64,000 nucleotides of DNA, from NCBI GenBank assembly GCA_947447625.1, contig CANFKS010000005.1, positions 1-64,000 on the forward strand. Reading direction: 5' to 3'. The notes under the pieces are model-generated. The model searched no databases and was not told the origin of the DNA. It was given only the letters and a program-made list of their open reading frames with translations. Positions within the stretch are counted from its first letter, which is position 1. Every line of letters begins with the position of its first letter. Shown here piece by piece: positions 1 to 64,000 of the stretch. A program made the position numbers and the translations under genes. Origin of the DNA: Rhodospirillales bacterium. Lineage in GTDB: Bacteria; Pseudomonadota; Alphaproteobacteria; Acetobacterales; Acetobacteraceae.

Positions 1-20
1 ACACTGCCGCACCTCGGTAA

Positions 21-40
21 AATCGTCTAAAAATTGTGCA
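21..40. promoter_or_regulatory. Candidate NtrC upstream activating element (copy 1)
   Basis: This 20-base element matches bases 1638-1657 at 15 of 20 positions (shared pattern AATCGYCYAARRRTTGTGCA). Both copies lie upstream of a sigma-54 promoter, here about 70 bases before the -24 box. Read on the other strand it starts TGCAC, one half of the NtrC consensus TGCACC-N5-GGTGCA; the second half is degenerate. The NtrC assignment is inference. Confidence 0.4.
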
Positions 41-82
41 AATGCCCTATTTTAGATCGAACACCTACGCGCCAATAGCGCC

Positions 83-105
83 AATTGATCGAAAATCGTT
101 CAATT
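83..105. promoter_or_regulatory. Near-perfect inverted repeat just upstream of the -24 box
   Basis: AATTGATCGA (83-92), spacer AAA, TCGTTCAATT (96-105): 9 of 10 positions pair. It ends 4 bases before the sigma-54 -24 element of urtA. It could be an operator, a bending-protein site, or the tail of a terminator from a gene left of the window. The binding protein is unknown. Confidence 0.4.
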
Positions 106-109
106 TTTC

Positions 110-125
110 TGGCACGACCTTTGCA
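110..125 (+). promoter_or_regulatory. Sigma-54 (-24/-12) promoter of urtA
   Basis: TGGCACG (110-116), four bases, TTGCA (121-125) matches the RpoN consensus TGGCACG-N4-TTGCW at every fixed position. It lies 58 bases before the urtA start codon, leaving room for a 5' leader with the ribosome site GAGGGAGA (173-180). It implies enhancer-dependent, nitrogen-regulated transcription. Confidence 0.85.
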
Positions 126-183
126 AATGAACCTTCAGCCGCGACGCAGCCCGCGTCAGAGGCCTTAAAAATGAGGGAGACTC

Positions 184-1482
184 ATGGCATCTTTCCGCAA
201 CTGGCTGCGTGGCGCCGGCCTGGCCGCCGCGACCGCCGCCGCCGTTTTGACCGGGGCGCATGACGCCCAGGCGCAAGCGACCATCAAGGTTGGCATCCTC
301 CATTCGCTCTCCGGCACCATGGCGATCAGCGAGACCACGCTGAAAGACGTCATGCTCATGCTGATCGAGGAGCAGAACAAGAAAGGTGGCGTGCTCGGCA
401 AGAAGCTTGAAGCCGTCGTCGTCGACCCGGCCTCGAACTGGCCGCTGTTCGCCGAGAAGGCCCGCCAGCTCATCGCCGTCGACAAGGTCGCCGCCGTGTT
501 CGGCTGCTGGACCTCGGTGTCGCGCAAGTCGGTGCTGCCGGTGTTCGAGGAACTGAACTCGATCCTGTTCTATCCCGTGCAGTACGAGGGCGAAGAATCG
601 TCCAAGAACGTGTTCTACACCGGTGCGGCGCCGAACCAGCAGGCGATCCCGGCGGTTGACTACCTGGCCAAGGAAGAAAAAGTGCAGCGTTGGGTGCTCG
701 CCGGCACCGACTACGTTTACCCGCGCACGACCAACAAGATCCTCGAGGCGTACCTGAAGTCGAAGGGCGTCAAGGACGAGGATATCATGATCAACTACAC
801 GCCATTCGGCCATAGCGACTGGCAGAACATCGTGGCCTCGATCAAGAAGTTCGGCACCGCCGGCAAGAAGACCGCCGTGGTCTCGACCATCAACGGTGAC
901 GCCAACGTGCCGTTCTACAAGGAACTCGGCAACCAGGGCCTCAAGGCGACCGATATCCCGGTTGTGGCGTTCTCGGTCGGCGAGGAAGAACTGGCCGGCA
1001 TCGACACCAAGCCGCTGCTCGGGCATCTGGCCGCGTGGAACTATTTCCAATCGGTCGAGAATGCCGACAACAAGGCATTCATCGCGAAGTGGCAGGCGTT
1101 CACCAAAAACCCGAAGCGCGTGACCAACGACCCGATGGAAGCCCATGTGGTCGGCTTCGCCATGTGGATCAAGGCGATCGAAAAGGCCGGCACGACGGAT
1201 CCGGCCGCGGTGATCGACGCGATGATCGGCATTTCGGTGCCGAACCTGACCGGCGGCTTCTCGGCGATGATGCCGAACCATCACATCACCAAGCCCGTGC
1301 TGATCGGCGAAGTGAAGGGCGATGGGCAGTTCAACGTGGTGTGGCAGACCGCCGGCACCGTGGTGGCGCAGGAATGGTCCCCGCATCTGGAAGGCTCGCG
1401 CGACCTGATCTCCGATTGGCGCGCCCCGCTCTCCTGCGGCAACTTCAACGTCAAGACGGGCAAGTGCGGCGGCAAGATGTAA
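184..1482 (+). CDS. urtA: Urea ABC transporter, periplasmic urea-binding protein
   Basis: 432-residue binding protein of the branched-chain-amino-acid/amide type I fold that delivers urea to the UrtBC permease. An N-terminal signal peptide (hydrophobic AGLAAATAAAVLTG, likely cleavage after AQA near residue 31) directs export. The mature region opens TIKVGILHSLSGTMAISE, the family's usual start, and has the UrtA-typical FGCWTSVSRKSVLPVFE and FYPVQYEGEESS segments. A strong ribosome site lies just before the ATG. It is expressed from its own sigma-54 promoter and followed by an intrinsic terminator, consistent with binding protein being needed in excess over permease. The downstream urt and urease genes make urea the near-certain ligand. 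Confidence 0.96.
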   Translation: MASFRNWLRGAGLAAATAAAVLTGAHDAQAQATIKVGILHSLSGTMAISETTLKDVMLMLIEEQNKKGGVLGKKLEAVVVDPASNWPLFAEKARQLIAVDKVAAVFGCWTSVSRKSVLPVFEELNSILFYPVQYEGEESSKNVFYTGAAPNQQAIPAVDYLAKEEKVQRWVLAGTDYVYPRTTNKILEAYLKSKGVKDEDIMINYTPFGHSDWQNIVASIKKFGTAGKKTAVVSTINGDANVPFYKELGNQGLKATDIPVVAFSVGEEELAGIDTKPLLGHLAAWNYFQSVENADNKAFIAKWQAFTKNPKRVTNDPMEAHVVGFAMWIKAIEKAGTTDPAAVIDAMIGISVPNLTGGFSAMMPNHHITKPVLIGEVKGDGQFNVVWQTAGTVVAQEWSPHLEGSRDLISDWRAPLSCGNFNVKTGKCGGKM

Positions 1483-1510
1483 TCCACCTCGCCTGATCCC
1501 GCCTATCCGG

Positions 1511-1543
1511 ACCCCGGGGCAGTGCGCTGCTCCGGGGTTTTTT
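1511..1543 (+). terminator. Intrinsic terminator after urtA
   Basis: ACCCCGGGGCAG, a 4-base loop, then CTGCTCCGGGGT followed by six Ts. It begins 28 bases after the urtA stop and should end or attenuate the urtA transcript, so the genes downstream need the second promoter at 1707. Confidence 0.85.
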
Positions 1544-1558
1544 GTTGCCTGACAAGAT

Positions 1559-1593
1559 AAGGAGAGCTTTTTTTGCAAAGAGAAGCGTTGCCT
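1559..1593. repeat. Degenerate T-rich/A-rich hairpin relic
   Basis: A GCTTTTTTTGCAAAGAGAAGCG core flanked by AGGAGA and TTGCC resembles a decayed copy of the perfect hairpin at 57143-57182: the right arm agrees well, the left arm has lost bases. It sits in the 291-base gap between urtA and urtB. Confidence 0.4.
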
Positions 1594-1637
1594 TCGCCTT
1601 GATCCCACCCGCGCCGGTTGATCGCAAACCGGTCAGA

Positions 1638-1657
1638 AATCGCCCAAGGGTTGTGCA
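1638..1657. promoter_or_regulatory. Candidate NtrC upstream activating element (copy 2)
   Basis: Second copy of the element at 21-40 (15/20 identical), here 49 bases upstream of the -24 box of the urtB promoter. Finding the same word before two separate sigma-54 promoters is the main argument that it is an activator site. Confidence 0.4.
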
Positions 1658-1706
1658 GTTTCCCGATGGTGGCTGATTTCCTGAGGGAAATCCGGCCCGA
1701 GTGCGG

Positions 1707-1722
1707 TGGCACGGCGGTTGCA
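1707..1722 (+). promoter_or_regulatory. Sigma-54 (-24/-12) promoter of urtB and downstream genes
   Basis: TGGCACG (1707-1713), GCGG, TTGCA (1718-1722): a second full consensus RpoN promoter. Transcription would start near 1734, which excludes the in-frame ATG at 1618 as urtB start and fits the GTG at 1774. It probably drives urtBCDE and the coupled urease genes. Confidence 0.85.
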
Positions 1723-1773
1723 AACACGATCGGGACGGCCGGCATGTGTGGCTGGTTGGACCGGGAGAACGAC

Positions 1774-3360
1774 GTGTCAGGCTTTATCCGGCGGTTATGT
1801 GCTTTGGTGATGGGCCTGGTGCTGGTTGGTCCGGCGTTGGGCCATGCGCAGGATGATCCGTTTGCCGGGCTGGCCGGTAGCGGGTTCGACGATATCAGGC
1901 GGGGGGTTGAGACCTTGGCAACCGCGGCGCCGCCGCAGGCTGCGGCGACGATCCTGGCGTTGCAGGCGGGGGCGCTGTTCGCGGGGGCGGATGGCGGGCT
2001 GTTCATCAAGGCGGGGGACGGGTTTGTCGATGCGCGGACCGGCAAGGCGGTGGCGGTCCCGGAGGGGGTGAAGGCGGTTCGGGTCAATAATGGGGTGCGC
2101 CGGGCGATCGAGGCGGCGATGGGGGGGCTGACGCTGTTCAGCCCCGACCCGGTGGTGCGGCGCAGCGCGGCGGAGGCGGTGTTGAAGTCCCGCGATGCAG
2201 CGGCTTTGCCGGCTTTGACGCGCGCGATCGCTGCGGAAAAGGACGAGGGGATCCGCGGCGTGATGCAGCAGGCGCGGGCAGCCGCGGTGCTGGCGACGGC
2301 GGATGCCACGCAGGCGGAGCGAATTGCGGCGGTTGGGGTGTTGCGGGCGCGCGGGGATCTGGATGCGCGGGCGATGCTGGCGTCGTTGACGGACCAACCG
2401 GCGGCGGTGCGCGAGGCGGCGGCGGTGGCGGTGGTGGCGATCGATCGGATGGTGCAGTTGTGGGGTTTGGCGCAGGGGGTGTTCTACGGGTTGTCGCTGG
2501 GGTCGGTGTTGTTGCTGGCGGCGGCGGGGCTGGCGATCACGTTCGGCGTGATGGGCATCATCAACATGGCGCATGGCGAGATGGTGATGATCGGGGCCTA
2601 CACGACATTCGCGGTGCAGGAAGTGATCCGGGCGCGGGCGCCGTGGTTGTTCGAGGCGAGTTTGTTCATCGCGGTGCCGGTGGCGTTTATGGTGTCGGGC
2701 GCGGTTGGGGTAGCGATCGAGCGGGGGTTGCTGCGCTTCCTGTATGGGCGGCCGCTGGAGACGTTGCTGGCGACATGGGGGGTGTCGCTCGCGTTGCAGC
2801 AAACGGTGCGGAGCCTGTTTGGGGCGTCGAACCGCGATGTGGGGACGCCGGCTTGGATGAGCGGGGCGACGCAGTGGGGGGGGCTGACGATCACGTATAA
2901 CCGGTTGGTGATCGTTGTTTTTGCTGTTCTGGTGGTGGCGGCGTTGATGGCGGCGTTGCGGTACACGGCGCTCGGGTTGCGGATGCGGGCGGTGACGCAG
3001 AACCGGCGGATGGCGGCCTCGATGGGAATCCGCACGCCGTGGGTGGATGCGATGACGTTCGGGCTGGGCTCGGGGGTTGCGGGGATGGCGGGCGTGGCGT
3101 TGAGCCAGATCGATAACGTCAGCCCCAATCTGGGGCAGGGCTACATCATCGACAGCTTCATGGTGGTGGTGTTTGGCGGCGTGGGGAATTTGTGGGGAAC
3201 GGTGGTGAGCGCGATGACGCTTGGGATCGTCAACAAGTTCCTGGAGCCTTTGGCCGGGGCGGTGTTGGGGAAGATCGTGGTGCTGGTGCTGTTGATCCTG
3301 TTCATCCAGCGCAAGCCGCGCGGGATGTTTCCGATCAAGGGTCGGGCGGTGGAAGCATGA
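1774..3360 (+). CDS. urtB: Urea ABC transporter permease
   Basis: 528-residue LivH-type inner-membrane permease. GTG start chosen because GGGAG (1763-1767) is correctly spaced and the site lies downstream of the sigma-54 promoter; longer in-frame starts at 1618 and 1744 are less likely. Residues 1-25 form a signal/anchor (ALVMGLVLVGPALGHAQ). About 200 residues of extracytoplasmic HEAT-like sequence follow, the extra N-terminal domain typical of UrtB, and then the multi-spanning permease from about residue 230, with the family motif GLAITFGVMGIINMAHGE. The coding strand is strikingly G-rich compared with urtA. Its stop overlaps the first of two mini-ORFs leading into urtC. Confidence 0.95.
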   Translation: MSGFIRRLCALVMGLVLVGPALGHAQDDPFAGLAGSGFDDIRRGVETLATAAPPQAAATILALQAGALFAGADGGLFIKAGDGFVDARTGKAVAVPEGVKAVRVNNGVRRAIEAAMGGLTLFSPDPVVRRSAAEAVLKSRDAAALPALTRAIAAEKDEGIRGVMQQARAAAVLATADATQAERIAAVGVLRARGDLDARAMLASLTDQPAAVREAAAVAVVAIDRMVQLWGLAQGVFYGLSLGSVLLLAAAGLAITFGVMGIINMAHGEMVMIGAYTTFAVQEVIRARAPWLFEASLFIAVPVAFMVSGAVGVAIERGLLRFLYGRPLETLLATWGVSLALQQTVRSLFGASNRDVGTPAWMSGATQWGGLTITYNRLVIVVFAVLVVAALMAALRYTALGLRMRAVTQNRRMAASMGIRTPWVDAMTFGLGSGVAGMAGVALSQIDNVSPNLGQGYIIDSFMVVVFGGVGNLWGTVVSAMTLGIVNKFLEPLAGAVLGKIVVLVLLILFIQRKPRGMFPIKGRAVEA

Positions 3361-3401
3361 GCGGCAGCGAGCATCGCGAGCGCGAGCGGAGAGAAGCATG
3401 A
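3357..3401 (+). CDS. Mini-ORF 1 between urtB and urtC
   Basis: A 14-codon frame (MSGSEHRERERREA) whose ATG overlaps the urtB stop (ATGA) and whose own TGA overlaps the next ATG. Its 3' end carries GGAGAGAA, a ribosome-binding sequence for the following start. It may be a translated coupling peptide or just a duplicated leader; no known family is recognised. Confidence 0.35.
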   Translation: MSGSEHRERERREA

Positions 3402-3457
3402 GCGGCAGCGAGCACAGCGAGCGCGAGCACAGCGAGCGCGAGCGGAGAGAATCATGA
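3398..3457 (+). CDS. Mini-ORF 2 between urtB and urtC
   Basis: A 19-codon frame (MSGSEHSEREHSERERRES) that is a duplicate of mini-ORF 1 with an internal 15-base duplication (CACAGCGAGCGCGAG twice). It starts on the ATGA at the end of mini-ORF 1 and ends on the ATGA of urtC, again with GGAGAGAA before the next start. Seen directly; translation is inferred. Confidence 0.35.
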   Translation: MSGSEHSEREHSERERRES

Positions 3458-4506
3458 CCCGCGCATCGGTGATTCTGTGCCTGGCCGCCATTCTGGGGGG
3501 GGCGGCGCTGGTGGCGGCGGGCAATGCGTCGGGCCTGGTGCCGACCTATGTGGTGTCGCTGATCGGGAAGTATTTGTGCTTTGCCATTCTGGCGCTGGCG
3601 GTGGATCTGGTTTGGGGGTTTGCCGGGATATTGTCACTGGGCCATGCGGCGTTTTTTGCGCTCGGCGGCTATGCGATGGGCATGTATCTGATGCGCCAGA
3701 TCGGGACGCGCGGCGTCTACGGCAATCCGGTGTTGCCGGATTTCATGGTGTTTCTGAACTACAAGGCGCTGCCGTGGACGTGGTACGGGTTCGACAACCC
3801 GCTGTTTGCGATCCTGATGGCTCTGGCGGTGCCGGGGGTGTTGGCCTGGGTGTTCGGGTGGTTCGCGTTTCGCAGCCGGGTTTCGGGGGTGTATCTGTCG
3901 ATCATCACGCAGGCGATGACGTATGCGCTGCTGCTGGCGTTTTTCCGCAATGACATGGGGTTTGGCGGGAACAACGGGCTGACGGATTTCAAGGATATCT
4001 TCGGGTATCCGTTGCAGTCCGACGGGGTCAGGCGCGGATTGTTCATCGCGAGCGCGGTGGTGCTGGCGGGGGCGTTGATCGTGGCGCGGTCGGTGGTGAC
4101 AAGCCGGTTCGGCAAGGTGTTGATCGCAATGCGGGATGCCGAGAGCCGGACGCGGTTTTTGGGGTATCGGCCGGAGCGCTACAAGCTGTTTGTGTTCGTG
4201 CTGTCGGCCGTGATGGCGGGGATCGGGGGGGCGCTCTATGTCCCGCAGGTCGGGATCATCAATCCGTCGGAGTTCGCGCCGGGCAATTCGATCGAGGCGG
4301 TGATCTGGGTGGCGGTTGGCGGGCGGGGGACGCTGGTGGGCGCCATCCTGGGAGCCATCCTGGTCAATGCCGGCAAGACCTATCTGACCGGGGCGATGCC
4401 GGAGATTTGGCTGTTCGCGCTGGGCGCGTTGTTCATCGGGGTGACGTTGTTGTTGCCGCACGGGATTGTCGGGTTGTTCGGCAAGCGGGAGGCGCGCAAG
4501 TCATGA
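3454..4506 (+). CDS. urtC: Urea ABC transporter permease
   Basis: 350-residue LivM-type permease that pairs with UrtB. Hydrophobic from residue 5 with multiple predicted spans; the DLVWGFAGILSLGHAAFFALGGYAMG stretch (about residues 50-75) and the NGLTDFKDIFG segment are typical of UrtC. The ATG overlaps the stop of mini-ORF 2 and is preceded by GGAGAGAA. Its stop overlaps the urtD start, so synthesis of the membrane and ATPase subunits is translationally coupled. Confidence 0.95.
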   Translation: MTRASVILCLAAILGGAALVAAGNASGLVPTYVVSLIGKYLCFAILALAVDLVWGFAGILSLGHAAFFALGGYAMGMYLMRQIGTRGVYGNPVLPDFMVFLNYKALPWTWYGFDNPLFAILMALAVPGVLAWVFGWFAFRSRVSGVYLSIITQAMTYALLLAFFRNDMGFGGNNGLTDFKDIFGYPLQSDGVRRGLFIASAVVLAGALIVARSVVTSRFGKVLIAMRDAESRTRFLGYRPERYKLFVFVLSAVMAGIGGALYVPQVGIINPSEFAPGNSIEAVIWVAVGGRGTLVGAILGAILVNAGKTYLTGAMPEIWLFALGALFIGVTLLLPHGIVGLFGKREARKS

Positions 4507-5246
4507 GCACCGAGACGATCCTGTATCTCGATGGCGTGTCGGTCAGTTTCGATGGGTTCAAGGCGCTCAATGTGTTGTCGCTCGTTTTGCAGAAGGGCGA
4601 GATGCGCGCCGTGATCGGGCCGAACGGGGCAGGCAAGACCACGATGATGGATGTGATCACCGGCAAGACCAGGCCGGACGAGGGCAAGGTGATCTTCGGC
4701 AACAACACGGATCTGACGGCGCTCGATGAACCCTCGATCGCGGCGTTGGGGATCGGGCGGAAGTTTCAGAAGCCGACCGTGTTCGAACCGCATACGGTGT
4801 GGGACAATTTCATGCTGTCGTTGTCGGGCGACCGGCGGCCGCGCTTCACGTTGTGGGCGCGCGAGACGCCCGGCGAGCGGGAGCGGATCGAGGCGCTGTT
4901 GGAGACGACGAAGCTCGTGGAGCACCGGCATCGCCGCGCCGGGGATTTGAGCCATGGGCAGAAGCAGTGGCTGGAGATCGGGATGCTGCTGGCGCAGGAG
5001 CCGGCGTTGCTGCTGGTCGATGAGCCGGTGGCAGGGATGACGGATGCAGAGACCGAGCAGACCGCAATTTTGTTGCGGGAAATCAACAAGACGCGGTCGG
5101 TGGTGGTGGTGGAGCATGACATGCATTTTGTGCGCGCGCTCGACGTGAAGGTGACGGTGTTGCACGAGGGGGGCGTGTTGTCGGAGGGCACGATCGATCA
5201 TGTGAGCAGCGATCCGCGGGTCGTCGAAGTGTATCTGGGGCGCTGA
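4503..5246 (+). CDS. urtD: Urea ABC transporter ATP-binding protein
   Basis: 247-residue LivG-type ATPase. ATG at 4503 overlaps the urtC stop (ATGA); an in-frame ATG at 4407 lies inside urtC and is rejected. Walker A GPNGAGKTT near residue 38, signature region LSHGQKQWLEIGMLL, Walker B LLLVDEPVAGMT and switch His in VVVVEHDMHFV are all intact. The C-terminal DPRVVEVYLGR is the LivG-type ending. Works with UrtE on the cytoplasmic face of UrtBC. Confidence 0.95.
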   Translation: MSTETILYLDGVSVSFDGFKALNVLSLVLQKGEMRAVIGPNGAGKTTMMDVITGKTRPDEGKVIFGNNTDLTALDEPSIAALGIGRKFQKPTVFEPHTVWDNFMLSLSGDRRPRFTLWARETPGERERIEALLETTKLVEHRHRRAGDLSHGQKQWLEIGMLLAQEPALLLVDEPVAGMTDAETEQTAILLREINKTRSVVVVEHDMHFVRALDVKVTVLHEGGVLSEGTIDHVSSDPRVVEVYLGR

Positions 5247-5249
5247 AGG

Positions 5250-5945
5250 ATGCTCGAAGTGAAAAATGTGGTGCTGCATTACGGGGCGGCGCTGGCGTTG
5301 CGGGATGTGTCGTTGACGGCGGTGCCGGGCGAGGTGACGTGTCTGCTGGGGCGCAACGGGGTCGGCAAGACGAGCCTGTTGCGCGCGATCACCGGGGTGC
5401 ATCCGGTGAGCCAGGGCAGCATCCTGTGGGAGGGCCAGGACATCACGGCGCTGCCGCAGTTCGAGCGGGCGCGGCGTGGGATAGCGACGGTGCCGCAGGG
5501 ACGGGATATTTTTCCGCTGTTGACGGTTCGGGAGAATTTGGAGACCGGGTTTGCGGTGCTGCCGCGGGGGCAGCGGCGGGTGCCGGAGGAGATGTTCGCG
5601 TTGTTTCCGATCCTCAAGACGATGCTGGGGCGGCGGGGCGGCGATTTGTCGGGCGGGCAGCAGCAGCAATTGGCGATTGCCCGCGCGCTGGTGATGAAGC
5701 CCAGGCTGCTGGTGCTGGACGAGCCGACGGAGGGGATTCAGCCGAGCATCATCAAGGACATCGGGCGGATCATCGACCTGTTGCGCAGCCGGGGGGATAT
5801 GGCAATTTTACTGGTGGAGCAGTATTTCGATTTCGCGCGGGATTTGGCGAGCCGGATCGTGGTGATGGACCGGGGGGAGATTGTGTTGAACGGGCTGCGC
5901 GATGAATTGGACCATGACGATGTGCGGCGCAGGGTTTCGGTGTGA
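5250..5945 (+). CDS. urtE: Urea ABC transporter ATP-binding protein
   Basis: 231-residue LivF-type ATPase, second ATPase of the urea importer. It starts 3 bases after urtD and begins MLEVKNVVLHYGAALALRDVS. Walker A GRNGVGKTSLL near residue 35, signature LSGGQQQQLAIARAL, Walker B LLVLDEPTEGIQPSI and H-loop VEQYF follow; the H-loop carries Q-Y in the pattern usual for LivF/UrtE. The end of the gene abuts the hairpin at 5961-5990 before ureD. Confidence 0.95.
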   Translation: MLEVKNVVLHYGAALALRDVSLTAVPGEVTCLLGRNGVGKTSLLRAITGVHPVSQGSILWEGQDITALPQFERARRGIATVPQGRDIFPLLTVRENLETGFAVLPRGQRRVPEEMFALFPILKTMLGRRGGDLSGGQQQQLAIARALVMKPRLLVLDEPTEGIQPSIIKDIGRIIDLLRSRGDMAILLVEQYFDFARDLASRIVVMDRGEIVLNGLRDELDHDDVRRRVSV

Positions 5946-5960
5946 GACAGCCGGAAGGCA

Positions 5961-5990
5961 GCGGTCGCTTTTGTGAACAAAAGCTCCGCG
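5961..5990. repeat. Hairpin between urtE and ureD
   Basis: GCGG-TC-GCTTTTGT-GA-ACAAAAGC-T-CCGC forms a stem with an 8-bp perfect core. It resembles the T-rich/A-rich hairpin at 57143-57182. Its position favours the ATG at 5996 over the GTG at 5942 as the ureD start and could tune mRNA stability at the transporter/urease boundary. There is no T tract. Confidence 0.5.
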
Positions 5991-5995
5991 GAAAA

Positions 5996-6808
5996 ATGCT
6001 GTCCCAACATCAGCGTGCCCAGGGCGAGTTGCAGGTTCGGCTCGGCCTGCGCGACGGGCGGACGGTGTTGCGCGATTTGCGGCAGCAGGGGTGTTTGAAG
6101 GCGCGGTTTCCGCATCCCGTTGGGGCGCATGAGACGGTGACGTTGAATACCTCGGGCGGCGTGGCGGGGGGGGATCGGCTGGAGTCGGTGTTGCATGTGG
6201 AGGCGGGTGCGCATGCTATTTTCGCGTCCCAGGCGGCGGAGCGGTTCTATCGGGCGTTGCCGGGCGATCCGCCGGCGCATGTGCGGACGGAATTGCGGGT
6301 GGAGGCCGGCGCAAGGGCCGAGTGGTTGCCGCAGGAGTCGATCCTGTTCGATGGCTGTGCGGTGGATCGGGTGTTGACGATCGAAATGGCCGGCGATGCC
6401 TCGGTGCTGGGGATGGAGGCGCTGATGTTCGGCAGGACAGCGATGGGGGAGCGGGTGGGGCATGCGCGGTTGAGCGACACAATACGGGTGCGGCGGGAGG
6501 GGCGGCTGGTGTTGCATGATGCGATCCGGATCGCGGGGGTGGCGGATGCGTTGGAGGCGCGGGCGGGGCTCGATGGCAATCGGGCAAGTGCGACGGTGTT
6601 TTGCGTGGCACCCGATGCAGAGGGGCGGCTTGAGGGGTTGCGCGCGGCGTGGGAGGCCGCGCCGGCCGAGACCGGAGCGAGTGCCTGGAACGGCATGCTG
6701 GTCGCGCGTATTCTGGCTCCCGATGCGGCGCGCTTGCGGGCGGCGCTGGTGATGGGGCTCAATCAATTGCGCGACGGCCGGGCCGTGCCGCGCGTGTGGA
6801 TGTGCTGA
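5996..6808 (+). CDS. ureD: Urease accessory protein UreD
   Basis: About 270-residue urease chaperone that binds apo-urease and, with UreF and UreG, forms the nickel-insertion complex. Family landmarks: [11 protein letters not shown] at the N terminus, [32 protein letters not shown] and [13 protein letters not shown] 5996 is preferred because the region before it forms a hairpin; the alternative is GTG 5942, overlapping the urtE stop and adding 18 residues. It is first of the urease genes and followed 10 bases later by ureA. Confidence 0.92.
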
Positions 6809-6818
6809 GGAGCATGCG

Positions 6819-7121
6819 ATGAACCTGACCCCGCGTGAAAAAGACAAATTGTTGATATCGATGGCCGCCATGGTGGCGCGGCGGCGGCTGGAGCGCGGGG
6901 TGAAACTCAACCACCCCGAGGCGATCGCGCTGATCACCGATTTCGTGGTGGAGGGGGCGCGGGATGGGCGTTCGGTGGCGGATTTGATGCAGATGGGGGC
7001 GCATGTGATCACGCGCGACCAGGTGATGGAGGGGATCGCGGAGATGATCCATGACGTGCAGGTGGAGGCGACGTTCCCGGACGGGACGAAGCTGGTCACG
7101 GTGCATGAGCCGATCCGATGA
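6819..7121 (+). CDS. ureA: Urease gamma subunit
   Basis: 100-residue gamma subunit of the (alpha-beta-gamma)3 urease; the length matches the bacterial family. Begins [23 protein letters not shown] and contains [22 protein letters not shown] and [24 protein letters not shown], all hallmarks. GAGGAG lies 6 bases before the ATG. Its stop overlaps the next gene (ATGA), which is a GNAT acetyltransferase rather than ureB. Confidence 0.97.
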
Positions 7122-7582
7122 GTCTCACCATGGCAACCGTCGAGCGGGTCTCGCCTGATGCAGCGCACGCCGCGGCGCTGATCGCCAAGGCGGAGGCGGA
7201 GTTGGCGCAGCGCTATTCGCCGGAGCATCGCCATGGCCTGGCGGTGGATGCGCTGCTGGCGCAGCAAGCGCGGTTTTTCGTCATCATGCACGATGACGAG
7301 GCCGCGGGCTGCGGCGGGTATGTGGTGTTTGCGCCAGGGTTGGCCGAGTTGAAGCGGATGTATGTGGCGCGGCCGCATCGCGGGCATGGGCTGTCGCGGC
7401 AGGTGTTGCGCGCAATCGAGGCGGCGGCGGCGGCGGAGGGGGTGCGGGTGATGCATCTTGAAACCGGGACGCTGCAGTCCGAGGCGCTGGCGCTGTATCT
7501 GAGCGCGGGCTATCGGGTTTGCGGGAAGTTCGGGGCATACACGGATAGCCCGGTCAGCGTTTTCATGGAGAAGCACCTGTGA
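7118..7582 (+). CDS. GNAT-family N-acetyltransferase embedded in the urease operon
   Basis: 154 residues of the GNAT fold. The acetyl-CoA-binding segment is [22 protein letters not shown] (about residues 86-107), preceded by the beta-strand LAELKRMYV and followed by the C-terminal [27 protein letters not shown]. It overlaps ureA by 4 bases at its start and ureB by 4 at its end, so it is translated as part of the urease unit. GNAT enzymes modify amines, amino acids or proteins; the substrate is unknown. A link to urease assembly or to detoxifying a product is only inference. Confidence 0.88.
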
Positions 7583-7884
7583 TCCCTGGTGAAATCGAGA
7601 CGATGGATGGCGATATCGAACTCAATGCGGGGTTGGCGCGCACCGTGCTGACGGTGGCCAATACCGGGGATCGGCCGATCCAGGTGGGCAGCCATTATCA
7701 TTTCGCGGAGACCAATCCGGCGCTTTCGTTCGATCGCGCAGCGGCGCGCGGACAGCGGCTGGATGTGGCGGCAGGCACGGCGGTGCGGTTCGAGCCGGGA
7801 CAGACGCGGGACGTGACCCTGGTGCCGTACCAGGGGGATCGGATCGTCTACGGCTTCCGCGCTGTTATCATGGGAGAGATCTGA
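7579..7884 (+). CDS. ureB: Urease beta subunit
   Basis: 101-residue beta subunit, of usual length. GTG start at 7579 overlaps the GNAT stop (GTGA). Begins [19 protein letters not shown] and contains [46 protein letters not shown] and [13 protein letters not shown], all diagnostic. The stop shares one base with the ureC start (TGATG). Confidence 0.97.
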
Positions 7885-9590
7885 TGGCCCGTATCACGCG
7901 CCGTGCCTATGCCGATATGTATGGGCCCACCACGGGGGACCGGGTGCGGCTGGCGGATACGGAATTGTGGATCGAGATCGAGCGGGATCTCACGGTTTAT
8001 GGCGACGAGGTGAAATTCGGCGGCGGCAAGGTGATCCGCGATGGGCAGGGCCAGTCCCAGCGCTCGCAGGCCGAGGGGGCCGTCGATACGGTGATCACCA
8101 ATGTCGTGGTGCTGGATCACTGGGGGATCATCAAGGCGGATGTGGCCATCAAAAACGGGCGCATCGCGGCGATCGGCAAGGCCGGCAATCCCGATGTGCA
8201 GCCCGGCGTGACGATCATCGTCGGCCCCGGCACGGAGGTGATCGCGGGGGAGGGAAAGATTTTGACGGCGGGGGGGATCGACAGCCACATCCATTTCATC
8301 TGCCCGCAGCAGGTGGACGAGGCGATCGCATCCGGCGTGACGACCCTGGTCGGCGGCGGCACGGGGCCTGCGACGGGGACGTCGGCCACAACCTGCACGC
8401 CGGGGCCGTGGCACATGATGCGGATGTTGCAGGCGGCCGAGGGCTTGCCGGTCAATATCGCGTTCTCCGGCAAGGGCAATGCGTCCCGCCCCGCGGCGCT
8501 GGAGGAGATGATCCTGGCAGGGGCTTCGTCGTTGAAACTGCATGAGGATTGGGGGACAACGCCGGCCTCGATCGATACCTGCCTGTCGGTGGCGGACCGG
8601 TTCGACGTGCAGGTGATGATCCACACGGATACGCTGAACGAGAGCGGCTTCGTCGAGGACACGATCGCGGCGTTCAAGGGGCGCACGATCCATGCCTTCC
8701 ACACCGAGGGCGCCGGCGGCGGGCATGCGCCGGATATCATCAAGGTGGCGGGTCTGCCGAATGTGCTGCCGTCATCGACCAATCCGACGCGGCCCTACAC
8801 CGCCAATACGCTGGACGAGCATCTCGACATGCTGATGGTGTGTCATCACCTGGACCCCGCGATCCCGGAGGATGTGGCGTTCGCGGAGAGCCGCATCCGC
8901 AAGGAGACGATCGCGGCGGAGGACATCCTGCACGACCTCGGCGCGCTGTCGATGATCTCGTCGGACAGCCAGGCGATGGGCCGGGTTGGCGAGGTGATCA
9001 TCCGGACATGGCAGACCGCGCATAAAATGAAGACCCAGCGCGGATCGCTCGCCGGCGACGGGCGGGCGGATAATGCGCGGGTGAAGCGCTATGTGGCGAA
9101 ATACACCATCAACCCCGCCATCGCGCAGGGGCTGGCGCATGAGATCGGCTCGATCGCGGCGGGCAAGTTGGCCGATCTGGTGCTGTGGTCGCCGGCGTTT
9201 TTCGGGGTGAAGCCCGATCTGGTGATCAAGGGCGGCTCGATCGCCATGGCGCCGATGGGGGACCCGAATGCGTCGATCCCGACGCCGCAGCCGGTGCATT
9301 ACCGGCCGATGTTCGGGCAGTACGGCAAGGCGATGGCGCCCTCATGCATCACGTTCCTTTCGGCGGCGGCGCTGGAGGATGGCATCGGCGCGCGGCTCGG
9401 GTTGCAGCGGATGCTGTCGGCGGTCAAGAACACGCGCGGCGGGATCGGCAAGAAGGACATGATCCACAACGACGCGACGCCGAACATCGAGGTCGATCCG
9501 GAGACCTACGAGGTGCGGGCCGATGGGGTGTTGTTGACATGTGAGCCGGCGGTGGAATTGCCGATGGCGCAGCGGTATTTCCTGTTCTGA
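7884..9590 (+). CDS. ureC: Urease alpha (catalytic) subunit
   Basis: 568-residue amidohydrolase-fold subunit that hydrolyses urea to ammonia and carbamate at a di-nickel site. Nickel ligands are visible: H135/H137 in GGIDSHIHF, the carbamylated lysine K218 in [10 protein letters not shown], and His in [11 protein letters not shown] and [14 protein letters not shown]. The mobile flap cysteine/histidine region is MLMVCHHLD. Length and all motifs are complete, so an active enzyme is expected. GGGAGAG precedes the start inside ureB. Confidence 0.98.
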
Positions 9591-10090
9591 TGAAAAGCAT
9601 ATCGGTTGTCCCGGCGGGGACGTGGGACGCGGCGCGCGAGGTCGATCAGGTGCTGGTCGATTTCGACCGGCGGCATCGGCGGCGGATTTTGCTCACGACC
9701 GAGAAGGGGGACGCGGTGTTGCTCGACCTGCCCCATGCCGTGCGGCTGCGGCATGGCGACGGGCTCGTGGTGGCGGGCGGCGTGGTGCGGGTCGTCGCCC
9801 GGCCGGAAAAGCTGGCGGAAATCCATGGGCATGATCCGGGGGAGATGGTGCGGATCGCCTGGCATCTCGGCAACCGGCATCTGCCGGTGCAGCTGGTGGG
9901 CGCGCGCATCCGCATCCGGCACGATCATGTGATCGAGGAGATGGTGGCGCTGCTCGGCGGTCACGTCGATATCATCGAGGCGCCGTTCGATCCGGAGGCC
10001 GGGGCCTATGCAGCCCCCGGGACGGCACAAGCGGCGGCGCATTCCCATCATCATGATCATGACCATGACGACGACCATCACCACCACTGA
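9590..10090 (+). CDS. ureE: Urease nickel metallochaperone UreE
   Basis: 166-residue nickel carrier. The N-terminal peptide-binding domain (RRILLTTEKGDAVLLDLPHAVRLRHGDGL) and C-terminal metal-binding domain (IAWHLGNRHLPVQL, with the conserved His in the GNRH motif) are present, followed by a His/Asp-rich nickel-storing tail, [16 protein letters not shown]. The gene starts one base into the ureC stop (TGATG). The tail DNA is also read in another frame as the start of ureF. Confidence 0.95.
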   Translation: MKSISVVPAGTWDAAREVDQVLVDFDRRHRRRILLTTEKGDAVLLDLPHAVRLRHGDGLVVAGGVVRVVARPEKLAEIHGHDPGEMVRIAWHLGNRHLPVQLVGARIRIRHDHVIEEMVALLGGHVDIIEAPFDPEAGAYAAPGTAQAAAHSHHHDHDHDDDHHHH

Positions 10091-10748
10091 GGCGACGCTG
10101 CGGCTGCTCGCCTGGCTGTCGCCGGCGTTTCCGACCGGCGGGTTCGCCTGGTCGCATGGCGTGGAGTGGGCGGTCGATTGCGGGGATGTGACGGATGGGG
10201 GGTCGTTGCTGGCGTGGCTCGACGTGGTGTTGCGCCATGGCACGGGGCGGGCGGATGCGATCATCCTGCGCCATGCGCATCGCGCGGCGGGGGATATCGA
10301 GGCGCTGGTGGCTGTGGCGGAACTGGCACGCGCGCTGCCGTCGAGCCGGGAGCGGCATGCCGAGGGGGTGGGCCAGGGCAATGCGTTCCGGCTGGCCGCA
10401 GCAGCGTGGCAGCCCGCGGTGCTGGCGGCGCTGCATGAGCGGGTCGGCGATATTCCCTATGCGGTGGCGGTCGGTGCGCTGGCGGGGAGCAAGGCGATCG
10501 GTGAAGACCTGGCAGCGGCGGCCTATCTGCAGACGCTGGCGGCAAATTTGATTTCCGCGGCGGTGCGTCTGGTCCCGCTCGGGCAATCCGCAGGGCTGGC
10601 GGTGCTGGCGGCGCTTGAGCCGGTGATCGCCGCTGTTGCCCTCGACACCGGATCGGCGGGGCTGCACGATCTCGGTGGCTGCGCCCTGCGCTCCGATCTC
10701 GCCGCAATGCGGCATGAAACCCAATATACGAGGCTATTCCGCTCATGA
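10065..10748 (+). CDS. ureF: Urease accessory protein UreF
   Basis: 227-residue urease chaperone, the activating partner of the UreG GTPase in the UreDFG complex. Motif [24 protein letters not shown] is diagnostic, followed by helical sequence and a C-terminal [22 protein letters not shown] ending. Several ATGs (10053, 10059, 10065) fall within the ureE His tail; 10065 is chosen as closest to the conserved region. No clear ribosome site exists, so coupling to ureE translation is likely. It overlaps ureG by 4 bases. Confidence 0.93.
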
Positions 10749-11362
10749 GCTCTCCCCATGGCCCGCTGCGCGTCGGCATCGGCGGCCCGGTCGGCACCGG
10801 CAAAACGGCGTTGATGGATGCGCTGTGCCAGCGCCTGCGCGTCCGTTACGATATCGCCGCCATCACCAACGACATCTACACCAAGGAGGACGCCCAGTTC
10901 CTCACCCGCGCGGGCTCGCTGCCGCCGGAGCGGATCTTGGGGATCGAGACCGGAGGATGCCCACATACGGCGATCCGGGAGGATGCCTCGATCAACCTCG
11001 CAGGGATCGCGGATCTCAACCGGCGGTTTCCGGCACTCGATGTGATCCTGATCGAGTCGGGCGGGGATAATCTGGCGGCGACGTTCAGCCCGGAGCTGGC
11101 GGATTTGACGATCTATGTGATCGACGTGTCAGCCGGGGACAAAATCCCGCGCAAGGGGGGCCCAGGGATCACACGGTCGGACCTGCTGGTGATCAACAAG
11201 ATCGACCTCGCGCCCTATGTGGGGGCGAGCCTTGAGGTGATGGAGCGGGATTCGAAGCTGATGCGGCGGGATCGCCCGTTCGTGTTCGCCAATGTGCGGG
11301 CCGGGCACGGCGTCGAGGAGATCGCGCAGTTCATCGAGCGGCAGGGCGGGCTTCAGGCATAG
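10745..11362 (+). CDS. ureG: Urease accessory GTPase UreG
   Basis: 205-residue SIMIBI-class GTPase that powers nickel delivery to urease. P-loop [13 protein letters not shown] (about residues 12-24), the nickel-binding [13 protein letters not shown] loop with the Cys-Pro-His triad, [54 protein letters not shown] with the NKxD base-recognition motif. All are complete. Last urease gene; no nickel transporter follows it. Confidence 0.97.
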
Positions 11363-11410
11363 GGGCGGCAGATGGCCCCTGGTCATTTGCAGGAAACCGG
11401 CCAAGGATCA

Positions 11411-11428
11411 TCCCTCCATTTGGAGGGA
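11411..11428 (+). promoter_or_regulatory. Hairpin sequestering the ribosome-binding site of the next gene
   Basis: TCCCTCCA-TT-TGGAGGGA is a perfect inverted repeat whose right arm is the Shine-Dalgarno sequence (GGAGGGA, 11422-11428), 7 bases before the ATG at 11436. Folding would mask the ribosome site, suggesting translational control by temperature, a ligand or an antisense RNA. Structure seen; function inferred. Confidence 0.5.
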
Positions 11429-11435
11429 GCCCCCC

Positions 11436-11831
11436 ATGAAATACGGTCAACTCACCGACTACGCCGATGCCACGCCCGAGGCGCGCGCGGTCTATGACGA
11501 CATCAAGGCCAAGCGCGGCGTGCCGGATGTCAACAACGCCTGGAAGGCGATGGCGCGCCATCCCGCGGTGATGAAGCGGTTCTGGGAGCGGGCGCAGCAG
11601 GTGATGGCGCCGGGGGCGCTGGATGCGAAGACGAAGGAGTTGATCTATCTCGCGGTCAGCGTGGCCAATGGCTGCGCGTATTGCAGCGCCTCGCACACCA
11701 ACCTCGCCAAGGGCAAGGGCGTGTCGGAGGAGGAACTGGCAGAAATGGTCGAGATCATCGGGCTGGCATTGCAGGGCAACAGCTACGCGACGTTCTATGG
11801 CCAGGAGGTTGATCCCGCGTTGAAGGGATAG
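11436..11831 (+). CDS. Carboxymuconolactone decarboxylase (AhpD-like) family protein
   Basis: 131-residue all-helical AhpD-like protein. The redox motif CAYCSASH (C80, C83, H87) is intact, so a peroxidase or disulfide-reductase role is more likely than decarboxylation. The start is fixed by a strong ribosome site that sits inside a hairpin. It lies 73 bases after ureG on the same strand and could be read through, but has its own regulatory structure. It is followed by a repeat copy. Confidence 0.88.
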   Translation: MKYGQLTDYADATPEARAVYDDIKAKRGVPDVNNAWKAMARHPAVMKRFWERAQQVMAPGALDAKTKELIYLAVSVANGCAYCSASHTNLAKGKGVSEEELAEMVEIIGLALQGNSYATFYGQEVDPALKG

Positions 11832-11847
11832 GCCGGCTCTCGACGCG

Positions 11848-11886
11848 AGAGCGGGATGAATTCGCAATCAGAAGGCATCCCGCTCC
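11848..11886. repeat. Dispersed repeat, module A only (copy 1)
   Basis: Imperfect hairpin AGAGCGGGATGAATTC...GAAGGCATCCCGCTCC, module A of the two-hairpin repeat family described at 35697-35802. It lies between the convergent AhpD-like and DUF3126 genes and may act as a transcript end. Confidence 0.8.
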
Positions 11887-11920
11887 AACACCGCGATGGG
11901 GGCGCTGTGCGCGCGGCTGA

Positions 11921-12157
11921 TCAGCGCTTCGGCGCGGGGCTCGCGGCCGGCGGCAGATCTTCCTCAAGGATGACCATCTGGAAGGCGAAGGACACTTCGC
12001 CTTCGTCATCGTCGCGATGCAGCGTGCCGATGAATTCGTCGCCCACGCGCACCTCGACGGTGGCGCCGGCCTTCTTCGGCGTATCGATATGGATTTCCTT
12101 GTTCGCGAACAGCTTGCGAAGATAGGCTTGTACGCGCGGGATGTCGGTCGGTTTCAC
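11921..12157 (-). CDS. DUF3126 family protein
   Basis: 78-residue small protein: KPTDIPRVQAYLRKLFANKEIHIDTPKKAGATVEVRVGDEFIGTLHRDDDEGEVSFAFQMVILEEDL. It matches my recollection of DUF3126, a family of short alphaproteobacterial proteins of unknown function. The GTG at 12157 is chosen because upstream in-frame sequence (to 12256) is poorly conserved-looking. No domain suggests a reaction. Confidence 0.8.
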   Translation of the reverse strand: MKPTDIPRVQAYLRKLFANKEIHIDTPKKAGATVEVRVGDEFIGTLHRDDDEGEVSFAFQMVILEEDLPPAASPAPKR

Positions 12158-12319
12158 GCTTGAGTCCTGCTGTCTGTTGGGGCACTCGATGCCGGTTCGA
12201 TGACCATCCCATAGCAGGCTGCGGCGAAGAATCACACCCGCCGGATGGCCGATCATCGGTCCGCCGTTGCTTTCAGGCCGCGCTCACCCCCTTCGGCACG
12301 TCGTTGAACGGTCGCAGCA
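12158..12319. other. Non-coding stretch without recognised gene
   Basis: Between DUF3126 and the repeat at 12320 I see no supported gene. A 15-codon minus-strand frame (12273-12320, MLRPFNDVPKGVSAA) might be a gene remnant but has nothing else to support it. With the repeat, the gene-free stretch totals about 316 bases. Confidence 0.5.
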
Positions 12320-12443
12320 TCAGGCGATCACACAAAGCGTTAGAGCCTGATGATTTTTGGTGGAATCACCAAAAATCTGAATCAGGCGATCAAACAAAGC
12401 GTTAGAGCGGGATGAATTCGCCTATCAGAAGGCATCCCGCTCC
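12320..12443. repeat. Dispersed two-hairpin repeat, B then A (copy 2)
   Basis: Full-length copy in the orientation opposite to 35697-35802: module B (AGAGCCTGATGATTTTTGG...CTGAATCAGGC) followed by module A (AGAGCGGGATG...CATCCCGCTCC). An extra partial module-B tail (TCAGGCGATCACACAAAGCG, 12320-12339) precedes it, suggesting an internal tandem duplication. Confidence 0.9.
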
Positions 12444-12473
12444 AGCGCCAGAGATGGAGCCCCCGAGAAGCCG

Positions 12474-12881
12474 CTATCCGGCGGCGCCGATCGCGTGGGC
12501 TTGCAAATCTTCCAGCCGGCAATAGCGCAACGCGCCCTCATGGGTTGCTTCGAGCACCACGTGCGGCGCATAGCCGGCCTCGTAGGCCTCCTGCCAGCGG
12601 GGCGCGCACAAGCACCAGCCATCGCCCGGGCCGAGCCCGACAAAGCCGAATTGCGGCATGGGGGTCGACAAATCATTGCCGCTGCGCCGGCTGAAGACCA
12701 GAAATTCGGCTGTCATCACAGCGCAGACCGTATGGCTGCCGACATCCTCGGGGGAGGTGTCGCAACAGCCATTGCGGAAAAATCCGGTGATCGGCGCCAT
12801 CGAGCAGGTCAGCAGCGGGCCGCCCAGCACATTGCGCGCCGGCCGCCGCCCCCCGCCCCGCCCCTCTTCATCGAACGGCAT
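12474..12881 (-). CDS. DUF2237 family protein
   Basis: 135-residue protein with the DUF2237 hallmarks NVLGGPLLTCSMAPITGFFRNGCCDT, PEDVGSHTVCAVMTAEFL, GNDLSTPMPQFGFVGLGPGDGWCLCAPRW and VVLEATHEGALRYC. Several conserved Cys suggest metal or redox chemistry, but the function is unknown. The ATG at 12881 is chosen; a longer frame to 12947 would overlap the GST gene. It lies 5 bases after the GST gene, last in a five-gene minus-strand run. Confidence 0.88.
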   Translation of the reverse strand: MPFDEEGRGGGRRPARNVLGGPLLTCSMAPITGFFRNGCCDTSPEDVGSHTVCAVMTAEFLVFSRRSGNDLSTPMPQFGFVGLGPGDGWCLCAPRWQEAYEAGYAPHVVLEATHEGALRYCRLEDLQAHAIGAAG

Positions 12882-12886
12882 TGCGG

Positions 12887-13573
12887 TCAGGCTCGCCTGG
12901 CGTGCGCGAGCAAGCCATCGAACAACTGGAGTCCGCGGGCGTGCCACTCGGCAATCGGGTCATCCTCGGCCAGCAGCGGGAAGCGGCTGACGCTGCGGGC
13001 CCATTGCAGGCTGCCGAGCAGAATGTAGTCGGCATAGTCATGCGCCTCGCCGCCCAGCCACGGCTGTGCGCGCAGGACCGTCCGTATCGGCGCAAGCGCA
13101 GCCCGCAAGGCGGCCACGCCGGTTGTGTCGCGATCCGCCACCACCTGCTCCAGCGTCATGCCGAACGCACGCTCTCGGGTTTCGCGGAAATAGGCCTGGT
13201 CATCCGGCGCCAGCACATCGTGGATATCCTTGAGCACGATCCGCGCGATGGCCGGATGCACAACGCCATCGGTCCATGCGTTGAGGAAGCGCAGATGCGC
13301 CGGCGTGCCGCCGAGCAAGGGCGGATGCAGGTCATAGGTTTCGTCGAGATATTCAGCGATACGCCACGAATCCACGATCGTCTTGCCGGCATCGACCAGC
13401 ACCGGCACGCGCTCGGTCTTGGCGAATGCGATCTTGGATTTTTCGGTAAACCGCCACGCAACACCCTTCACCGCCAGCCCCTTATGGGCCAGCGCCAGCC
13501 GGATACGCCAACAATACGGGCTGAACCGGATCGCGGGGTCGGCTCCAGCCAATTCATACAAGGTGATCGCCAT
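12887..13573 (-). CDS. Glutathione S-transferase family protein
   Basis: 228-residue GST: thioredoxin-fold N domain (ITLYELAGADPAIRFSPYCWRIRLALAHKGL, with C21 and the S-x-x-C-W pattern) and glutathione-contact segment RVPVLVDAGKTIVDSWRIAEYLDETY (about residues 55-80), then a helical C domain. The SPYCWR pattern resembles the beta-etherase-like GST subgroup. Neighbours (Rieske protein, amidohydrolase) suggest a part in ring or ether breakdown, but the substrate is unknown. Confidence 0.9.
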   Translation of the reverse strand: MAITLYELAGADPAIRFSPYCWRIRLALAHKGLAVKGVAWRFTEKSKIAFAKTERVPVLVDAGKTIVDSWRIAEYLDETYDLHPPLLGGTPAHLRFLNAWTDGVVHPAIARIVLKDIHDVLAPDDQAYFRETRERAFGMTLEQVVADRDTTGVAALRAALAPIRTVLRAQPWLGGEAHDYADYILLGSLQWARSVSRFPLLAEDDPIAEWHARGLQLFDGLLAHARRA

Positions 13574-13608
13574 GCCACTCTCCCCGATTTCGAGACGTAC
13601 TCTGCGGA

Positions 13609-14022
13609 TCAGACGTCAACGACGACGTAGTTCTCCTCGACCTTCACCGGAATGGTCTCAGCCACATATGGGCCCTCCACCACCGTCTTCCCAGGTTCGA
13701 TTCCGACCGGATAGGACTTGGCCCGAATTTTCTCGGGATCGAATGCGCTTTGACCGGTCCGCACATCGAATTCCCAGCCATGCCAGGGGCAGCGCAGGAT
13801 TTCGCCCTGACGCGAATAGCGGTACTCGCCCGGCGACACCGCCTCGACGAGGCCGGTGAGCGCGCCTTCGCAGAGCGAGCCGCCCTGGTGGGGGCAGCGG
13901 TTGAGCAGGCCGAAGAATTCGCCGCCGAGATTGAACACCGCGATCGGCCGGCCGCGAACGGTGATGAGTTTGCGCCCGCCCGGCGGGATGTCGCTGACAG
14001 CGGCAACCACATGCCAGCTCAT
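13609..14022 (-). CDS. Rieske [2Fe-2S] ferredoxin-like protein
   Basis: 137 residues with a complete Rieske centre: C43-P-H45 in NRCPHQGG and C78-x2-H81 in LRCPWHGWEF. There is no oxygenase catalytic domain, so it is a stand-alone electron carrier for a partner not encoded here. ATG 14022 overlaps the amidohydrolase stop (ATGA), so the two are translationally coupled. Much longer frames upstream are antisense-like and rejected. Confidence 0.93.
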   Translation of the reverse strand: MSWHVVAAVSDIPPGGRKLITVRGRPIAVFNLGGEFFGLLNRCPHQGGSLCEGALTGLVEAVSPGEYRYSRQGEILRCPWHGWEFDVRTGQSAFDPEKIRAKSYPVGIEPGKTVVEGPYVAETIPVKVEENYVVVDV

Positions 14023-15116
14023 GCCACGGCCTCCCGCTCGATCGCCGGCGTCGGCGTGAGGCCGAGCCTGGAATAGGTCGCACGCGGGTTGTCGACCATG
14101 ATGCGCTGCGCCAGCCCGGCCGAAATGCCATCGGGCATCGCGTCGGTGCCGTCGAACTGCCAATGCGGATAATCCGTCGAAAAGAGGAGGAGTTCGTCGG
14201 ATTGCAGATGTTCGAACAACCGGTTGAGGCTCGCGCTGTCCGGCGGACCATCGATCGGCTGGAGCGAAAGGCGGACATTGCTGCGCACGATATCGGCCGG
14301 CGCCCGGTCGACCCAGGGGATCTCCATGCGCAGCCCCCGCCAGAACTTGGTCAGCCGCCACAAATGAGCGGGCAGCCAGGTGAAGCCCGATTCGAGCAGC
14401 ACCACTTTGAGGGCGGGGAAGCGATTGAACACACCCTCGCAAATCAGGCTGGTGAGCGCAGACTGGAAGGCCTGAGCCTGGTTGGTGTAGTCCTCGGTAT
14501 GGGTGGAGGACCAGCCGATCGGGCTCGGCGGATTGTGATAGTTCGAGCCGGCATGGATGCTGACGGCAAGGCCGTGACGTTCGGCCGCGGCATAGATCGG
14601 CCAGTTCTCGCGCTTGCCGAGCGGGCGATCGCCGCTGACCAGCAGCAGGACGCTGACAAAGCGCGGATCATGCGCCCAGCGCTCGATCTCCGCCACCGCA
14701 AGGTCCGGGCTTTGCACCGGCACCACGATGGAGGCGCGCAGGCGGGGTTCCTTGTCGAGCCATTCCGCCGCCATCCAGGCATTCAGCGCCTTGGCGAAGG
14801 CCGCCGCCATGTCCTCGCTGAAAAACAGCTGGATGCCGTAGAGGCAATTGGCAATGGCAATCGAGGTGCCGAAGCCATCGAGCGCCTCGCGCTGCACGGT
14901 AGCCAGATCGGCGGCGGGCCGGCCGACAGGGTTTTTCCAGTCGGGCCGGCAGGTCAAGGGCGATTGCAGCGGGTAGCTGATGCTGTTGAGTTCATCGACA
15001 CCGCGCGTGATCACCATGTCGCGCCAGTGATCGTCCAAATAGGGCAGCAATGTCTGGATGCTCGGCACCGAGGGGTGGATGTCGCTATCGATGGTGCCAG
15101 GCAGAAGGCGGGTCAT
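14019..15116 (-). CDS. Amidohydrolase family 2 protein (metal-dependent hydrolase/decarboxylase)
   Basis: 365-residue TIM-barrel amidohydrolase related to aminocarboxymuconate-semialdehyde and resorcylate decarboxylases. Visible: SDIHPSV at the N terminus, SIHAGSNYHNPPS mid-protein, and FSTDYPHWQFDG near the C terminus carrying the conserved metal/active-site Asp. ATG 15116 is preferred because GGAGAAC precedes it; a longer frame reaches 15191. Neighbouring Rieske, GST and uptake genes point to catabolism of an aromatic or heterocyclic acid. Confidence 0.9.
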   Translation of the reverse strand: MTRLLPGTIDSDIHPSVPSIQTLLPYLDDHWRDMVITRGVDELNSISYPLQSPLTCRPDWKNPVGRPAADLATVQREALDGFGTSIAIANCLYGIQLFFSEDMAAAFAKALNAWMAAEWLDKEPRLRASIVVPVQSPDLAVAEIERWAHDPRFVSVLLLVSGDRPLGKRENWPIYAAAERHGLAVSIHAGSNYHNPPSPIGWSSTHTEDYTNQAQAFQSALTSLICEGVFNRFPALKVVLLESGFTWLPAHLWRLTKFWRGLRMEIPWVDRAPADIVRSNVRLSLQPIDGPPDSASLNRLFEHLQSDELLLFSTDYPHWQFDGTDAMPDGISAGLAQRIMVDNPRATYSRLGLTPTPAIEREAVA

Positions 15117-15201
15117 GATCTTGTTCTCCGGCGTATCTTTCGCCGCAAGCGTCACCCAGCGCGGGGCGGCGCGCAAGCCCCATCGACCCACACCCCGGCC
15201 A

Positions 15202-16740
15202 CTACTTGGCCAAGCGCATCCCTTGCACCCGGATGATGCCGTCCGGCACCGCGCGGAAGCCGCTGAGCTTGGACGCGGTCACGACGATCCAGGAATTGCT
15301 GTCCAGATACATCACCGGCAGATCCTCATGCACCCGGGCGGTGATATTGGCATAGAGCGCCTTGCGCGCCGCAACATCGGTGGTGGCGCGGGCCGCGTCG
15401 AGCCAGGCATCGACGTCGGCATTGGCATAGCGGGTCTCGTTCAGGGAGCCCTTGGAGTGCAGGTTGTTGTAAAGATTGCCATCTGGGTCCGGCCGGCCGG
15501 ACCAGCCGATCGCCGAGGCCTCGTAGTCCCCGCGGGACTGGGCGGCCAGGGCGGTGGCGAATTCGGTGGCTTGCACCGTCACCTCGAAGCCCGCCTCGGC
15601 TGCCATCGCCTGGATCATTTCGCCGGTCTGCTTCTGGTCCGGATTGGTGGTTACGGTGAGCGCGACCTTGACGGGCAGGCTGACGCCGGCCTGCTTGAGC
15701 AGGGCCTTGGCGCGCACCAGATCGCGCGGCGTCGGCGGCACGGCGTGGTTGTAGAACGGGCTGCCCGGCGGCAGGCCCTGGGCCGAGGGGGTAAACATGC
15801 CGTTATAGACAACCTGCATCAGCACGGCGCGGTCGATCGAGGCCTCGAAAGCCTGGCGCACCAGGCGGGATTGGCCGAGCGGCGTGTTTGAACGGGGGCC
15901 GTTGCCGAGGTTGAAGTTGATGCTCTGGTAGCCGAGCGCGGGGTAGACGAAGGTGGCCAGCCGCTTGTCGGCCCGGGCCTCCGTCACATCGGTGGCGGCG
16001 ATGCGCTCGCCGATATCGATGGCACCGGCCTGGAGATTGGTCAGGCGGACGGAATTGTCGACAATCGGGCGGAACACGACGCGGGCAAAATGGATGTTGG
16101 CCGCATCCCAGTAGCCAGCGAACCGATCCAGCACAAAGCGATCCTGCGCGACGCGCTCGGTGAATTTGAACGGGCCGGCGCAGACCGGATGGGAGCCGAA
16201 CTCTTTGCCGGCCGCCTCGGCCGCCTTGGGCGAGACGATCATGCCGGCACGATCCGTCAATTGCGCGACGAAAGGCGCGGAGGGGGCTTTCAGCACGATG
16301 CGCACCGTCAGCGGATCCACCACCTCGGCCCGCTCCATCGCCGAGATCTCGGCCCGCCTGGTGCTGCCTTGCATCGTCAGGTGGCGTTCGAGGCTGTATT
16401 TCACGGCGGCCGCATCGAGCGGGGTGCCGTCATGGAACATCACGCCGGGGCGCAGATGGAACACCAGCGTCCGCTCGTCGGACCACTCATAGGCCTTCGC
16501 GAGTTGCGGCACGATTTCGAGTTTCTCGTTGATATCGAGCAGCTTGTCGCAAATCCCGGCAAACACGAAGCGCCCGGTGAAGGTGCGCGCCAAGGTGGGG
16601 TCCAGGGTGTCGGTATCCTCCGCAAGAGCGATGCGCAGCGTCTGTGTCGGCACCTCCTGCGCCGCCAGGGGCAAAGCGAACCAGACGGTGGCGGTGGCGG
16701 TGGCGGCGGCGGCGGCGGCGGCAATGAGCGCATGGCGCAT
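15202..16740 (-). CDS. ABC transporter substrate-binding protein, peptide/nickel family (SBP_bac_5)
   Basis: 512-residue DppA/OppA-type binding protein. An Ala-rich signal peptide (residues 1-28, run of Ala encoded by GCC/GCG repeats at 16681-16725) ends at LAAQE. Family landmarks: LRIALAEDTDTLDPTLARTFTGRFVFAGICDKL and PQLAKAYEWSDERTLVFHLRPGVMFHDGTPLDAAAVKYSLER. No permease or ATPase lies nearby, so its transporter partners are elsewhere. It is first of the minus-strand run ending with DUF2237. Confidence 0.92.
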   Translation of the reverse strand: MRHALIAAAAAAATATATVWFALPLAAQEVPTQTLRIALAEDTDTLDPTLARTFTGRFVFAGICDKLLDINEKLEIVPQLAKAYEWSDERTLVFHLRPGVMFHDGTPLDAAAVKYSLERHLTMQGSTRRAEISAMERAEVVDPLTVRIVLKAPSAPFVAQLTDRAGMIVSPKAAEAAGKEFGSHPVCAGPFKFTERVAQDRFVLDRFAGYWDAANIHFARVVFRPIVDNSVRLTNLQAGAIDIGERIAATDVTEARADKRLATFVYPALGYQSINFNLGNGPRSNTPLGQSRLVRQAFEASIDRAVLMQVVYNGMFTPSAQGLPPGSPFYNHAVPPTPRDLVRAKALLKQAGVSLPVKVALTVTTNPDQKQTGEMIQAMAAEAGFEVTVQATEFATALAAQSRGDYEASAIGWSGRPDPDGNLYNNLHSKGSLNETRYANADVDAWLDAARATTDVAARKALYANITARVHEDLPVMYLDSNSWIVVTASKLSGFRAVPDGIIRVQGMRLAK

Positions 16741-16866
16741 CGTGGTATCCCCCTCACGAAAGACCTGAGCCTAACACACTGCACGGCAGCAAACGCAAGC
16801 GGTTCCCCTCGCCCCGGTTCCGATTTAGCCTGCACAGCAATCATCGAACCCGCCAAGGAAAAGCCC

Positions 16867-17856
16867 ATGACCCAGGATCTCCTCATCGGCATCAGCGGCG
16901 GCGGCGTGGTCGATACCGACCAGGACAGCCCCGATGTCGACAGCATCTTCCGGCGGGTGAAGGAGGCCGGAGTGTTCGACTACATCGAGCGCTCGCCGCC
17001 GCCGCTCCAGGTCGACGAATTCCTGCGCGCCGTGGACACGCATGGCATCCCGCTGCTCTCCGGCAGCTTCTTCTACATGCTCGGGCGCGACGAACCGCTG
17101 ATGGAATGGCACCTGCGGATTGCCGCGCGGTGCGGCGGGCAGGCGCTCAACATGCAGATCATGGTGCGCGACGCCGATGGCAACCGGGTGACGGACCAGC
17201 GACTGGCCGATACGTTCCTGTGGATTTCCGAAATCGGCGCCAGGCTCGGCGTGATGCCCTGCTTCGAGATCCATGTGAACATGTGGTCCGAACGCTTCGC
17301 CCGCGTGATCGCGGTGGGCGATCTGGTGGAGCGGCGCGGCGGCGAGTTCAACATCACGTTCGATCACAGCCACGTCATCTTCAAGATCGGCAATGAGGCG
17401 GAGCTTGACGTCGAGGACAACCGGGCGGACATCGCGGCCGGAAAACTCGAACTCGACCCTTACAAGCCAAACAACATCAGCGACCTGCTGATCGCCCGCA
17501 ATTGGGTGTCGCACGCCCATGCGCGCTCCGCAGTGCCCAACAACCCCGTCAACACCCAAGCCCGACACCCCAACGGACGGTTCGGCCGGGGCATCCAATA
17601 TCCGTTCATCCAGCCCGCACCCGGCGCATACCATGCAGCATGGGACGAAACGCTGCTGGAGCCATGGAAGGACGTCCTGCGCCGGATGATGCGCCACCGT
17701 CTGCGCACGCCGTCGAGCCGGCTGCGGCAGATCACCGTCGAGATGATCCCCGGGATCGACTACGGCGCCGGCGCGAAATACTCCATTTTCGAACACTCGG
17801 TCGCGATCGCCCGCTGGTTGCGATCGACCTGGGATGAGATCAAGGCCGCCGGGTGA
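16867..17856 (+). CDS. Sugar phosphate isomerase/epimerase-like TIM-barrel protein
   Basis: 329 residues resembling the xylose-isomerase-like TIM barrel family: GISGGGVVDTDQDSPDVDSIFRRVKEAGVFDYIER at the N terminus, and metal-ligand-like acidic/His positions in MPCFEIHVNMWSE and ITFDHSHVIFKIG. The substrate is not evident. It is divergent from the binding-protein gene at 16740 with 126 bases between, so the two may share a control region. The ATG follows AAGGAAAAGCCC. A longer in-frame reading to 16090 is shadow sequence. Confidence 0.8.
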   Translation: MTQDLLIGISGGGVVDTDQDSPDVDSIFRRVKEAGVFDYIERSPPPLQVDEFLRAVDTHGIPLLSGSFFYMLGRDEPLMEWHLRIAARCGGQALNMQIMVRDADGNRVTDQRLADTFLWISEIGARLGVMPCFEIHVNMWSERFARVIAVGDLVERRGGEFNITFDHSHVIFKIGNEAELDVEDNRADIAAGKLELDPYKPNNISDLLIARNWVSHAHARSAVPNNPVNTQARHPNGRFGRGIQYPFIQPAPGAYHAAWDETLLEPWKDVLRRMMRHRLRTPSSRLRQITVEMIPGIDYGAGAKYSIFEHSVAIARWLRSTWDEIKAAG

Positions 17857-17863
17857 GTGCGAA

Positions 17864-17965
17864 ATCAGGATGCCTTCTGATCGGCGAGGCATCCTGATCT
17901 AGCTCCTTGTTTTATTGCCTGATTCAGACTTTTTGGCGATTCCGCCAAAAATCATCAGGCTCTAG
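17864..17965. repeat. Dispersed two-hairpin repeat, A then B (copy 3)
   Basis: Same orientation as 35697-35802. Module A has drifted (ATCAGGATGCC...GGCATCCTGAT, with compensating changes keeping the stem); module B ends GCTCTAG. Its right-hand CTAG supplies the TAG stop of the minus-strand glutamine-synthetase-family gene. It lies between convergent genes. Confidence 0.9.
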
Positions 17966-19329
17966 CTCCGCTCGAACCCGCGCTTGAGTTCCCAATCCGT
18001 GATCCGCCGATCATATTCAAACTGCTCCCATTCGGCCGCATGCAAATAGTGATCGACGACATCATCCCCCATCGCGGCGCGCAGCATGGTTGACGTGCGC
18101 AGGCTCTCGGTCGCGGCGCGCAGGGTCTTGGGAATGTCGCGCAGTTTTTCGCCGCTATAGGCATCGCCCTCAAAGGCCGGTTCCAGTTTCAGCTTGCCTT
18201 CGATCCCGGCGATGCCGGCCGCGATCAGGGCGGCGAAGGCAAGATAGGGGTTGATATCGGCCCCACCGACCCGGCACTCGACGCGGATCGCCTTGCTGCC
18301 GGCGCCGCACAGGCGGAAACCCGCGGTGCGGTTGTCGACGCTCCACACCGCGCGCGTCGGCGCGAAGGTGCCGGCCTGGAAGCGCTTGTAGGAGTTGATG
18401 AACGGCGCGAGGAAATAGGCGATTTCACTGGCATGGCTCAGCTGCCCCGCCATGTAGTGGCGCATCAGGTCCGACATGCCGTGCGCGCCCTTGGGATCGA
18501 CGAACAGCGGCGTCGTGCCGGACGCGTCCCACAAGGATTGATGCACATGGCTCGACGAGCCTGCCAAATCATAGCGCCACTTGCTCATGAAGGTGACGGC
18601 CTTGCCCTGGCCGTGGGCGATCTCCTTGATCCCGTTTTTCAGGATCGTGTGGCGATCCGCCATGTCGAGCGCCTCGGCATAGCGGACGTTGATTTCCTCC
18701 TGACCCGGCCCCCATTCGCCCTTCGAATTCTCGACCGGAATGCCCGCGCCATGCAGCCCATTGCGGATCGCGCGCATCACCGGCTCTTCCTTGGTGGTCT
18801 GGAAGATATGGTAGTCCTCGATATAGGCGCCGGCGGTTTTGGGCTCATGGAAACGCTTGGCGGCGATAGCCTCGTAGCTTTCGTCGAACAGATAGAATTC
18901 AAGCTCCGAGGCGCAAAACGCCGTCATATTCAGCGCCCTGAGCCGATCGAGCTGTTTTTTCAGCACATTGCGCGGCGCATGCGGCACCGGTTCGTGGTGA
19001 TGATCGAGCACATCGGCCAACACGAGCGCGGTGCCTTCAAGCCAGGGGATGCGCCGCAGCGTCGCCATATCGGGCTTGAGCACAAAGTCGCCGTAGCCCT
19101 GCATCCAACTCGCCGCCGCGTAGCCCGGCACCGGCTCCATGTCGATGTCATCCGCCAGCAGATAGTTACAGGCATGGGTTTCGTCATGCGCGCCATCGAC
19201 GAAAAACTGCGCATGGAAGCGCTTGCCGATCAACTGGCCCGCCATGTCCGTCATCGCCACGATCACGGTGTCGATCCGCCCGGCGGCGACCTCCGCCGTC
19301 AGGGCGTCCAGTGTCAGCATGCCAGTCAT
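17962..19329 (-). CDS. Glutamine synthetase family protein (glutamate-amine ligase)
   Basis: 455 residues of the GS fold: beta-grasp N domain (MTDMAGQLIGKRFHAQFF), then the catalytic barrel with ASELEFYLF, SKGEWGPGQEEINVRYAEALDMADRHTILKNGIKEIA, MSKWRYDLAGSSSHVHQSL and NRTAGFRLCGAGSKAIRVECRVGGADINPYLAFAALIAAG. The divergence from canonical GlnA suggests a gamma-glutamyl-amine ligase (PuuA- or GlnT-like) rather than the main glutamine synthetase. It lies 10 bases after cdd in a three-gene minus-strand run. The TAG stop comes from the adjacent repeat. Confidence 0.88.
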   Translation of the reverse strand: MTGMLTLDALTAEVAAGRIDTVIVAMTDMAGQLIGKRFHAQFFVDGAHDETHACNYLLADDIDMEPVPGYAAASWMQGYGDFVLKPDMATLRRIPWLEGTALVLADVLDHHHEPVPHAPRNVLKKQLDRLRALNMTAFCASELEFYLFDESYEAIAAKRFHEPKTAGAYIEDYHIFQTTKEEPVMRAIRNGLHGAGIPVENSKGEWGPGQEEINVRYAEALDMADRHTILKNGIKEIAHGQGKAVTFMSKWRYDLAGSSSHVHQSLWDASGTTPLFVDPKGAHGMSDLMRHYMAGQLSHASEIAYFLAPFINSYKRFQAGTFAPTRAVWSVDNRTAGFRLCGAGSKAIRVECRVGGADINPYLAFAALIAAGIAGIEGKLKLEPAFEGDAYSGEKLRDIPKTLRAATESLRTSTMLRAAMGDDVVDHYLHAAEWEQFEYDRRITDWELKRGFERS

Positions 19330-19339
19330 AGTCGTCTCC

Positions 19340-19741
19340 TCAATCGAGCCTGAACGCGTTCGGCAATAGCGTATCGAGCGTCACGGTGCCCACGCCCGCG
19401 ATGGTGACGGGCAAGGCCCCGTCGGCGAATTCGGCCATCACCTGGCGGCAAGCCCCGCACGGCATCAGCGAAGCGCCCCCCGCCGCGGCGCCCGCATCGA
19501 CGCCCGCATCGACGCAAGCCAGCGCAATCGCCTCGATCCGCCGGGCACCAGCCGCAATCGCCGCAAAAATCGCCGTCCGCTCCGCGCACATCGTCAGCCC
19601 GTAGGAGGCGTTCTCGACATTGCAGCCGGTGAACACACGCCCCCCGGCCCGCACGGCCGCGCCCACGCGGAATTTCGAATACGGCACATAGGCCCGCCCC
19701 GCCGCCCCGATCGCCGCGTCCAGCAGGGCCGCATCCGCCAT
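19340..19741 (-). CDS. cdd: Cytidine deaminase
   Basis: 133-residue zinc-dependent deaminase of the small tetrameric class. Converts cytidine/deoxycytidine to uridine in pyrimidine salvage. Motifs: YSKFRVGAAV, TGCNVENASYGLTMCAERTAIF with zinc-ligand C52 and catalytic E54, and MPCGACRQVMAEF with C95 and C98. ATG 19741 opens the MADAALLDAAIGAAGRAYVPYS N terminus; longer in-frame readings overlap the neighbour. Gaps of 11 and 10 bases to flanking genes indicate one transcript. Confidence 0.95.
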   Translation of the reverse strand: MADAALLDAAIGAAGRAYVPYSKFRVGAAVRAGGRVFTGCNVENASYGLTMCAERTAIFAAIAAGARRIEAIALACVDAGVDAGAAAGGASLMPCGACRQVMAEFADGALPVTIAGVGTVTLDTLLPNAFRLD

Positions 19742-19752
19742 CGCAGCCGCGA

Positions 19753-20418
19753 TCACAATGCCCCATCCACGGCAGCAACATCGAGCAAGCGCTCGATCAC
19801 CTCGCATTCCTGCGCCCCCGCGATCGCATGGCCATCGCCGATCACGAAGCACGGCACACCATTGATCCCCAAGCGATGCGCCCGCAAATTCTCGGCATGG
19901 ACCACATCGGTCTCGCCGTCGCCGAGCAGATAGCGCTGCGCCTCCGCCCCGTCGAGGCCCAGCATCGCCGCCGTCTCCACCAGCACGCCGATGTCGCCGA
20001 TATCGCGCCCCTCGGTGAAATAGGCAGCGAACAGCGCCTCGACCATTTCGTTGGCCATGCCGAAGCCTGCGGCAAAAAACACCATGCGATGCGCATCGAC
20101 CGAGGACGGTGTGCGCCGGATCAGATCGAAGCGAAAGCCGATGCCCTCGGCCTTGCCGATCTCGGTGATCGACGCATAAAGCCGCCGCGCCCGCTCCTCC
20201 CCGCCGAATTTGCGGATCACATAATCCGCCCGCGCCATACCCGCGCGCGGCATGTCCGGATTGAGCAGAAACGGCCGCCAGGTGATGTCGGTCAGCAAAT
20301 CCGCCCGTCGCCGCAAGGTCCGCATCAGGCGGCGCTCGCCAAGATAGCACCACGGACACACCAGATCATGCACCACCTCGATGCCGAGGCGCGCGCGCAC
20401 GGGAACAATGACGTTCAT
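19753..20418 (-). CDS. DsbA family oxidoreductase (FrnE-like)
   Basis: 221 residues with a thioredoxin-fold active site C21-P-W-C24 in HDLVCPWCYLGERR and the cis-Pro loop NGVPCFVIGDGHAIAGAQ at the C-terminal end. FrnE-like proteins are cytoplasmic disulfide isomerases or polyketide-type oxidoreductases; no signal peptide is present. It is first of the run with cdd and the glutamine-synthetase-family gene. The physiological partner is unknown. Confidence 0.9.
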   Translation of the reverse strand: MNVIVPVRARLGIEVVHDLVCPWCYLGERRLMRTLRRRADLLTDITWRPFLLNPDMPRAGMARADYVIRKFGGEERARRLYASITEIGKAEGIGFRFDLIRRTPSSVDAHRMVFFAAGFGMANEMVEALFAAYFTEGRDIGDIGVLVETAAMLGLDGAEAQRYLLGDGETDVVHAENLRAHRLGINGVPCFVIGDGHAIAGAQECEVIERLLDVAAVDGAL

Positions 20419-20516
20419 AGCTGTGGGAAGGCCGGGTGCATGGGCCCCAATTATCGCGACGAACCGCCCCCGAACGCAAGCGTCCGGGAGCGGGCGTGCT
20501 CAAATCGCTGTGTCTC

Positions 20517-20825
20517 TCAGGCCGAGGCGAGAATATGGATCACCCGGCTGGCGACCATCTCCCGCGTCTTGGCGCCGTAGGCCGCCATATGCGGGGCCGC
20601 ACCATGGGCCTTGAGATCATCCATCGTCGCCCATTTCTCGATCACCACGAATGTGTCGGGCCCATAGGCGGTCTGGATCGGCGGCGCCCCATCGGCATCC
20701 ACCGCCGGGCCATACTCGATGCAGCCCTTCTCAGCATGAACGGCCGGCATATTGGCATGAAACGCCTCGAGGATCGTGGCGCGCAGGCCGGGCTTGGCGG
20801 TGATGATAGCAAGAACATGGATCAT
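20517..20825 (-). CDS. Antibiotic biosynthesis monooxygenase-fold (YgiN-like) protein
   Basis: 102 residues of the ABM ferredoxin-like dimer fold: MIHVLAIITAKPGLRATILEAFHANMPAVHAEKGCIEYGP at the N terminus and FVVIEKWATMDDLKAHGAAPHMAAY, the usual core. Members act as cofactor-free monooxygenases on quinols or as small heme-binding enzymes. Whether it serves the dimethylformamidase-like genes upstream (66-base gap, same strand) is unknown. Confidence 0.88.
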   Translation of the reverse strand: MIHVLAIITAKPGLRATILEAFHANMPAVHAEKGCIEYGPAVDADGAPPIQTAYGPDTFVVIEKWATMDDLKAHGAAPHMAAYGAKTREMVASRVIHILASA

Positions 20826-20891
20826 GTGGAGTTCCTTCCCTGATGATCCCGCGACGATAGAGCGCCCCCGCCATGCTGGCCAGACGGCGCG

Positions 20892-23123
20892 TCACGCCCC
20901 CGGTTCGGGAAAGGGCTTGGAGTCCTTGAAACGGTTCAGCACGTTGGTGGTCAAGCGGAACAGGTTGTTGTCGAACCCGTTCCAGCCGAGCGACCCGGCA
21001 TAGGCGATCGAGCCGGTGGAGAACACCGCCCCGCCCTGCCCGGTCTCGAAAAACGTCATGTCGGCATGGATGTCCGGATTGATCACCGCATCGGTCGCGC
21101 CATGCGGGATCAGCACCTCCTCGGCGACCAGCTCGTAGGTGTTGGAATGGTTCTCGCTGCGCGCCACCACCAGGGCATGCTTCGGCGTGCCCAACCCCCA
21201 ATCCGCCGCATCGATCTCCAGGCCGGCAGCACCGCCCTGCAAAATGCCGAAATCGCCGAGCAATTCGCCCTCCACGCCCGCAAACATCCACGCCACCCGC
21301 GGATCGGCGGCATCCCCGGTGCGCCGGTAGTACGAGCAATGGTCGAACCCCTGGCTGATGAACCCCACGCCGAACAGGCGCTGCGGTGCGCGCATATTGC
21401 GCCGCCACAGCCCGCCATACTCCCCGCTGAACGCATGGAACGCCTCGCCCGGCTCCGCATCCCAGGCCCGCACCCCGCCCTCGGCGCGACGCACCTCGAT
21501 CACGCCGGGGCGCACCGGATGATGCGCGATGCGCCAGTAGAACCCGTTGCCGCCCATATACATCATCCGCCCGCCACGGCGCAGATAGGTCTCGAACGAG
21601 TCGAGCATGTCGCGCGAATCGTATTCGGGGTGCGAACCGGTCAGCACCACCGCATAGGGCTTCAGCAGGTCATAGCCGTGGGTATGCAGATCCTCCTCGG
21701 TGATGACGTCATAGTCACCGCCGAGCCGCTCCAGCCAGTCGATGATGAAAAGATCGAGGTTGAAGTTCCAGTGCCGCCCATTCGGCCGGAAATTCTGCAT
21801 CGGACGATGCCGGCTCGACACCGAGACGCCGGAGCCATCGCTGTGCCGGTCATAGGTCGACAGCCCCATTTCGGGGAATTCGACCAGCAGCGCGTCGATA
21901 TCGTCCATCACCGTCACCCGGCCCTGGTAGCGCTCGGTGGTGGTCGACAGGAATCGGCCGCGATTGTTGAGATAAACCGTATAGGTCGCGGTCGATGCCA
22001 GGAACGCCACCTTGGAGCGCCCCACCCCGCGCGGCGGCACCACGAAAAACGGCACCCAGTATTCGAAATCCGGCGTCGTCAGCCGCGCCGCATACACGCC
22101 CGAGCGCAGCCCCTCCGGCACCGTGAAGCTGAAATCATCCGCCCAGCACGCATCGGCCAGATCCGTGTCATGGAAATGGATCGCGCCATATTGGTGCGGC
22201 GCGCGGGTCCAATTGGTCTCCGTACCATCCCAGTTCCAGCCGCGCATCGCCCGCGTCGGCAAATTGATCGTCGTGCCATGCAGCCGGCGCGGCCCGATAT
22301 CGCTCACCGTCTCGCCCGAGATGCCGAGCGAAAAATCCCACGCCGCCACCAGGTTGCGCCCCAGCGCCGCATCCAGCGGATCGCCCGCCAGCCGGGCAAT
22401 CCCCGCCCGGTCCAGCGCCACCGAAGCCAGCCGCGGACTGTCGATCCGCCCGTTCATATGGCAGGCAAACCGCAACCCGCCCCATGCCGACGGCCCCTCC
22501 GCCGCCCCGTTCGCCCAGGCCGCGAATGTGAAGCCATGCGCCGTCCGCCCGTAGGCGCCAGCCACACCGCGCACCACCGCGCCATCGACGGGATGAAAAT
22601 CATGATCCGTCCGCGGCTCCTGCCATAGCACCATCGTCCCCGTCGCCGCCTCGAACGTGGCCGCCACGAAATACCACCGCCGCGCCACCAGCCTAACCCC
22701 GCTCGACAACACCGTCCCGCCGACCCGCAGCGCAAACGCCCCGTCCGCGCCGATCTCGATGCCGAACCCGCTCCGCGTCGCCTCGCACCAGGTGCCCATC
22801 ACCGCCTGGCGCCCCTTCTCCGGCGTCGTCGGATAGACCCAGCCGCACAGGGTGAAACACCCGCCACCCGGCAGTGCGACATGCGGCCCCACCGCCGCCG
22901 CGCCCCCGATCGGGATCGGCTGATACCGCCCCTCATGCCCCCCGTTGCAGTCCGCCTCGACCGGCTCAGGCGCAAACCCCGTCGCCAGCTTCCCGGCATC
23001 AGGCTGCTTCAGCCGCACGATCTGCGCCTCATACGCCGTCGTGTCGATGCAACTCACCTTGAACCGCACCGTCTCGCCCGGCCCCGCGCTCCAGCGATCG
23101 CAATACCCCATAACCCGCTTCAT
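20892..23123 (-). CDS. N,N-dimethylformamidase large-subunit-like protein
   Basis: 743 residues matching the DMFase beta/large subunit (about 762 aa in Paracoccus DmfA2). It has a LamG-like insert (CFTLCGWVYPTTPEKGRQAVMG, about 89-110) and a C-terminal catalytic region. The known enzyme holds mononuclear iron with two Tyr and one Glu; plausible equivalents here are Y381 or Y384 in ATYTVYLNNRG, Y424 in LSTYDRHSDGSG and E500 in LTGSHPEYDS. DMFase splits dimethylformamide into dimethylamine and formate; related amides are possible. ATG 23123 is chosen (22 bases after the small-subunit gene); a frame to 23201 overlaps that gene. Confidence 0.82.
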   Translation of the reverse strand: MKRVMGYCDRWSAGPGETVRFKVSCIDTTAYEAQIVRLKQPDAGKLATGFAPEPVEADCNGGHEGRYQPIPIGGAAAVGPHVALPGGGCFTLCGWVYPTTPEKGRQAVMGTWCEATRSGFGIEIGADGAFALRVGGTVLSSGVRLVARRWYFVAATFEAATGTMVLWQEPRTDHDFHPVDGAVVRGVAGAYGRTAHGFTFAAWANGAAEGPSAWGGLRFACHMNGRIDSPRLASVALDRAGIARLAGDPLDAALGRNLVAAWDFSLGISGETVSDIGPRRLHGTTINLPTRAMRGWNWDGTETNWTRAPHQYGAIHFHDTDLADACWADDFSFTVPEGLRSGVYAARLTTPDFEYWVPFFVVPPRGVGRSKVAFLASTATYTVYLNNRGRFLSTTTERYQGRVTVMDDIDALLVEFPEMGLSTYDRHSDGSGVSVSSRHRPMQNFRPNGRHWNFNLDLFIIDWLERLGGDYDVITEEDLHTHGYDLLKPYAVVLTGSHPEYDSRDMLDSFETYLRRGGRMMYMGGNGFYWRIAHHPVRPGVIEVRRAEGGVRAWDAEPGEAFHAFSGEYGGLWRRNMRAPQRLFGVGFISQGFDHCSYYRRTGDAADPRVAWMFAGVEGELLGDFGILQGGAAGLEIDAADWGLGTPKHALVVARSENHSNTYELVAEEVLIPHGATDAVINPDIHADMTFFETGQGGAVFSTGSIAYAGSLGWNGFDNNLFRLTTNVLNRFKDSKPFPEPGA

Positions 23124-23145
23124 CACACTCTTCCCCCAAATACGG

Positions 23146-23442
23146 TCAAACGACCGGACATTCCGCGCCGGCCAGCACGCTCCACCGCTCGCGGAACACA
23201 TGCCACTCCGCCGCCGCCAGATCGGTGAACACCATATTGGTCCGCACCGGCGCCCGCCCCGGCTCCATCAGCCCCAGCGTCCAGCGTTCGCCGGGCCGGT
23301 CGATCAACAGGACATGAAACGGCCCCGGCCGCGGCGCACGCAAAATATTGAGCAGATACTGCAAATCAGGGCTGTGCTCGCCAAACGGCGCCGCCTTGAA
23401 CTCGCGGGCCAGATCCACCCGGGATTTGTCAAACTGATACAC
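23146..23442 (-). CDS. N,N-dimethylformamidase small-subunit-like protein
   Basis: 98 residues directly upstream of the large subunit, the order and spacing of DMFase genes: MYQFDKSRVDLAREFKAAPFGEHSPDLQYLLNILRA, then FHVLLIDRPGERWTLGLMEPGRAPVRTN. It is shorter than the about 132-residue Paracoccus subunit, so a reduced version or a longer GTG/TTG start is possible. Assignment leans on context; homologous small subunits stabilise the large one. Confidence 0.65.
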   Translation of the reverse strand: MYQFDKSRVDLAREFKAAPFGEHSPDLQYLLNILRAPRPGPFHVLLIDRPGERWTLGLMEPGRAPVRTNMVFTDLAAAEWHVFRERWSVLAGAECPVV

Positions 23443-23565
23443 CCGCCTGCCCCTTGCCCTGTCATTGCCTCGGATTGAAGGCCGGAAGCCGCCTCACCGC
23501 AAGAGGGCCGCGCGCCACGCCCCCATGGCCTGACGCCCTCACCCTGAGCCGCGCACCCGAACCCC

Positions 23566-23603
23566 AAACAAAATTCCACCCCGCCGGCGATCCGGCGGGG
23601 TGG
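23566..23603 (-). terminator. Intrinsic terminator of typA
   Basis: Read on the minus strand: CCACCCCGCCGG, ATCG loop, CCGGCGGGGTGG, then AATTTTGTTT. A 12-bp perfect stem with a T-rich tail, 43 bases after the typA stop. Confidence 0.88.
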
Positions 23604-23645
23604 ATTCAGTCAGCTCAGACCAGGGGGACCAGGCCCCCGCCCCGC

Positions 23646-25481
23646 TCAGGCCGACGCTTCGACGTCGGCTCTGCGCTTCTCATGGCGCTTGCGATCATGC
23701 GGATCGAGGTAGCGCTTGCGCAGCCGGATCGCCGAAGGCGTCACTTCGACAAGCTCGTCGTCCTCGATATAGGCAATCGCCTGTTCCAGGCTCATCCGCC
23801 GCGGCGGGATCAGCAGCATCGCATCATCCTTGCCGGCGGCGCGGATGTTGGTCAGCTTCTTTTCCTTGATCGGGTTCACATCCAGATCCGACTGGCGGGA
23901 ATGCTCGCCCAGGATCAGCCCTTCATAGACCTTGTCGCCGGGATCGACGAACAGCGTGCCGCGCTCCTGGATATAGAACAGCGAATAATGGATCGCCTCG
24001 CCCGCCTCGGTCGAAATCAGCGAGCCGTTGCGCCGCCCTTCGATCACACCGCGCCACGGGCCATAGCCATGGAACAGCCGGTTCATGATCCCGGAGCCGC
24101 GCGTGTCGGTCAGGAATTCGCCGTGATATCCGATCAGCCCGCGGCTCGGCATGATGAACGTCAGGCGCACCTTGCCGCCGCCGGACGGGCGCATGTCCTG
24201 CATCTCGGCTTTCCGCTTGCTCAGCTTTTCCACCACGATACCGGTATAGGGCTCGTCCACATCGACCAGCACTTCCTCGATCGGCTCCTCGCGGGCGCCG
24301 GTCTCCGGGTTCTCGCGGGTCAGCACCCGCGGCCGGCCGATCGTGAGTTCGAAGCCCTCGCGGCGCATCGTCTCGATCAAGACGCCAAGCTGCAATTCAC
24401 CACGCCCCGCGACCTCGAAAGCCTCGCTCTCGTTGCTTTCGGTGATCTTGATGGCAACATTGCCTTCGGACTCCCGCAGCAGGCGATCGCGGATCTGACG
24501 CGACGTCACCTTCTTGCCCTCGCGCCCGCCGAGCGGGCCGTCATTGACGCGGAACGTCATCGCCAGCGTCGGCGGATCAACCGGAATGGCATGGCGCGGC
24601 GCGCTGAGTTCCATCGTGCCGATCGTATCCGGGATCGTCGCCTCGGTCAGGCCGGCGATGGCGATGATGTCGCCCGCATGGGCCTCCTCGATCGTCACGC
24701 GCTCCAGCCCACGGAACCCCATCAGCTTCGAAAGCCGGCCCGTCTCCACCACCGTGCCGTCGCGGCGCAGCACCTTGAGCGGCATGTTCAGCCGCGCCGT
24801 GCCCTGCTCGATGCGCCCGGTCAGCACGCGGCCCAGGAAGTTGTCGTAGTCGAGGATGGAGGCAACCATCGCAAACGGCGCATCCTTGTCCAGCACCGGC
24901 GCCGCCACATGGCGCAGCACGAGGTCGAACATCGGCGACAGATCGACCCGCTCGTCGTCCAGCTTCACCACCGCCCAACCCTGCCGGCCCGAGGCATACA
25001 GCATCGGAAAATCAAGTTGCTCATCCGTCGCATCCAGGGCGGCGAACAGGTCGAACACCTCCTCATGCACTTCGTCGGCGCGCGAATCCTGCCGGTCGAT
25101 CTTGTTGACCACGACGATCGGCTTGATGCCCCGGGCCAGCGCCTTGCCGACCACGAACTTGGTCTGCGGCAGCACGCCCTCGGCGGCATCCACCAGCACG
25201 ATCGCGCCGTCCACCATGCCCAGGATGCGCTCCACCTCGCCGCCGAAATCGGCATGGCCAGGGGTGTCGACGATGTTGATGCGGGTATTCTTCCACACCA
25301 CCGATGTGCACTTGGCGAGGATGGTAATGCCCCGCTCGCGTTCGAGGTCGTTGCGGTCGAGCGCGCGCTCGGCCACCTGCTGATGCTCGCGGAACGAGCC
25401 CGACTGCTTGAGCAGTTGGTCAACCAGGGTCGTCTTCCCATGGTCGACGTGAGCAATGATCGCGATGTTGCGGATGTCCAT
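23646..25481 (-). CDS. typA: Translational GTPase TypA/BipA
   Basis: 611 residues, normal length for this ribosome-associated GTPase involved in stress and cold adaptation and 50S assembly. G1 AHVDHGKTT (10-18), G2 ERGITI, G3 DTPGHADF, G4 NKIDRQ, and the downstream EF-G-like domains with the TypA-specific C-terminal region ([37 protein letters not shown]). All nucleotide motifs are complete. It ends at a strong terminator. Confidence 0.97.
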
Positions 25482-25740
25482 CGTGGGTCCGGTCGTGGCT
25501 ATGGTGTGGAATGTTGCGGCGCACCCATAGGCGAAGGGCCGGGCTTAAGCGAGGGAAAACCGTGTGACGGCGGCGCAGGGCTGCCCGGATTTCGCTGCCC
25601 CCCCCCGCACCGACCCGTTTCCCCCCTCGCCATCCCCGAAAACTTGCGGCACGCTGGCCCCGGCCGCCCCGATCGGCCCGCCCCCGATTAGCCAACTCGG
25701 GCCGCTCATCGCGGCCTGCACTCTGCGAAGGATACCCACC

Positions 25741-27306
25741 ATGAAACGCCGCACCCTGATCGCTTCCGCCGCAGCCGCCGGCCTCGCCCGCCCGGCCCTT
25801 GCCCAGGGCAGCACCCGCATCCTGCGCTTCGTCCCGCAGGCCGATCTCGCCAACCCCGATCCGGTCTGGTCCACCACCGTCATCGCCGCCGAACACGCCC
25901 TCCTCATCTGGGACCAGCTCTACGGCCTCGATGAAGGCCTCCTGCCGCAAAAACAGATGGTCGGCAGCGACGAAACCTCGCCCGACGGTCTCATCTGGCG
26001 CCTGCGCCTGCGCGACGGCCTGGTGTTCAGCGACGGCGAAAAAGTCCGCGCGCAGGACTGCATCCCCTCCATCCTGCGCAGCGCCAAGCGCACCCCCATC
26101 GTCGAAAGCCTCATCGCCGCCACCGACGAACTGAAGGCGATCGACGACAACACCCTTGAATTCCGCCTGAAAAAGCGTTTCGCCCTGCTCCCCTTCGCGC
26201 TGGCCAGCGTCTTCATCATGCCGGAGCGGATCGCGAAAACCGACGCCTTCACCATGATCTCCGAACATATCGGCAGCGGCCCCTACATTTTCCTCAAAGA
26301 CGAATGGAAACCCGGCTCCGGCGCCGCCTACGCCCGCAACCCGCGCTACACCCCGCGCGCCGAACCGATCAGCATGTGGGCCGGCGGCAAGGTGGTGAAT
26401 TTCGACCGCGTGGAATGGAAAACCATCCCCGACCCCGCCACCGCGGCCGCCGCCCTGCAGCGCAACGAGGTCGACTGGGTCGAGTCCCCGCTGCTCGATC
26501 TCGTGCCCAGCCTCGCCAAGGCCCCCGGCGTGAAAGTCGATGTGTTCGACAAGCTCGGCGGCGTCATGATGATGGCCTTCAACCACTACCAGGCGCCGTT
26601 CGACAACGTGAAGCTGCGCCGCGCCGTGATGGCCGCCCTCAGCCAGCAGGATTTCGTGGATGCCGTGGTCGGCGATCAAAAAAACCTCGGCCGCACCGGC
26701 GTCGGCGTCTTCCCGCAGGCCTCGCCCTACGCCAGCACCGCCGGCCTCGAAGCCCTCACCAGCCCGCGCGATCTCGCCAAGGCCAAGCGCATGGTCGCCG
26801 AAAGCGGCTACAAGGGCGAACCCATCGTCCTGATGTCGCCGTCCGATCAGCCCGCCATCCAGCAATCCGCCCTGGTGGCGGACGCGCTGTTGAAGTCGCT
26901 CGGCCTCAACGTGCAATACACCAGCGTCGACTGGGGCACGATGATCCAGCGCCGCAACTCCAAGGAGACGCCGGACAAGGGCGGCTGGTCCTGCTACTGC
27001 ACCTCCTGGGTCGGCATGTCCGTCGCCAGCCCCGCCACCCATCTCCCGCTGCGCGGCAACGGGTTGCAGAGCAATGCCTGGTGGCGCCCGGTGAATGCGC
27101 CGATGGAAAAGCTGCGCGACGCCTGGTTCGATGCGCCCGACCTCGCAACCCAGAAAACCATCTCCGCCGACATCCAGAAAATGGCGCTCGAGGAGGTGCC
27201 CTTCATCCCCCTCGGCCAGTCCTTCGCCCCCACCGCCTTCCGCACCACCATGAGCGGCTTCGCAATGTCGCCCTACCCGGTGTTCTGGGGCGTCAAAAAA
27301 GCCTGA
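25741..27306 (+). CDS. ABC transporter substrate-binding protein, dipeptide-type (SBP_bac_5)
   Basis: 521 residues. A Tat/Sec-like signal with twin Arg (MKRRTLIASAAAAGLARPALAQG, cleavage near 21) precedes the binding domain: ILRFVPQADLANPDPVWSTTVIAAEHALLIWDQLYGLDE and WRLRLRDGLVFSDGEKVRAQDCIPSI. Ligands of this family range from peptides to glutathione and opines. No permease genes are adjacent. The 259 bases upstream of the start, divergent from typA, contain C-runs but no promoter I can call with confidence. Confidence 0.92.
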   Translation: MKRRTLIASAAAAGLARPALAQGSTRILRFVPQADLANPDPVWSTTVIAAEHALLIWDQLYGLDEGLLPQKQMVGSDETSPDGLIWRLRLRDGLVFSDGEKVRAQDCIPSILRSAKRTPIVESLIAATDELKAIDDNTLEFRLKKRFALLPFALASVFIMPERIAKTDAFTMISEHIGSGPYIFLKDEWKPGSGAAYARNPRYTPRAEPISMWAGGKVVNFDRVEWKTIPDPATAAAALQRNEVDWVESPLLDLVPSLAKAPGVKVDVFDKLGGVMMMAFNHYQAPFDNVKLRRAVMAALSQQDFVDAVVGDQKNLGRTGVGVFPQASPYASTAGLEALTSPRDLAKAKRMVAESGYKGEPIVLMSPSDQPAIQQSALVADALLKSLGLNVQYTSVDWGTMIQRRNSKETPDKGGWSCYCTSWVGMSVASPATHLPLRGNGLQSNAWWRPVNAPMEKLRDAWFDAPDLATQKTISADIQKMALEEVPFIPLGQSFAPTAFRTTMSGFAMSPYPVFWGVKKA

Positions 27307-27309
27307 ACC

Positions 27310-27408
27310 AGAGCCGGATGATTTTCGGCGCAATCGCCAAAAATCATCCGGCGATCCAGCAAAGTCTTGGAGCGGGATGCCCTCGCCCATCGGAAGGCAT
27401 CCCGCTCC
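27310..27408. repeat. Dispersed two-hairpin repeat, B then A (copy 4)
   Basis: Drifted copy: module B (AGAGCCGGATGATTTTCGG...CCAAAAATCATCCGG) keeps its stem by paired changes; module A follows (GGAGCGGGATGCC...GGCATCCCGCTCC). It lies between the convergent binding-protein and pncC genes. Confidence 0.88.
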
Positions 27409-27441
27409 AAGGGCATCGCGCCTCGCAACCCTCGACGAACC

Positions 27442-27933
27442 CTACCCCCCGATCCGCCCCCCCATCAGCCGCAACGCCTCCGCCACCGTCGCCCGCCGCA
27501 CCTCCGCCCGCGAACCGGGAAACACATGCGACACCGCCTCCGTCGCCCCCCCGCGCCGCGCCACCGCGAACCACACCAGCCCCACCGGCTTGGCCACACT
27601 CCCCCCGCCCGGCCCCGCCACCCCCGTGACCGCCACCGCGATCCCCGCCCGCGAACGCGCCAGCGCCCCCTCGGCCATCGCGCGCGCCACCACCTCGCTC
27701 ACCGCCCCATGCGCCGCAATCGCCGCCGGATCGACCCCCACAAGCTCCGCCTTGGCCTCGTTCGTGTAGGTCACGAACCCGCGATCCACCACATCCGAAC
27801 TGCCCGGAATCGCCGTCAGAGCAGCCGCGATCAGCCCCCCCGTGCAACTCTCCGCCGTCGCCAGCATCAGCCCGGCCTCCCGGCAACGCTGCAACAACGC
27901 CTCGGCCTCGTGGAGAATGGCATCATCGATCAT
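27442..27933 (-). CDS. pncC: CinA C-terminal-type nicotinamide-nucleotide amidohydrolase
   Basis: 163 residues, the stand-alone PncC domain that deamidates NMN to NaMN in NAD recycling. Motifs: LMLATAESCTGGLIAAALTAIPGSSDVVDRGFVTYTNEAKAELVGV, AHGAVSEVVARAMAEGAL, and VAVTGVAGPGGGSVAKPVGLVW. ATG 27933 is chosen; the frame extends to 28080 but that part is repeat copy 5. Minus strand after pgpA. Confidence 0.92.
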   Translation of the reverse strand: MIDDAILHEAEALLQRCREAGLMLATAESCTGGLIAAALTAIPGSSDVVDRGFVTYTNEAKAELVGVDPAAIAAHGAVSEVVARAMAEGALARSRAGIAVAVTGVAGPGGGSVAKPVGLVWFAVARRGGATEAVSHVFPGSRAEVRRATVAEALRLMGGRIGG

Positions 27934-27967
27934 CGTGGTGAGTTCCCGTACCGGCGGCCAACAGGCC

Positions 27968-28068
27968 AGCCTGATGATTTTTGGCGGAACCGCCAAAACG
28001 TCTGAATCAAGCGATCGAACAAAAAGCCGGGGCGCGATGCAAGCGCCGATCGGAAGGCCTCCCGCTCC
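27968..28068. repeat. Dispersed two-hairpin repeat, B then A (copy 5)
   Basis: Module B (AGCCTGATGATTTTTGGCGGAACCGCC) followed by a mutated module A (GGCGCGATGC...CCTCCCGCTCC). It fills the gap between pgpA and pncC on the minus strand, inside what should be one transcript, so it is not always a transcript end. Confidence 0.85.
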
Positions 28069-28086
28069 AGCGCCCCCCAACCCCAG

Positions 28087-28539
28087 TCAATCCAACACCC
28101 CCGGCCATCCCGTCCGCACCATCCACAACAACCCCGCCGCAATCACCCCCGCCACCACATCATCCGCCATCACCCCCTGCGCTCCCCCCATCGCCTCCGC
28201 CGTGCGCACCGGCCCCGGCTTGGTGATGTCAAACACCCGAAACAACACAAACGCCGCGCCCAGCCCAAGCGGCGACACCATCGTCAGCGGCAGCATCGCG
28301 ATCCACTGCCCCACGAACTCGTCCACCACCACCCATCCCGGATCATCCACCGCATCGCACGCCGCCACCGCCCACAACCCCACGACATAAAACACCGCCG
28401 CCGCCACCGGCAGCATCGGCGGCCACCACCACAACATCGCAGCCCCCAGCAGCAGCGCCACAAACGAGCCGATCGTCCCCGGCGCCGGGCGCAACAACCC
28501 CGACCCGAACCCGCTGGCAATCAGCCGCGGCAGCGTCAT
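28087..28539 (-). CDS. pgpA: Phosphatidylglycerophosphatase A
   Basis: 150-residue membrane phosphatase that makes phosphatidylglycerol from its phosphate. Family motifs: LIASGFGSGLLRPAPGTIGSFVALLLG, DDPGWVVVDEFVGQWIAML with conserved acidic residues, FRVFDITKPGPVRTAE and GAQGVMADDVVAGVIA. ATG 28539 starts MTLPRLI; upstream in-frame sequence overlaps the transglycosylase gene, which ends 20 bases before. Confidence 0.94.
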   Translation of the reverse strand: MTLPRLIASGFGSGLLRPAPGTIGSFVALLLGAAMLWWWPPMLPVAAAVFYVVGLWAVAACDAVDDPGWVVVDEFVGQWIAMLPLTMVSPLGLGAAFVLFRVFDITKPGPVRTAEAMGGAQGVMADDVVAGVIAAGLLWMVRTGWPGVLD

Positions 28540-28559
28540 CGGCACCCGCCTGCGCCCCC

Positions 28560-30557
28560 TCACTTGAGCCACGCCGCCAACGGATGCGCCCCCGCCTCGC
28601 CCCGCCGCGCCCGATAGATCACCTGATTCTCCACCACACGCTGCACATAGTTCCGTGTCTCCGCATACGGGATCATCTCGATCCAGTCGATCATGTCCAC
28701 CCCCCCCTGGCGCGGATCGCCATTCGTCCGCAACCACTCCTGCACCCGCCCCGGCCCCGCATTATACCCCGCCACCACCAGCGGCACGGCCCCCGCGAAC
28801 TGCTCCAGCAACGCGCGCAGATACGACGAACCGATCTTCATGTTATACACCGGATCCAGCACCAGCGCCGGCACCGAAACCGGCAGACCGAGCGTCCGCG
28901 CCACCTGCGCCCCCGTCGCCGGCATGATCTGCATCAGCCCCCGCGCCCCCGCCGGGCTGATCGTCGTACCATCGAAACTGCTCTCCTGGCGGATCACCCC
29001 CAACACCAGCGCCGGCTCCGGCACCGGCCCAACCGGCGGCGTCACCGCCTGCGGCCACCCGCTATCCATCAGCATCACCCCATCGCGCCCCGCCTTGCGC
29101 GCCAGCGCCACCGCCGTCTCGGCCAGCCCCAACTCGGTCGCGAGCCTGGCCACCAGCACCCGATCCGCCGGATCCGGCGCCACCTCGTCGAGCCTGAGCA
29201 GAAACGACGACGCCCGCCGCGCCTCGCCCCAGCGGGCCAAAAACGCCGCCGCGCGCGCCAATTCCCGCCGCGCCACCTCCATCGCCCGCCCCGCATCCAC
29301 CGGCGGATCCCCCGCGGCCACAATCCGCGCCGCCAGCATCGTCTCGCCCCGCTGCAGCGCCGCCAACTGGCCATAAAACGTCGTGGGCCACGCCGCCCCC
29401 GCCTCATAGGCCGCTTCCGCCCGCTCGCCATGCCCCGCCGCCGCCTCGGCCCGGCCGATCCAATACTGCGCCCGCCCCTGCGTGATCGCCGCCGGCGACA
29501 GCGCCGCCAACGCCTTGAAATGGGCCAGCGCCCGCACCGGATCATTCATCCGCCGCAAGGCGATAAACCCGGCCAGAAATTCGCCATCCGCCGCCGTCTC
29601 GCCCGCTGTCTGCGCATGCCCGGCCGCCAGCGCATAGGCCCCCGCCGGGTCGCCATCGCGCAGCCGCCGCCGCGCCATCTGCTGCCGCTCGCTCCAGAAC
29701 ATCCCCCGCCGCTCCGCCGCCGCCGCCTTCTCCGCCGCGGTCCCCGCCTTGGCCCACAACGCCACCGCCGCCACGTCCTGCCCCGCCCGGCGCAACGCCT
29801 GGGCCTGATCGAGAAACAACGCCGGATCGCGCTGCGCCGCCTCCCCCAACCCCGCCACCAGCCCCGCCACCAGCCCGGGGGCCGCCGGATCATCCCGCCT
29901 GAGCGCCATCCGCGCCTCGGCCAGCGCCACATCCCCCTTCGCCAGCCGCGCCACCTGCCGCTTCAGCGCCTCCGCCTGCTGGCGCACCGCCTCCGGTGCC
30001 CGCCCGACATCCTGGTCCAACAGCCGCTCGAACCGCCCCATCTGATCCGCCGCCGTCACCAGACCGCCCCGCTCGCGCAGAAACCTCTGCTCCCACGCCG
30101 CATCCGCAAAGCCCGAAACCCAGGCCCGCCGCGCCAGCGCCGCCCCGTCGGCGGCCTTCCCGCGCTCTGACAACACCGCCGCACAGCGCAGCAGCGCCGC
30201 CGCCGCCCGCGGTGCCTCGCGCACACACTCCGCCGCCAGCACCGCATCATCCGGCTCGCCCGCCATCGCCTCGTCCCGCCGCCGCGCCAGGCTCGCCTGC
30301 AACGGCCAGTCCGGGCTCGCCTGCATGAACGCCGAAATCTCCGCCGTCGTCGCCGCACCCGGCGCCATCAGCCGAAAATACAGCACCATCCGCGCCACCA
30401 CCGGGTCCGCATAGCCGCGCGCCGCAACACCCGCCTCCGCCCAGCGATCGGCCCGCACATGCGCCATCACCGCGCCATCCGGCTCCGGCGCCCCCCGCGC
30501 CGCGCCCCCCATCATCAACAACCCCGCAACCACCGCCCAGCCTGTGAAACGTGCCAT
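28560..30557 (-). CDS. Soluble lytic murein transglycosylase (Slt70-like)
   Basis: 665 residues: signal peptide (MARFTGWAVVAGLLMMGGAARGA, about 1-23), a long Ala-rich helical superhelix (about 25-490) and a C-terminal SLT catalytic domain with the catalytic Glu in GVIRQESSF, then SPAGARGLMQIMPATG and VVAGYNAGPGRVQEWL. It cleaves peptidoglycan glycan strands in the periplasm with anhydro-muropeptide formation. It is divergent from dapA with 90 bases between the starts. The AmpG-like permease at 33.5 kb could import its products. Confidence 0.93.
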   Translation of the reverse strand: MARFTGWAVVAGLLMMGGAARGAPEPDGAVMAHVRADRWAEAGVAARGYADPVVARMVLYFRLMAPGAATTAEISAFMQASPDWPLQASLARRRDEAMAGEPDDAVLAAECVREAPRAAAALLRCAAVLSERGKAADGAALARRAWVSGFADAAWEQRFLRERGGLVTAADQMGRFERLLDQDVGRAPEAVRQQAEALKRQVARLAKGDVALAEARMALRRDDPAAPGLVAGLVAGLGEAAQRDPALFLDQAQALRRAGQDVAAVALWAKAGTAAEKAAAAERRGMFWSERQQMARRRLRDGDPAGAYALAAGHAQTAGETAADGEFLAGFIALRRMNDPVRALAHFKALAALSPAAITQGRAQYWIGRAEAAAGHGERAEAAYEAGAAWPTTFYGQLAALQRGETMLAARIVAAGDPPVDAGRAMEVARRELARAAAFLARWGEARRASSFLLRLDEVAPDPADRVLVARLATELGLAETAVALARKAGRDGVMLMDSGWPQAVTPPVGPVPEPALVLGVIRQESSFDGTTISPAGARGLMQIMPATGAQVARTLGLPVSVPALVLDPVYNMKIGSSYLRALLEQFAGAVPLVVAGYNAGPGRVQEWLRTNGDPRQGGVDMIDWIEMIPYAETRNYVQRVVENQVIYRARRGEAGAHPLAAWLK

Positions 30558-30647
30558 GCACCCTTGTATCGCGCCCCGGCCTTGCAGTGCATCCCCCTGT
30601 GCCGTACTCTGTGGATTGAATTGTGCCCATCACCGGAGGAAGTCGCG

Positions 30648-31526
30648 ATGCTCAAAGGGTCTCTCGTCGCCCTGATCACGCCCATGCGTGCGGACGGATC
30701 GCTCGACGAGAAAAAACTCGCCGAGTTCGTCGAATGGCAGATCGCCGAAGGCACCGACGGGCTCGTCCCGACCGGCACCACCGGGGAATCGCCGACGCTG
30801 ACGCACGAGGAACACAAGCGCGTCGTCGAAATCACCGTCGAAGTGGCCAACGGCCGCGTCCCCGTCATCGCCGGCACCGGCTCCAACGCCACCGCCGAAG
30901 CGCTCGACTTCACCCGCCACGCCAAAAAAGCCGGCGCCGATCAGGTCCTGATCGTCACGCCCTACTACAACAAGCCCACCCAGGAGGGCATGTACCTCCA
31001 TTTCTCGACCATTGCCGACGCGGTCGACATCCCCATCATCATCTACAACATCCCCCCCCGCAGCGTCGTCGACATGACGCCGGAAACCATGGGCCGCCTC
31101 GCCCAGCACAAAAACATCATCGGCGTGAAGGACGCGACCGCCAATCTGGTCCGCCCCTACCACACCCGCCGCGCCTGCGGCGCCGACTTCGTCCAGTATT
31201 CCGGCGAAGACCACACCGCCCTCGCCTTCCTCGCCGCCGGCGGCCATGGCTGCATCTCCGTCACCGGCAACATCGCGCCGCGCCTCATCAGCACGATGCA
31301 CAAGCTCTGGCAGGACGGCAAAATCGCCGAAGCCATGGCCATCCAGGAGCGTCTCACCCCGCTGCACGATGCCCTGTTCTCCGAAACCAGCCCCGGCCCG
31401 GTCAAATACGCCGCCTCCCTGCTCGGGATCAGCGACGAAAAAATCCGCCTCCCCCTCGCTCCACCCGGCGAAGCCACCCGCGCCCGCGTGCGGGACGCCA
31501 TGGCCCATGCCGGCCTGTTGAACTGA
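30648..31526 (+). CDS. dapA: 4-hydroxy-tetrahydrodipicolinate synthase
   Basis: 292 residues, standard length. Condenses pyruvate with aspartate semialdehyde in lysine/diaminopimelate synthesis. Schiff-base K161 in IGVKDATANL, Y133 in IIYNIPPRS, and T44/T45 in PTGTTGESPTL are present. GGAGGA lies 8-13 bases before ATG 30648; the in-frame ATG at 30459 lies in the divergent gene. smpB follows after 7 bases on the same transcript. Confidence 0.97.
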   Translation: MLKGSLVALITPMRADGSLDEKKLAEFVEWQIAEGTDGLVPTGTTGESPTLTHEEHKRVVEITVEVANGRVPVIAGTGSNATAEALDFTRHAKKAGADQVLIVTPYYNKPTQEGMYLHFSTIADAVDIPIIIYNIPPRSVVDMTPETMGRLAQHKNIIGVKDATANLVRPYHTRRACGADFVQYSGEDHTALAFLAAGGHGCISVTGNIAPRLISTMHKLWQDGKIAEAMAIQERLTPLHDALFSETSPGPVKYAASLLGISDEKIRLPLAPPGEATRARVRDAMAHAGLLN

Positions 31527-31533
31527 AGGCTGC

Positions 31534-32025
31534 ATGAACGCGGCGACCGCCAAACGAAAGTCGAGCCTGATCAGCCACGGCATCGCCGCGCAAAACCGCA
31601 AGGCGCGCTTCGACTACACCATCAAGGAGACCATGGAGGCCGGCATCGTCCTCCTCGGCCCCGAAGTCAAAAGCCTGCGCGCCGGCCGCGCCACCCTCAC
31701 CGAGGCGTGGGCGGGCGAGCGCGACGGCGAACTCTTCCTCTTCAATTGCTACATCCCGGAATACCAGGGCGGCGTGCTCTCCCGCTTCGAGCCCCGCGCG
31801 CCGCGCAAACTCCTCGTCAAACGCAAGGAAATGCGCCGCCTCCTCGGCGCCGTCGCCCGCGACGGCATGGCCCTCGTCCCGCTCGACATCCATTTCAACG
31901 CCCGCGGCATGGCCAAAATCCAACTCGGCCTCGGCGCCGGCCGCAACAAGGCCGACAAACGCCACGCCATCGCCGACCGCGACTGGCAACGCGACAAAGC
32001 CCGCCTCATGCGTGACCGGGGCTAG
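31534..32025 (+). CDS. smpB: SsrA-binding protein SmpB
   Basis: 163 residues. Binds tmRNA for ribosome rescue. Family landmarks: NRKARFDYTIKETMEAGIVLLGPEVKSLRAGRATLTEAWA, CYIPEY, RKLLVKRKEMRRLLG, LVPLDIHFNARGMAKIQLGLGAGRNKADKRHAIADRDWQRDKARLM. The dapA-smpB order is common in alphaproteobacteria. Its TAG stop is the left end of repeat copy 6. Confidence 0.97.
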   Translation: MNAATAKRKSSLISHGIAAQNRKARFDYTIKETMEAGIVLLGPEVKSLRAGRATLTEAWAGERDGELFLFNCYIPEYQGGVLSRFEPRAPRKLLVKRKEMRRLLGAVARDGMALVPLDIHFNARGMAKIQLGLGAGRNKADKRHAIADRDWQRDKARLMRDRG

Positions 32026-32125
32026 AGCGGGATGCCTTCTGATAGGCGAAGGCATCCCGCTCTAACTCTTTGTTTGATCGCCTGATTCAGATTTTTGGTG
32101 ATTCCACCAAAAATCATCAGGCTCT
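32022..32125. repeat. Dispersed two-hairpin repeat, A then B (copy 6)
   Basis: Starts CTAGAGCGGGATGCC and ends CAGGCTCT; 104 bases identical to copy 7 at 35697-35800. The left CTAG gives smpB its stop. The two identical, directly oriented copies bracket 3.6 kb. Confidence 0.95.
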
Positions 32126-32177
32126 CGCAAACCAAAATTCTCTTGCGCCGGTTTGCCGTCCGATCTAACTAACTACA

Positions 32178-32738
32178 ATGACAACGGCGACACTCCCGCC
32201 CGAGCTGCGCCTCCTGGCCCCGATTTTCGCGGCCCGCTTCCGCGCGCTCATCGTCCAACTCATCGGCTTCATCGCGCTGCGCCTCGGCCGCCACCCCCGC
32301 CTCGCCAGCCTCACCCCCAAATTCTGCAACCGCCTCAACCGTGCCACCCGCATCATCGCCGCCGCCATGGCCCGCCTCGCCACGGGTCGGCGCGCCACTG
32401 GCCGCGCCCCGCGCATCGACCCGCGCCGCAACCGCGTCCGCCCCCCCCGCCAAACCCTCCCCCTCCCCACCGCCCCGGGCTGGCTGCTCCGCGAACTCAA
32501 ACACGAAGCCGCCCTGACCCGCTCCCATCTCGAAACCCTGCTCGCCGAACCCGGCATGGCCGAGCTTCTCGCGTACGCCCCCAGCATCCAACGCCTGCTC
32601 AACCCAATCCGCCGCGCCCTCGGCATCGGCCACACACCCCGCGCCAAACCCCCCGCCCCACCCCCCGCGCCAATACCGCCGGCCCAACCGAAACCTGCGC
32701 GCCAAACCCGGTTCGTCCATTTTACAAGAATCCTCTAA
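32178..32738 (+). CDS. Hypothetical protein, Acetobacteraceae-type small basic protein
   Basis: 186 residues, very rich in Arg, Ala and Pro. The stretch PGWLLRELKHEAALTRSHLETLLAEPGMAELLAYAPSIQRLLNPIRRALG (about 100-150) resembles a conserved motif of small uncharacterised Acetobacteraceae proteins; the N and C termini are low complexity (PPAPPPAPIPPAQPKPA). No enzymatic motif. An overlapping minus-strand frame of similar length exists, so the coding call is moderate. Confidence 0.6.
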   Translation: MTTATLPPELRLLAPIFAARFRALIVQLIGFIALRLGRHPRLASLTPKFCNRLNRATRIIAAAMARLATGRRATGRAPRIDPRRNRVRPPRQTLPLPTAPGWLLRELKHEAALTRSHLETLLAEPGMAELLAYAPSIQRLLNPIRRALGIGHTPRAKPPAPPPAPIPPAQPKPARQTRFVHFTRIL

Positions 32739-32810
32739 CCTCCCCTACCAACCCGCGCCCAAATTGTTCCGAGTACAAAATTAAGCCGGAAATCCGACCC
32801 CAGAGGCCCC

Positions 32811-33458
32811 ATGACCGAACACCCCAACGAAAAACTCATCCGCGCCAAACAGCGCTGGGCCGCCGACGGCCGCCTCCTCACCGGCACCACCGCCGATCCC
32901 GAAACCACCCGCCTCCCCCCCGGCCAACGCCTCGTGACCGACTGGCCCGTCCTCGACCTCGGCACCCAGCCCATCATCACCCCCGAGCGCTTCCGCCTCA
33001 CCATCGACGGCGCCGTCCGCCACCCCATCACGCTCGACCTGCCCGGCTTCATGGCCCTGCCCATGACCGAAGCCGTCTCCGACATGCACTGCGTCACCCA
33101 ATGGTCCCGCTACGACAACCTCTGGCACGGCGTCGCAGCCCAAACCCTGATCGATCTCGTCGCCGTCTCCGACAAGGCCCGCCACGTCATCCTCCACGCC
33201 GCCGACGGCTACACCACCAACCTCCGGCTCGACCAATTCGCCCAGCCCGACGTCCTGCTCGTCCACAGTTGGCAAAACACCCCCCTCACCCCCGAACACG
33301 GCGCCCCCGTCCGCGCCCTGATCCCGCGCCTCTATTTGTGGAAATCCGCCAAATGGATCCGCCGCATCGCATTCTCCATCACCGACAAACCCGGCTTCTG
33401 GGAGGAAAACGGCTACCACAACAACGCCGACCCCTGGCTCGAGGAGCGCTACAGTTGA
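32811..33458 (+). CDS. Sulfite-oxidase-fold molybdopterin-dependent oxidoreductase
   Basis: 215 residues, one oxidoreductase molybdopterin-binding domain as in YuiH-type proteins. The Mo-coordinating Cys is in SDMHCVTQWSRYDNLWHGV; PVRALIPRLYLWKSAKWIRRI and PGFWEENGYHNNADPW are the family C-terminal motifs. There is no signal peptide or heme domain, so it is probably cytoplasmic with an unknown electron partner. The last codon overlaps a TTG start of the permease. Confidence 0.9.
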   Translation: MTEHPNEKLIRAKQRWAADGRLLTGTTADPETTRLPPGQRLVTDWPVLDLGTQPIITPERFRLTIDGAVRHPITLDLPGFMALPMTEAVSDMHCVTQWSRYDNLWHGVAAQTLIDLVAVSDKARHVILHAADGYTTNLRLDQFAQPDVLLVHSWQNTPLTPEHGAPVRALIPRLYLWKSAKWIRRIAFSITDKPGFWEENGYHNNADPWLEERYS

Positions 33459-34738
33459 GCAAACGCAACCGCTTGTTTAGTGATACGGTCATGGCATTTC
33501 TCACGCGCCTGCGCAGCTTCCGCCTGATGGCCGCCTTCGGCTTCCTCGCCGGCCTGCCCTTGCCGTTGTCGGGCTTCACGCTCACCCAATGGCTCGCCGA
33601 AGGCCCGGTCTCCCTCGGCGCCATCGGCCTGACCGCCAATATCGGCCTTGCCTATACCCTCAAATTCCTCTGGTCCCCCGTCTTCGACCAATCCCCTCCC
33701 CTCCTCCGCCGCCTCGGCCGCCGCCGCGGCTGGCTGCTCACCATCCAGCCCCTCCTCGCCGCCGCCGTCGCAGCCCTCGCGCTGACCGACCCCCATGTCG
33801 CCACCACCCCCACCTTCCTCGCCGCCGCCGCCATCGCCTTCCTCTCCGCCAGCCAGGATGTCGCCATCGACGCCTGGCGCATCGAGAGCTTCACCGCCGA
33901 ACAGCAAGGCCCGGCCCTGGCCGCCTACGTGCTGGGCTACCGCGCCGCGATGCTGACCTCGGGCGCCGGCGTCATCTGGAGCGCCGGCCAACTCGGCTGG
34001 CACGGCGCCCTGTTCGCCATCGCGGCCCTCCTCGCCTGCGGCATCATCGTCACCCTGCTGGCCCCCGAGCCGGCCCAACCGGCCGCCCCGCCGCCCCCGC
34101 TGCGCTTCGCCGATCGGGTCAGCGCAGCCGTGCGCGAGCCCTTGCGCGAATTCCTCTCCCGCCCCGGCGCCTGGGCCATACTCGGCTATGTCGGCCTGTT
34201 CTATCTCGACGAGGCCCTGGCGGGGAAAATGCTGGCGCCGCTCTACCGCCATCTCGGCTTCGACCGCGCCGCCGTCGCACTCGCCACCGGCCCCCTCGCA
34301 CTTGCCGCCACCCTCCTCGGCTACCTGGCCGGCGGCGCCCTGATCGGCCGGCTCGGCATGAGGCGCGCCCTCATCGCCACCGGCTTCAGCCAGATGGGCT
34401 TCATGGCTCTGTACGTGCCACTCACCATGCTGCCCGGCAACCACGCCATGCTCTACGCCACCGTCATCGCCGAGGCCCTGGTCCAATCCATGGCCGTCGC
34501 CGCCTTCGTCGCCTTCCTCTCCAGCCTGTGCGCGCTGCGCTTCACCGCCACCCAATACGCCCTGCTCTCCTCGGTCGCCGCCGCCGCCTCCCACACCGTG
34601 GGCGGCCTCTCCGGCTTCCTCGCCGCCGCCATGGGCTGGACCCCGTTCTACATCATGACCACCTTCGCCGCCCTGCCCAGCATGCTCCTGATGCTCTATA
34701 TTCTCCGCCACCACCCGCCGCAGGAGACCGAACCGTGA
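33455..34738 (+). CDS. AmpG-like MFS permease
   Basis: 427 residues (TTG start) or 415 (ATG 33491). The TTG overlaps the previous stop and has GAGGAG at good spacing; the ATG has none. About 12 hydrophobic spans; motifs FGFLAGLPLPLSGFTLTQWLAEGPVSLGAIGL and SASQDVAIDAWRIESF (about 125-140) are typical of AmpG, the importer of anhydro-muropeptides in cell-wall recycling. The periplasmic transglycosylase at 28.5-30.6 kb would make its substrate. Stop overlaps the ureohydrolase start. Confidence 0.87.
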   Translation: MSKRNRLFSDTVMAFLTRLRSFRLMAAFGFLAGLPLPLSGFTLTQWLAEGPVSLGAIGLTANIGLAYTLKFLWSPVFDQSPPLLRRLGRRRGWLLTIQPLLAAAVAALALTDPHVATTPTFLAAAAIAFLSASQDVAIDAWRIESFTAEQQGPALAAYVLGYRAAMLTSGAGVIWSAGQLGWHGALFAIAALLACGIIVTLLAPEPAQPAAPPPPLRFADRVSAAVREPLREFLSRPGAWAILGYVGLFYLDEALAGKMLAPLYRHLGFDRAAVALATGPLALAATLLGYLAGGALIGRLGMRRALIATGFSQMGFMALYVPLTMLPGNHAMLYATVIAEALVQSMAVAAFVAFLSSLCALRFTATQYALLSSVAAAASHTVGGLSGFLAAAMGWTPFYIMTTFAALPSMLLMLYILRHHPPQETEP

Positions 34739-35700
34739 TCAAACACCCCGCCCGCTACCCCGATCTGGCCGATCCCCAGGCGCGCCCCCGCTACACCGGC
34801 ATCGCCACCTTCTTCCGCACCGAACACACCGAAACCCTCGCCGGCGTTGATATCGGGCTCATCGGCGTCCCCTTCGACGGCGGCGTCACCAACCGCACCG
34901 GCGCCCGCCACGGCCCGCGCGCCGTGCGCGAACAATCGAGCCTGCTGCGCCGCTACAACGCGGCAACCGGCATCAAACCCTTCGAACGCGCCACAATCCG
35001 CGACCTCGGGGATTGCTGGATCGAACAACCCTTCGAACTCACCGGCGCGCTGGCCGAAATCGAAGCCTTCCTGCGCCAGGTCGTGCACGCCAAGGTCACC
35101 CCGCTCTGCATCGGCGGCGACCACTCGATCTCCTGGCCCATCCTGCGCGCCGTCGCCGCCGATCGCCCGGTCGGCCTGATTCACATCGACGCCCATTGCG
35201 ACACCGGCGATGATTATCTCGGCTCGCGCTTCCACCACGGCGCCCCCTTCCGCCGCGCCGTCGAGGAAGGCCTGATCGACCCCAAGCGCACCATCCAGAT
35301 CGGCATCCGCGGCACCACCAACGACCCGGACATGTGGGGCTTCAGCCGCGACTCCGGCATGCGCATCCTCGACATGGAGGAATTCCACGACCAAGGCTGG
35401 GCCCACGCCGTGCGCGAAGCCCGCCACACCGTGGGCGATGGCCCGGTCTACCTCACCTACGACATCGACAGCCTCGACCCCGCCCAAGCCCCCGGCACCG
35501 GCACCCCCGAAGCCGGCGGCATCACCGCCCTCGAAGCCATCCGCCTGCTCCGCGGCCTGCGCGGCCTCGATTTCGTCGGCGCCGACCTCGTCGAGGTCGC
35601 CCCCCCCTTCGACCACGGCACCATCACCGCCTTCAACGGCGCCTCCCTGCTCTTCGAAATCCTGTGCCTGTTGGCCGAAGCACGCTCGCAGAGAGGCTAG
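34735..35700 (+). CDS. Ureohydrolase of the agmatinase/guanidinobutyrase family
   Basis: 321-residue Mn2+ enzyme releasing urea from a guanidino compound. Metal ligands: H130 (GGDHS), D152, H154, D156 (HIDAHCDTGDD) and D243/D245 (TYDIDSLDPAQAPGTGTPEAGG). The longer N-terminal region with GVPFDGGVTNRTGARHGPRAVREQS fits agmatinase, guanidinobutyrase or guanidinopropionase; the exact substrate cannot be told. GTG start overlaps the permease stop and has GGAGA upstream. Urea produced could feed the urease of this window. The TAG stop is the left end of repeat copy 7. Confidence 0.92.
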   Translation: MIKHPARYPDLADPQARPRYTGIATFFRTEHTETLAGVDIGLIGVPFDGGVTNRTGARHGPRAVREQSSLLRRYNAATGIKPFERATIRDLGDCWIEQPFELTGALAEIEAFLRQVVHAKVTPLCIGGDHSISWPILRAVAADRPVGLIHIDAHCDTGDDYLGSRFHHGAPFRRAVEEGLIDPKRTIQIGIRGTTNDPDMWGFSRDSGMRILDMEEFHDQGWAHAVREARHTVGDGPVYLTYDIDSLDPAQAPGTGTPEAGGITALEAIRLLRGLRGLDFVGADLVEVAPPFDHGTITAFNGASLLFEILCLLAEARSQRG

Positions 35701-35802
35701 AGCGGGATGCCTTCTGATAGGCGAAGGCATCCCGCTCTAACTCTTTGTTTGATCGCCTGATTCAGATTTTTGGTGATTCCACCAAAAATCATCAGGCTCT
35801 AG
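35697..35802. repeat. Dispersed two-hairpin repeat, complete copy (copy 7, type example)
   Basis: 106 bases. Left end CTAGAGC and right end GCTCTAG are 7-bp terminal inverted repeats. Module A is a hairpin (AGAGCGGGATGCCTTC...GAAGGCATCCCGCTCT). A spacer CTTTGTTTGATCG follows, then module B (GCCTGATTCAGATTTTTGG...CCAAAAATCATCAGGC). No protein is encoded. It could be a MITE/REP-like element; the CTAG at both ends may be part of the element or a target duplication. Confidence 0.95.
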
Positions 35803-35823
35803 CAAAAACAGGGAGCTGAGCCG

Positions 35824-37545
35824 CTACCCCTTCGGCAACTGCACCACGAAGCGGGCACCGGCGACGGCGCCGTCGGGATGGCGGCGGTTTTCGGCGGTGA
35901 TTTTTCCTTTAAGGGCAGCCACGATCTGCCGGCTGATGGACAGGCCGAGTCCGGAGTGCTGGCCAAAGCGTTCTTCCTTGGGCCGTTCGGAGTAGAACCG
36001 GTCGAAAATATGTTCGAGCCGATCCTCAGGAATACCAGGACCTTGATCTTCAACGGCGAATTCAACCATCGCGCCGGTGTCGCGGGCATACAGCGTGATC
36101 GTCCCGTTCGGCGGCGAAAACGAAGCCGCATTGCCGATCAGGTTGCGCAGCACCTGCACCAGGCGCCCTTCCACACCGCGCACTTCGAGCGGCGCGTTGT
36201 CGGCATCCAGCACCAGATGCGCCTCGCCCTCGCCGCGGGTGGATTGGTTGATATCGACCAATGTTTCAAGAATCGGCCGCAGATCGACGCTTTCGATCGC
36301 CACGCGCGACAATTCGGCGTCGATCCGCGAAGCATCCGAGATATCGCTGATCAGCCGGTCGAGCCGCCCGACATCCTCGGCGATGATGGCGAGCAGCCGC
36401 CGCTGCTTGTCGGGATCCTCGATGCGCCGCAGCGTCTCGATGGCGCTGCGGATCGAGGACAGCGGGTTCTTGATCTCATGGGCCACATCCGCGGCAAAGC
36501 GCTCGATCGCATCCATCCGCCCCCACAAGGCCCGCGCCGACTCGGAGAGCGCCTGGGCCAGCGCGCCGATTTCGTCATCGCGGGCCAGCAGCCCCTCCGG
36601 CATCGCCCCGCTGCGCCCGCTGCCCTCGCGCATCCCCGCCGCCGCCCCCGCCAGCCGCAGAATCGGCCGGGCGATGGTGAGCGAAAGATACCAGGACAGC
36701 GCAAACGTCAGCACCAAAGCGAGCGTGAACAACCCAAGGATGGACAACCGCACCGCGAGCAGACTGTCATCGACCTCCCGCGCCTCACGCGTGACCAGCA
36801 AAATACCGATCGAGGCCCGATTGCGCATCACCGGCTCGGAGATCGTCACCAGCAGCCGGTTGTCGAGCGTGCGCCGGATATAGGGCGGCATCTGCCGCGC
36901 CTCATCGGTCCCGGTCAGGCGCAACTCCTCCTTCACATCGGGTTGCCATTCCGGCCCTGCCGCCTGCGGCCCGCTGTCGAGCAGAGGCGCACCCCCGACA
37001 TGCGGCAGCAACGCGAGCAGCCGGTCATAGATGGTGCCGATCGTCCCCAATACCGGCCCGCGCTCGACCGGCGGCGGCAAGGGCTCGGTGACGACAGCCC
37101 CCCCGGCCCCCTCGCGCACCCGGCTATCCGCGACCAGCAGCCCATCGGGCGCATAGACCCGCGCCTGCGCATTGGGCGTCGGCTCCGTCAACCGGCGCAG
37201 CAGCGGCCGCGCCTGGTCGGGCGCCAGCCGTGCCGGCCCGGTGCCGTCATCGCGCACGGCGGCCTCGCCCAGGGCGGCGGCATAGATCCGCCCCTGCTCG
37301 CGCAGATTGGTCACCTCGGCGCGCAGCAATCCGTTCTGGTACTGATCGAGATAGAGCAGCGCCGCCAGCAGCAGCGCCAGCGGCAGCAGGTTGACCAGCA
37401 GGATGCGGCGCAGCATCGGCGACATCCACGGCGCCCCCAAGCCCGCCAAGCCCGGCTTCGCGCCGGGCAAAGGCAGCGCAATCAGCACCCAGCGCCGGAA
37501 CGCGCTGCGAGGCGGCACGATCTGCTGAACCGATTGCATGGGCAT
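35824..37545 (-). CDS. chvG: Sensor histidine kinase, ChvG-like
   Basis: 573 residues: TM1 about 46-66, a periplasmic sensor domain about 67-265, TM2 about 266-288, HAMP, H-box with phospho-acceptor H356 (FAADVAHEIKNPLSS), and an ATPase domain with NLIGNAASFSPP, VEDQGPGIP and GLGLSISRQIV. ChvG senses acid/envelope change in rhizobia and agrobacteria. It lies 54 bases after chvI on the same strand. The N-terminal 40 residues before the TM could be shortened by a later start. Confidence 0.92.
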   Translation of the reverse strand: MPMQSVQQIVPPRSAFRRWVLIALPLPGAKPGLAGLGAPWMSPMLRRILLVNLLPLALLLAALLYLDQYQNGLLRAEVTNLREQGRIYAAALGEAAVRDDGTGPARLAPDQARPLLRRLTEPTPNAQARVYAPDGLLVADSRVREGAGGAVVTEPLPPPVERGPVLGTIGTIYDRLLALLPHVGGAPLLDSGPQAAGPEWQPDVKEELRLTGTDEARQMPPYIRRTLDNRLLVTISEPVMRNRASIGILLVTREAREVDDSLLAVRLSILGLFTLALVLTFALSWYLSLTIARPILRLAGAAAGMREGSGRSGAMPEGLLARDDEIGALAQALSESARALWGRMDAIERFAADVAHEIKNPLSSIRSAIETLRRIEDPDKQRRLLAIIAEDVGRLDRLISDISDASRIDAELSRVAIESVDLRPILETLVDINQSTRGEGEAHLVLDADNAPLEVRGVEGRLVQVLRNLIGNAASFSPPNGTITLYARDTGAMVEFAVEDQGPGIPEDRLEHIFDRFYSERPKEERFGQHSGLGLSISRQIVAALKGKITAENRRHPDGAVAGARFVVQLPKG

Positions 37546-37599
37546 GTCAGATCGCCTCGCGCTGCGTCATCATATCCGGGGCAAACACCCGACCGCCGA

Positions 37600-38301
37600 T
37601 CAGGCTTCCTTGTAGCGGTAGCCGATGCCGTAGAGCGTCTCGATCGCGTTGAAATTGTCGTCCCCGGTGCGGAATTTCTTGCGCACCCGCTTGATGTGGC
37701 TGTCGATCGTCCGATCATCGACATAGACATTGTCGCCATAGGCCGCATCGATCAGCTGGTCGCGGGACTTCACCATCCCCGGCCGGGTCGCCAGCGCCTT
37801 GACCAGCAGGAACTCGGTGACGGTCAACTCGATATCCGTGCCCTTCCAGATGCATTGGTGCTTGTTCTCGTCGAGCACCAACTCGCCGCGGACCATCACC
37901 CCCGTGGGATTGGCGCCGGATCCTTCGGCCTTGCTGGCCTCGTTGCGCCGCAGCAGCGCGCGAATGCGCTCGATCAGCAGGCGCTGGCTGAACGGCTTGG
38001 TGATGTAGTCATCCGCCCCGAGCCGCAGGCCCATCACCTCATCGACTTCCTCGTCCTTGCTGGTCAGGAAAATCACCGGCAGCGCCGAGCGCGTGCGCAG
38101 CCGCTGCAGCAGCTCCATGCCGTCCATCCGCGGCATTTTGACATCCAGCACCGCCAGATCCACCGGCCGCGCCGTGATCCCCTGCAGCGCGCTTTCGCCG
38201 TCCGTATAGGTTCGCACCAGGAAGCCTTCCTGCTCCAGCGTCATCGACACGCTGGTGAGGATATTGCGGTCGTCGTCAACGAGGGCGATGGTCTGCTTCA
38301 T
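37600..38301 (-). CDS. chvI: Response regulator, ChvI-like (OmpR/PhoB family)
   Basis: 233 residues: receiver domain with acidic pocket (VDDDRN), phospho-acceptor D53 ([13 protein letters not shown]) and K102 (YITKPFS), then a winged-helix DNA-binding domain ending [17 protein letters not shown]. Partner of ChvG. Transcribed divergently from the HugZ-like gene and pckA, the arrangement known from agrobacteria where ChvI controls pckA. Confidence 0.95.
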
Positions 38302-38400
38302 GGGAAAGCTCCTGTGGGGCGGGCGGATCGTGCTGCGATCCCGCTGAGAAGGACTATGGCAGACAATTGTGGCAGTTCGAGGTTAGAGAGTGAACACATT

Positions 38401-39120
38401 ATGGCAAACCCACTTCAAACCGACCCCACCCCGGCCCACCAGGCCATAATGCTGCTGCGCGGCGCCCGCGTCGGCACCCTCGCCACCGTACAGGACGGCC
38501 AGCCCTTCGCCTCGCTCGTCACACCGGCCACCGCGCCTGACCGTTCCGTGTTGATGTTGCTGTCGAATTTATCGGAACACACCCGCCACCTGAAAGCCGA
38601 CCCGCGCTGCTCCCTGATGGTCGCCGGCGCTGCCACCGGCCTGAACCCGCAAACCGCGCCTCGCTTCACGCTGAGCGGAACCGCCGCGCCAATCGCCGAT
38701 GCTGCCCTCAAGGCGCGCTGGCTGGCGCTGCACCCCTATGCCGCGCTTTACGCCGATTTCGGCGATTTTGCCCTGTGGCGGATCGCACCGGGCGGCGGCA
38801 TGCTGGTCGGCGGGTTTGCCCGCGCCTATCGCCTCAAACAGGCCGCCCTCGCCGCCGACCCGGCCGCGCTCGCCGCGATCGAGGCCGCGGCCGGCGACAT
38901 CATGGCCCATTGCAACATTGCGCACACCGAGGCGATGGCCCTGCTCGCCGGCGCACCGGGCGCCTGGCGCATGGTCGCGCTCGACATCGACGGCTGCGAC
39001 CTCGCCGAGGGTGAACACCTCCGCCGCATCGCCTGGTCCGGCCCGGTCGCCGATGCCGGCGCAATCAGGGCCGAACTCATAAAAAAGGTCAGCATTGCGC
39101 GCAAAACGAATACGGCCTGA
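38401..39120 (+). CDS. HugZ-like pyridoxamine-phosphate-oxidase-fold protein
   Basis: 239 residues: N-terminal FMN-binding split barrel (HQAIMLLRGARVGTLATVQDGQPFASLVTPATAPD, SNLSEHTRHLKADPRCSLMV) and a C-terminal DUF2470 domain (NIAHTEAMALLAGAPGAWRMVALDIDGCDLAEGEHLRRIAW). Family members bind or degrade heme, or use flavin. Which cofactor this one uses cannot be read. It lies in the divergent space between chvI and pckA. Confidence 0.85.
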   Translation: MANPLQTDPTPAHQAIMLLRGARVGTLATVQDGQPFASLVTPATAPDRSVLMLLSNLSEHTRHLKADPRCSLMVAGAATGLNPQTAPRFTLSGTAAPIADAALKARWLALHPYAALYADFGDFALWRIAPGGGMLVGGFARAYRLKQAALAADPAALAAIEAAAGDIMAHCNIAHTEAMALLAGAPGAWRMVALDIDGCDLAEGEHLRRIAWSGPVADAGAIRAELIKKVSIARKTNTA

Positions 39121-39220
39121 CATTTTCTTGCCATTGTCGGTCGCAATATGCAGTACGGGGCTGCCCGACCAAGCAGACTCGCATGACCTCATAAGCCTGC
39201 GTGACCAAGGACCTCTCAGT

Positions 39221-40825
39221 ATGCCGACACGAACAGAACCCTCTCGCGCCGACGCCCTGCGCGGTACCGGCGTGCGCGCAGGCCACAACGTCCATGCCAA
39301 CCTCACCGCCGCGGGCCTGACCGCGCTCGCGATGCAGCGCCGCGAAGGAAGCCTCTCCGAGGACGGCGCGCTGATGGTCCGCACCGGGGTCCATACCGGG
39401 CGCTCCGCGCAGGATAAATTCGTGGTCGACGAACCCGAAACCACGGCCGAGGTGTGGTGGGGCAAGGTCAACAAAAAACTCGCCCCCGCCAAGTTCGACA
39501 TGCTGACCGCCCGCGTTCAGGCCTATCTCCAGGGCCAGGACCTCTTCACCCAGGACCTCTATGCCGGCGCCGACCCCGCCCATCGCATCAAGGTCCGCCT
39601 CGTGACCACGCAAGCCTGGTCGGCGCTGTTTGCGCGCAACATGTTCATCCGCCCCGCCGAGTCTGAGCTCGAAGGCTTTGAACCCGACTACGTCATTCTT
39701 CACGCACCTTTGTTCCACGCCGACCCCGCGATCGATGGCGTGCGCAGCAACACCGTGGTGGCCCTGTCCTTCGCACAGAAGCGCATCATCATCGCCGGCA
39801 CCGAGTATGCCGGCGAAATCAAGAAATCCATTTTCACGGTGATGAACTGGATTCTGCCCAAGGCCGGCGTGATGCCGATGCATTGCAGCGCCAATGTCGG
39901 CAAGGACGGCGATGTCGGCTTGTTTTTCGGGCTTTCCGGCACCGGCAAGACCACCCTCTCGTCCGACCCCGCCCGCCCTCTGATCGGGGATGACGAACAC
40001 GGCTGGGGCCCTGGCGGCGTCTTCAATTTCGAGGGCGGCTGCTACGCCAAAGTCATCAATTTGAGCCAGGAGGCCGAGCCCGAAATCTGGGCCGCCTCGC
40101 ACCGCTTCGGCGCCGTGCTGGAAAACGTGGTCGCGGACCATCGCGGCCGCCTCGACCTCAACGACGACAGCCTGACGGAGAACACCCGCTCCTGCTACCC
40201 GGTCGATTCCATCCCGAACTGCGTGCGCGACGGCCGCGGCGGGCAGCCGCGCAACGTCGTCATGCTCGCCGCCGACGCATTCGGCGTCATGCCGCCCATC
40301 GCCAAGCTCACCCCGGCGCAGGCGATGTATCACTTCCTCTCCGGCTACACCGCCATCGTCGCCGGCACCGAAAAAGGCGCGGGCAGCGAACCCCAGGCCA
40401 CGTTCAGCGCCTGCTTCGCCGCCCCCTTCCTGCCGCGCCGACCCGAAATCTATGGCCGCATGCTGGCCGAACGGATCGCCGAACAGGGCGCGGATTGCTG
40501 GCTTATCAACACCGGCTGGTCCGGCGGCGCCTATGGCGTCGGCAGCCGCATGCCGATCCGCCACACCCGCGCCCTGCTGCGCGCCGCACTCGACGGATCG
40601 CTCGCCAAGGTGTCGTTCCATGCCGATCCGTTCTTTGGCCTGATGATCCCCGACGCCGTGCCCGGCATCCCCGCCGACGTGCTCGACCCTCGCCGCGGCT
40701 GGGCCGACAAGGCGGCCTATGACGCGACCGCGCGCGGGCTCGTCAACCGATTCGCCGCCAATTTCGCCGAATTCGCCGAGCATGTCGGCGATGATGTAAA
40801 GGCGATTGCACTGCGCGCCACCTGA
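39221..40825 (+). CDS. pckA: Phosphoenolpyruvate carboxykinase (ATP)
   Basis: 534 residues, normal length. Converts oxaloacetate to PEP, the first gluconeogenic step. RTGVHTGRSAQDKF, kinase-1a P-loop GLSGTGKTT (237-245), kinase-2 LIGDDEHGW and NTGWSGGAYGVGSRMPIRHTRALL are all present. ATG 39221 begins MPTRTEPS; an in-frame start at 39095 would overlap the previous gene. Synteny with chvIG suggests ChvI control. Confidence 0.97.
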   Translation: MPTRTEPSRADALRGTGVRAGHNVHANLTAAGLTALAMQRREGSLSEDGALMVRTGVHTGRSAQDKFVVDEPETTAEVWWGKVNKKLAPAKFDMLTARVQAYLQGQDLFTQDLYAGADPAHRIKVRLVTTQAWSALFARNMFIRPAESELEGFEPDYVILHAPLFHADPAIDGVRSNTVVALSFAQKRIIIAGTEYAGEIKKSIFTVMNWILPKAGVMPMHCSANVGKDGDVGLFFGLSGTGKTTLSSDPARPLIGDDEHGWGPGGVFNFEGGCYAKVINLSQEAEPEIWAASHRFGAVLENVVADHRGRLDLNDDSLTENTRSCYPVDSIPNCVRDGRGGQPRNVVMLAADAFGVMPPIAKLTPAQAMYHFLSGYTAIVAGTEKGAGSEPQATFSACFAAPFLPRRPEIYGRMLAERIAEQGADCWLINTGWSGGAYGVGSRMPIRHTRALLRAALDGSLAKVSFHADPFFGLMIPDAVPGIPADVLDPRRGWADKAAYDATARGLVNRFAANFAEFAEHVGDDVKAIALRAT

Positions 40826-40940
40826 CATGGCGGGGCCGCGACGAGCCCGCCGCGATCGATGCTGTGATGCATCATCGCGCCTCGCCTGTTGTGAGCCCTC
40901 GCACCCTGTGATAGGCGTTGATCTTTCAGCCCTTATCTGA

Positions 40941-41552
40941 ATGAACGGATACGCCGTGTTCAAGCGCCGCAAGCCCGACGAGCCGCAGGTACCCGAGCCC
41001 CCGCCGCTGCCAACCGCTCTGCCCGCCCAGGGCGGCGGAGCCGACAGCGGGCTCGGTGTGCCCCCCTATCGCCCAGCCCCCCCTAAGGAACAACAGAATA
41101 TGAGCCGTGCCCCGTTCTCCGGCGCGCCGGCCGCGCCGCCGGCCGCAGCCCCGCGCCCAGCCGGCACCCCGCCGGCCCGTCAAACCGCCGAACGCCGCAC
41201 CCTGGTGGTCGGCAAAGGCATCAGCGTTCAAGGCGTGATCTCCGACGCCGAGCGCCTGATCGTGGAAGGCACTGTCGAGTCCGAAGTGCTGCGCGCCATC
41301 GAACTCGTGGTCGCCCCCGGCGGCCTGTTCCGCGGCACCGTCGAAGTCGAAGACTCCGAAATCGGCGGCACCATCGACGGCACGTTGACCGCCCTCGGCA
41401 GTCTGGTGATCAGCGCGACGGGCAAAGTCATCGGCACCGCCCGCTGCCGCCGCCTCAAGGTCGAGGATGGCGGGCAGATCACCGGCCAGATCGAAATGAT
41501 CACCGAGGCGCCCCGTGCGGACACCGCGCGCGCGCCAGATCAGGCCGACTGA
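40941..41552 (+). CDS. Bactofilin (polymer-forming cytoskeletal protein)
   Basis: 203 residues: a Pro/Ala-rich disordered N terminus (about 1-80) and the right-handed beta-helix bactofilin domain RTLVVGKGISVQGVISDAERLIVEGTVESEVLRAIELVVAPGGLFRGTVEVEDSEIGGTIDGTLTALGSLVISATGKVIGTARCRRLKVEDGGQITG. Polymerises without nucleotide at the membrane to organise cell shape or wall enzymes. A later ATG at 41100 would remove the tail. Confidence 0.92.
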   Translation: MNGYAVFKRRKPDEPQVPEPPPLPTALPAQGGGADSGLGVPPYRPAPPKEQQNMSRAPFSGAPAAPPAAAPRPAGTPPARQTAERRTLVVGKGISVQGVISDAERLIVEGTVESEVLRAIELVVAPGGLFRGTVEVEDSEIGGTIDGTLTALGSLVISATGKVIGTARCRRLKVEDGGQITGQIEMITEAPRADTARAPDQAD

Positions 41553-41560
41553 GCGAACCC

Positions 41561-41944
41561 GTGACGCGATCGAAGGGCTGGGCAACCATCCTGGCCCTGG
41601 CCGCGCTCATCACCGGAGGTCTGGCTGGCTGCGCCCCGCAGCCGCCAGACCCGCCCTTGCAAACCGAGACCGCGCCTGCTGCCAAGCGCATCGGGCCTGA
41701 AAAAGTTGCGGTCCTGATTGGTATGACGGCCGAAACCCTGGTCAGAACCCTCGGCAACCCCGTTCTGCGCAAATCCGAAAACGGCGGGGAAATCTGGCTT
41801 TATGCCCATGCCAACGGCTGCAGCCTCGATGTGGTTCTGCTTCCCGCGAAAAAAATCCCCACCGTCGTCCACGCCACCACCGAAACCCCGTCTCGGCTGT
41901 CCGAAGCTGCGTGTTTGAGCGCAATCGCCAGCATCGTGCCGTGA
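41561..41944 (+). CDS. Small lipoprotein with SmpA/BamE-like core
   Basis: 127 residues from a GTG start, 8 bases after the bactofilin gene. A signal peptide with lipobox LAGC (acceptor Cys about 24) predicts lipid anchoring. The core VAVLIGMTAETLVRTLGNPVLRKSENGGEIWLYAHANGCSLDVVLL fits the beta-sheet repeat of the SmpA/OmlA type (GMT...LG.P...). The function is unknown; co-transcription with bactofilin suggests an envelope role. Confidence 0.72.
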   Translation: MTRSKGWATILALAALITGGLAGCAPQPPDPPLQTETAPAAKRIGPEKVAVLIGMTAETLVRTLGNPVLRKSENGGEIWLYAHANGCSLDVVLLPAKKIPTVVHATTETPSRLSEAACLSAIASIVP

Positions 41945-42006
41945 GAACCGGGCGCGCCTTGTCTTTTCGGTAACGAACCGGGAAGATCATCCAGACCGCA
42001 TGTCGG

Positions 42007-44004
42007 ATGGATGATCGCATGAAAGTTCACGCGTTTCTGGCCACCCCGCCTTCCCGCTTGATTGAACGCCTCGCTTTCGATGACGCGCAGCGCTTCCGCC
42101 ACAACGAACCCCAGCAGATCCGCGCCTGGGCGTGCGAAATCGACTGCCTGCGCAGCGCCCTCGCCACCTGGGCGGACGCGCTGGACTGGGATCTCGTTCT
42201 CGAATTCCCGATGCTGCGGCTTGGCCGGCGGATCGATGCCGTGCTTGTCAGCCCTCGCGTGATCCTGGTCCTCGAATTCAAGATCGGCGCCACCCGCCTT
42301 GAGACCGCCGACCGCCAGCAAGTCTGGGACTACGCGCTCGATCTGCAGGATTTCCACGCTGCCAGCCGCCACCATCCCATCGTCCCCATCCTAGTCGCGA
42401 CCGAAGCAACCCCCGGTCCCGTCACCTGGCCGATGATGCTCGCCGGCGCCACCAGCGTGATCGACGCCTCGGCGGCTTCGCTCCCGGCTGTGCTTCGCGC
42501 GCTCTGGGCCGCAGCCCCCGCGGGTATTCCCCTCGACACCGCCGCATGGGCCGCCGCCCGCTACGACCCCGTCCCCGGCATCATCGACGCAGCCCGCACG
42601 CTCTACGACCGAAACACCGTCGACGATATCGCCCAAGCCCGCGCCGGGCGCGCCAATCTCGGCGTCACCACATCAGCCATCCTCGCGACAATCGCGCAAA
42701 CCCGTGCCCAGGGCGGCCTGCATGCCCTGTTCATCACCGGCATCCCTGGTGCCGGCAAAACCCTTTGCGGCCTCAACGCGGTCTTTGGTGCCGGCCGCGC
42801 CACCCGAGCCGCTTTTCTGACCGGCAACCCGACGCTGGTTCATGTCCTGCGCGAAGCCCTTGCGCGCGATGCCGCCGGTATCGACCGCTCCCTTGCTGCT
42901 GCACGCCACCGCACCAAAACCTCCATCCAGGCGCTCCCCGCCTTCCGCGATCACCACATCGCCCATCCCGGCCACCACCCGGCCGAACACGTCATCGTCA
43001 TCGACGAAGCGCAGCGCGCCTGGTCGGCGGCCTACGCCATCACCAAAAGCCAAAGCCGCGCCATTCGCCTCACCGATTCCGAACCCGGCCACCTGCTCGA
43101 TATCATGGCCCGCCGGGCCGACTGGGCCGTCGTTGTTTGTCTGATCGGCAATGGGCAGGAGATCCATGACGGCGAAGGCGGGCTTGCCGAATGGGGCGCT
43201 GCCCTCGCCAGCCGTCCGGTCTGGGGCATCACCGCAGCCCCCGGCACGCTGAGCGACGCGACACGCCGCCAGCGCCTTCCGGCACTTCCGGGCCTCGTGA
43301 CCGAGCCGGCGCTGCATCTGGATGTCCCCGTGCGGTCCATCCGCTGTCCTGCCGGCACATCCTGGGTCGATTCGGTGCTCCGCAACGACGCGCCCACCGC
43401 TCGCGCCATCGCGGCCGCCGAGGGGCCCCTGCCCTTCGTCATCACCCGGGACCTCAGCGCCGCCCGCGGCCATTTGCGCAACAGCGCACAAGGTCTGCGC
43501 CGCGCAGGCCTGATCGCCAGTTCCGGCGCGCGCCGCCTGCGTGCCGATGGGGTCGGCGCCGAACTGCCTCACATGGACGACAAAGCCGTCGCCAACTGGT
43601 TTCTCGACCGCTGGCCCGACGTTCGCGCCTCTGACGCCCTCGAGGTGATCGCCACCGAATTTTCCTGCCAAGGGCTGGAACTCGACTTCGCCGGCCTGTG
43701 CTGGGGCGGCGATCTCATCCGCGGCCGCGACACCTGGCAGATCCGCCGCTTCGCCGGCACCGCCTGGCAACGCATCGCCAATCCCGATAAAATTGCCAAT
43801 CGAATCAATACTTACCGCGTATTGCTGACCCGCGCGCGCTACACAACCGTAATTTGGATTCCACGCGGCGATCCGGCCGACATCACGCGCCTTCCCGCCG
43901 ATTTTGACGCCGTTGCTGATTTCCTGCTCGGCTGCGGCGCTGGCACGCTCGAAACGCCGCCCCCCGTTCCGAGTATGCCGGAAGCGCAACAGGCGCTTCT
44001 GTGA
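42007..44004 (+). CDS. PD-(D/E)XK nuclease-like plus SF1 helicase (DUF2075) protein
   Basis: 665 residues. N terminus (about 40-135) looks like a restriction-endonuclease fold: RIDAVLVSPRVILVLEFKIG supplies D77...E90-x-K92, with E66 before and a downstream Gln. A DUF2075/Schlafen-type helicase follows: Walker A GIPGAGKT (245-252), Walker B VIDEAQ (about 332-336), Sensor-like VCLIGNGQEI and C-terminal motif YRVLLTRAR. Such fusions are plausible nucleic-acid-processing or defence proteins, but no known system was matched. It has no other nearby nuclease or methylase partner and ends next to a repeat. Confidence 0.75.
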   Translation: MDDRMKVHAFLATPPSRLIERLAFDDAQRFRHNEPQQIRAWACEIDCLRSALATWADALDWDLVLEFPMLRLGRRIDAVLVSPRVILVLEFKIGATRLETADRQQVWDYALDLQDFHAASRHHPIVPILVATEATPGPVTWPMMLAGATSVIDASAASLPAVLRALWAAAPAGIPLDTAAWAAARYDPVPGIIDAARTLYDRNTVDDIAQARAGRANLGVTTSAILATIAQTRAQGGLHALFITGIPGAGKTLCGLNAVFGAGRATRAAFLTGNPTLVHVLREALARDAAGIDRSLAAARHRTKTSIQALPAFRDHHIAHPGHHPAEHVIVIDEAQRAWSAAYAITKSQSRAIRLTDSEPGHLLDIMARRADWAVVVCLIGNGQEIHDGEGGLAEWGAALASRPVWGITAAPGTLSDATRRQRLPALPGLVTEPALHLDVPVRSIRCPAGTSWVDSVLRNDAPTARAIAAAEGPLPFVITRDLSAARGHLRNSAQGLRRAGLIASSGARRLRADGVGAELPHMDDKAVANWFLDRWPDVRASDALEVIATEFSCQGLELDFAGLCWGGDLIRGRDTWQIRRFAGTAWQRIANPDKIANRINTYRVLLTRARYTTVIWIPRGDPADITRLPADFDAVADFLLGCGAGTLETPPPVPSMPEAQQALL

Positions 44005-44084
44005 CCAGACACATCTTCCGATCGGTGCCGCGCCGGGACAGCCGCACCTGATGTCAGGCAAGGACTTTTGTTGATATGTGGGTG

Positions 44085-44126
44085 AGAGCGGAATGCCTTC
44101 GCCGATCAGAAGGCACCCCGCTCTAG
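44085..44126. repeat. Dispersed repeat, module A only (copy 8)
   Basis: AGAGCGGAATGCC...GGCACCCCGCTCTAG, in the orientation of copy 2. Lies between convergent genes; its right end CTAG supplies the TAG stop of the minus-strand ThiS/MoaD-like gene. Confidence 0.88.
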
Positions 44127-44371
44127 CCTCCACCGATCTTTGGAATCAGGAAAATCTCGCTATCGGCCGGCAATTGCAGGCCATAGGCGTCTTGATGGAT
44201 TTCGCCGTCGATTGCGATCGCCATTGTCTCATCGATATGTTCCCCCAACCCCGGAAACCGGGAATCGAGTTCGCGGATCAAGCGACGAAAACTGGTGGCC
44301 TCCACCTCGAACTCGGTCTGCTCGCCGATGAACTGGCGGCAGCTCGAGCCCGAGATGGAAACCTTGGGCAT
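44123..44371 (-). CDS. ThiS/MoaD-family ubiquitin-like sulfur carrier
   Basis: 82 residues of the beta-grasp MoaD/ThiS family (MPKVSISGSSCRQFIGEQTEFEVEATSFRRLIRELDSRFPGLGEH). The C terminus PKIGGG has the Gly-Gly needed for adenylation and thiocarboxylate formation, here with one extra Gly. Start shares one base with the stop of the molybdenum-hydroxylase gene (TGATG), so it is co-translated with that operon. It probably carries sulfur for the molybdenum cofactor, or for a sulfuration step of the enzyme. Inferred from context. Confidence 0.85.
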   Translation of the reverse strand: MPKVSISGSSCRQFIGEQTEFEVEATSFRRLIRELDSRFPGLGEHIDETMAIAIDGEIHQDAYGLQLPADSEIFLIPKIGGG

Positions 44372-46647
44372 CAGCCCTTGCCGGATTCGATGGCAGCCAC
44401 GATCTTCGGGGGCGACATCGGCAGGCTGTGCATGCGCACGCCGGTGGCCGCCTTGATCGCATTGGCCACCGCCGCGAGCGGCGGGATGATCGGCACTTCG
44501 CCGACGCCGCGCACGCCGAACGGATGGCGCTTGTTCGGCACTTCGACCAGCACCGCCTCGATCATCGGCAGATCGGACGCAACCGGGACCCGGTAGTCAA
44601 GGAAGCCCGAGTTATCCATGCGGCCGTTCTTGTCGTAGAGATATTCCTCGTTCAGCGCCCAGCCGATACCTTGGACGGCGCCGCCCTGGATCTGCCCTTC
44701 GACATAGGAGGGATGGATCGCCTTGCCGACATCCTGCACCGCGGTGTAGCGCAGGATTTTGACATGGCCGGTCTCCTGATCGACCTCGACGTCGCAGATA
44801 TGAGCGCCGAACCCGGCTCCCGCGCCCTGCGCATTGATCGAGACTTCGGAGCCGATCGGCCCGCCCGTCTTGCCGGCTTTGGCCGCGATGGCCGCGAGCG
44901 GCATCGGGTCGAACCCGCCGGCATTGGCGCCGGCCGGCACGGCCTCGCCGTCTTTCCAGTCCACCGCTTCGGGCGAGATGTCCCAGATCATGGCGGCGCG
45001 CTTCTTGAGCTCGTCCACCACTTTCTCGGCTGCCTGCACGGTGGCCATGCCCGTCGCGAAGGTGACGCGGCTGCCGCCGGTCATGCCGGTGATGCCGATC
45101 TGCGCGGTATCACCCACGATGGGGCGCACTTTTTCGTATGGCACGCCGAGCACTTCGGCCGCCATCATCGCCATCGAAGCGCGCGAGCCGCCGATATCCG
45201 GACTGCCCGACACCACGCTGATGGTGCCGTCTTCGTTCACGAACACCGAGGCCGAGCTGTCGCCGCCGATGTTGAACCAGAAGCCGGTTGCAACGCCACG
45301 GCCCTGGTTGGGGCCAAGCGGGGCCGACCAATGCGGGTGCGACTTGGCGGCATCGAGAACCTGCTCGAAGCCGATCTCGGGGAACACCGGGCCATAGGCG
45401 GCCTTGGTGCCGGCCTTGGCGGCGTTCTTTTGGCGCAGTTCGAGCGCGTCCATGCCGAGCTTGGTGGCCAGCTCGTCCATCGCGCTTTCCACGCCGAACG
45501 ACGAGATCGGCGCGCCGGGTGCCCGGTAGGCGGCGATCTTGGAGCGGTTGCTCACCACGTCGTAGCCCGAGGCGCGCACGTTTTTCAGGTCGTAGCAGGC
45601 AAAGGCGCACATGCAGGCCGGCGCCACCGGCGAGCCCGGGAAGGCACCCGCCTGGAGCGCGATGTCGATCGTCGCGCCGGTGATCGTGCCGTCCTTCTTG
45701 GCGCCGATCTTGACGGTCATCACGCCGCCCGAGGTCGGGCCGCTGGAACGGAAGACCTCGTCGCGGGTCATCACCATCTTCACCGGCTTGCCAGCCTTGC
45801 GCGACAGCGCAACCGCGAGGGGCTCGAGATAGACGAGCGTCTTGCCGCCGAAGCCGCCGCCGATTTCAGCCGGCGTGACGCGGATGTTGGCGATGTCCAT
45901 GTTCAGGATCTTGGAGACATACTGCCGGATCATGAACTGGCCCTGGCTCGACGCGAAAATCTGCGTCTGGCCATCCGGGTTCACCGAGGCGATCACGGCA
46001 TGCGGCTCGATGTAGCCCTGATGCACCGCGGTTGTCTCGTAGCGGCCCTCGACGACGACATCGGCTTCGGCCAGACCGGCCTCGGCGTCGCCCAACTTGA
46101 ACTCGACGCGCTTGGCGATGTTGGTCGGCTTGCCCGGTGCTGCCATGCCCGACGGCACCAAGTCGTCATGCAGGATCGGGGCGCCATCGGCCATCGCGGC
46201 CTCGACGTCGATCACGAAGGGCAGAACCTCGTAGGTCACGTCGATCAGCGCCATCGCCGCATCGGCGATCGCCGATGTGGTTGCGGCCACTGCGGCCACC
46301 GCATGGCCTTCGTACAGCACCTTGTCGCGCGCGAGCACGTTGTGCGCCATGTGCCGGAAATTGACGGGGCTCTCACCGGCCGCGGCTTCCTCGGAAGAAA
46401 TTTCCGGGAAATCGCCAGCAGCGGTCACGACCGCCTTCACGCCGGGCAGGGCAAGCGCCTTGGAGGCATCGATCGACACGATGCGGGCATGGGCATGCGG
46501 GCTGCGCAGAACCTTGCCGGTGAGCGTGCCGGCCATGCTCAGGTCGGCGCCGAACATCGCCTTGCCGGTTACCTTGTCGATTCCGTCCGGACGAACCGGA
46601 CGAGTACCGACGACTTTCAGATCACTGAAGTTTGCGACGAAATTCAT
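44371..46647 (-). CDS. Xanthine dehydrogenase family, molybdopterin-binding subunit
   Basis: 758 residues, molybdenum hydroxylase catalytic subunit: an a/b hammerhead N domain (VGTRPVRPDGIDKVTGKAMFGADLSMAGTLTGKVLRSPHAHARI), then the molybdopterin domains with the GGGFGGKT motif, AYRAPGAPISSFGVES and a C-terminal GVRGVGEVPIIPPL carrying the active-site Glu position. The substrate is not evident; CO dehydrogenase, nicotine- or aromatic-type hydroxylases are possible, but the CO-specific AYxCSFR loop is not seen. It is the third gene of a FAD-FeS-Mo-sulfur carrier operon. Confidence 0.93.
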   Translation of the reverse strand: MNFVANFSDLKVVGTRPVRPDGIDKVTGKAMFGADLSMAGTLTGKVLRSPHAHARIVSIDASKALALPGVKAVVTAAGDFPEISSEEAAAGESPVNFRHMAHNVLARDKVLYEGHAVAAVAATTSAIADAAMALIDVTYEVLPFVIDVEAAMADGAPILHDDLVPSGMAAPGKPTNIAKRVEFKLGDAEAGLAEADVVVEGRYETTAVHQGYIEPHAVIASVNPDGQTQIFASSQGQFMIRQYVSKILNMDIANIRVTPAEIGGGFGGKTLVYLEPLAVALSRKAGKPVKMVMTRDEVFRSSGPTSGGVMTVKIGAKKDGTITGATIDIALQAGAFPGSPVAPACMCAFACYDLKNVRASGYDVVSNRSKIAAYRAPGAPISSFGVESAMDELATKLGMDALELRQKNAAKAGTKAAYGPVFPEIGFEQVLDAAKSHPHWSAPLGPNQGRGVATGFWFNIGGDSSASVFVNEDGTISVVSGSPDIGGSRASMAMMAAEVLGVPYEKVRPIVGDTAQIGITGMTGGSRVTFATGMATVQAAEKVVDELKKRAAMIWDISPEAVDWKDGEAVPAGANAGGFDPMPLAAIAAKAGKTGGPIGSEVSINAQGAGAGFGAHICDVEVDQETGHVKILRYTAVQDVGKAIHPSYVEGQIQGGAVQGIGWALNEEYLYDKNGRMDNSGFLDYRVPVASDLPMIEAVLVEVPNKRHPFGVRGVGEVPIIPPLAAVANAIKAATGVRMHSLPMSPPKIVAAIESGKG

Positions 46648-47126
46648 GCGTGTTCCCCTCGCATTTCGGCGGCCGCGTCCATCACGGCCCGGATGATTTT
46701 GTCATAGCCCGTGCAGCGGCACAGGTTGCCGGCGAGCCAGTAGCGGGCTTCCGTCTCGGTCGGGTTCGGATTGGCATCGAGGAGCGCCTTGGTGGCGACC
46801 AGCAGGCCCGGCGTGCAGAAGCCGCACTGCAGCGCCGCATGCTCGAGGAACTTGCGCTGCAGCGGGTGCAGCTCGTCCCCATTGGCGAGGCCTTCGATGG
46901 TGCCGATGGTCTTGCCTTCGGCCTCAACGCCCAGCACCAGGCACGAGCAGACCAGACGGCCGTCGAGCGTGATGGAGCAGGCGCCGCAGTCGCCGGAGCC
47001 GCAGCCTTCCTTGGAACCGGTCAGATGCAGTTGGTCGCGCAGCACGTCGAGCAGGCTGTCCTGCACTTCGCACAGGAACTCGGCCGGCTCGCCGTTGACG
47101 GTGGTGGTGACGTGGATCTTGCTCAT
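46644..47126 (-). CDS. Xanthine dehydrogenase family, [2Fe-2S] subunit
   Basis: 160 residues, two iron-sulfur clusters: plant-type cluster EGCGSGDCGACSITLDGRLVCSC and helical domain cluster QCGFCTPGLL with LCRCTGYDKIIRAV. Passes electrons from the molybdenum centre to the FAD subunit. ATG 47126 overlaps the FAD-subunit stop and the stop overlaps the Mo-subunit start by 4 bases. Confidence 0.96.
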   Translation of the reverse strand: MSKIHVTTTVNGEPAEFLCEVQDSLLDVLRDQLHLTGSKEGCGSGDCGACSITLDGRLVCSCLVLGVEAEGKTIGTIEGLANGDELHPLQRKFLEHAALQCGFCTPGLLVATKALLDANPNPTETEARYWLAGNLCRCTGYDKIIRAVMDAAAEMRGEHA

Positions 47127-47989
47127 CAGCGGGCTCCCGCGCGGTCATAGGCGATTTTGGCGGCACGACGCGCGAGCACGCCGGCGACCTTGGTGCGGAA
47201 CTCGATGGTGCCGCGCTTGTCGTTGATCGGGTTGCAGGCAGCGCGCGCGGCGGTGTCGAGGGCGGCGAGCGCCGCATCATCGAGCTTGCTGCCCACGATC
47301 GAGGTGGCATCAACCGCAACCTGGGTCGGCGCAACCGCACCCAGAACAACGCTGGCGGCGGTGATCACGCCGGCGGCATCGAGCGTCAGGTTGACGCCGC
47401 AACCGACCACCGCGATGTCCATTTCGGTGCGCGGAATGAAGCGCAGATAGGCATCGGCCTGCTTGCCGCTCACCTTGGGGAAGTGGAATTCAAAGATGAA
47501 TTCTCCCTTGGCGAGCGATGTGCGGCCCGGCGCGGTCACGATCTGGGCGACCGGAACCGAACGCTGGCCGGTCGGGCCCACCACGACGGCGACGGCGCCG
47601 GCGGCAATCATCGCCGGCACGCTGTCGGCGGCGGGCGAGGCATTGCACAAATTGCCGGCGAGCGACGCACGGCCCTGCACCTGGGTCGAGCCGATCAGGT
47701 TGGTGCCTTCGACCACGCCCGGATAGGCTGCCGAGAAGCCGGCATGCTCGCTGAGTTCCGCGCTCGGCGTCGCCGCGCCGATGACCCAACCGTCAGCGGT
47801 TTCGCGGATCCCCATCATCCCGGGAATTTTCTTTGTGTCGACAATGAGTTCCGGCTTGGCGCGGCCGGAACGCAGTTGCACCAGCAGGTCCGTGCCGCCG
47901 GACATCACTTTGGCGAGGCCCTGGGCCCCGGCCAGCAGTTTGACGGCATCAGGCACGGAGGCAGGTGCTGCATAACTCAGTCTAGGCAT
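47126..47989 (-). CDS. Xanthine dehydrogenase family, FAD-binding subunit
   Basis: 287 residues of the CoxM-type flavoprotein. FAD-binding motif AKVMSGGTDLLVQLRSGRAKPELIVDTKKIPGM and the later VVEGTNLIGSTQVQGRASLAGNLCNASPAADSVPAMIAAGA. GGGAGCG precedes ATG 47989 and is preferred over an in-frame ATG at 48025. First gene of the operon; the start region upstream of 47990 is AT-richer and likely holds the promoter. Confidence 0.94.
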   Translation of the reverse strand: MPRLSYAAPASVPDAVKLLAGAQGLAKVMSGGTDLLVQLRSGRAKPELIVDTKKIPGMMGIRETADGWVIGAATPSAELSEHAGFSAAYPGVVEGTNLIGSTQVQGRASLAGNLCNASPAADSVPAMIAAGAVAVVVGPTGQRSVPVAQIVTAPGRTSLAKGEFIFEFHFPKVSGKQADAYLRFIPRTEMDIAVVGCGVNLTLDAAGVITAASVVLGAVAPTQVAVDATSIVGSKLDDAALAALDTAARAACNPINDKRGTIEFRTKVAGVLARRAAKIAYDRAGAR

Positions 47990-48121
47990 GTTCGCTCCCG
48001 GGTTATTACGGTCTAAGGGCTTCAATCAAACGAAAGTATGTTGCGCCCATCACGTGGTGACAGACCTCATCACCGCAAGGTTAGGCCGGTCCGGAAGGTT
48101 GGTCGAGCCCCCTTGATCGCA

Positions 48122-49120
48122 TCACGCCTGCCCGTTCGTCATATGACGCATGAACGTCGCCGGATCGGTGTTCGTCCCGCACAGCAGAACCCCCACGCGC
48201 TTGCCTGCAATGCGCGCGCGCAGCGGCCCCTGCGCCGCCGCCGTCGCGGCAGCGCAGGCGGGCTCCGTCGCCAGTTTCAGCTCTGCGAACAACACACGCA
48301 TCGCGGCGCGCAATGCGTCATCGCTCACCGTCACCAGCGCGTCGATGTTCGCCCGGCACAGCCCGTAGCTGTAGGCCTCCGTGTGCGGCGCCATCAGGCT
48401 GTCGGCGATCCCGGTCATCGCACCCATCTTCACCGGCCCGCCGGTCGCAAAACTCTGCGCCATCCCGGTGGCCCCCTCGGGCTCCACGCCGTAGATCGTC
48501 AGCCCCGGCATCGCCTGCTTGAACGCACACGCCACCCCGGCCGCCAGCCCGCCGCCTCCGATCGGCAAAATCAGCGCATCGAGCCCGCCCGACTGGCCGG
48601 CCCATTCCGCACCCAGCGTCGCGGTCCCCAGCACCGTGCGATAGCCGTTGAACGGGTGGACGAAATAGCGCCCCTCCGCCGCCTCGATCTGGCGCACCAT
48701 GGCAAAGCCGCGCGCCCCGTCCTCGGCCATCAACACCTCGGCCCCGAAGGCATGACACAGCGCGACCCGCGCCGGATTGGCGGTTTTGAGCATCACCACC
48801 TTGGCCGAAATCCCCAGCTTCATCGCCGCATACGCCACCGCCACCGCATGATTGCCGGCCGAAATTCCGGTGACCCCGCGCCCGCGCTGTGCCGTATCGA
48901 GGGCCAGCATGTTCGAGAACGCACCGCGCGCCTTGAACGTCCCGCTCGCCTGGAACAGTTCGAATTTGAATTCGAGCACCGTCCCCTCGAGGCCCGCGAT
49001 ATCGTCGCGCCGCAGCACCGGCGTCACCCGCGTATAGGGCGCGAGGGCCGCCTGCTGCGCCGCGATGGCAGACGGGGTCGGCACGGCGATTCCGTCGATT
49101 TCGAGTGGCATGTCAGGCAT
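48122..49120 (-). CDS. PLP-dependent threonine dehydratase-like/serine racemase-like protein
   Basis: 332 residues of the fold-type II PLP family. The Schiff-base lysine is K63 in FQASGTFKARGAFSN; the phosphate-binding loop is PIGGGGLAAG (about 186-195), with SAGNHAVAVAYAA. No C-terminal ACT regulatory domain, so it resembles catabolic threonine dehydratase, or a serine/aspartate racemase. It is divergent from the SDR gene at 49205 with 84 bases between starts. Confidence 0.88.
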   Translation of the reverse strand: MPDMPLEIDGIAVPTPSAIAAQQAALAPYTRVTPVLRRDDIAGLEGTVLEFKFELFQASGTFKARGAFSNMLALDTAQRGRGVTGISAGNHAVAVAYAAMKLGISAKVVMLKTANPARVALCHAFGAEVLMAEDGARGFAMVRQIEAAEGRYFVHPFNGYRTVLGTATLGAEWAGQSGGLDALILPIGGGGLAAGVACAFKQAMPGLTIYGVEPEGATGMAQSFATGGPVKMGAMTGIADSLMAPHTEAYSYGLCRANIDALVTVSDDALRAAMRVLFAELKLATEPACAAATAAAQGPLRARIAGKRVGVLLCGTNTDPATFMRHMTNGQA

Positions 49121-49204
49121 TACAGGAACGCTCCGGATCAGGGGGTTGACGGGCAAACGGCCGGCATACCCACAATGGGTCAGTCGCAAACAAAGGAACG
49201 GGCA

Positions 49205-49960
49205 ATGGAAATCAACGTCAAGGGCACCCGCGTCGTCGTGGCCGGCGGCAGCAAGGGCATCGGCCGCTCGATCGCACACGCCTTCGCCGCAGCCGGCGCC
49301 GCCGTGTCGATCTGCGCCCGCGGTGCCGATGCGCTGGAAGCCACCCGGGACGAAATGGCGGTTCACGGCGGTATTGCCCATGCCGCGCGCTGCGATCTGT
49401 CCCGCGAAGCCGATATTGCCGCCTATATCCCCGCCGCCGCCGCCGCCCTCGGCGGGATCGATGTGCTGATCAACAACGCCACCGGCTATGGCATGGGCAA
49501 CGACGAAGCCGGCTGGGAGCAATCGCTCAGCGTGGATTTGATGGCTGCCGTCCGCGCCTCGCGCTTTGCCGAACCCTTCATCGAAAAAAGCAGCTTCGGC
49601 TCGATCATCAACATCGCCTCGGGCTCCGGCCTCAACCCCTCGGTCCGCACCCCCGCCTACGGGGCCGCCAAGGCTGCCGTCATCCACTACACCCGCACCC
49701 AGGCGGCAACCCTGGTCAGCCGCGGCATCAGGGTGAATTGCGTGGCGCCCGGCTCCATCGAATTCCCGGGCGGGCTGTGGGAGAAGCGCAAGACCGAAGC
49801 CCCCGCCGTCTACAACGCAGCCCTTGCCGCCTGCCCCGCCGGGCGGATGGGCCATCCGGAGGAAGTCGCCAACCTGGTCGTCTTCCTCGCCTCGCCCTTG
49901 GCCAGTTGGATCACCGCGCAGATCATCAGCGTCAATGGCGGCCAAGGCCTGCCGCGCTGA
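49205..49960 (+). CDS. Short-chain dehydrogenase/reductase (SDR) 1
   Basis: 251 residues, classical SDR. Cofactor motif AGGSKGIGRS (13-22), NNATG (90-94), S139/S141 and catalytic Y152-x3-K156 (TPAYGAAKAA). The substrate is unknown. The C-terminal ISVNGGQG ending is typical of FabG-type relatives. Followed by half a repeat (copy 9), then the tandem 19-bp repeats. Confidence 0.92.
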   Translation: MEINVKGTRVVVAGGSKGIGRSIAHAFAAAGAAVSICARGADALEATRDEMAVHGGIAHAARCDLSREADIAAYIPAAAAALGGIDVLINNATGYGMGNDEAGWEQSLSVDLMAAVRASRFAEPFIEKSSFGSIINIASGSGLNPSVRTPAYGAAKAAVIHYTRTQAATLVSRGIRVNCVAPGSIEFPGGLWEKRKTEAPAVYNAALAACPAGRMGHPEEVANLVVFLASPLASWITAQIISVNGGQGLPR

Positions 49961-49977
49961 TCCGGCGCCTGGCCTGA

Positions 49978-50022
49978 AGCCTGACGATTTTTGGCGGTTT
50001 CGCCAATAATCGTCAGGCTCTA
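49978..50022. repeat. Dispersed repeat, module B only (copy 9)
   Basis: AGCCTGACGATTTTTGGCG...CCAATAATCGTCAGGCT; the base of the stem carries paired changes relative to other copies. It lies 17 bases after the SDR gene. Confidence 0.85.
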
Positions 50023-50043
50023 AACTCACGCATCACCAGCGCC

Positions 50044-50157
50044 CAGCGGCGCAGCCTTCAATCAGCGGCGCAGCCTTCAATCAGCGGCGCAGCCTTAAAT
50101 CAACGGCGCAGACATAAATCAACGGTGCAGCCATAAACCAGCGGCGCCACCATAAAA
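50044..50157. repeat. Six tandem 19-bp repeats upstream of the second SDR gene
   Basis: Contiguous units start at 50044, 50063, 50082, 50101, 50120 and 50139, consensus CAGCGGCGCAGCCTTAAAT; units 1-2 are identical and the later ones drift (AACGG, CATAAA). They end 17 bases before the SDR start at 50175, in the untranslated leader or promoter region. The period of 19 bases could present a protein on changing faces of the helix, or just be replication slippage. Confidence 0.92.
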
Positions 50158-50174
50158 AGGACATCGGGGAGACC

Positions 50175-50969
50175 ATGGGTCAGGTTCAAGGGAAGATCGC
50201 CTTCGTCACGGGCGCCGCATCAGGCATCGGCGCAGCCTGCGCGGAGACATTCGCGCGCGAAGGCGCCAAAGTTGTCGTCACCGACTTCGATGACATCAAG
50301 GGCGCCGAGGTCGTTGCCCGCATCAATGCCGCCGGCGGCGATGCGATCTTTCTGCACCAGGACGTCACCGACGAAGCCGCCTGGCCCGCCGCCATGGACG
50401 CCACGCTCGCGAGATACGGCCGCCTCGACATCATGGTCGCCAATGCCGGCATTGCCGTCTTTGGCCCGGTGCAGACCATGTCGCTGGCGGAGTTCCGGCG
50501 CCAGAACGCCGTCAACATCGACGGCGTGTTTCTCTCCGTGAAACACGCCGCCGAAGCCATGCGCAAAACCGGCGGCGGCTCCATCATCATCATGTCCTCC
50601 GTCGCCGGGCTGCGCGGGTCCGCCAACCTTGCCGGCTACTCCGCCTCCAAAGGCGCGGTCCGGCTCTTCGCCAAGTCGATGGCCCTCGAACTCGCCCACG
50701 AAGCCATCCGGGTGAACTCCGTCCATCCCGGCATCATCGTCACCCCGATCTGGGAAAAAGCCGCCTCTCCGCTTGGCGGCGGGCTCAATGCACCGCTTGA
50801 CCCCCAAGTCCTCGGCGCCGCCGTTCCCATCGGCAAACCCTCCGCGCCCCAGGAAATCGCCAACGGCGTGCTCTTCCTCGCCTCCGACGCCTCCCACCAC
50901 ATGACCGGCGCCGAACTCGTCATCGACGGCGGCATGACGGCCGGCGGCAGCCGTCGGGTCACGACCTGA
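50175..50969 (+). CDS. Short-chain dehydrogenase/reductase (SDR) 2
   Basis: 264 residues. Motifs: TGAASGIG (12-19), D37 in VVTDFDD indicating NAD preference, NAG (90-92), catalytic S142, Y155, K159 (AGYSASKGA). HPGIIVTPIW and AELVIDGGMTAGGS complete the family pattern. GGGGAG precedes the ATG. The substrate is unknown; it is preceded by the tandem repeats. Confidence 0.93.
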   Translation: MGQVQGKIAFVTGAASGIGAACAETFAREGAKVVVTDFDDIKGAEVVARINAAGGDAIFLHQDVTDEAAWPAAMDATLARYGRLDIMVANAGIAVFGPVQTMSLAEFRRQNAVNIDGVFLSVKHAAEAMRKTGGGSIIIMSSVAGLRGSANLAGYSASKGAVRLFAKSMALELAHEAIRVNSVHPGIIVTPIWEKAASPLGGGLNAPLDPQVLGAAVPIGKPSAPQEIANGVLFLASDASHHMTGAELVIDGGMTAGGSRRVTT

Positions 50970-50989
50970 ACGGCGCGGGGCGTGCAAGG

Positions 50990-51006
50990 CCCGGGCTCTG
51001 CCCGGG
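50990..51006. terminator. Candidate transcript-end hairpin between convergent genes
   Basis: CCCGGGC-TCT-GCCCGGG, a 7-bp perfect stem between the convergent SDR and TenA genes. No T tract follows on either strand, so termination is not certain. Confidence 0.35.
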
Positions 51007-51089
51007 AGGCGCACGGGTTGAAAGAGGGCCGTCACCGAGAGGGGGCCTGCTCCGCCGTTGCGACGGCAGGGTTGGCCCCTGGCTTTGGC

Positions 51090-51773
51090 TCAGCCTGCCG
51101 CGAGGCCCATGTCCCAGAAGGCGGCTTCCAGCCGGGTGGCGGCGACGAATGTCTTGAGCAAGTGCGGATACCGTGCGTCCGCCCCGCGCGCGGCGCCGAT
51201 CCGCTCGAGCCGCGCCATCGCAGCCGTCACCGCGGCGTGGTAGTCTTCGCCCGCATAGGCTTCCATCCATGCCGCGTAGGGGTTGCCTTGCCGCAGCGTC
51301 GCGGGATCATCGAGCAGCTGGGCCACCGCTTCGGCGTAGCCCACCACGCAGGGCGCCAGCGCCACTTCAAGGTCGAGCCGGTCGCCGGCCAGGCCGCAAT
51401 CCAGCACGAAGCGTGTGTAGGCGACGGTCTCCATCGCCTCCGGCTCGGCTGCCATCTGTGCCTCGTCGAGGCCCCAATCGCGGCAATACGCGACATGCAA
51501 CGGCATCTCGACATCGACGATCGTCGTCACCGCCGCGGCCGCGCCGCGCAGATCCTCCAGCGTGTCGCTCTTCACCGCGGCCAGCGCATAGGCCCGGGCG
51601 AAATGGATCAGGAACAGGTAATCCTGCTTGAGGAAATGCTGGAACGCGGCCTTCGCCAGCACGCCCTGGCCGAGTTGGCGGACAAACCCGTGTGCGACAT
51701 ACGACGTCCATTCCCCCCCCGCATCGCGCCGCAACCGGCCGAACAATCCCTGGTCAAACACCAAACCCGTCAT
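51090..51773 (-). CDS. tenA: TenA family protein (thiaminase II-like)
   Basis: 227 residues, all-helical. TenA proteins hydrolyse aminopyrimidine compounds to salvage thiamin pyrimidine. Key regions: the N-terminal FRQL-like HGFVRQLGQGVLAKAAFQHFLKQDYLFLIHFARAYALAAVKSD, and CVVGYAEAVAQL with the active-site Cys, then NPYAAWMEAYAGEDYHAAV. No TPP riboswitch or other thiamin gene was seen in the window; only 62 bases separate it from the divergent CaiB-type gene. Confidence 0.9.
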   Translation of the reverse strand: MTGLVFDQGLFGRLRRDAGGEWTSYVAHGFVRQLGQGVLAKAAFQHFLKQDYLFLIHFARAYALAAVKSDTLEDLRGAAAAVTTIVDVEMPLHVAYCRDWGLDEAQMAAEPEAMETVAYTRFVLDCGLAGDRLDLEVALAPCVVGYAEAVAQLLDDPATLRQGNPYAAWMEAYAGEDYHAAVTAAMARLERIGAARGADARYPHLLKTFVAATRLEAAFWDMGLAAG

Positions 51774-51835
51774 AACGTCAGTCTCCCTTGCCGCGTCGGA
51801 ACCTGTAACATGGCAGCAGAATCGGGAGGATCAAA

Positions 51836-52912
51836 ATGACCAACGGACCGCTCAAGGGGCTGCGCGTGGTGGAATTCGCCGGCATCGGCCCGGGCCCTTT
51901 CGCGGCCATGCTGCTGGCCGACATGGGCGCTGATGTGGTGCGCATCGATCGACCCGGCGCGAAACACCGCGCCAACGACGTGACCTTGCGCGGCCGGCGC
52001 ATCGTCGCGATCGACCTCAAGCAGGACGCGGCGCGCGCGATGGGCCTGCTCGATCGGGCCGAAGTCCTGATCGAAGGCTTCCGTCCCGGCGTGATGGAGC
52101 GCCTGGGCCTCGGCCCCGATACGGTCCTCGCCCGCAACCCCAAGCTGGTCTACGGGCGCATGACGGGCTGGGGCCAGTCCGGCCCGCTGGCCCAATTCGC
52201 CGGCCATGACATCGACTACATCGCCATCACCGGGGCACTCGCGGCCATCGGCCCGGCCGCGAAACCCGTGCCGCCGCTCAACCTGGTCGGGGATTTCGGC
52301 GGGGGGTCGCTTTACCTTGTGATGGGCATCCTGGCGGCCGTCCTGCAGGCCCGTGCCAGCGGGCAGGGGCAGGTAATCGACTGCGCCATCTCGGATTGCG
52401 TGGTGAACCTCATGTCGATGTTCCATGGCATGCGCGCCTCCGGCACCTGGTCGAGCGAGCGCGAAGCCAACCTGCTCGACGGCGGCGCCCCCTATTATGG
52501 CACCTACGCATGCGCCGACGGCAAATTCCTCGCCATCGGCGCCCTCGAACCCCAGTTCTATGCCACCTTGCGCACACTGGCCGGCTTGTCCGATCCGATC
52601 TTCGACGAACAGCGCGATCCCGCACTCTGGCCGATCCAGAAGGAGCGCCTCGCCGCCGTCATCCGCACCCGCCCGCGCGATGCCTGGACCGAACTGCTGC
52701 ACCACTCCGACGCCTGTGCGGCCCCCATCCTGACCATGGACGAAGCCCCCGAGCACCCCCACCTCAAAGCCCGCGGCAGTTTCGTGACGCAAGACGGCAT
52801 CACCCAATCCGCCCCCGCACCCCGCTTCAGCGCCACGCCCAGCGCAGTGCCGCCCCGCCCCATCGCCGCCGAAACCGCCGATATCCTCGCCACCTGGGCG
52901 GTGCCGGCGTGA
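51836..52912 (+). CDS. CaiB/BaiF family CoA-transferase or acyl-CoA racemase
   Basis: 358 residues of the class III CoA-transferase/alpha-methylacyl-CoA racemase family: [55 protein letters not shown], and [10 protein letters not shown] with the conserved Asp position. Racemase-like length and [17 protein letters not shown] suit an alpha-methylacyl-CoA racemase. It lies 83 bases before a second paralogue. Confidence 0.9.
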
Positions 52913-52995
52913 TTTTCGCGCCAACCTGACTTTCCCCTTGCCCATCCCTATATAGGCTGCTTCACCCCACACGCGCCCGATCGGACCCCACGCTG

Positions 52996-54207
52996 ATGCC
53001 CATCAAGGATGCCACCGGCCCCCTCAAAGGCCTTCGAGTTCTCGACCTGACCCGCGTCCTCGCCGGCCCCACCTGCACGCAAATGCTGGGTGACCTCGGC
53101 GCCGAGGTCATCAAGATCGAACGCCCCGGCGCCGGCGACGACACCCGCGGCTTTGCCCCCCCCGCCATGCCCGGCACCGACCAATCCGCCTACTTCATCG
53201 GCGTCAACCGCAACAAACGCTCCGTCACCGTCGATATCGCCGCCCCCGAAGGCCAGAAAATCATCCGCCAACTGCTCGAAGACACCGACATCCTGGTCGA
53301 GAACTTCAAGGTCGGCGCGCTGGCCAAGTATGGCCTCGGCTACGAACAGGTCCATGCCGCCCACCCCGGCATCATCTACTGCTCCATCACCGGCTTCGGC
53401 CAAACCGGCCCCTACGCCCCCCGCCCCGGCTATGACGCCCTCATCCAGGCCATGGGCGGGGTGATGAGCCTCACCGGCGAGATCATGGGCGAGCCGCAGA
53501 AAGTCGGCATCCCCGTCGCCGATGTGTTTGCCGGGCTCTACGGCTGCATCGGCATCCTCGCGGCCCTGCGCCACCGCGAAAAAACCGGGCAAGGCCAACA
53601 AGTCGACATCGGCATGCTCGACACCCATGTCGCCTGGCTCGCCAATCAAGGCATGAACTTTCTCGCCACCGGCGAAAATCCGCCGCGCCTCGGCAACCAG
53701 CATCCCAACATCGTCCCCTACCAGGTCTTCCCCACGGCCGACGGCTATATGGTTCTCTCCATCGGCAACGACCCCACGTTCAAGCGCTTCTGCGAAGCGT
53801 TCGACCTCGCTTATCTGCTCGACGACCCCCGCTTCGCCACCAACTCCGCCCGCGTCGAAAACCGCCAATTCGTGACCGACACCTTGACCCCCACCATGCG
53901 CGCGCGCCCCACCAAGGAGTGGGTGGACCGGCTCGAAGCCCTCAAAATCGGCTGCGGCCCGATCAACACGCTCAAGGACGTGTTCGCCGACCCGCATGTC
54001 ATCGCCCGCGGCATGGTTATCGAAATGGCGCATACCTCCGGCGTCCCCGTGCAGGTCATCGCCAACCCCGTCCGCCTGTCCGAAACCCCGGCCGACTACC
54101 GCACCGCGCCGCCCGTCCTCGGCCAGCACACCGAGGAAATCCTGCGCGATCTGCTGGGCATGAGCGCCACACAGTTCAACAAACTCAAAGCCAAAGGCAT
54201 CGTCTGA
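52996..54207 (+). CDS. CaiB/BaiF family CoA-transferase (formyl-CoA transferase-like)
   Basis: 403 residues: LKGLRVLDLTRVLAGPTCTQMLGDLGAEVIKIERPG, CSITGFGQTGPYAPRPGYDALIQAMGG and the active-site Asp region VDIGMLDTHVAWL. Length fits formyl-, oxalyl- or succinyl-CoA transferases. It follows a paralogue with different length, so the two enzymes may act in one CoA-linked acid pathway. Confidence 0.92.
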   Translation: MPIKDATGPLKGLRVLDLTRVLAGPTCTQMLGDLGAEVIKIERPGAGDDTRGFAPPAMPGTDQSAYFIGVNRNKRSVTVDIAAPEGQKIIRQLLEDTDILVENFKVGALAKYGLGYEQVHAAHPGIIYCSITGFGQTGPYAPRPGYDALIQAMGGVMSLTGEIMGEPQKVGIPVADVFAGLYGCIGILAALRHREKTGQGQQVDIGMLDTHVAWLANQGMNFLATGENPPRLGNQHPNIVPYQVFPTADGYMVLSIGNDPTFKRFCEAFDLAYLLDDPRFATNSARVENRQFVTDTLTPTMRARPTKEWVDRLEALKIGCGPINTLKDVFADPHVIARGMVIEMAHTSGVPVQVIANPVRLSETPADYRTAPPVLGQHTEEILRDLLGMSATQFNKLKAKGIV

Positions 54208-54244
54208 ACCGGCGGGGGTGACCGGCGAGGGTGACCCGCAAGGG

Positions 54245-54694
54245 TTACCCTTCGCGACGCTTCAGAAACGCCGAAAACGCTGCCAGCGTCACATCGCTGA
54301 CATGATGCTCGATCCCCTCAGCATCCTGCTCCGCCGCCTCCCCCGGCACCCCCACCGCCTGCAACAGCGCCACCACCAGCAAATGCCGCGCCTTCACCCG
54401 CGCCGCCAGCGCCTCCCCGGCCGCCGTCAAAAACACCCCCCGATACGGCCGCGAGGTTGCGAGCCCCTCGCGCTTCAAGCGGGCAATGGTCTTGATCGCC
54501 GTGGCGTGCGAGACACCCAGCCGCCGGGCGATATCCGTGGGCCGCGCCTCCCCCCCCGAGGCGATCAAATCCGCGATCAACTCGGCATAATCCTCCAGCA
54601 ACGCGGAGGCCTGCGCCACCCGGGTCTTGCCGAACCGCCGCGCCTGCGTCGGCTCCGCCGGCATCGCCTCATGCGCCTCGCCGGGATCCTTCAC
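54245..54694 (-). CDS. mntR: Manganese-responsive transcriptional regulator MntR
   Basis: 149 residues: winged-helix DtxR-type N domain (ALLEDYAELIADLIASGGEARPTDIARRLGVSHATAIKTIARLKREGLATSRPYRGVFLTAAGE) and a metal-binding dimer region with DAEGIEHHVSD. GTG 54694 is chosen because AGGAGG is 6 bases upstream; ATG starts at 54700 and 54742 are alternatives. Divergent from mntH with an MntR-box-like site between, so it should repress mntH when Mn is plentiful. Confidence 0.9.
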   Translation of the reverse strand: MKDPGEAHEAMPAEPTQARRFGKTRVAQASALLEDYAELIADLIASGGEARPTDIARRLGVSHATAIKTIARLKREGLATSRPYRGVFLTAAGEALAARVKARHLLVVALLQAVGVPGEAAEQDAEGIEHHVSDVTLAAFSAFLKRREG

Positions 54695-54779
54695 CCGCAT
54701 CCTCCTCGAATTCGCGCCACCAAGAGCAAACGGCACCCGCATTGACAAGCGCCAAACGCAAACCACATCATCCCCATCG

Positions 54780-54799
54780 ATTGTAGCCAAGGCTACACT
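54780..54799. promoter_or_regulatory. MntR-box-like operator
   Basis: ATTGTAGCCAAGGCTACACT contains the palindrome GTAGCC-AA-GGCTAC (54783-54796), close to the proteobacterial MntR box (TAGCAAAGGCTA core). It lies between divergent mntR and mntH, just upstream of mntH. Confidence 0.75.
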
Positions 54800-54832
54800 T
54801 TGGAGCCCATGCCGATAAAACAGGATCCCCGG

Positions 54833-56137
<1,305 letters not shown>

Positions 56138-56156
56138 TCGCCTCAAATGATGTGCC

Positions 56157-57086
56157 TCAAATGATGTAATTGAGCGCAAGCCCCGGCACGCCCCCCTCCG
56201 CGACCCAATCCACCGCCACGAGCGCCCCCGGCCCCGACAGCGTCACATACGCCGTCCCCTGGTCAGCGCCGCCAAAGCCGATATTCGTCGTCATGGGATC
56301 GCCCGTCATATACCGGCGCAGCACCTCGCCGCCCGGCGCTATCACCGTGATCGCCCCCGTCACCAGGGTTGCCACACAGATGTTGCCCGCGGCATCCACC
56401 TTCAGACTGTCGAACATCTGATACCCGCCCAGCCCCGCGATAAACCGCCCGCCATGCGCCGCCGGCGCCGCATGCTTGCGCGCCACCCCCGGCGCCTCCA
56501 GATCAAACGCCCAAACCCGCGCTGTGCGCGTCTCCGCCACATAAACCGTGGACCCGTCGGGCGACAGACCGATCCCGTTGGGCGTGATCAACGGATACGC
56601 CAGCTCGACGATCGAACTGCCATCCGCCTTCGCATAATAAACCCCGCCATGATCCATATCCCGCGCCCGGCTCTTGCCGAGATCGGTGAAATAAAACCCC
56701 CCATGCCGATCGAAAACGATGTCATTGGGCCCCCGCAGCCCATGACCGCCGCATGACTCGTAAAGCCGCGTCACCGCCCCCGTTACCGCATCCACCCGCT
56801 CGATCCGGCCCGTCTCATACCCTGCCGGCTGCACCCCCGGCCGCAACTGATCCCCCGCCTTGATCCAGGTGAACCCGCCGTTATTACACACATAAAACGC
56901 CCCATCCGGCCCCACCGCCAACCCATTCGGCCCCCCACCCAAATCCGCCAGCACCCGAACATCGCCCCCCGGCGAAACCACCGTCAGCGTCCCCCGCTCG
57001 ATCTCCACCAAAGCGACCGACCCATCCCGCAACCAAACCGGGCCCTCGGGAAACCGCAACCCCGTCGCCATCATGCGCATCGCCAT
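56157..57086 (-). CDS. SMP-30/gluconolactonase/LRE family protein
   Basis: 309 residues, six-bladed beta-propeller hydrolase: GLRFPEGPVWLRDGSVALVEIERGTL, GGGPNGLAVGPDGAFYVCNNGG, RGPNDIVFDRHGGFYFTDLGKS (the divalent-metal ligand N-D region) and ITPNGIGLSPDGSTVYVAET. Likely opens a lactone. It ends 19 bases after the convergent mntH gene; start codon choice among the MAMRMM Met residues is open. Confidence 0.92.
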   Translation of the reverse strand: MAMRMMATGLRFPEGPVWLRDGSVALVEIERGTLTVVSPGGDVRVLADLGGGPNGLAVGPDGAFYVCNNGGFTWIKAGDQLRPGVQPAGYETGRIERVDAVTGAVTRLYESCGGHGLRGPNDIVFDRHGGFYFTDLGKSRARDMDHGGVYYAKADGSSIVELAYPLITPNGIGLSPDGSTVYVAETRTARVWAFDLEAPGVARKHAAPAAHGGRFIAGLGGYQMFDSLKVDAAGNICVATLVTGAITVIAPGGEVLRRYMTGDPMTTNIGFGGADQGTAYVTLSGPGALVAVDWVAEGGVPGLALNYII

Positions 57087-57142
57087 AGGCCAGCCCTCCC
57101 GTTCGTGTTTCGGGCAGACTAGCCGATTTCAGACAGAAGCGA

Positions 57143-57182
57143 AGGCAGGCGCTTCTTTTTTGAAAAAAAGAAGCGCCTGCCT
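57143..57182. repeat. Perfect 19-bp-stem hairpin in a divergent promoter region
   Basis: AGGCAGGCGCTTCTTTTTT (57143-57161), GA, and its exact complement (57164-57182). It resembles a bidirectional terminator, but both flanking genes start, rather than end, towards it. It may be an intact member of the family whose relics are at 1559 and 5961. Confidence 0.85.
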
Positions 57183-57291
57183 CAAAATCCCGCAGGCTCG
57201 GCGCGGAAACCCTCGCCCGGCGCGAGGCGGCGCGCTAAACATGCCGGCAGGGGGGACCCCGAACTGACTTTGACATCCAATCGAGGCCCTG

Positions 57292-58230
57292 ATGCGTCGT
57301 CTTTTTCTGCTGCTGTTCTCGCTCGCATTGCCGGCCGCGGCCCATGCCGCCGGTGCCGTTCTGGTGATGAATTCGGGCGAGGCCAGCCTCTCCGTCATCG
57401 ACATGAGCACGCGCCAGGAGCTGCGCCGCATCCCCGTTCTGCGCGAGCCGCACCACACCATGCTCACGCCGGACCGCAAGGAATTGCTGGTCGGTGACAC
57501 CGTCGGCAACGAGGTCCTCGTCTTCGACCCCAACAGCTTCGAATTGAAGCGCCGCATCCCCATTGCCGACCCCTATCAGATCGGTTTTTCGCCGGACGCC
57601 AAATACTTCGTGGTCAACGCCCTGGCCCGCGCCCAGGTCGATCTGTATGACCCCGTCACCTTCAAGCTGATCAAGCGCTTCCCCCTGAAATCGATGCCGA
57701 GCCACATGGCTTTCGCCCCCGATTCCTCGGCTGTTTTCATCACCCTGCAAGGCACCGCGAAACTTGCCGCGATCGACCTGAAGGCTTTGACGGTCCGCTG
57801 GATTGCCGACACCGGCCCCGCCCCGGCGGGCGTGCTGTGGAATCGCGGCAAACTGCTGGTGGCCAACATGGGCAGCGACGACGTCTGGGTGCTGGATCCC
57901 GCCACCGGGAAAACCGAGCGCAAATTCCGCACCGGCAAGGGCGCCCACCAGCTCTTCCCCTCGCCTGACGGCAAGCTGATCTACGTCAACAACCGCATCG
58001 AGAGCACCGCCGTCGTGCTGGATTCCACCACCTTGAACCAGATCCGCAGCTACAAGCTCCCGGGGGGGCCGGATGACATCGAGTTCGCACCCGACGGCAA
58101 GGTCTGGTTCACGCTGCGCTTCGTCCATAAAACCGCGGTGCTCGACCCTGCGACCGGCAGCATCGAAACCATCAGCGTCGGCCGCTCGCCGCACGGCATC
58201 TTCCTCAACAGCAAGGCCACCCCAAAGTGA
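57292..58230 (+). CDS. YncE-like beta-propeller secreted protein
   Basis: 312 residues: signal peptide (MRRLFLLLFSLALPAAAHA, about 1-19) and repeated YVTN-type propeller blades (VLVMNSGEASLSVIDMSTRQELRRIPV, LVGDTVGNEVLVFDPNSFELKRRIPI, VANMGSDDVWVLDPATGKTERKF and similar). Such proteins bind ligands or DNA in the periplasm; the function here is unknown. The stop overlaps the next gene by 4 bases (GTGA). Confidence 0.85.
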   Translation: MRRLFLLLFSLALPAAAHAAGAVLVMNSGEASLSVIDMSTRQELRRIPVLREPHHTMLTPDRKELLVGDTVGNEVLVFDPNSFELKRRIPIADPYQIGFSPDAKYFVVNALARAQVDLYDPVTFKLIKRFPLKSMPSHMAFAPDSSAVFITLQGTAKLAAIDLKALTVRWIADTGPAPAGVLWNRGKLLVANMGSDDVWVLDPATGKTERKFRTGKGAHQLFPSPDGKLIYVNNRIESTAVVLDSTTLNQIRSYKLPGGPDDIEFAPDGKVWFTLRFVHKTAVLDPATGSIETISVGRSPHGIFLNSKATPK

Positions 58231-59153
58231 TTGCCGCGTTCGACCAGGCCGCCGGCTGGCTTCAGGAGGCTCTTCTGCTGCCGATGCTCTTCGGCCTCGG
58301 CCTGATGGAGTGGGAGGATGTGTCCTTCGGCTGGGCCCTTTTTGCGGTCTACGGCGCGGCACAGGTGAGTGTCACCTTTGCGATCTGCGTGCCGCTTGAA
58401 CAGTGGCGCCCCGTCGAGCAGTGGGCGAACGGCAGGGCCGTCCTGGTCGATGTCTTCTACACCCTGATCTCGCGCATCGGCATCCTGCCGCTCGTCACCT
58501 TTGTCGCCTTCTACAAGCTGCAAGTGATGCTGAACGGCGCCATTGCCGATCAGGGCTGGGTGCCGCCCACGCTCGAACGCCTGATCCCGGCTTTGCTGGG
58601 CCATCAGGTCGTCACCTTCATCCTCTACATCATCATCCTGGATTTCGCGGATTACTGGAAACACCGGCTGAGCCATGTTTTCGACTGGTGGTATGCGCTG
58701 CACGCCGTGCATCATGCCCAGCGCCAGATGACGTTCTGGTCCGATGACCGCAACCATTTGCTCGACGACATCATCGGCTTCATCTGGCAAACCGCCATCG
58801 CGCTCCTGATCGGCATCCCGCCGATGCAGTTCCCGCTGCTGATTCTCGTGTTGCGCTTCCTTGAAAGCCTGAGCCATGCCAATGCGCGGCTCTCCTTCGG
58901 CTGGCTCGGCGAGCGTCTGCTGGTCTCCCCCCGGTTTCACCGCGCCCATCACGGCCTGACCGCGGCGGGGTATGACAGCCTGAATTACGGCGCCATCCTG
59001 CCCTGGTGGGACATGCTCTTCCGCACCGCCGACTTCAACCGCAGCTTCGTTGCCACCGGAGACCCCACTGCCGAGGAAGCGCTCGCCACCGGCAGCTATA
59101 TCGCGCAGCACAGCGCCAGCCTGCGCCGCATGGTTCGTGAATTGACGCGATAG
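58227..59153 (+). CDS. Sterol desaturase/fatty acid hydroxylase family membrane protein
   Basis: 308 residues, a di-iron membrane oxygenase. Histidine motifs for iron binding: HRLSH and HAVHH (KHRLSHVFDWWYALHAVHHAQRQM) and HRAHHG, with hydrophobic segments between. GTG start overlaps the propeller-protein stop. The substrate (lipid, sterol-like or carotenoid) is unknown. Confidence 0.88.
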   Translation: MIAAFDQAAGWLQEALLLPMLFGLGLMEWEDVSFGWALFAVYGAAQVSVTFAICVPLEQWRPVEQWANGRAVLVDVFYTLISRIGILPLVTFVAFYKLQVMLNGAIADQGWVPPTLERLIPALLGHQVVTFILYIIILDFADYWKHRLSHVFDWWYALHAVHHAQRQMTFWSDDRNHLLDDIIGFIWQTAIALLIGIPPMQFPLLILVLRFLESLSHANARLSFGWLGERLLVSPRFHRAHHGLTAAGYDSLNYGAILPWWDMLFRTADFNRSFVATGDPTAEEALATGSYIAQHSASLRRMVRELTR

Positions 59154-59201
59154 GAGGCAGCAACGACACTGCGGACGGAAACCCACCAAGAGCCCGCCAC
59201 C

Positions 59202-60293
59202 ATGTCCCTGCTCCCCAAATCCGTCATCATCACCGACGACACCATGCGCGAAGGCCTCCAGATCGAGAGCGCCAGCATCCCGGTCGAGGCCAAGCTCCGC
59301 CTGCTCGATGCCCTCGGCGAGACCGGCGCCAGGATCATCTCGATCGGCTCCTTCGCCCATCCGAAATGGACCCCGTCGATGGCCTGTATTGACGAAATCG
59401 CGGAACGCTTCGTCCCCAAACCCGGCGTCACCTACACGGCCGCGGTCTTCAACAAGCGCGGCTTCGACCGGGCCGATGCCTATTATCCCAAGATCGACGT
59501 ACGCAGCCGCGGCAAGCATTTCGGCACCCATGTCGAATTGTGCGACAGCTTCGCCCGGCGCAACTACAACCGCACGCAGGCCCAGCAGATCGCCGCCATG
59601 GACGCCACCATCAGGGCTGCCAAGGCAGAAGGTGCCGAGCGGGCCTCGATCGGGATCGGCAATCCGTTCGGCTCCAACTTCGAAGGCCCCTTCACGCACC
59701 GGCAGCGCATGGACCTGCTGGCGCTGATGGTCGGCAAATGGGAGGCGGTGGGAATCCCGGTCACGCGCGTGTCGTTCCTGGAGGCGATGGGCTGGAACAT
59801 GCCGCATCTGGTGCGCGAGACCATGATGGCGATCAAGGACCGCTGGCCCTCGATCACCGACTTCCACATGCACCTGCACAACCAGCGCGGCGCGTCGCTG
59901 ACCAGCTATTACGAGGCGCTGCACCTCGGCGCCCGCGAATTCGATACCTCGATCGGCGGCATGGGGGGATGCCCCTATTGCGGGAATGGGCGCACGGCGG
60001 GGCATGTGCCGACCGAGGATTTTGTCGATCTGTGTCACGAGATGGGGATCGAGACCGGCTACAACCTGGACAAGCTGATCGAAGCGGTGGCCATCGCCGA
60101 GGAGGTGGTGGGGCACACGTTATGGGGTCATGTGTCGAAATCCGGCCCGCGCCCGCGCGGCGAGCGGCTCTATCCGATCGACATGCCGTTTGTGGAAACG
60201 CTGGAGGAGGCCGCGCATTTCAGGCTTGGTGCCGGGGCCTATGAGGGCCGGATGTCGCCCTGGCGGGACGATGATGCGTTGCTGCGCGGCTAG
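59202..60293 (+). CDS. HMG-CoA lyase-like (HMGL/DRE-TIM) protein
   Basis: 363 residues of the DRE-TIM metallolyase family: ITDDTMREGLQIESASIPVEAKLRLLDALGETGARIISIGSF, ASIGIGNPFGSNFEGP, FHMHLHNQRGASLTSYYEALHLGAREFDTSIGGMGGCPYCGNGRTAGHVPTEDFVDLC. The D-E/R metal site near TDDTMRE and the H-x-H of FHMHLHN are present. Cleaves or forms a C-C bond in an acyl-CoA. Coding-strand composition changes from C-rich to G-rich near 59950, inside the gene. TAG stop supplied by repeat copy 10. Confidence 0.92.
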   Translation: MSLLPKSVIITDDTMREGLQIESASIPVEAKLRLLDALGETGARIISIGSFAHPKWTPSMACIDEIAERFVPKPGVTYTAAVFNKRGFDRADAYYPKIDVRSRGKHFGTHVELCDSFARRNYNRTQAQQIAAMDATIRAAKAEGAERASIGIGNPFGSNFEGPFTHRQRMDLLALMVGKWEAVGIPVTRVSFLEAMGWNMPHLVRETMMAIKDRWPSITDFHMHLHNQRGASLTSYYEALHLGAREFDTSIGGMGGCPYCGNGRTAGHVPTEDFVDLCHEMGIETGYNLDKLIEAVAIAEEVVGHTLWGHVSKSGPRPRGERLYPIDMPFVETLEEAAHFRLGAGAYEGRMSPWRDDDALLRG

Positions 60294-60350
60294 AGCCTGA
60301 TGACGTCGGCGGAATCGCCAAAAAGTCTGAATCAGGCGATCGAACCTTTG
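60290..60350. repeat. Dispersed repeat, module B (copy 10)
   Basis: CTAGAGCCTGATGACG...AAAAAGTCTGAATCAGGCGATCGAAC; module B in the orientation of copy 2, without module A. It separates the HMG-CoA-lyase-like gene from the enoyl-CoA hydratase-like gene. Confidence 0.85.
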
Positions 60351-60360
60351 GAGAGTTGAG

Positions 60361-61140
60361 ATGTCGGGAACCGAGGCGACGCTCTACGAAATCAGCAATG
60401 GGGCGGCATGGATCACGCTGAACCGCCCGGCGGCGCGCAATGCGCTGTCGCCCACGCTGGTGGCGGAGATGGATGCGCATCTGCGGGCCGCCAATGCGGA
60501 CCCGGCGGTGCGCTGCATCGTGATCACCGGGGCCGATCCCGCGTTCTGCGCGGGGGCGGACCTGAAGACGCCGCGCGGGCAGTCGCCGCTCGGGGTGATG
60601 AAGGAGGTGACGTTCCCCGATGTGTTGCAGCACATCATGGACAGCGACAAGCCGGTGATCGCCGCGGTGAACGGATCGGCCTATGCGGGGGGGCTCGGCA
60701 TCATCGGGGCGGCGGATATTGTGATCGCGGCGGAGGATGCGCCGTGTTCGTTCTCCGAGGTCAGGATCGGGGTGATCCCGGCGGTGATCGCGGTGACGTG
60801 TTTGCCGAAGCTTGGGTTGCATCAGGGGATGCGGCTGATGCTGACGGGGGAGCGGTTTACCGGGGCGCAGGCGGTGGGGCTCGGGCTCGTGCATCGCGCG
60901 GTGCCGAAGGGCGAACTCAGGGCGGCGGTGGAGGCGGAGGTCGCGACGATCTGCCTCGGCGGGCCGCTCGCGGTGGTGGCGGCCAAGAAGATGGTGCGCG
61001 CTGTGCCGAAGCTGGCACCGCAGACCGCGTTTGCGGAGATGGCGGCGCTCAGCGGGGGGATGTTCACCGCGCCCGAGGGGCAGGAGGGGATGGCCGCGTT
61101 CCGCGAGAAAAGGCCGCCCTCCTGGGTGAAGGGAGAATAG
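60361..61140 (+). CDS. Enoyl-CoA hydratase/isomerase family protein
   Basis: 259 residues of the crotonase family: oxyanion-hole segments FCAGADLKTP and NGSAYAGGLGIIGAADIVIAAEDA, SFSEVRIGVIPAVIAV with the catalytic-Glu position, and ERFTGAQAVGLGLVHRAV. GGAGAG sits before the ATG. Together with the HMG-CoA-lyase-like gene and the CaiB-type genes it suggests CoA-linked organic acid breakdown. Confidence 0.93.
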   Translation: MSGTEATLYEISNGAAWITLNRPAARNALSPTLVAEMDAHLRAANADPAVRCIVITGADPAFCAGADLKTPRGQSPLGVMKEVTFPDVLQHIMDSDKPVIAAVNGSAYAGGLGIIGAADIVIAAEDAPCSFSEVRIGVIPAVIAVTCLPKLGLHQGMRLMLTGERFTGAQAVGLGLVHRAVPKGELRAAVEAEVATICLGGPLAVVAAKKMVRAVPKLAPQTAFAEMAALSGGMFTAPEGQEGMAAFREKRPPSWVKGE

Positions 61141-61604
61141 GCGGGATGGGGGCGTTTTGCGCGGAGTTTGCCGCGTGGTTCGCCGAAAACCGACCGCCGG
61201 CGCCAGCTTTCCTGGTGCCGGAACCGATCCTGGAGATCGGGACCGGTTCGCAAGGGCATGATTGCGACGACGGCAGTGTTGGAGGCTGAGTGGGACTGGG
61301 ACTGGGATCTCTCGCATAGCGAGGCACGGGCGGTGCTGAAGGCCGCAATACGGGCTCGACGATTCGGCACATCACCGGCGGCGGCCGGCCGATCTGCTGC
61401 TCTGATCTTCGATGGGCGACGAGAAACAGTTGCTCAAAGCAACGGATTTGCATATCTTGCACTTATTCCGATACGTCACACATGCAGTGCGATCCCGCGT
61501 TGATGGCCGGATTTGCCTGTTGGCTCGGCACTCTTGCGTTGGGTTTCTGGCCTACACGATTGATCGATCGATAAAAAATTGATGTCCTTGCTTCAAGCCT
61601 TGCC
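61141..61604. other. Gene-free stretch, 464 bases
   Basis: Between the enoyl-CoA hydratase-like gene and the small protein at 61605 I see no supported gene. It holds a GC-rich hairpin (CCGGCGCCAG-CTTTC-CTGGTGCCGG, 61197-61221, without T tract) that may end the upstream transcript, and a more AT-rich second half (about 61440-61600). A 111-codon frame at 61168-61503 lacks any family features. Confidence 0.5.
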
Positions 61605-61859
61605 GTGGTGATCCATCTCCAACAGCCGGAGTCGACCGTGCCATCCGCCAGCGCCGCGACAGATATGCCGACTGCAACGCCAGAGCCGAGCAACCCGGCG
61701 CCCGAGACTGCGCTGGATCCGCCGTCACGCTTCGAACTCGCGGCCGCGCGCGCCCAGGCACTTTACAGCGCCGAGGCATGGGCGCTGCTCGATCCGGGCA
61801 CGCGCTCGACAGCGATCTACGCCGAATTGCGGCGCATCGACGGCGCATTCAGCCGCTGA
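61605..61859 (+). CDS. Small hypothetical protein
   Basis: 84 residues (GTG start). Low-complexity N terminus; the C-terminal FELAAARAQALYSAEAWALLDPGTRSTAIYAELRRIDGAF has the look of short Acetobacteraceae proteins ending with an AIYxELRRLD-like motif. No function can be stated. Confidence 0.55.
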   Translation: MVIHLQQPESTVPSASAATDMPTATPEPSNPAPETALDPPSRFELAAARAQALYSAEAWALLDPGTRSTAIYAELRRIDGAFSR

Positions 61860-61920
61860 ACACGGCTCCCTTGCGGCCAAAAGACTGGCGCCGGGGCGCC
61901 GCAGCGTTCATCCTAGGGCT

Positions 61921-62445
61921 ATGAACGCGCCGCCTTCCCCCTCTGGCATCCGGACCCGCGAGACCGCCGACGGCACATTGACCTATCTGGTCGCGATGCC
62001 GCCCGAGGCGCTGCCCGCGGTGCGGCCGCGCGATATCGAGGCGGCCTGGTGTCGGGCGCGCGGCGCGGCGCTGGGCGAGCAATGGGGCGACCCGCGGATT
62101 TTCCACTTCCTGCGCGCCGATGGCAGCCGGATCGACCTGGCGCTGACCGATCCGGACGCGGCCTGCTGGGCGTCGGCGGCGGATCGGGTGGCTGGATTGA
62201 CGACGGTCTATGGCCTGTCGCTCTGTCTGCGCCTGCTCGCTTTGGTGGCGCTGCTGGCGCGGGCGGCATGGGCGCGGGCCTATTTCAAACTTGATCGCGA
62301 TGGCGCACGGCTCGATGCGGGGCTGCTCGCCACCGCCGCTGGCGTACCGCTCACCCCCGAGGCCGGTTTCGATCCGGACAGCTTCCACGCCCGGCTCACC
62401 TCGGCCTCACGATTTGGCACCAAACTGCTTGGAAACCCGGCATGA
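61921..62445 (+). CDS. Hypothetical protein
   Basis: 174 residues beginning MNAPPSPSGIRTRETADGTLTYLVAMPPEALPAVRPRDIEAAW; a hydrophobic stretch LCLRLLALVALLARAAWARAYF (about 100-121) could be a membrane segment or buried helix. It overlaps the next gene by 4 bases, supporting it as real. No family is recognised. Confidence 0.65.
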   Translation: MNAPPSPSGIRTRETADGTLTYLVAMPPEALPAVRPRDIEAAWCRARGAALGEQWGDPRIFHFLRADGSRIDLALTDPDAACWASAADRVAGLTTVYGLSLCLRLLALVALLARAAWARAYFKLDRDGARLDAGLLATAAGVPLTPEAGFDPDSFHARLTSASRFGTKLLGNPA

Positions 62446-62753
62446 CCCCCCGCCTCACCCCTACGCTGCTCCTCGCCGGCCTGATCGCCGGGCTCGCCGC
62501 CTGCTCCATGCAGCCGCAGGATCGCGGCACCGCGGCGCAGCAGGCGGCGTGCCGACAGCGCGCCGATGAAGTGTTCGCGCGGCGCAACCCGGGCGACAAG
62601 TACCGCACCGACCAATACGTCACCAGCCAGCGCGACGCCCCGTTCGGCGGCTCCGTGCAGGCCGATCCGACCGCGGACCTGCAGGCCCGCTACTCCCGCG
62701 ATCTGATCCTGGGCGATTGTCTCAAGCGCGCCAACGCCAAACCCGCGACCTGA
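62442..62753 (+). CDS. Small putative lipoprotein
   Basis: 103 residues; signal peptide TPTLLLAGLIAGLAAC with lipobox LAAC (Cys about 21), then a hydrophilic domain (QQAACRQRADEVFARRNPGDKYRTDQYVTSQRDAPFGGS). Start ATG overlaps the previous stop (ATGA). Two further Cys may pair. Function unknown. Confidence 0.7.
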   Translation: MTPRLTPTLLLAGLIAGLAACSMQPQDRGTAAQQAACRQRADEVFARRNPGDKYRTDQYVTSQRDAPFGGSVQADPTADLQARYSRDLILGDCLKRANAKPAT

Positions 62754-62772
62754 TGGACCGGCCGGCCTGACG

Positions 62773-64000
62773 ATGGCCAATCTCGCCGCCATCCGCTCCG
62801 TGCTGTCGCAGCGCAACACACGGATCTTCTACGGCTGCAGCGCCTTGTCCTGGACCGGGCTTTGGGTGCAGCAGATCGCGACCGACTGGCTCGCCTGGAC
62901 GCTGACGCATTCCGCGCTGTGGGTCGGGATTCTGGCGTTCTGCAACCTTGGCCCCTCGGTGATCGTCTCGCCGTTCGCGGGCGCCATCTCGGACCGGGTG
63001 GACCGGCTGCGGCTGACCATCGCGACCCAGTTGTTCACTGCCTTCCACGCCGCCGTGCTGGCGATCCTGACGATCACCGAGATGATCCGCATCGAGCATA
63101 TGGTGATCCTGCAGGTGCTGCTCGGCATATCGCAGTCCTTCGCGCAGCCGGCCCGGCAGAGCCTGGTACCGGGCATGGTGAGCCGGGCGGATTTGCCGGG
63201 CGCCGTGGCGCTGAATTCGCTCACCTACAATATCGCCCGCTCGGTCGGGCCGGGGATCGGGGGCATCCTGGTCGCCACTGGCGGCGTGGTGCCGGGCATG
63301 ATCGTCAACTGCATCGGCTATCTCATCGCCTCGGCCACCATGCCGATGCTCAAACTCTCCGACGACATCCGCCATGGCCACAAGCCGACCGGACGCTCCG
63401 TGTTGCGCGAGGCGATCGACGGGATCACCTATGTGGCCGCCCATCCGGGCATGGGGCCGCTGTTCATCTATGCCGCGCTGATCGGGATTTTCGCGCGCAG
63501 CGTGCCGGAGATGATGGCGCCCTTCGTCGCCGGGCTGTTCCATCGCGGGCCCGAGGGGCTCGCCACGCTGGCCACCACGATGGGGCTTGCGGCGCTGGCC
63601 GGCGGGACATTTATCGCCGCGCGCGGGCGGCTGCGCGGGCTGTCGAAATATGCGATCGGGTCGGGCCTGCTGATGAGCGTCTCGACCGGGCTGTTTGTCG
63701 CCACCGGCTCGTTTGCGTTCGCCATCATCTGTGCCGTCGGCATCGGCGCGGCCGGGACGCTGCACGGTATCTCCGCCCAGACCCTGCTGCAAAGCGGAAC
63801 CCCATCCCATATGCTGGGCCGCGTGCTGAGCCTGTGGGGCATGATCACCCGGGCGGCGCCTGCCATCGGCGCGCTGCTTTACGGCGCCGCGACCGAAATC
63901 GGCGGTCTGCAAATCCCCGTCATCCTTGGAACCATCATCGCAGCCGGCGCCTCGGTCTGGGCTGCCCGCCGCCTGCCCCGGATCGTCCGCGCTCTGGAAC
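62773..64000 (+). CDS. MFS transporter, EntS/MFS_3-like (truncated by the window edge)
   Basis: At least 409 residues, continuing past the right edge. Multiple spans; MANLAAIRSVLSQRNTRIFYGCSALSWTGLWVQQIATDWLAWTLTHSALWVG at the N terminus, the A-motif region GAISDRVDRLRLTIATQ, and SLVPGMVSRADLPGAVALNSLTYNIARSVGPGIGGIL, a signature of the EntS/MFS_3 branch. The likely role is export of a small molecule. It starts 19 bases after the lipoprotein gene. Confidence 0.9.
   Translation, partial: MANLAAIRSVLSQRNTRIFYGCSALSWTGLWVQQIATDWLAWTLTHSALWVGILAFCNLGPSVIVSPFAGAISDRVDRLRLTIATQLFTAFHAAVLAILTITEMIRIEHMVILQVLLGISQSFAQPARQSLVPGMVSRADLPGAVALNSLTYNIARSVGPGIGGILVATGGVVPGMIVNCIGYLIASATMPMLKLSDDIRHGHKPTGRSVLREAIDGITYVAAHPGMGPLFIYAALIGIFARSVPEMMAPFVAGLFHRGPEGLATLATTMGLAALAGGTFIAARGRLRGLSKYAIGSGLLMSVSTGLFVATGSFAFAIICAVGIGAAGTLHGISAQTLLQSGTPSHMLGRVLSLWGMITRAAPAIGALLYGAATEIGGLQIPVILGTIIAAGASVWAARRLPRIVRALE

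Follow-up and report, generated by a model that had tools for sequence, protein, structure and literature searches.

Two near-perfect predicted sigma-54 promoters in the urea-uptake and urease cluster of an Acetobacteraceae genome

Results

Genes of the urea-uptake and urease cluster

The window, that is, the whole 64,000-nucleotide stretch of DNA analyzed here, shares its first position with the contig and carries a urea-uptake and urease gene cluster near this end, with positions 1–183 as the available upstream region of urtA (Table 1). Family models identify urtA, urtB, urtC, urtD, urtE, and ureC, and the names of the other ure genes rest on gene order and on a preliminary description of the same DNA. 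In both urtA and urtB, the start codon and the ribosome-binding site are positioned as expected. The GTG start of urtB lies behind a GGGAGA sequence, about 50 bases past the core of the second promoter described below, and the N-terminus of the encoded protein resembles a signal peptide, comparable to that of UrtB in the congeneric genome G120. Within the urease operon, a gene for a GNAT-type acetyltransferase (7118–7582) overlaps two other frames, those taken to be ureA and ureB.

Table 1. Positions of genes and predicted regulatory features at the start of the window.
Feature	Position	Strand	Evidence and remarks
NtrC-box-like dyad CGTCTAAAAATTGTGCA	24–40		13.7 bits with a 17-bp dyad matrix derived from the family, leaving out the genus of the window genome; centred 78 bp upstream of the −24 box of urtA
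Second, weaker dyad TGATCGAAAATCGTTCA	86–102		11.5 bits; 16 bp before the urtA −24 box; doubtful, very near the promoter
Predicted sigma-54 promoter of urtA	110–125	+	TGGCACG-ACCT-TTGCA, TGGCACGACCTTTGCA; start predicted at ~136
urtA, urea ABC transporter binding protein	184–1482	+	TIGR03407, 560 bits
Predicted intrinsic terminator in the urtA/urtB gap	1509–1540	+	−26.6 kcal/mol (z −3.5); stem of 14 pairs with a T run behind it
Weak dyad TGATCGCAAACCGGTCA	1619–1635		Centred 80 bp upstream of the −24 box of urtB; 7.4 bits (shuffle p 0.105)
Weak dyad CGCCCAAGGGTTGTGCA	1641–1657		Centred 58 bp upstream of the −24 box of urtB; 6.4 bits
Second predicted sigma-54 promoter, before urtB	1707–1722	+	TGGCACG-GCGG-TTGCA, TGGCACGGCGGTTGCA; start predicted at ~1733
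Probable urtB ribosome-binding site	1763–1768	+	GGGAGA; sequence
urtB, permease	1774–3360	+	TIGR03409, 413 bits; GTG start
urtC, urtD, urtE, ureD, ureA, GNAT-like gene, ureB, ureC, ureE, ureF, ureG	3454–11362	+	Open frames, packed closely or overlapping

Two consensus sigma-54 sites

The preliminary description had placed consensus sigma-54 promoters before urtA and before urtB, and both are indeed exact forward-strand matches to TGGCACG-N4-TTGCA, with two 16-mers that agree at every specified position of this pattern. The starts proposed there, 137 and 1734, lie next to those predicted from the sequence, which were counted from the C of the −12 GC at 124 and 1721. Each site combines a GG at −24 and a GC at −12 with standard spacing and near-consensus flanks, and each scores 20.9 bits with a −24/−12 matrix that was trained on the urtA sites of the family, leaving out each genome in turn.

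Pattern counts across the entire 4.28 Mb genome indicated how rare such sites are. The exact pattern has two forward matches and no reverse match, and reading it backwards as a control gave no match in the same genome. The relaxed pattern TGGCAYRN4TTGCW matches three times, at the urtA site, at the urtB site, and before another ABC transporter binding-protein gene. With one match outside urt among the roughly 8.5 million positions of the two strands, we estimate that a given 292-bp gap such as that between urtA and urtB would contain a relaxed match on its sense strand by chance with a probability of ~1e-4 or less. A scan of window positions 1–3000 found no sigma-70-like alternatives.

The genome encodes RpoN, and it contains an ntrC gene that scores above the curated cut-off and whose product carries the GAFTGA loop. 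This loop matters because the NtrC proteins of Caulobacter and Rhodobacter, which are described as lacking it, act at sigma-70 promoters (PMC10274813); finding it in the host NtrC removed the worry that this protein works in the same way. Further NtrC-family activators with GAFTGA or GAFSGA loops are present. RpoN and a sigma-54-competent activator, on which sigma-54 promoters depend, are thus both encoded. Judged by sequence, the view that the urtA and urtB sites are genuine sigma-54 promoters is supported, and the urea-uptake and urease genes of this genome carry two near-perfect predicted sites compared with the usual one.

An ancestral predicted urtA promoter with a conserved dyad

For comparison, 80 UrtA loci were gathered from genome contigs, and UrtA and UrtB matches were also collected from genomes of the family of the window, an assignment to Acetobacteraceae that follows the closest UrtA relatives with named records. 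For 80 genomes of this set, stretches of at most 2.6 kb surrounding the start of urtB were compared. A consensus scan found a −24/−12 site upstream of urtA in 69 of the 77 Acetobacteraceae genomes with a placeable urtA, and 56 of the 80 loci from the genome-contig search have urtA sites of at least 11 bits (a few of these loci also come from Acetobacteraceae). On these sequence comparisons, the predicted urtA site is ancestral.

Motif discovery in 66 non-redundant urtA upstream regions revealed a single dyad, TGCCnAAAATTTnGGCA, which ~98% of these regions contain; its log-likelihood gain was 297, compared with ~27 in shuffled sequence. In the family, its centre lies mostly 50–90 bp before the urtA −24 box. 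The same dyad also appears in the window genome before glnK-amtB (22.6 bits) and before glnB-glnA (17.5 and 15.3 bits), in both cases together with a −24/−12 site. Because glnK-amtB and glnB-glnA are classic NtrC targets, TGCCnAAAATTTnGGCA very probably represents the NtrC box of Acetobacteraceae. If so, the urtA promoter of the window has an NtrC-type enhancer upstream, and its predicted control by NtrC through this conserved dyad, shared with glnK-amtB and glnBA, is well supported. These two operons have the same layout of dyad and −24/−12 box as urtA, but they have single promoters in the stretches scanned, and their dyads are far stronger than those before urtB.

Two further observations concern individual elements. 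The third relaxed sigma-54 match in the genome, TGGCATGGGGCTTGCT (L125; G000 contig C8:25868–25883, reverse strand), lies ~145 bp before a gene for a branched-chain-type ABC transporter binding protein and has dyads of 15.9 and 12.7 bits upstream; by sequence, this gene is likely a further NtrC target. The leader of urtA contains a hairpin-forming stretch, GACGCAGCCCGCGTC (138–163, z ~−2), in surroundings that are well conserved among congeners; a leader RNA element is one possibility for this stretch, an operator another.

A rare, lineage-specific second sigma-54 site before urtB

Unlike the widespread urtA site, a urtB-proximal sigma-54 site was found in only four of about 80 family genomes: the window genome (20.9 bits), G027 (18.8 bits), G120 (16.5 bits), and G002 (14.6 bits). 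All remaining family genomes score at most 7.0 bits there, and among 74 urtA–urtB gaps of the genome-contig locus set a single one, carrying the site of G002, scores above 8. The congeners G121, G111, and G020, which are nearest by UrtA identity with urtA and urtB adjacent, lack the site. A near-match after urtA in G018 (7.0 bits) was judged to be due to chance. By these comparisons, the predicted urtB promoter is a rare addition specific to certain lineages.

The genomes that share the site differ in how urtB is arranged. In G120, urtA and urtB are separated by an opposite-strand glycosyltransferase-like gene, which keeps urtB from simply following urtA; a sigma-54 site of its own precedes urtB. 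In G027, other genes occupy the ~2.5 kb upstream of urtB and urtA is absent from this stretch; here urtA lies near a contig end, and an assembly effect is possible. Good dyads precede the urtB sites of G120 (12.2 bits) and G027 (13.6 bits), both with a shuffle p of 0.001, whereas the two dyads of the window score inside the shuffled range (p 0.105). Their distances nevertheless match those in G120, at 58 and 80 bp compared with 60 and 82 bp, and the 12.2-bit dyad of G120 is the nearer one, at 60 bp. G002 has a urtB-proximal site although urtB is not separated from urtA. This genome has no sigma-54 site at urtA, but contains CGGCACGCCGCTTGCA 7 bp after the urtA stop codon (L197), without an NtrC dyad; either the site is due to chance or control has shifted to urtB.

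In a UrtB tree, the window genome groups with G120 (support 81/85), and the urtB upstream regions of the two give an alignment of ~60 bp that outscores all 2000 shuffles. This points to a shared origin, which is only suggestive because one of 69 comparisons between the G120 urtB region and urtA upstream regions of other genomes reached an equal score. An origin of the urtB region by duplication of the urtA promoter region finds no support in the sequences: the urtB region aligns to the urtA promoter region with a score of 30, below the best score of 31 against urtA upstream regions of other genera.

A separate observation was made in G020, which contains a second urtA fragment cut by a contig end (contigs C63/C39; L124, L095). 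Over residues 1–227, it is 98% identical to UrtA of the window, compared with 93% for the main copy of G020. The gene next to the fragment on its upstream side encodes a repetitive protein that resembles the one encoded ahead of urtA in G120. Duplication, transfer, or a mixed bin are possible explanations.

The urtA–urtB gap and its predicted terminator

The gap between urtA and urtB spans 292 bp in the window genome, which is longer than in nearly all relatives, and contains a strong predicted terminator as well as the second promoter. In the congeners G111 and G121, the gap measures 80–98 bp and neither has a second site. Three other genomes (G053, G180, and G248) have gaps of 272–335 bp without a urtB site, but they also lack a recognizable urtA site. 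In a scan of 80 family gaps that had no shuffle control, 69 contain a hairpin of −12 kcal/mol or stronger, and nearly all of these gaps lack a second promoter; a T-rich tail follows the hairpin in only 26 of the 80.

The preliminary description had placed a terminator at 1511–1543, which is real as a structure with slightly shifted ends, and had concluded that urtA and the urtBCDE–urease block are separately transcribed, nitrogen-controlled units. Both sites, the start codons and ribosome-binding sites, the terminator between them, and the NtrC dyad at urtA agree with this proposal. Its weaker parts are the separateness of the units, as read-through is possible, and the response of urtB to NtrC, given dyads with a p of ~0.1. 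The further suggestion that the abundant binding protein could thereby be set apart from permease and enzyme describes a possible outcome, but is weakened by the stable hairpins that most relatives have in this gap with no second promoter. Since such hairpins are common in this setting, unequal dosage could arise from attenuation or message stability alone.

Discussion

Relation to known urea regulons

Control of urea uptake and urease by NtrC and sigma-54 is already known, and the doubled promoter is a small variant of it. NtrC/sigma-54 regulons containing urt and ure genes have been predicted in Proteobacteria, namely in Alteromonadales, Oceanospirillales, Rhizobiales, and Rhodobacterales (PMC5343134), a list of orders in which Acetobacteraceae are not included. 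In an ntrC mutant of Burkholderia cenocepacia, the binding protein, urtB, urtD, ureA, and ureC are all strongly down (PMC5491218). These systems comprise the same genes, with NtrC activating urea transport and urease under nitrogen limitation, but the relevant passages of both papers describe gene regulation and mention no second promoter before urtB.

An uncoupling of the binding protein from the permease is likewise seen in Microcystis aeruginosa, where low nitrogen raises the transcripts of urtBCDE but not of urtA (PMC3720943). This organism is a cyanobacterium, however, and the cyanobacteria studied regulate urea transport genes through NtcA (PMC6737895) rather than through NtrC and sigma-54 as predicted for the window; promoter mapping does not feature in the pertinent passages of PMC3720943. 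We found no report of a separate urtB promoter in the open-access literature, as represented by listings and selected passages.

A second promoter that may compensate for lost read-through

Taken together, two sigma-54 units are the best reading of this locus on sequence grounds. We propose, with reasonable confidence, that urt and ure form an NtrC/sigma-54 regulon in which an ancestral urtA promoter is complemented by an extra, lineage-specific urtB promoter that compensates for lost read-through. Under nitrogen limitation, phosphorylated NtrC bound ~80 bp upstream would open the closed sigma-54 complex at 110–125, and most urtA transcripts would end at the terminator, if this is as efficient as its structure suggests. 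The promoter at 1707–1722, presumed to be active and to depend on NtrC as well, would then restart transcription near its predicted start site, which would keep the production of UrtBCDE and urease matched to the demand for nitrogen. In this way, the second promoter probably lets the permease and enzyme genes switch on independently of urtA. Compensation is suggested because second promoters are found for the most part in genomes with a long gap or with urtB apart from urtA: the urtB promoter would make up for read-through that was lost when the gap grew or, as in G120, was interrupted. The distribution thus suggests restored urtB transcription rather than a setting apart of the binding protein, although four cases are few.

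A single operon with partial termination, in which urtA to ureG are transcribed mainly from the urtA promoter, the hairpin attenuates transcription or stabilizes the urtA mRNA, and the 1707 site adds little, appears unlikely, yet it accounts well for the many family gaps that have a hairpin and nearly always no second promoter, which is likely the ancestral arrangement. The strong T run of the window hairpin sets it apart from the majority of these gaps, and a near-consensus second promoter is hard to account for as decoration. Less probable still is a genuine sigma-54 promoter at urtB that is activated by a different enhancer-binding protein, or by NtrC acting from the enhancer of urtA at a distance of 1.6 kb upstream, with the two units responding unequally or to different signals. 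The weak dyads before urtB in the window and the additional NtrC-family proteins encoded in the genome would fit such an arrangement, but the urtB sites of G120 and G027 have good NtrC dyads, and elements at matching distances are recognizable in the window. Finally, a chance match at 1707 without promoter function would agree with the lack of the site in G111, G121, and G020, but is highly improbable for a full consensus on the correct strand, at the right distance from a good ribosome-binding site, and among only three relaxed matches in 4.28 Mb.

Returning to the compensating urtB promoter, we tentatively extend this reading, with rather more doubt than belief, to the idea that sigma-54 promoters at urtB arise repeatedly when read-through from urtA is lost, and that in the window genome a near-perfect −24/−12 box offsets a weak NtrC enhancer.

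The comparisons supply a likely NtrC box for Acetobacteraceae, TGCCnAAAATTTnGGCA, which was derived from 66 promoters and recurs before glnK-amtB and glnBA. If the proposed history is true, the urea cluster of this family would exhibit natural stages through which a nitrogen-controlled operon is progressively split, and would be a testable case of operon splitting under a global regulator, in which the promoter at urtA is kept and a second one is gained at urtB.

Follow-up and report, generated by a model that had tools for sequence, protein, structure and literature searches.

A Predicted Single-Chain Nuclease-Helicase of the PDC-S41 Defence-Candidate Family in Acetobacteraceae

Introduction

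PD-(D/E)XK nucleases and SF1 helicases are combined in one enzyme or complex in Dna2 and in RecBCD/AddAB, and the Fe-S cluster type represented by Dna2, AddB, and Cas4 is recognised by four conserved cysteines. SLFN11, which together with SLFN14 and SLFN5 belongs to the human group III Schlafens, is an antiviral factor and also a marker of the response to cancer drugs. In the available portions of the literature, Schlafens are described as acting on tRNA and the linker of SLFN11 is assigned to residues 354-576 (PMC9482658), while the Schlafen linker is presented as a domain whose function is unknown, of mixed alpha/beta topology and bearing a helical SWAVDL motif (PMC8789055, PMC12499436); in the same portions of PMC8789055, PMC9482658, and PMC12499436 no statement of a nuclease fold for the linker was found. 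In bacterial immunity, Nhi (SERP2475) is, in the accessible text of PMC11811056, a staphylococcal single-protein nuclease-helicase system, and the label PDC designates, in the accessible sections of PMC12988326 and PMC10855318, a class of unvalidated defence candidates.

The gene described here lies in a window of 64,000 nucleotides (the window being the whole stretch of DNA that was analysed) and encodes 665 residues that make up a nuclease-like domain, a helicase, and a tail. Like the group III Schlafens SLFN11, SLFN14, and SLFN5, the protein has, by fold alignment, a linker-like domain followed in the same order by an SF1 helicase; unlike them, it has no N-terminal Schlafen core RNase domain. 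It shares with Dna2 and RecBCD/AddAB the union of a (here predicted) PD-(D/E)XK nuclease and an SF1 helicase but differs from them in that its helicase is of the Schlafen group, and, in contrast to the Fe-S type, no cysteine is present among the invariant columns of 78 sequences. Like Nhi, it is, by prediction, a single-protein nuclease-helicase; however, no PADLOC model except PDC-S41 matched the protein at E <= 1, in a database that presumably includes a Nhi model.

The Gene and Its Assignment to PDC-S41

The open reading frame starts with ATG and has exactly the bounds, strand, and length given in the original prediction (Table 1). The gene was also described there as standing alone beside a repeat among unrelated genes, and this is confirmed by its flanks: a bactofilin gene and a small lipoprotein-like gene are located upstream, while a ThiS-like gene and a molybdopterin/CoxL-type dehydrogenase operon follow downstream on the opposite strand. 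The repeat is a REP-like palindrome of 34 bases present in five copies in the 64 kb (12407-12440, 27372-27405, 32027-32060, 35702-35735, and 44088-44121), for which shuffles expect none; the last copy, 3' of the gene, has a predicted fold of -30.7 kcal/mol (z -4.66), and an Rfam search near the gene found no family. The dehydrogenase operon at 44371-48025 is of the CoxL/CoxS/CoxM molybdenum type with the ThiS-like gene alongside, and the genome of the window contains 12 CoxL-like matches.

Table 1. Coordinates of the gene, its predicted domains, and its motifs in the window.
Feature	Position	Strand	Basis
Whole gene, 665 aa nuclease-helicase (PADLOC PDC-S41)	42007..44004	+	ORF, PDC-S41 model, AlphaFold2
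Predicted PD-(D/E)XK-type nuclease domain, ~residues 1-175	42007..42531	+	Separate AlphaFold2 model, pLDDT 93.5; Foldseek and VIA-align neighbours are nucleases
Codon E66, conserved acidic residue, first core strand	42202..42204	+	E in 77/79 rows having the column
Codon D77, predicted metal ligand, second core strand (74-81)	42235..42237	+	D in 79/79
Codons E90-F91-K92, predicted ExK motif, third core strand (86-92)	42274..42282	+	E90 in 76/79, K92 in 78/79
SF1 helicase core, PF09848 SLFN-g3_helicase, residues 240-619	42724..43863	+	E 1.2e-67
Walker A, residues 244-252	42736..42762	+	G245, G248, G250, K251, T252 in 81/81
Walker B/motif II DEAQ, residues 333-336	43003..43014	+	D333, E334, A335, Q336 in 81/81
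Motif VI YRVLLTRAR, residues 603-611	43813..43839	+	Y603, R609, R611 in 81/81
Acetobacteraceae-specific variable C-terminal tail, residues 649-665	43951..44001	+	Alignments; pLDDT drops to 57-73
Terminal QQALL, candidate beta-clamp-binding peptide	43987..44001	+	Conserved tail end in close homologues

Judged by its sequence, the gene is a member of PDC-S41, a family of single-gene phage-defence candidates: residues 6-649 align to positions 9-654 of the 657 of the PADLOC model (PADLOC-DB 2.0.0, E 1.5e-216). The suggestion that it might be a single-gene system not yet described is therefore rejected, because the PDC-S41 model covers the protein and the whole architecture is already contained in that database. 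No experimental work on PDC-S41 was found in the literature searched by that name, and searches under DUF2075 or SERP2475 returned, among the papers listed, no study of this family. With respect to PDC-S41, the Acetobacteraceae members differ in two ways: the match to the model ends at residue 649, before the tail which these members carry, and they are located outside defence islands. What the present analysis adds to the knowledge of PDC-S41 is an active-site map, a family-specific tail, and a resemblance to the Schlafen linker.

The preferred reading, to which a probability of about 0.5 can be given, is that of a single-chain nuclease-helicase of PDC-S41 predicted to act on aberrant or phage DNA and perhaps tethered to replication in the Acetobacteraceae. 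The modelled anatomy, i.e., a PD-(D/E)XK-type domain with a D...ExK triad and an intact Schlafen-group-3 SF1 helicase, is secure, and from here we infer the function. The helicase would use ATP to translocate on single-stranded DNA, and this translocation would feed or license metal-dependent cutting by the N-terminal domain of aberrant DNA such as ends, forks, and phage replication intermediates; its role would lie in defence or genome surveillance and not in housekeeping repair.

The alignment underlying the conservation counts has 81 rows, the window protein and 80 loci, which are the best 80 of 580 relatives from a species-genome collection; Acetobacteraceae dominate these relatives because the best were retained first. 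One derived sequence set leaves out L027, L033, and L040, and another also L063. The AlphaFold2 model of the whole protein, built with 78 sequences, has a pLDDT of 92.3 and a pTM of 0.90.

The N-Terminal Nuclease-Like Domain

Profiles, conservation, and fold support the original prediction that a single stand-alone gene joins a nuclease-like N-terminus to a DUF2075 SF1 helicase. The D77...E90-x-K92 signature is found at the positions where it had been placed and its conservation (Table 1) goes beyond chance, the triad being complete in 76 of the 79 homologue rows that have those columns; R71, R75, D112, F116, and H117 are likewise fixed or almost so in the 81-row alignment. The first 204 residues, modelled alone, gave a pLDDT of 93.5 and a pTM of 0.89, and the predicted core is composed of a helix (35-52), strands 62-69, 74-81 with D77, and 86-92 with E90 and K92, a second helix (100-116), and a strand (124-131). 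This alpha-beta-beta-beta-alpha-beta succession matches the PD-(D/E)XK core and puts D77 on its second strand and E90/K92 on its third.

Structure prediction, one of the checks that had been proposed for this domain, returned a nuclease-like fold in the AlphaFold2 model, as did comparison by Foldseek and VIA-align. Foldseek listed McrC, ACE1, Bax1, Can2/Cdn1/Card1, EndoMS, and restriction enzymes, the best being McrC (E 0.01) and none of the 310 PDB matches reaching E <= 0.001; VIA-align of the domain alone gave Can2 (Z 8.8, rmsd 3.8, 135 residues aligned), EndoMS (7.5), VC1899 (7.5), and McrC (7.5). Nearly all the listed neighbours are nucleases or nuclease-like proteins of the PD-(D/E)XK fold, and a viral fold library returned phage nucleases of the PD-(D/E)XK type, with an unnamed protein as the best match (E 2.1e-4). 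Each of these structural matches is weak, and the sequence profiles are silent: residues 1-200 match no Pfam family, no NCBIfam model, and no PDB sequence, and a profile search of the PDB with the domain found nothing relevant. A PD-(D/E)XK-type fold of the N-terminal domain is a supported prediction. Assignment to NERD or to another named nuclease family was discarded, Pfam, NCBIfam, and PDB sequences all being without a match.

In three homologues the triad is broken with the helicase motifs intact (D-G-K in L035:9968-11935, D-K-K in L044:9968-11992, and D-R-A in L063:3339-5282); from these residues, the proteins are possible nuclease-dead forms.

The Helicase Core and the Resemblance to Schlafens

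The helicase belongs to PF09848 (DUF2075, renamed SLFN-g3_helicase), matched at 229 bits against a cut-off of 24, and this gene is the only one in the genome of the window to match the family. The core is complete, with Walker A (G245...GKT 250-252), DEAQ (333-336), and YRVLLTRAR (603-611) where they had been predicted. Matches to a phage Zot-like protein (E 0.0015) and to zeta-toxin (E 0.0029) cover the Walker A region only and were set aside.

SLFN11 heads the Foldseek matches of the whole model (E 6e-10), followed by nsp13, SLFN14, RecD of RecBCD (6sjb, E 2.7e-7), Sen1, Dna2 (5ean, E 1.5e-6), and Upf1. For the helicase part, VIA-align places UvrD (Z 18.9) and SLFN11 (7zep, Z 17.9) among the high ranks, and it pairs model residues 1..637 with SLFN11 397..899; in the entries 7zel, 9nyy, 9jr9, 9uie, and 9erd, the model from residue 1-8 to 618-637 is aligned with Schlafen residues ~393-912, i.e., linker and helicase. 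The rmsd of these five whole-model alignments is large (9-15), which may reflect differing angles between the domains.

The N-terminal domain alone is aligned by VIA-align with SLFN14 401-554 (Z 7.1, rmsd 4.0, 134 residues; a second entry Z 6.9) and with SLFN5 375-550 (Z 6.9, 142 residues), the linker scores by entry being 7.1 for 9uie, 6.9 for 9jr9, and 6.9 for 7ppj. Since a Z near 7 is within the range that the tool terms common, the kinship with the linker is argued from three points taken together: the fold class, the placement ahead of the helicase, and a helicase family common to both. Profile searches of the PDB matched SLFN11 over helicase positions 239-320 only (E 1.2) and gave nothing for the N-terminal domain, so that for the linker itself the argument is one of fold and not of sequence. 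The accessible part of PMC8789055 assigns the Schlafen linker no known function, whereas the bacterial domain retains the nuclease triad.

The same resemblance might suggest an RNA-directed enzyme that cleaves tRNA or the RNA of phages and halts translation, SLFN11 being the best whole-fold match by Foldseek and Schlafens being known for their action on tRNA in the text cited above (PMC9482658). However, the tRNA-cutting Schlafen core domain is absent, the protein starting at the equivalent of the linker, and the fold neighbours of the N-terminal domain are mostly DNA nucleases; this explanation is very unlikely, and action on DNA is the reading retained here. A wider proposal, rather doubtful as a joint claim on modelled structures, is that the bacterial family retains in working form a module which animals use again, that the linker of the group III Schlafens SLFN5/11/14 is a decayed PD-(D/E)XK nuclease, that the linker-helicase half of human antiviral Schlafens derives from a prokaryotic nuclease-helicase like this one, and that the Acetobacteraceae enzyme is also a clamp-tethered, replisome-docked immune nuclease. 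If its Schlafen part were true, it would give the unexplained linker of SLFN11 an ancestry and a testable former function.

The C-Terminal Tail

The tail was analysed in 61 closer homologues with a stop codon and at least 45% identity, the window included; L040, which has no stop in its contig, is outside this set. The contig titles are nearly all Acetobacteraceae or Rhodospirillales, with L061 labelled Myxococcus xanthus. The tails are mostly 13-23 residues long and variable in sequence; the linker residues vary while the tail end does not. In 43 of the 61, [LM][LFVI] falls within the last three residues (shuffled tails: mean 3.4, maximum 10), and Q-x-x-L-[F/L] is present in 9/61 against 0.5 in shuffles, a comparison that is not a full test because the tails are related sequences. 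Among background ORFs of the same loci, 32/742 end in [LM][LFVI] and 7/742 have Q-x-x-L-[F/L] in the last 25 residues, and only 1 of 19 distant homologues has such an ending (Fisher p 3.5e-7).

The motif is recognised in 55 tails, 43 times at the very end, closed only by L, V, or I, and 12 times 2-20 residues upstream. Six of the non-terminal motifs are QPELF, QAALF, QLPLL, QPALF, QSTLF, and EASLF, the rest being weaker forms; the very terminus of L005, which lies outside the 61-tail set, is QTSLF. The first motif position is Q in 13/55 and A in 16/55. For comparison, the C-terminus of the Pol IV homologue of the same genome, translated by eye, is QLTLGV, a standard clamp peptide. The clamp-binding consensus is, in the accessible text of PMC13254535, Q-aliphatic-x-[L/M]-[F/L], and there E. 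coli RecBCD, a helicase-nuclease, binds the clamp through QVEMEF. The window tail QQALL deviates from the strict consensus at position 2, and the homologue forms QAALF, QLPLL, and QALLL fit it.

From its sequence, the Acetobacteraceae tail resembles a beta-clamp-binding peptide and may dock on the sliding clamp, a tentative reading whose chances we put slightly below even. The terminal Leu-Leu could instead act as a degron at the C-terminus, or as a latch within the molecule, by which a harmful nuclease is kept scarce or closed; the position of the motif at the very end in 43 of 55 tails, with L, V, or I as the only closing residues, agrees with this, but the 12 motifs placed before the end, with F in 5/12 against 0/43 of the terminal ones and in QxxLF-like forms, are as expected of clamp peptides and not of a terminal degron, and the degron or latch is the unlikelier of the two. 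Under the clamp reading, the Acetobacteraceae protein would have acquired a peptide at its C-terminus for docking on the sliding clamp, and this docking would imply action at the forks of phage or damaged host DNA. The enzyme would then be an immune candidate that locates its target through the replication machinery and tells active replication from resting DNA; in the literature searched, no case that links a clamp motif with antiphage activity was found. Whether or not the clamp and Schlafen readings are right, the analysis provides PDC-S41 with a predicted active site that is defined by residue and with a set of point mutants.

Distribution, Neighbourhood, and Role

The homologues are not uniformly core genes, as indicated by a presence in 78 of 150 genomes of the family Acetobacteraceae (68 of the 126 of good quality), by sites that differ within the genus, and by a divergence far faster than that of most flanks; the control DnaN was found in 141/150. 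In several family genomes, e.g., G010, G063, G064, G146, and G165, the gene is broken up over different frames or contigs. Across the class, 8 of the 289 sampled genomes match including the window's own, hence 7 of the 288 others, one by a fragment of 56 residues; four of the 289 belong to the family of the window, three of these without a match. Only four plasmid records out of 72,556, and a single phage record out of 50,697, contain a homologue, so the gene is not visibly mobile on plasmids or phages.

G003, from the same genus, has the gene where the window has it, with the lipoprotein-like gene on one side and the ThiS/CoxL operon on the other; at this shared site the two proteins are 64% identical, with 93% for CoxL, 90% for the ThiS-like protein, 86% for bactofilin, and 61% for the lipoprotein-like protein. 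The protein tree, contrary to the shared site, groups G003 with G002 (97/96) and the own protein with G004 (84/81). In G002 and in G086, the latter from another genus, the gene is flanked on one side by a gene for a large repetitive protein, next to GNAT/FemAB-like and RidA genes, and on the other by a peptide-binding-protein gene; G001 and G004 have it between the large protein gene and the binding-protein gene too, with the GNAT gene on another contig, and in G074 and G008 it adjoins genes recognised by eye as flagellar. A possible empty ancestral site in the genome of the window is unreadable, because the contig that carries the GNAT gene stops 233 bases beyond that gene and the neighbouring binding-protein gene has a best match elsewhere of only 58%. 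Neighbour genes were called by a simple script instead of a gene finder. Identity to the own protein tracks DnaN identity (Spearman 0.64) in 58 of the 77 other positive genomes; those omitted had for the most part only a partial match, or no DnaN match that could be used. Taken together, the shared and differing sites, the identities, the tree, and the DnaN correlation seem to indicate long inheritance within the family combined with quick moving and diverging, and defence genes often move and diverge quickly.

A host DNA-repair or fork-processing enzyme of the Dna2/RecBCD kind, recruited by the clamp to resect or cut stalled forks and having no defence role, would account for a gene present in half of the family genomes, for its clamp-like tail, for the correlation with DnaN, and for ordinary neighbourhoods conserved in sub-clades, among which are the GNAT/FemAB-like and RidA group (up to 20 loci) and, at three loci of Gluconobacter, genes identified by eye as encoding glycyl-tRNA synthetase. 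Such an enzyme fits less well with a gene not found in 72 of the 150 family genomes, with 64% identity beside a CoxL of 93%, with the different clades of the own and G003 proteins at one site, and with homologues scattered on contigs titled Flavobacteriales, Phycisphaera, Terriglobia, and others; pure host repair is considered doubtful, and defence or surveillance is preferred.

The neighbourhoods, where a defence association had been expected, are divided. Around the Acetobacteraceae copies no defence island was found among 123 neighbour proteins (<=6 kb) of 17 close loci, a random draw from 61, PADLOC matching only mad3, mad8, mad2, and HEC-01A (best 1.2e-28). Among 141 neighbour proteins of 19 distant loci, in contrast, stronger families occur, namely a DpdE/ZorD-type protein (3.2e-148), SoFic (4.2e-122), RtcR (1e-80), MTase_I (1.7e-124), PDC-S05 (7.4e-157), PDC-S23 (3.4e-50), and PDC-S68 (2.9e-25), each as one protein and in a minority of loci. 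One neighbour-protein set leaves out L080:15686-21868, and of 20 distant-locus neighbours scanned by name 18 had no match, the other two (L085:6335-9679 and L081:17116-18441) giving generic helicase-type matches. The link of these neighbourhoods to defence is mixed and suggestive at best.

Two further observations concern single loci. A copy with 48% identity and no Leu-Leu tail (L061:2135-4102) is present on a contig labelled Myxococcus xanthus AM003; either it was transferred out of the Acetobacteraceae or the contig is contaminated. The large repetitive protein that adjoins the helicase gene in several genomes has about 1170 aa (L137:7665-11174 and L138:9943-13521) and shows a likeness of 78% between the G001 and G002 copies, compared with 41-60% elsewhere.
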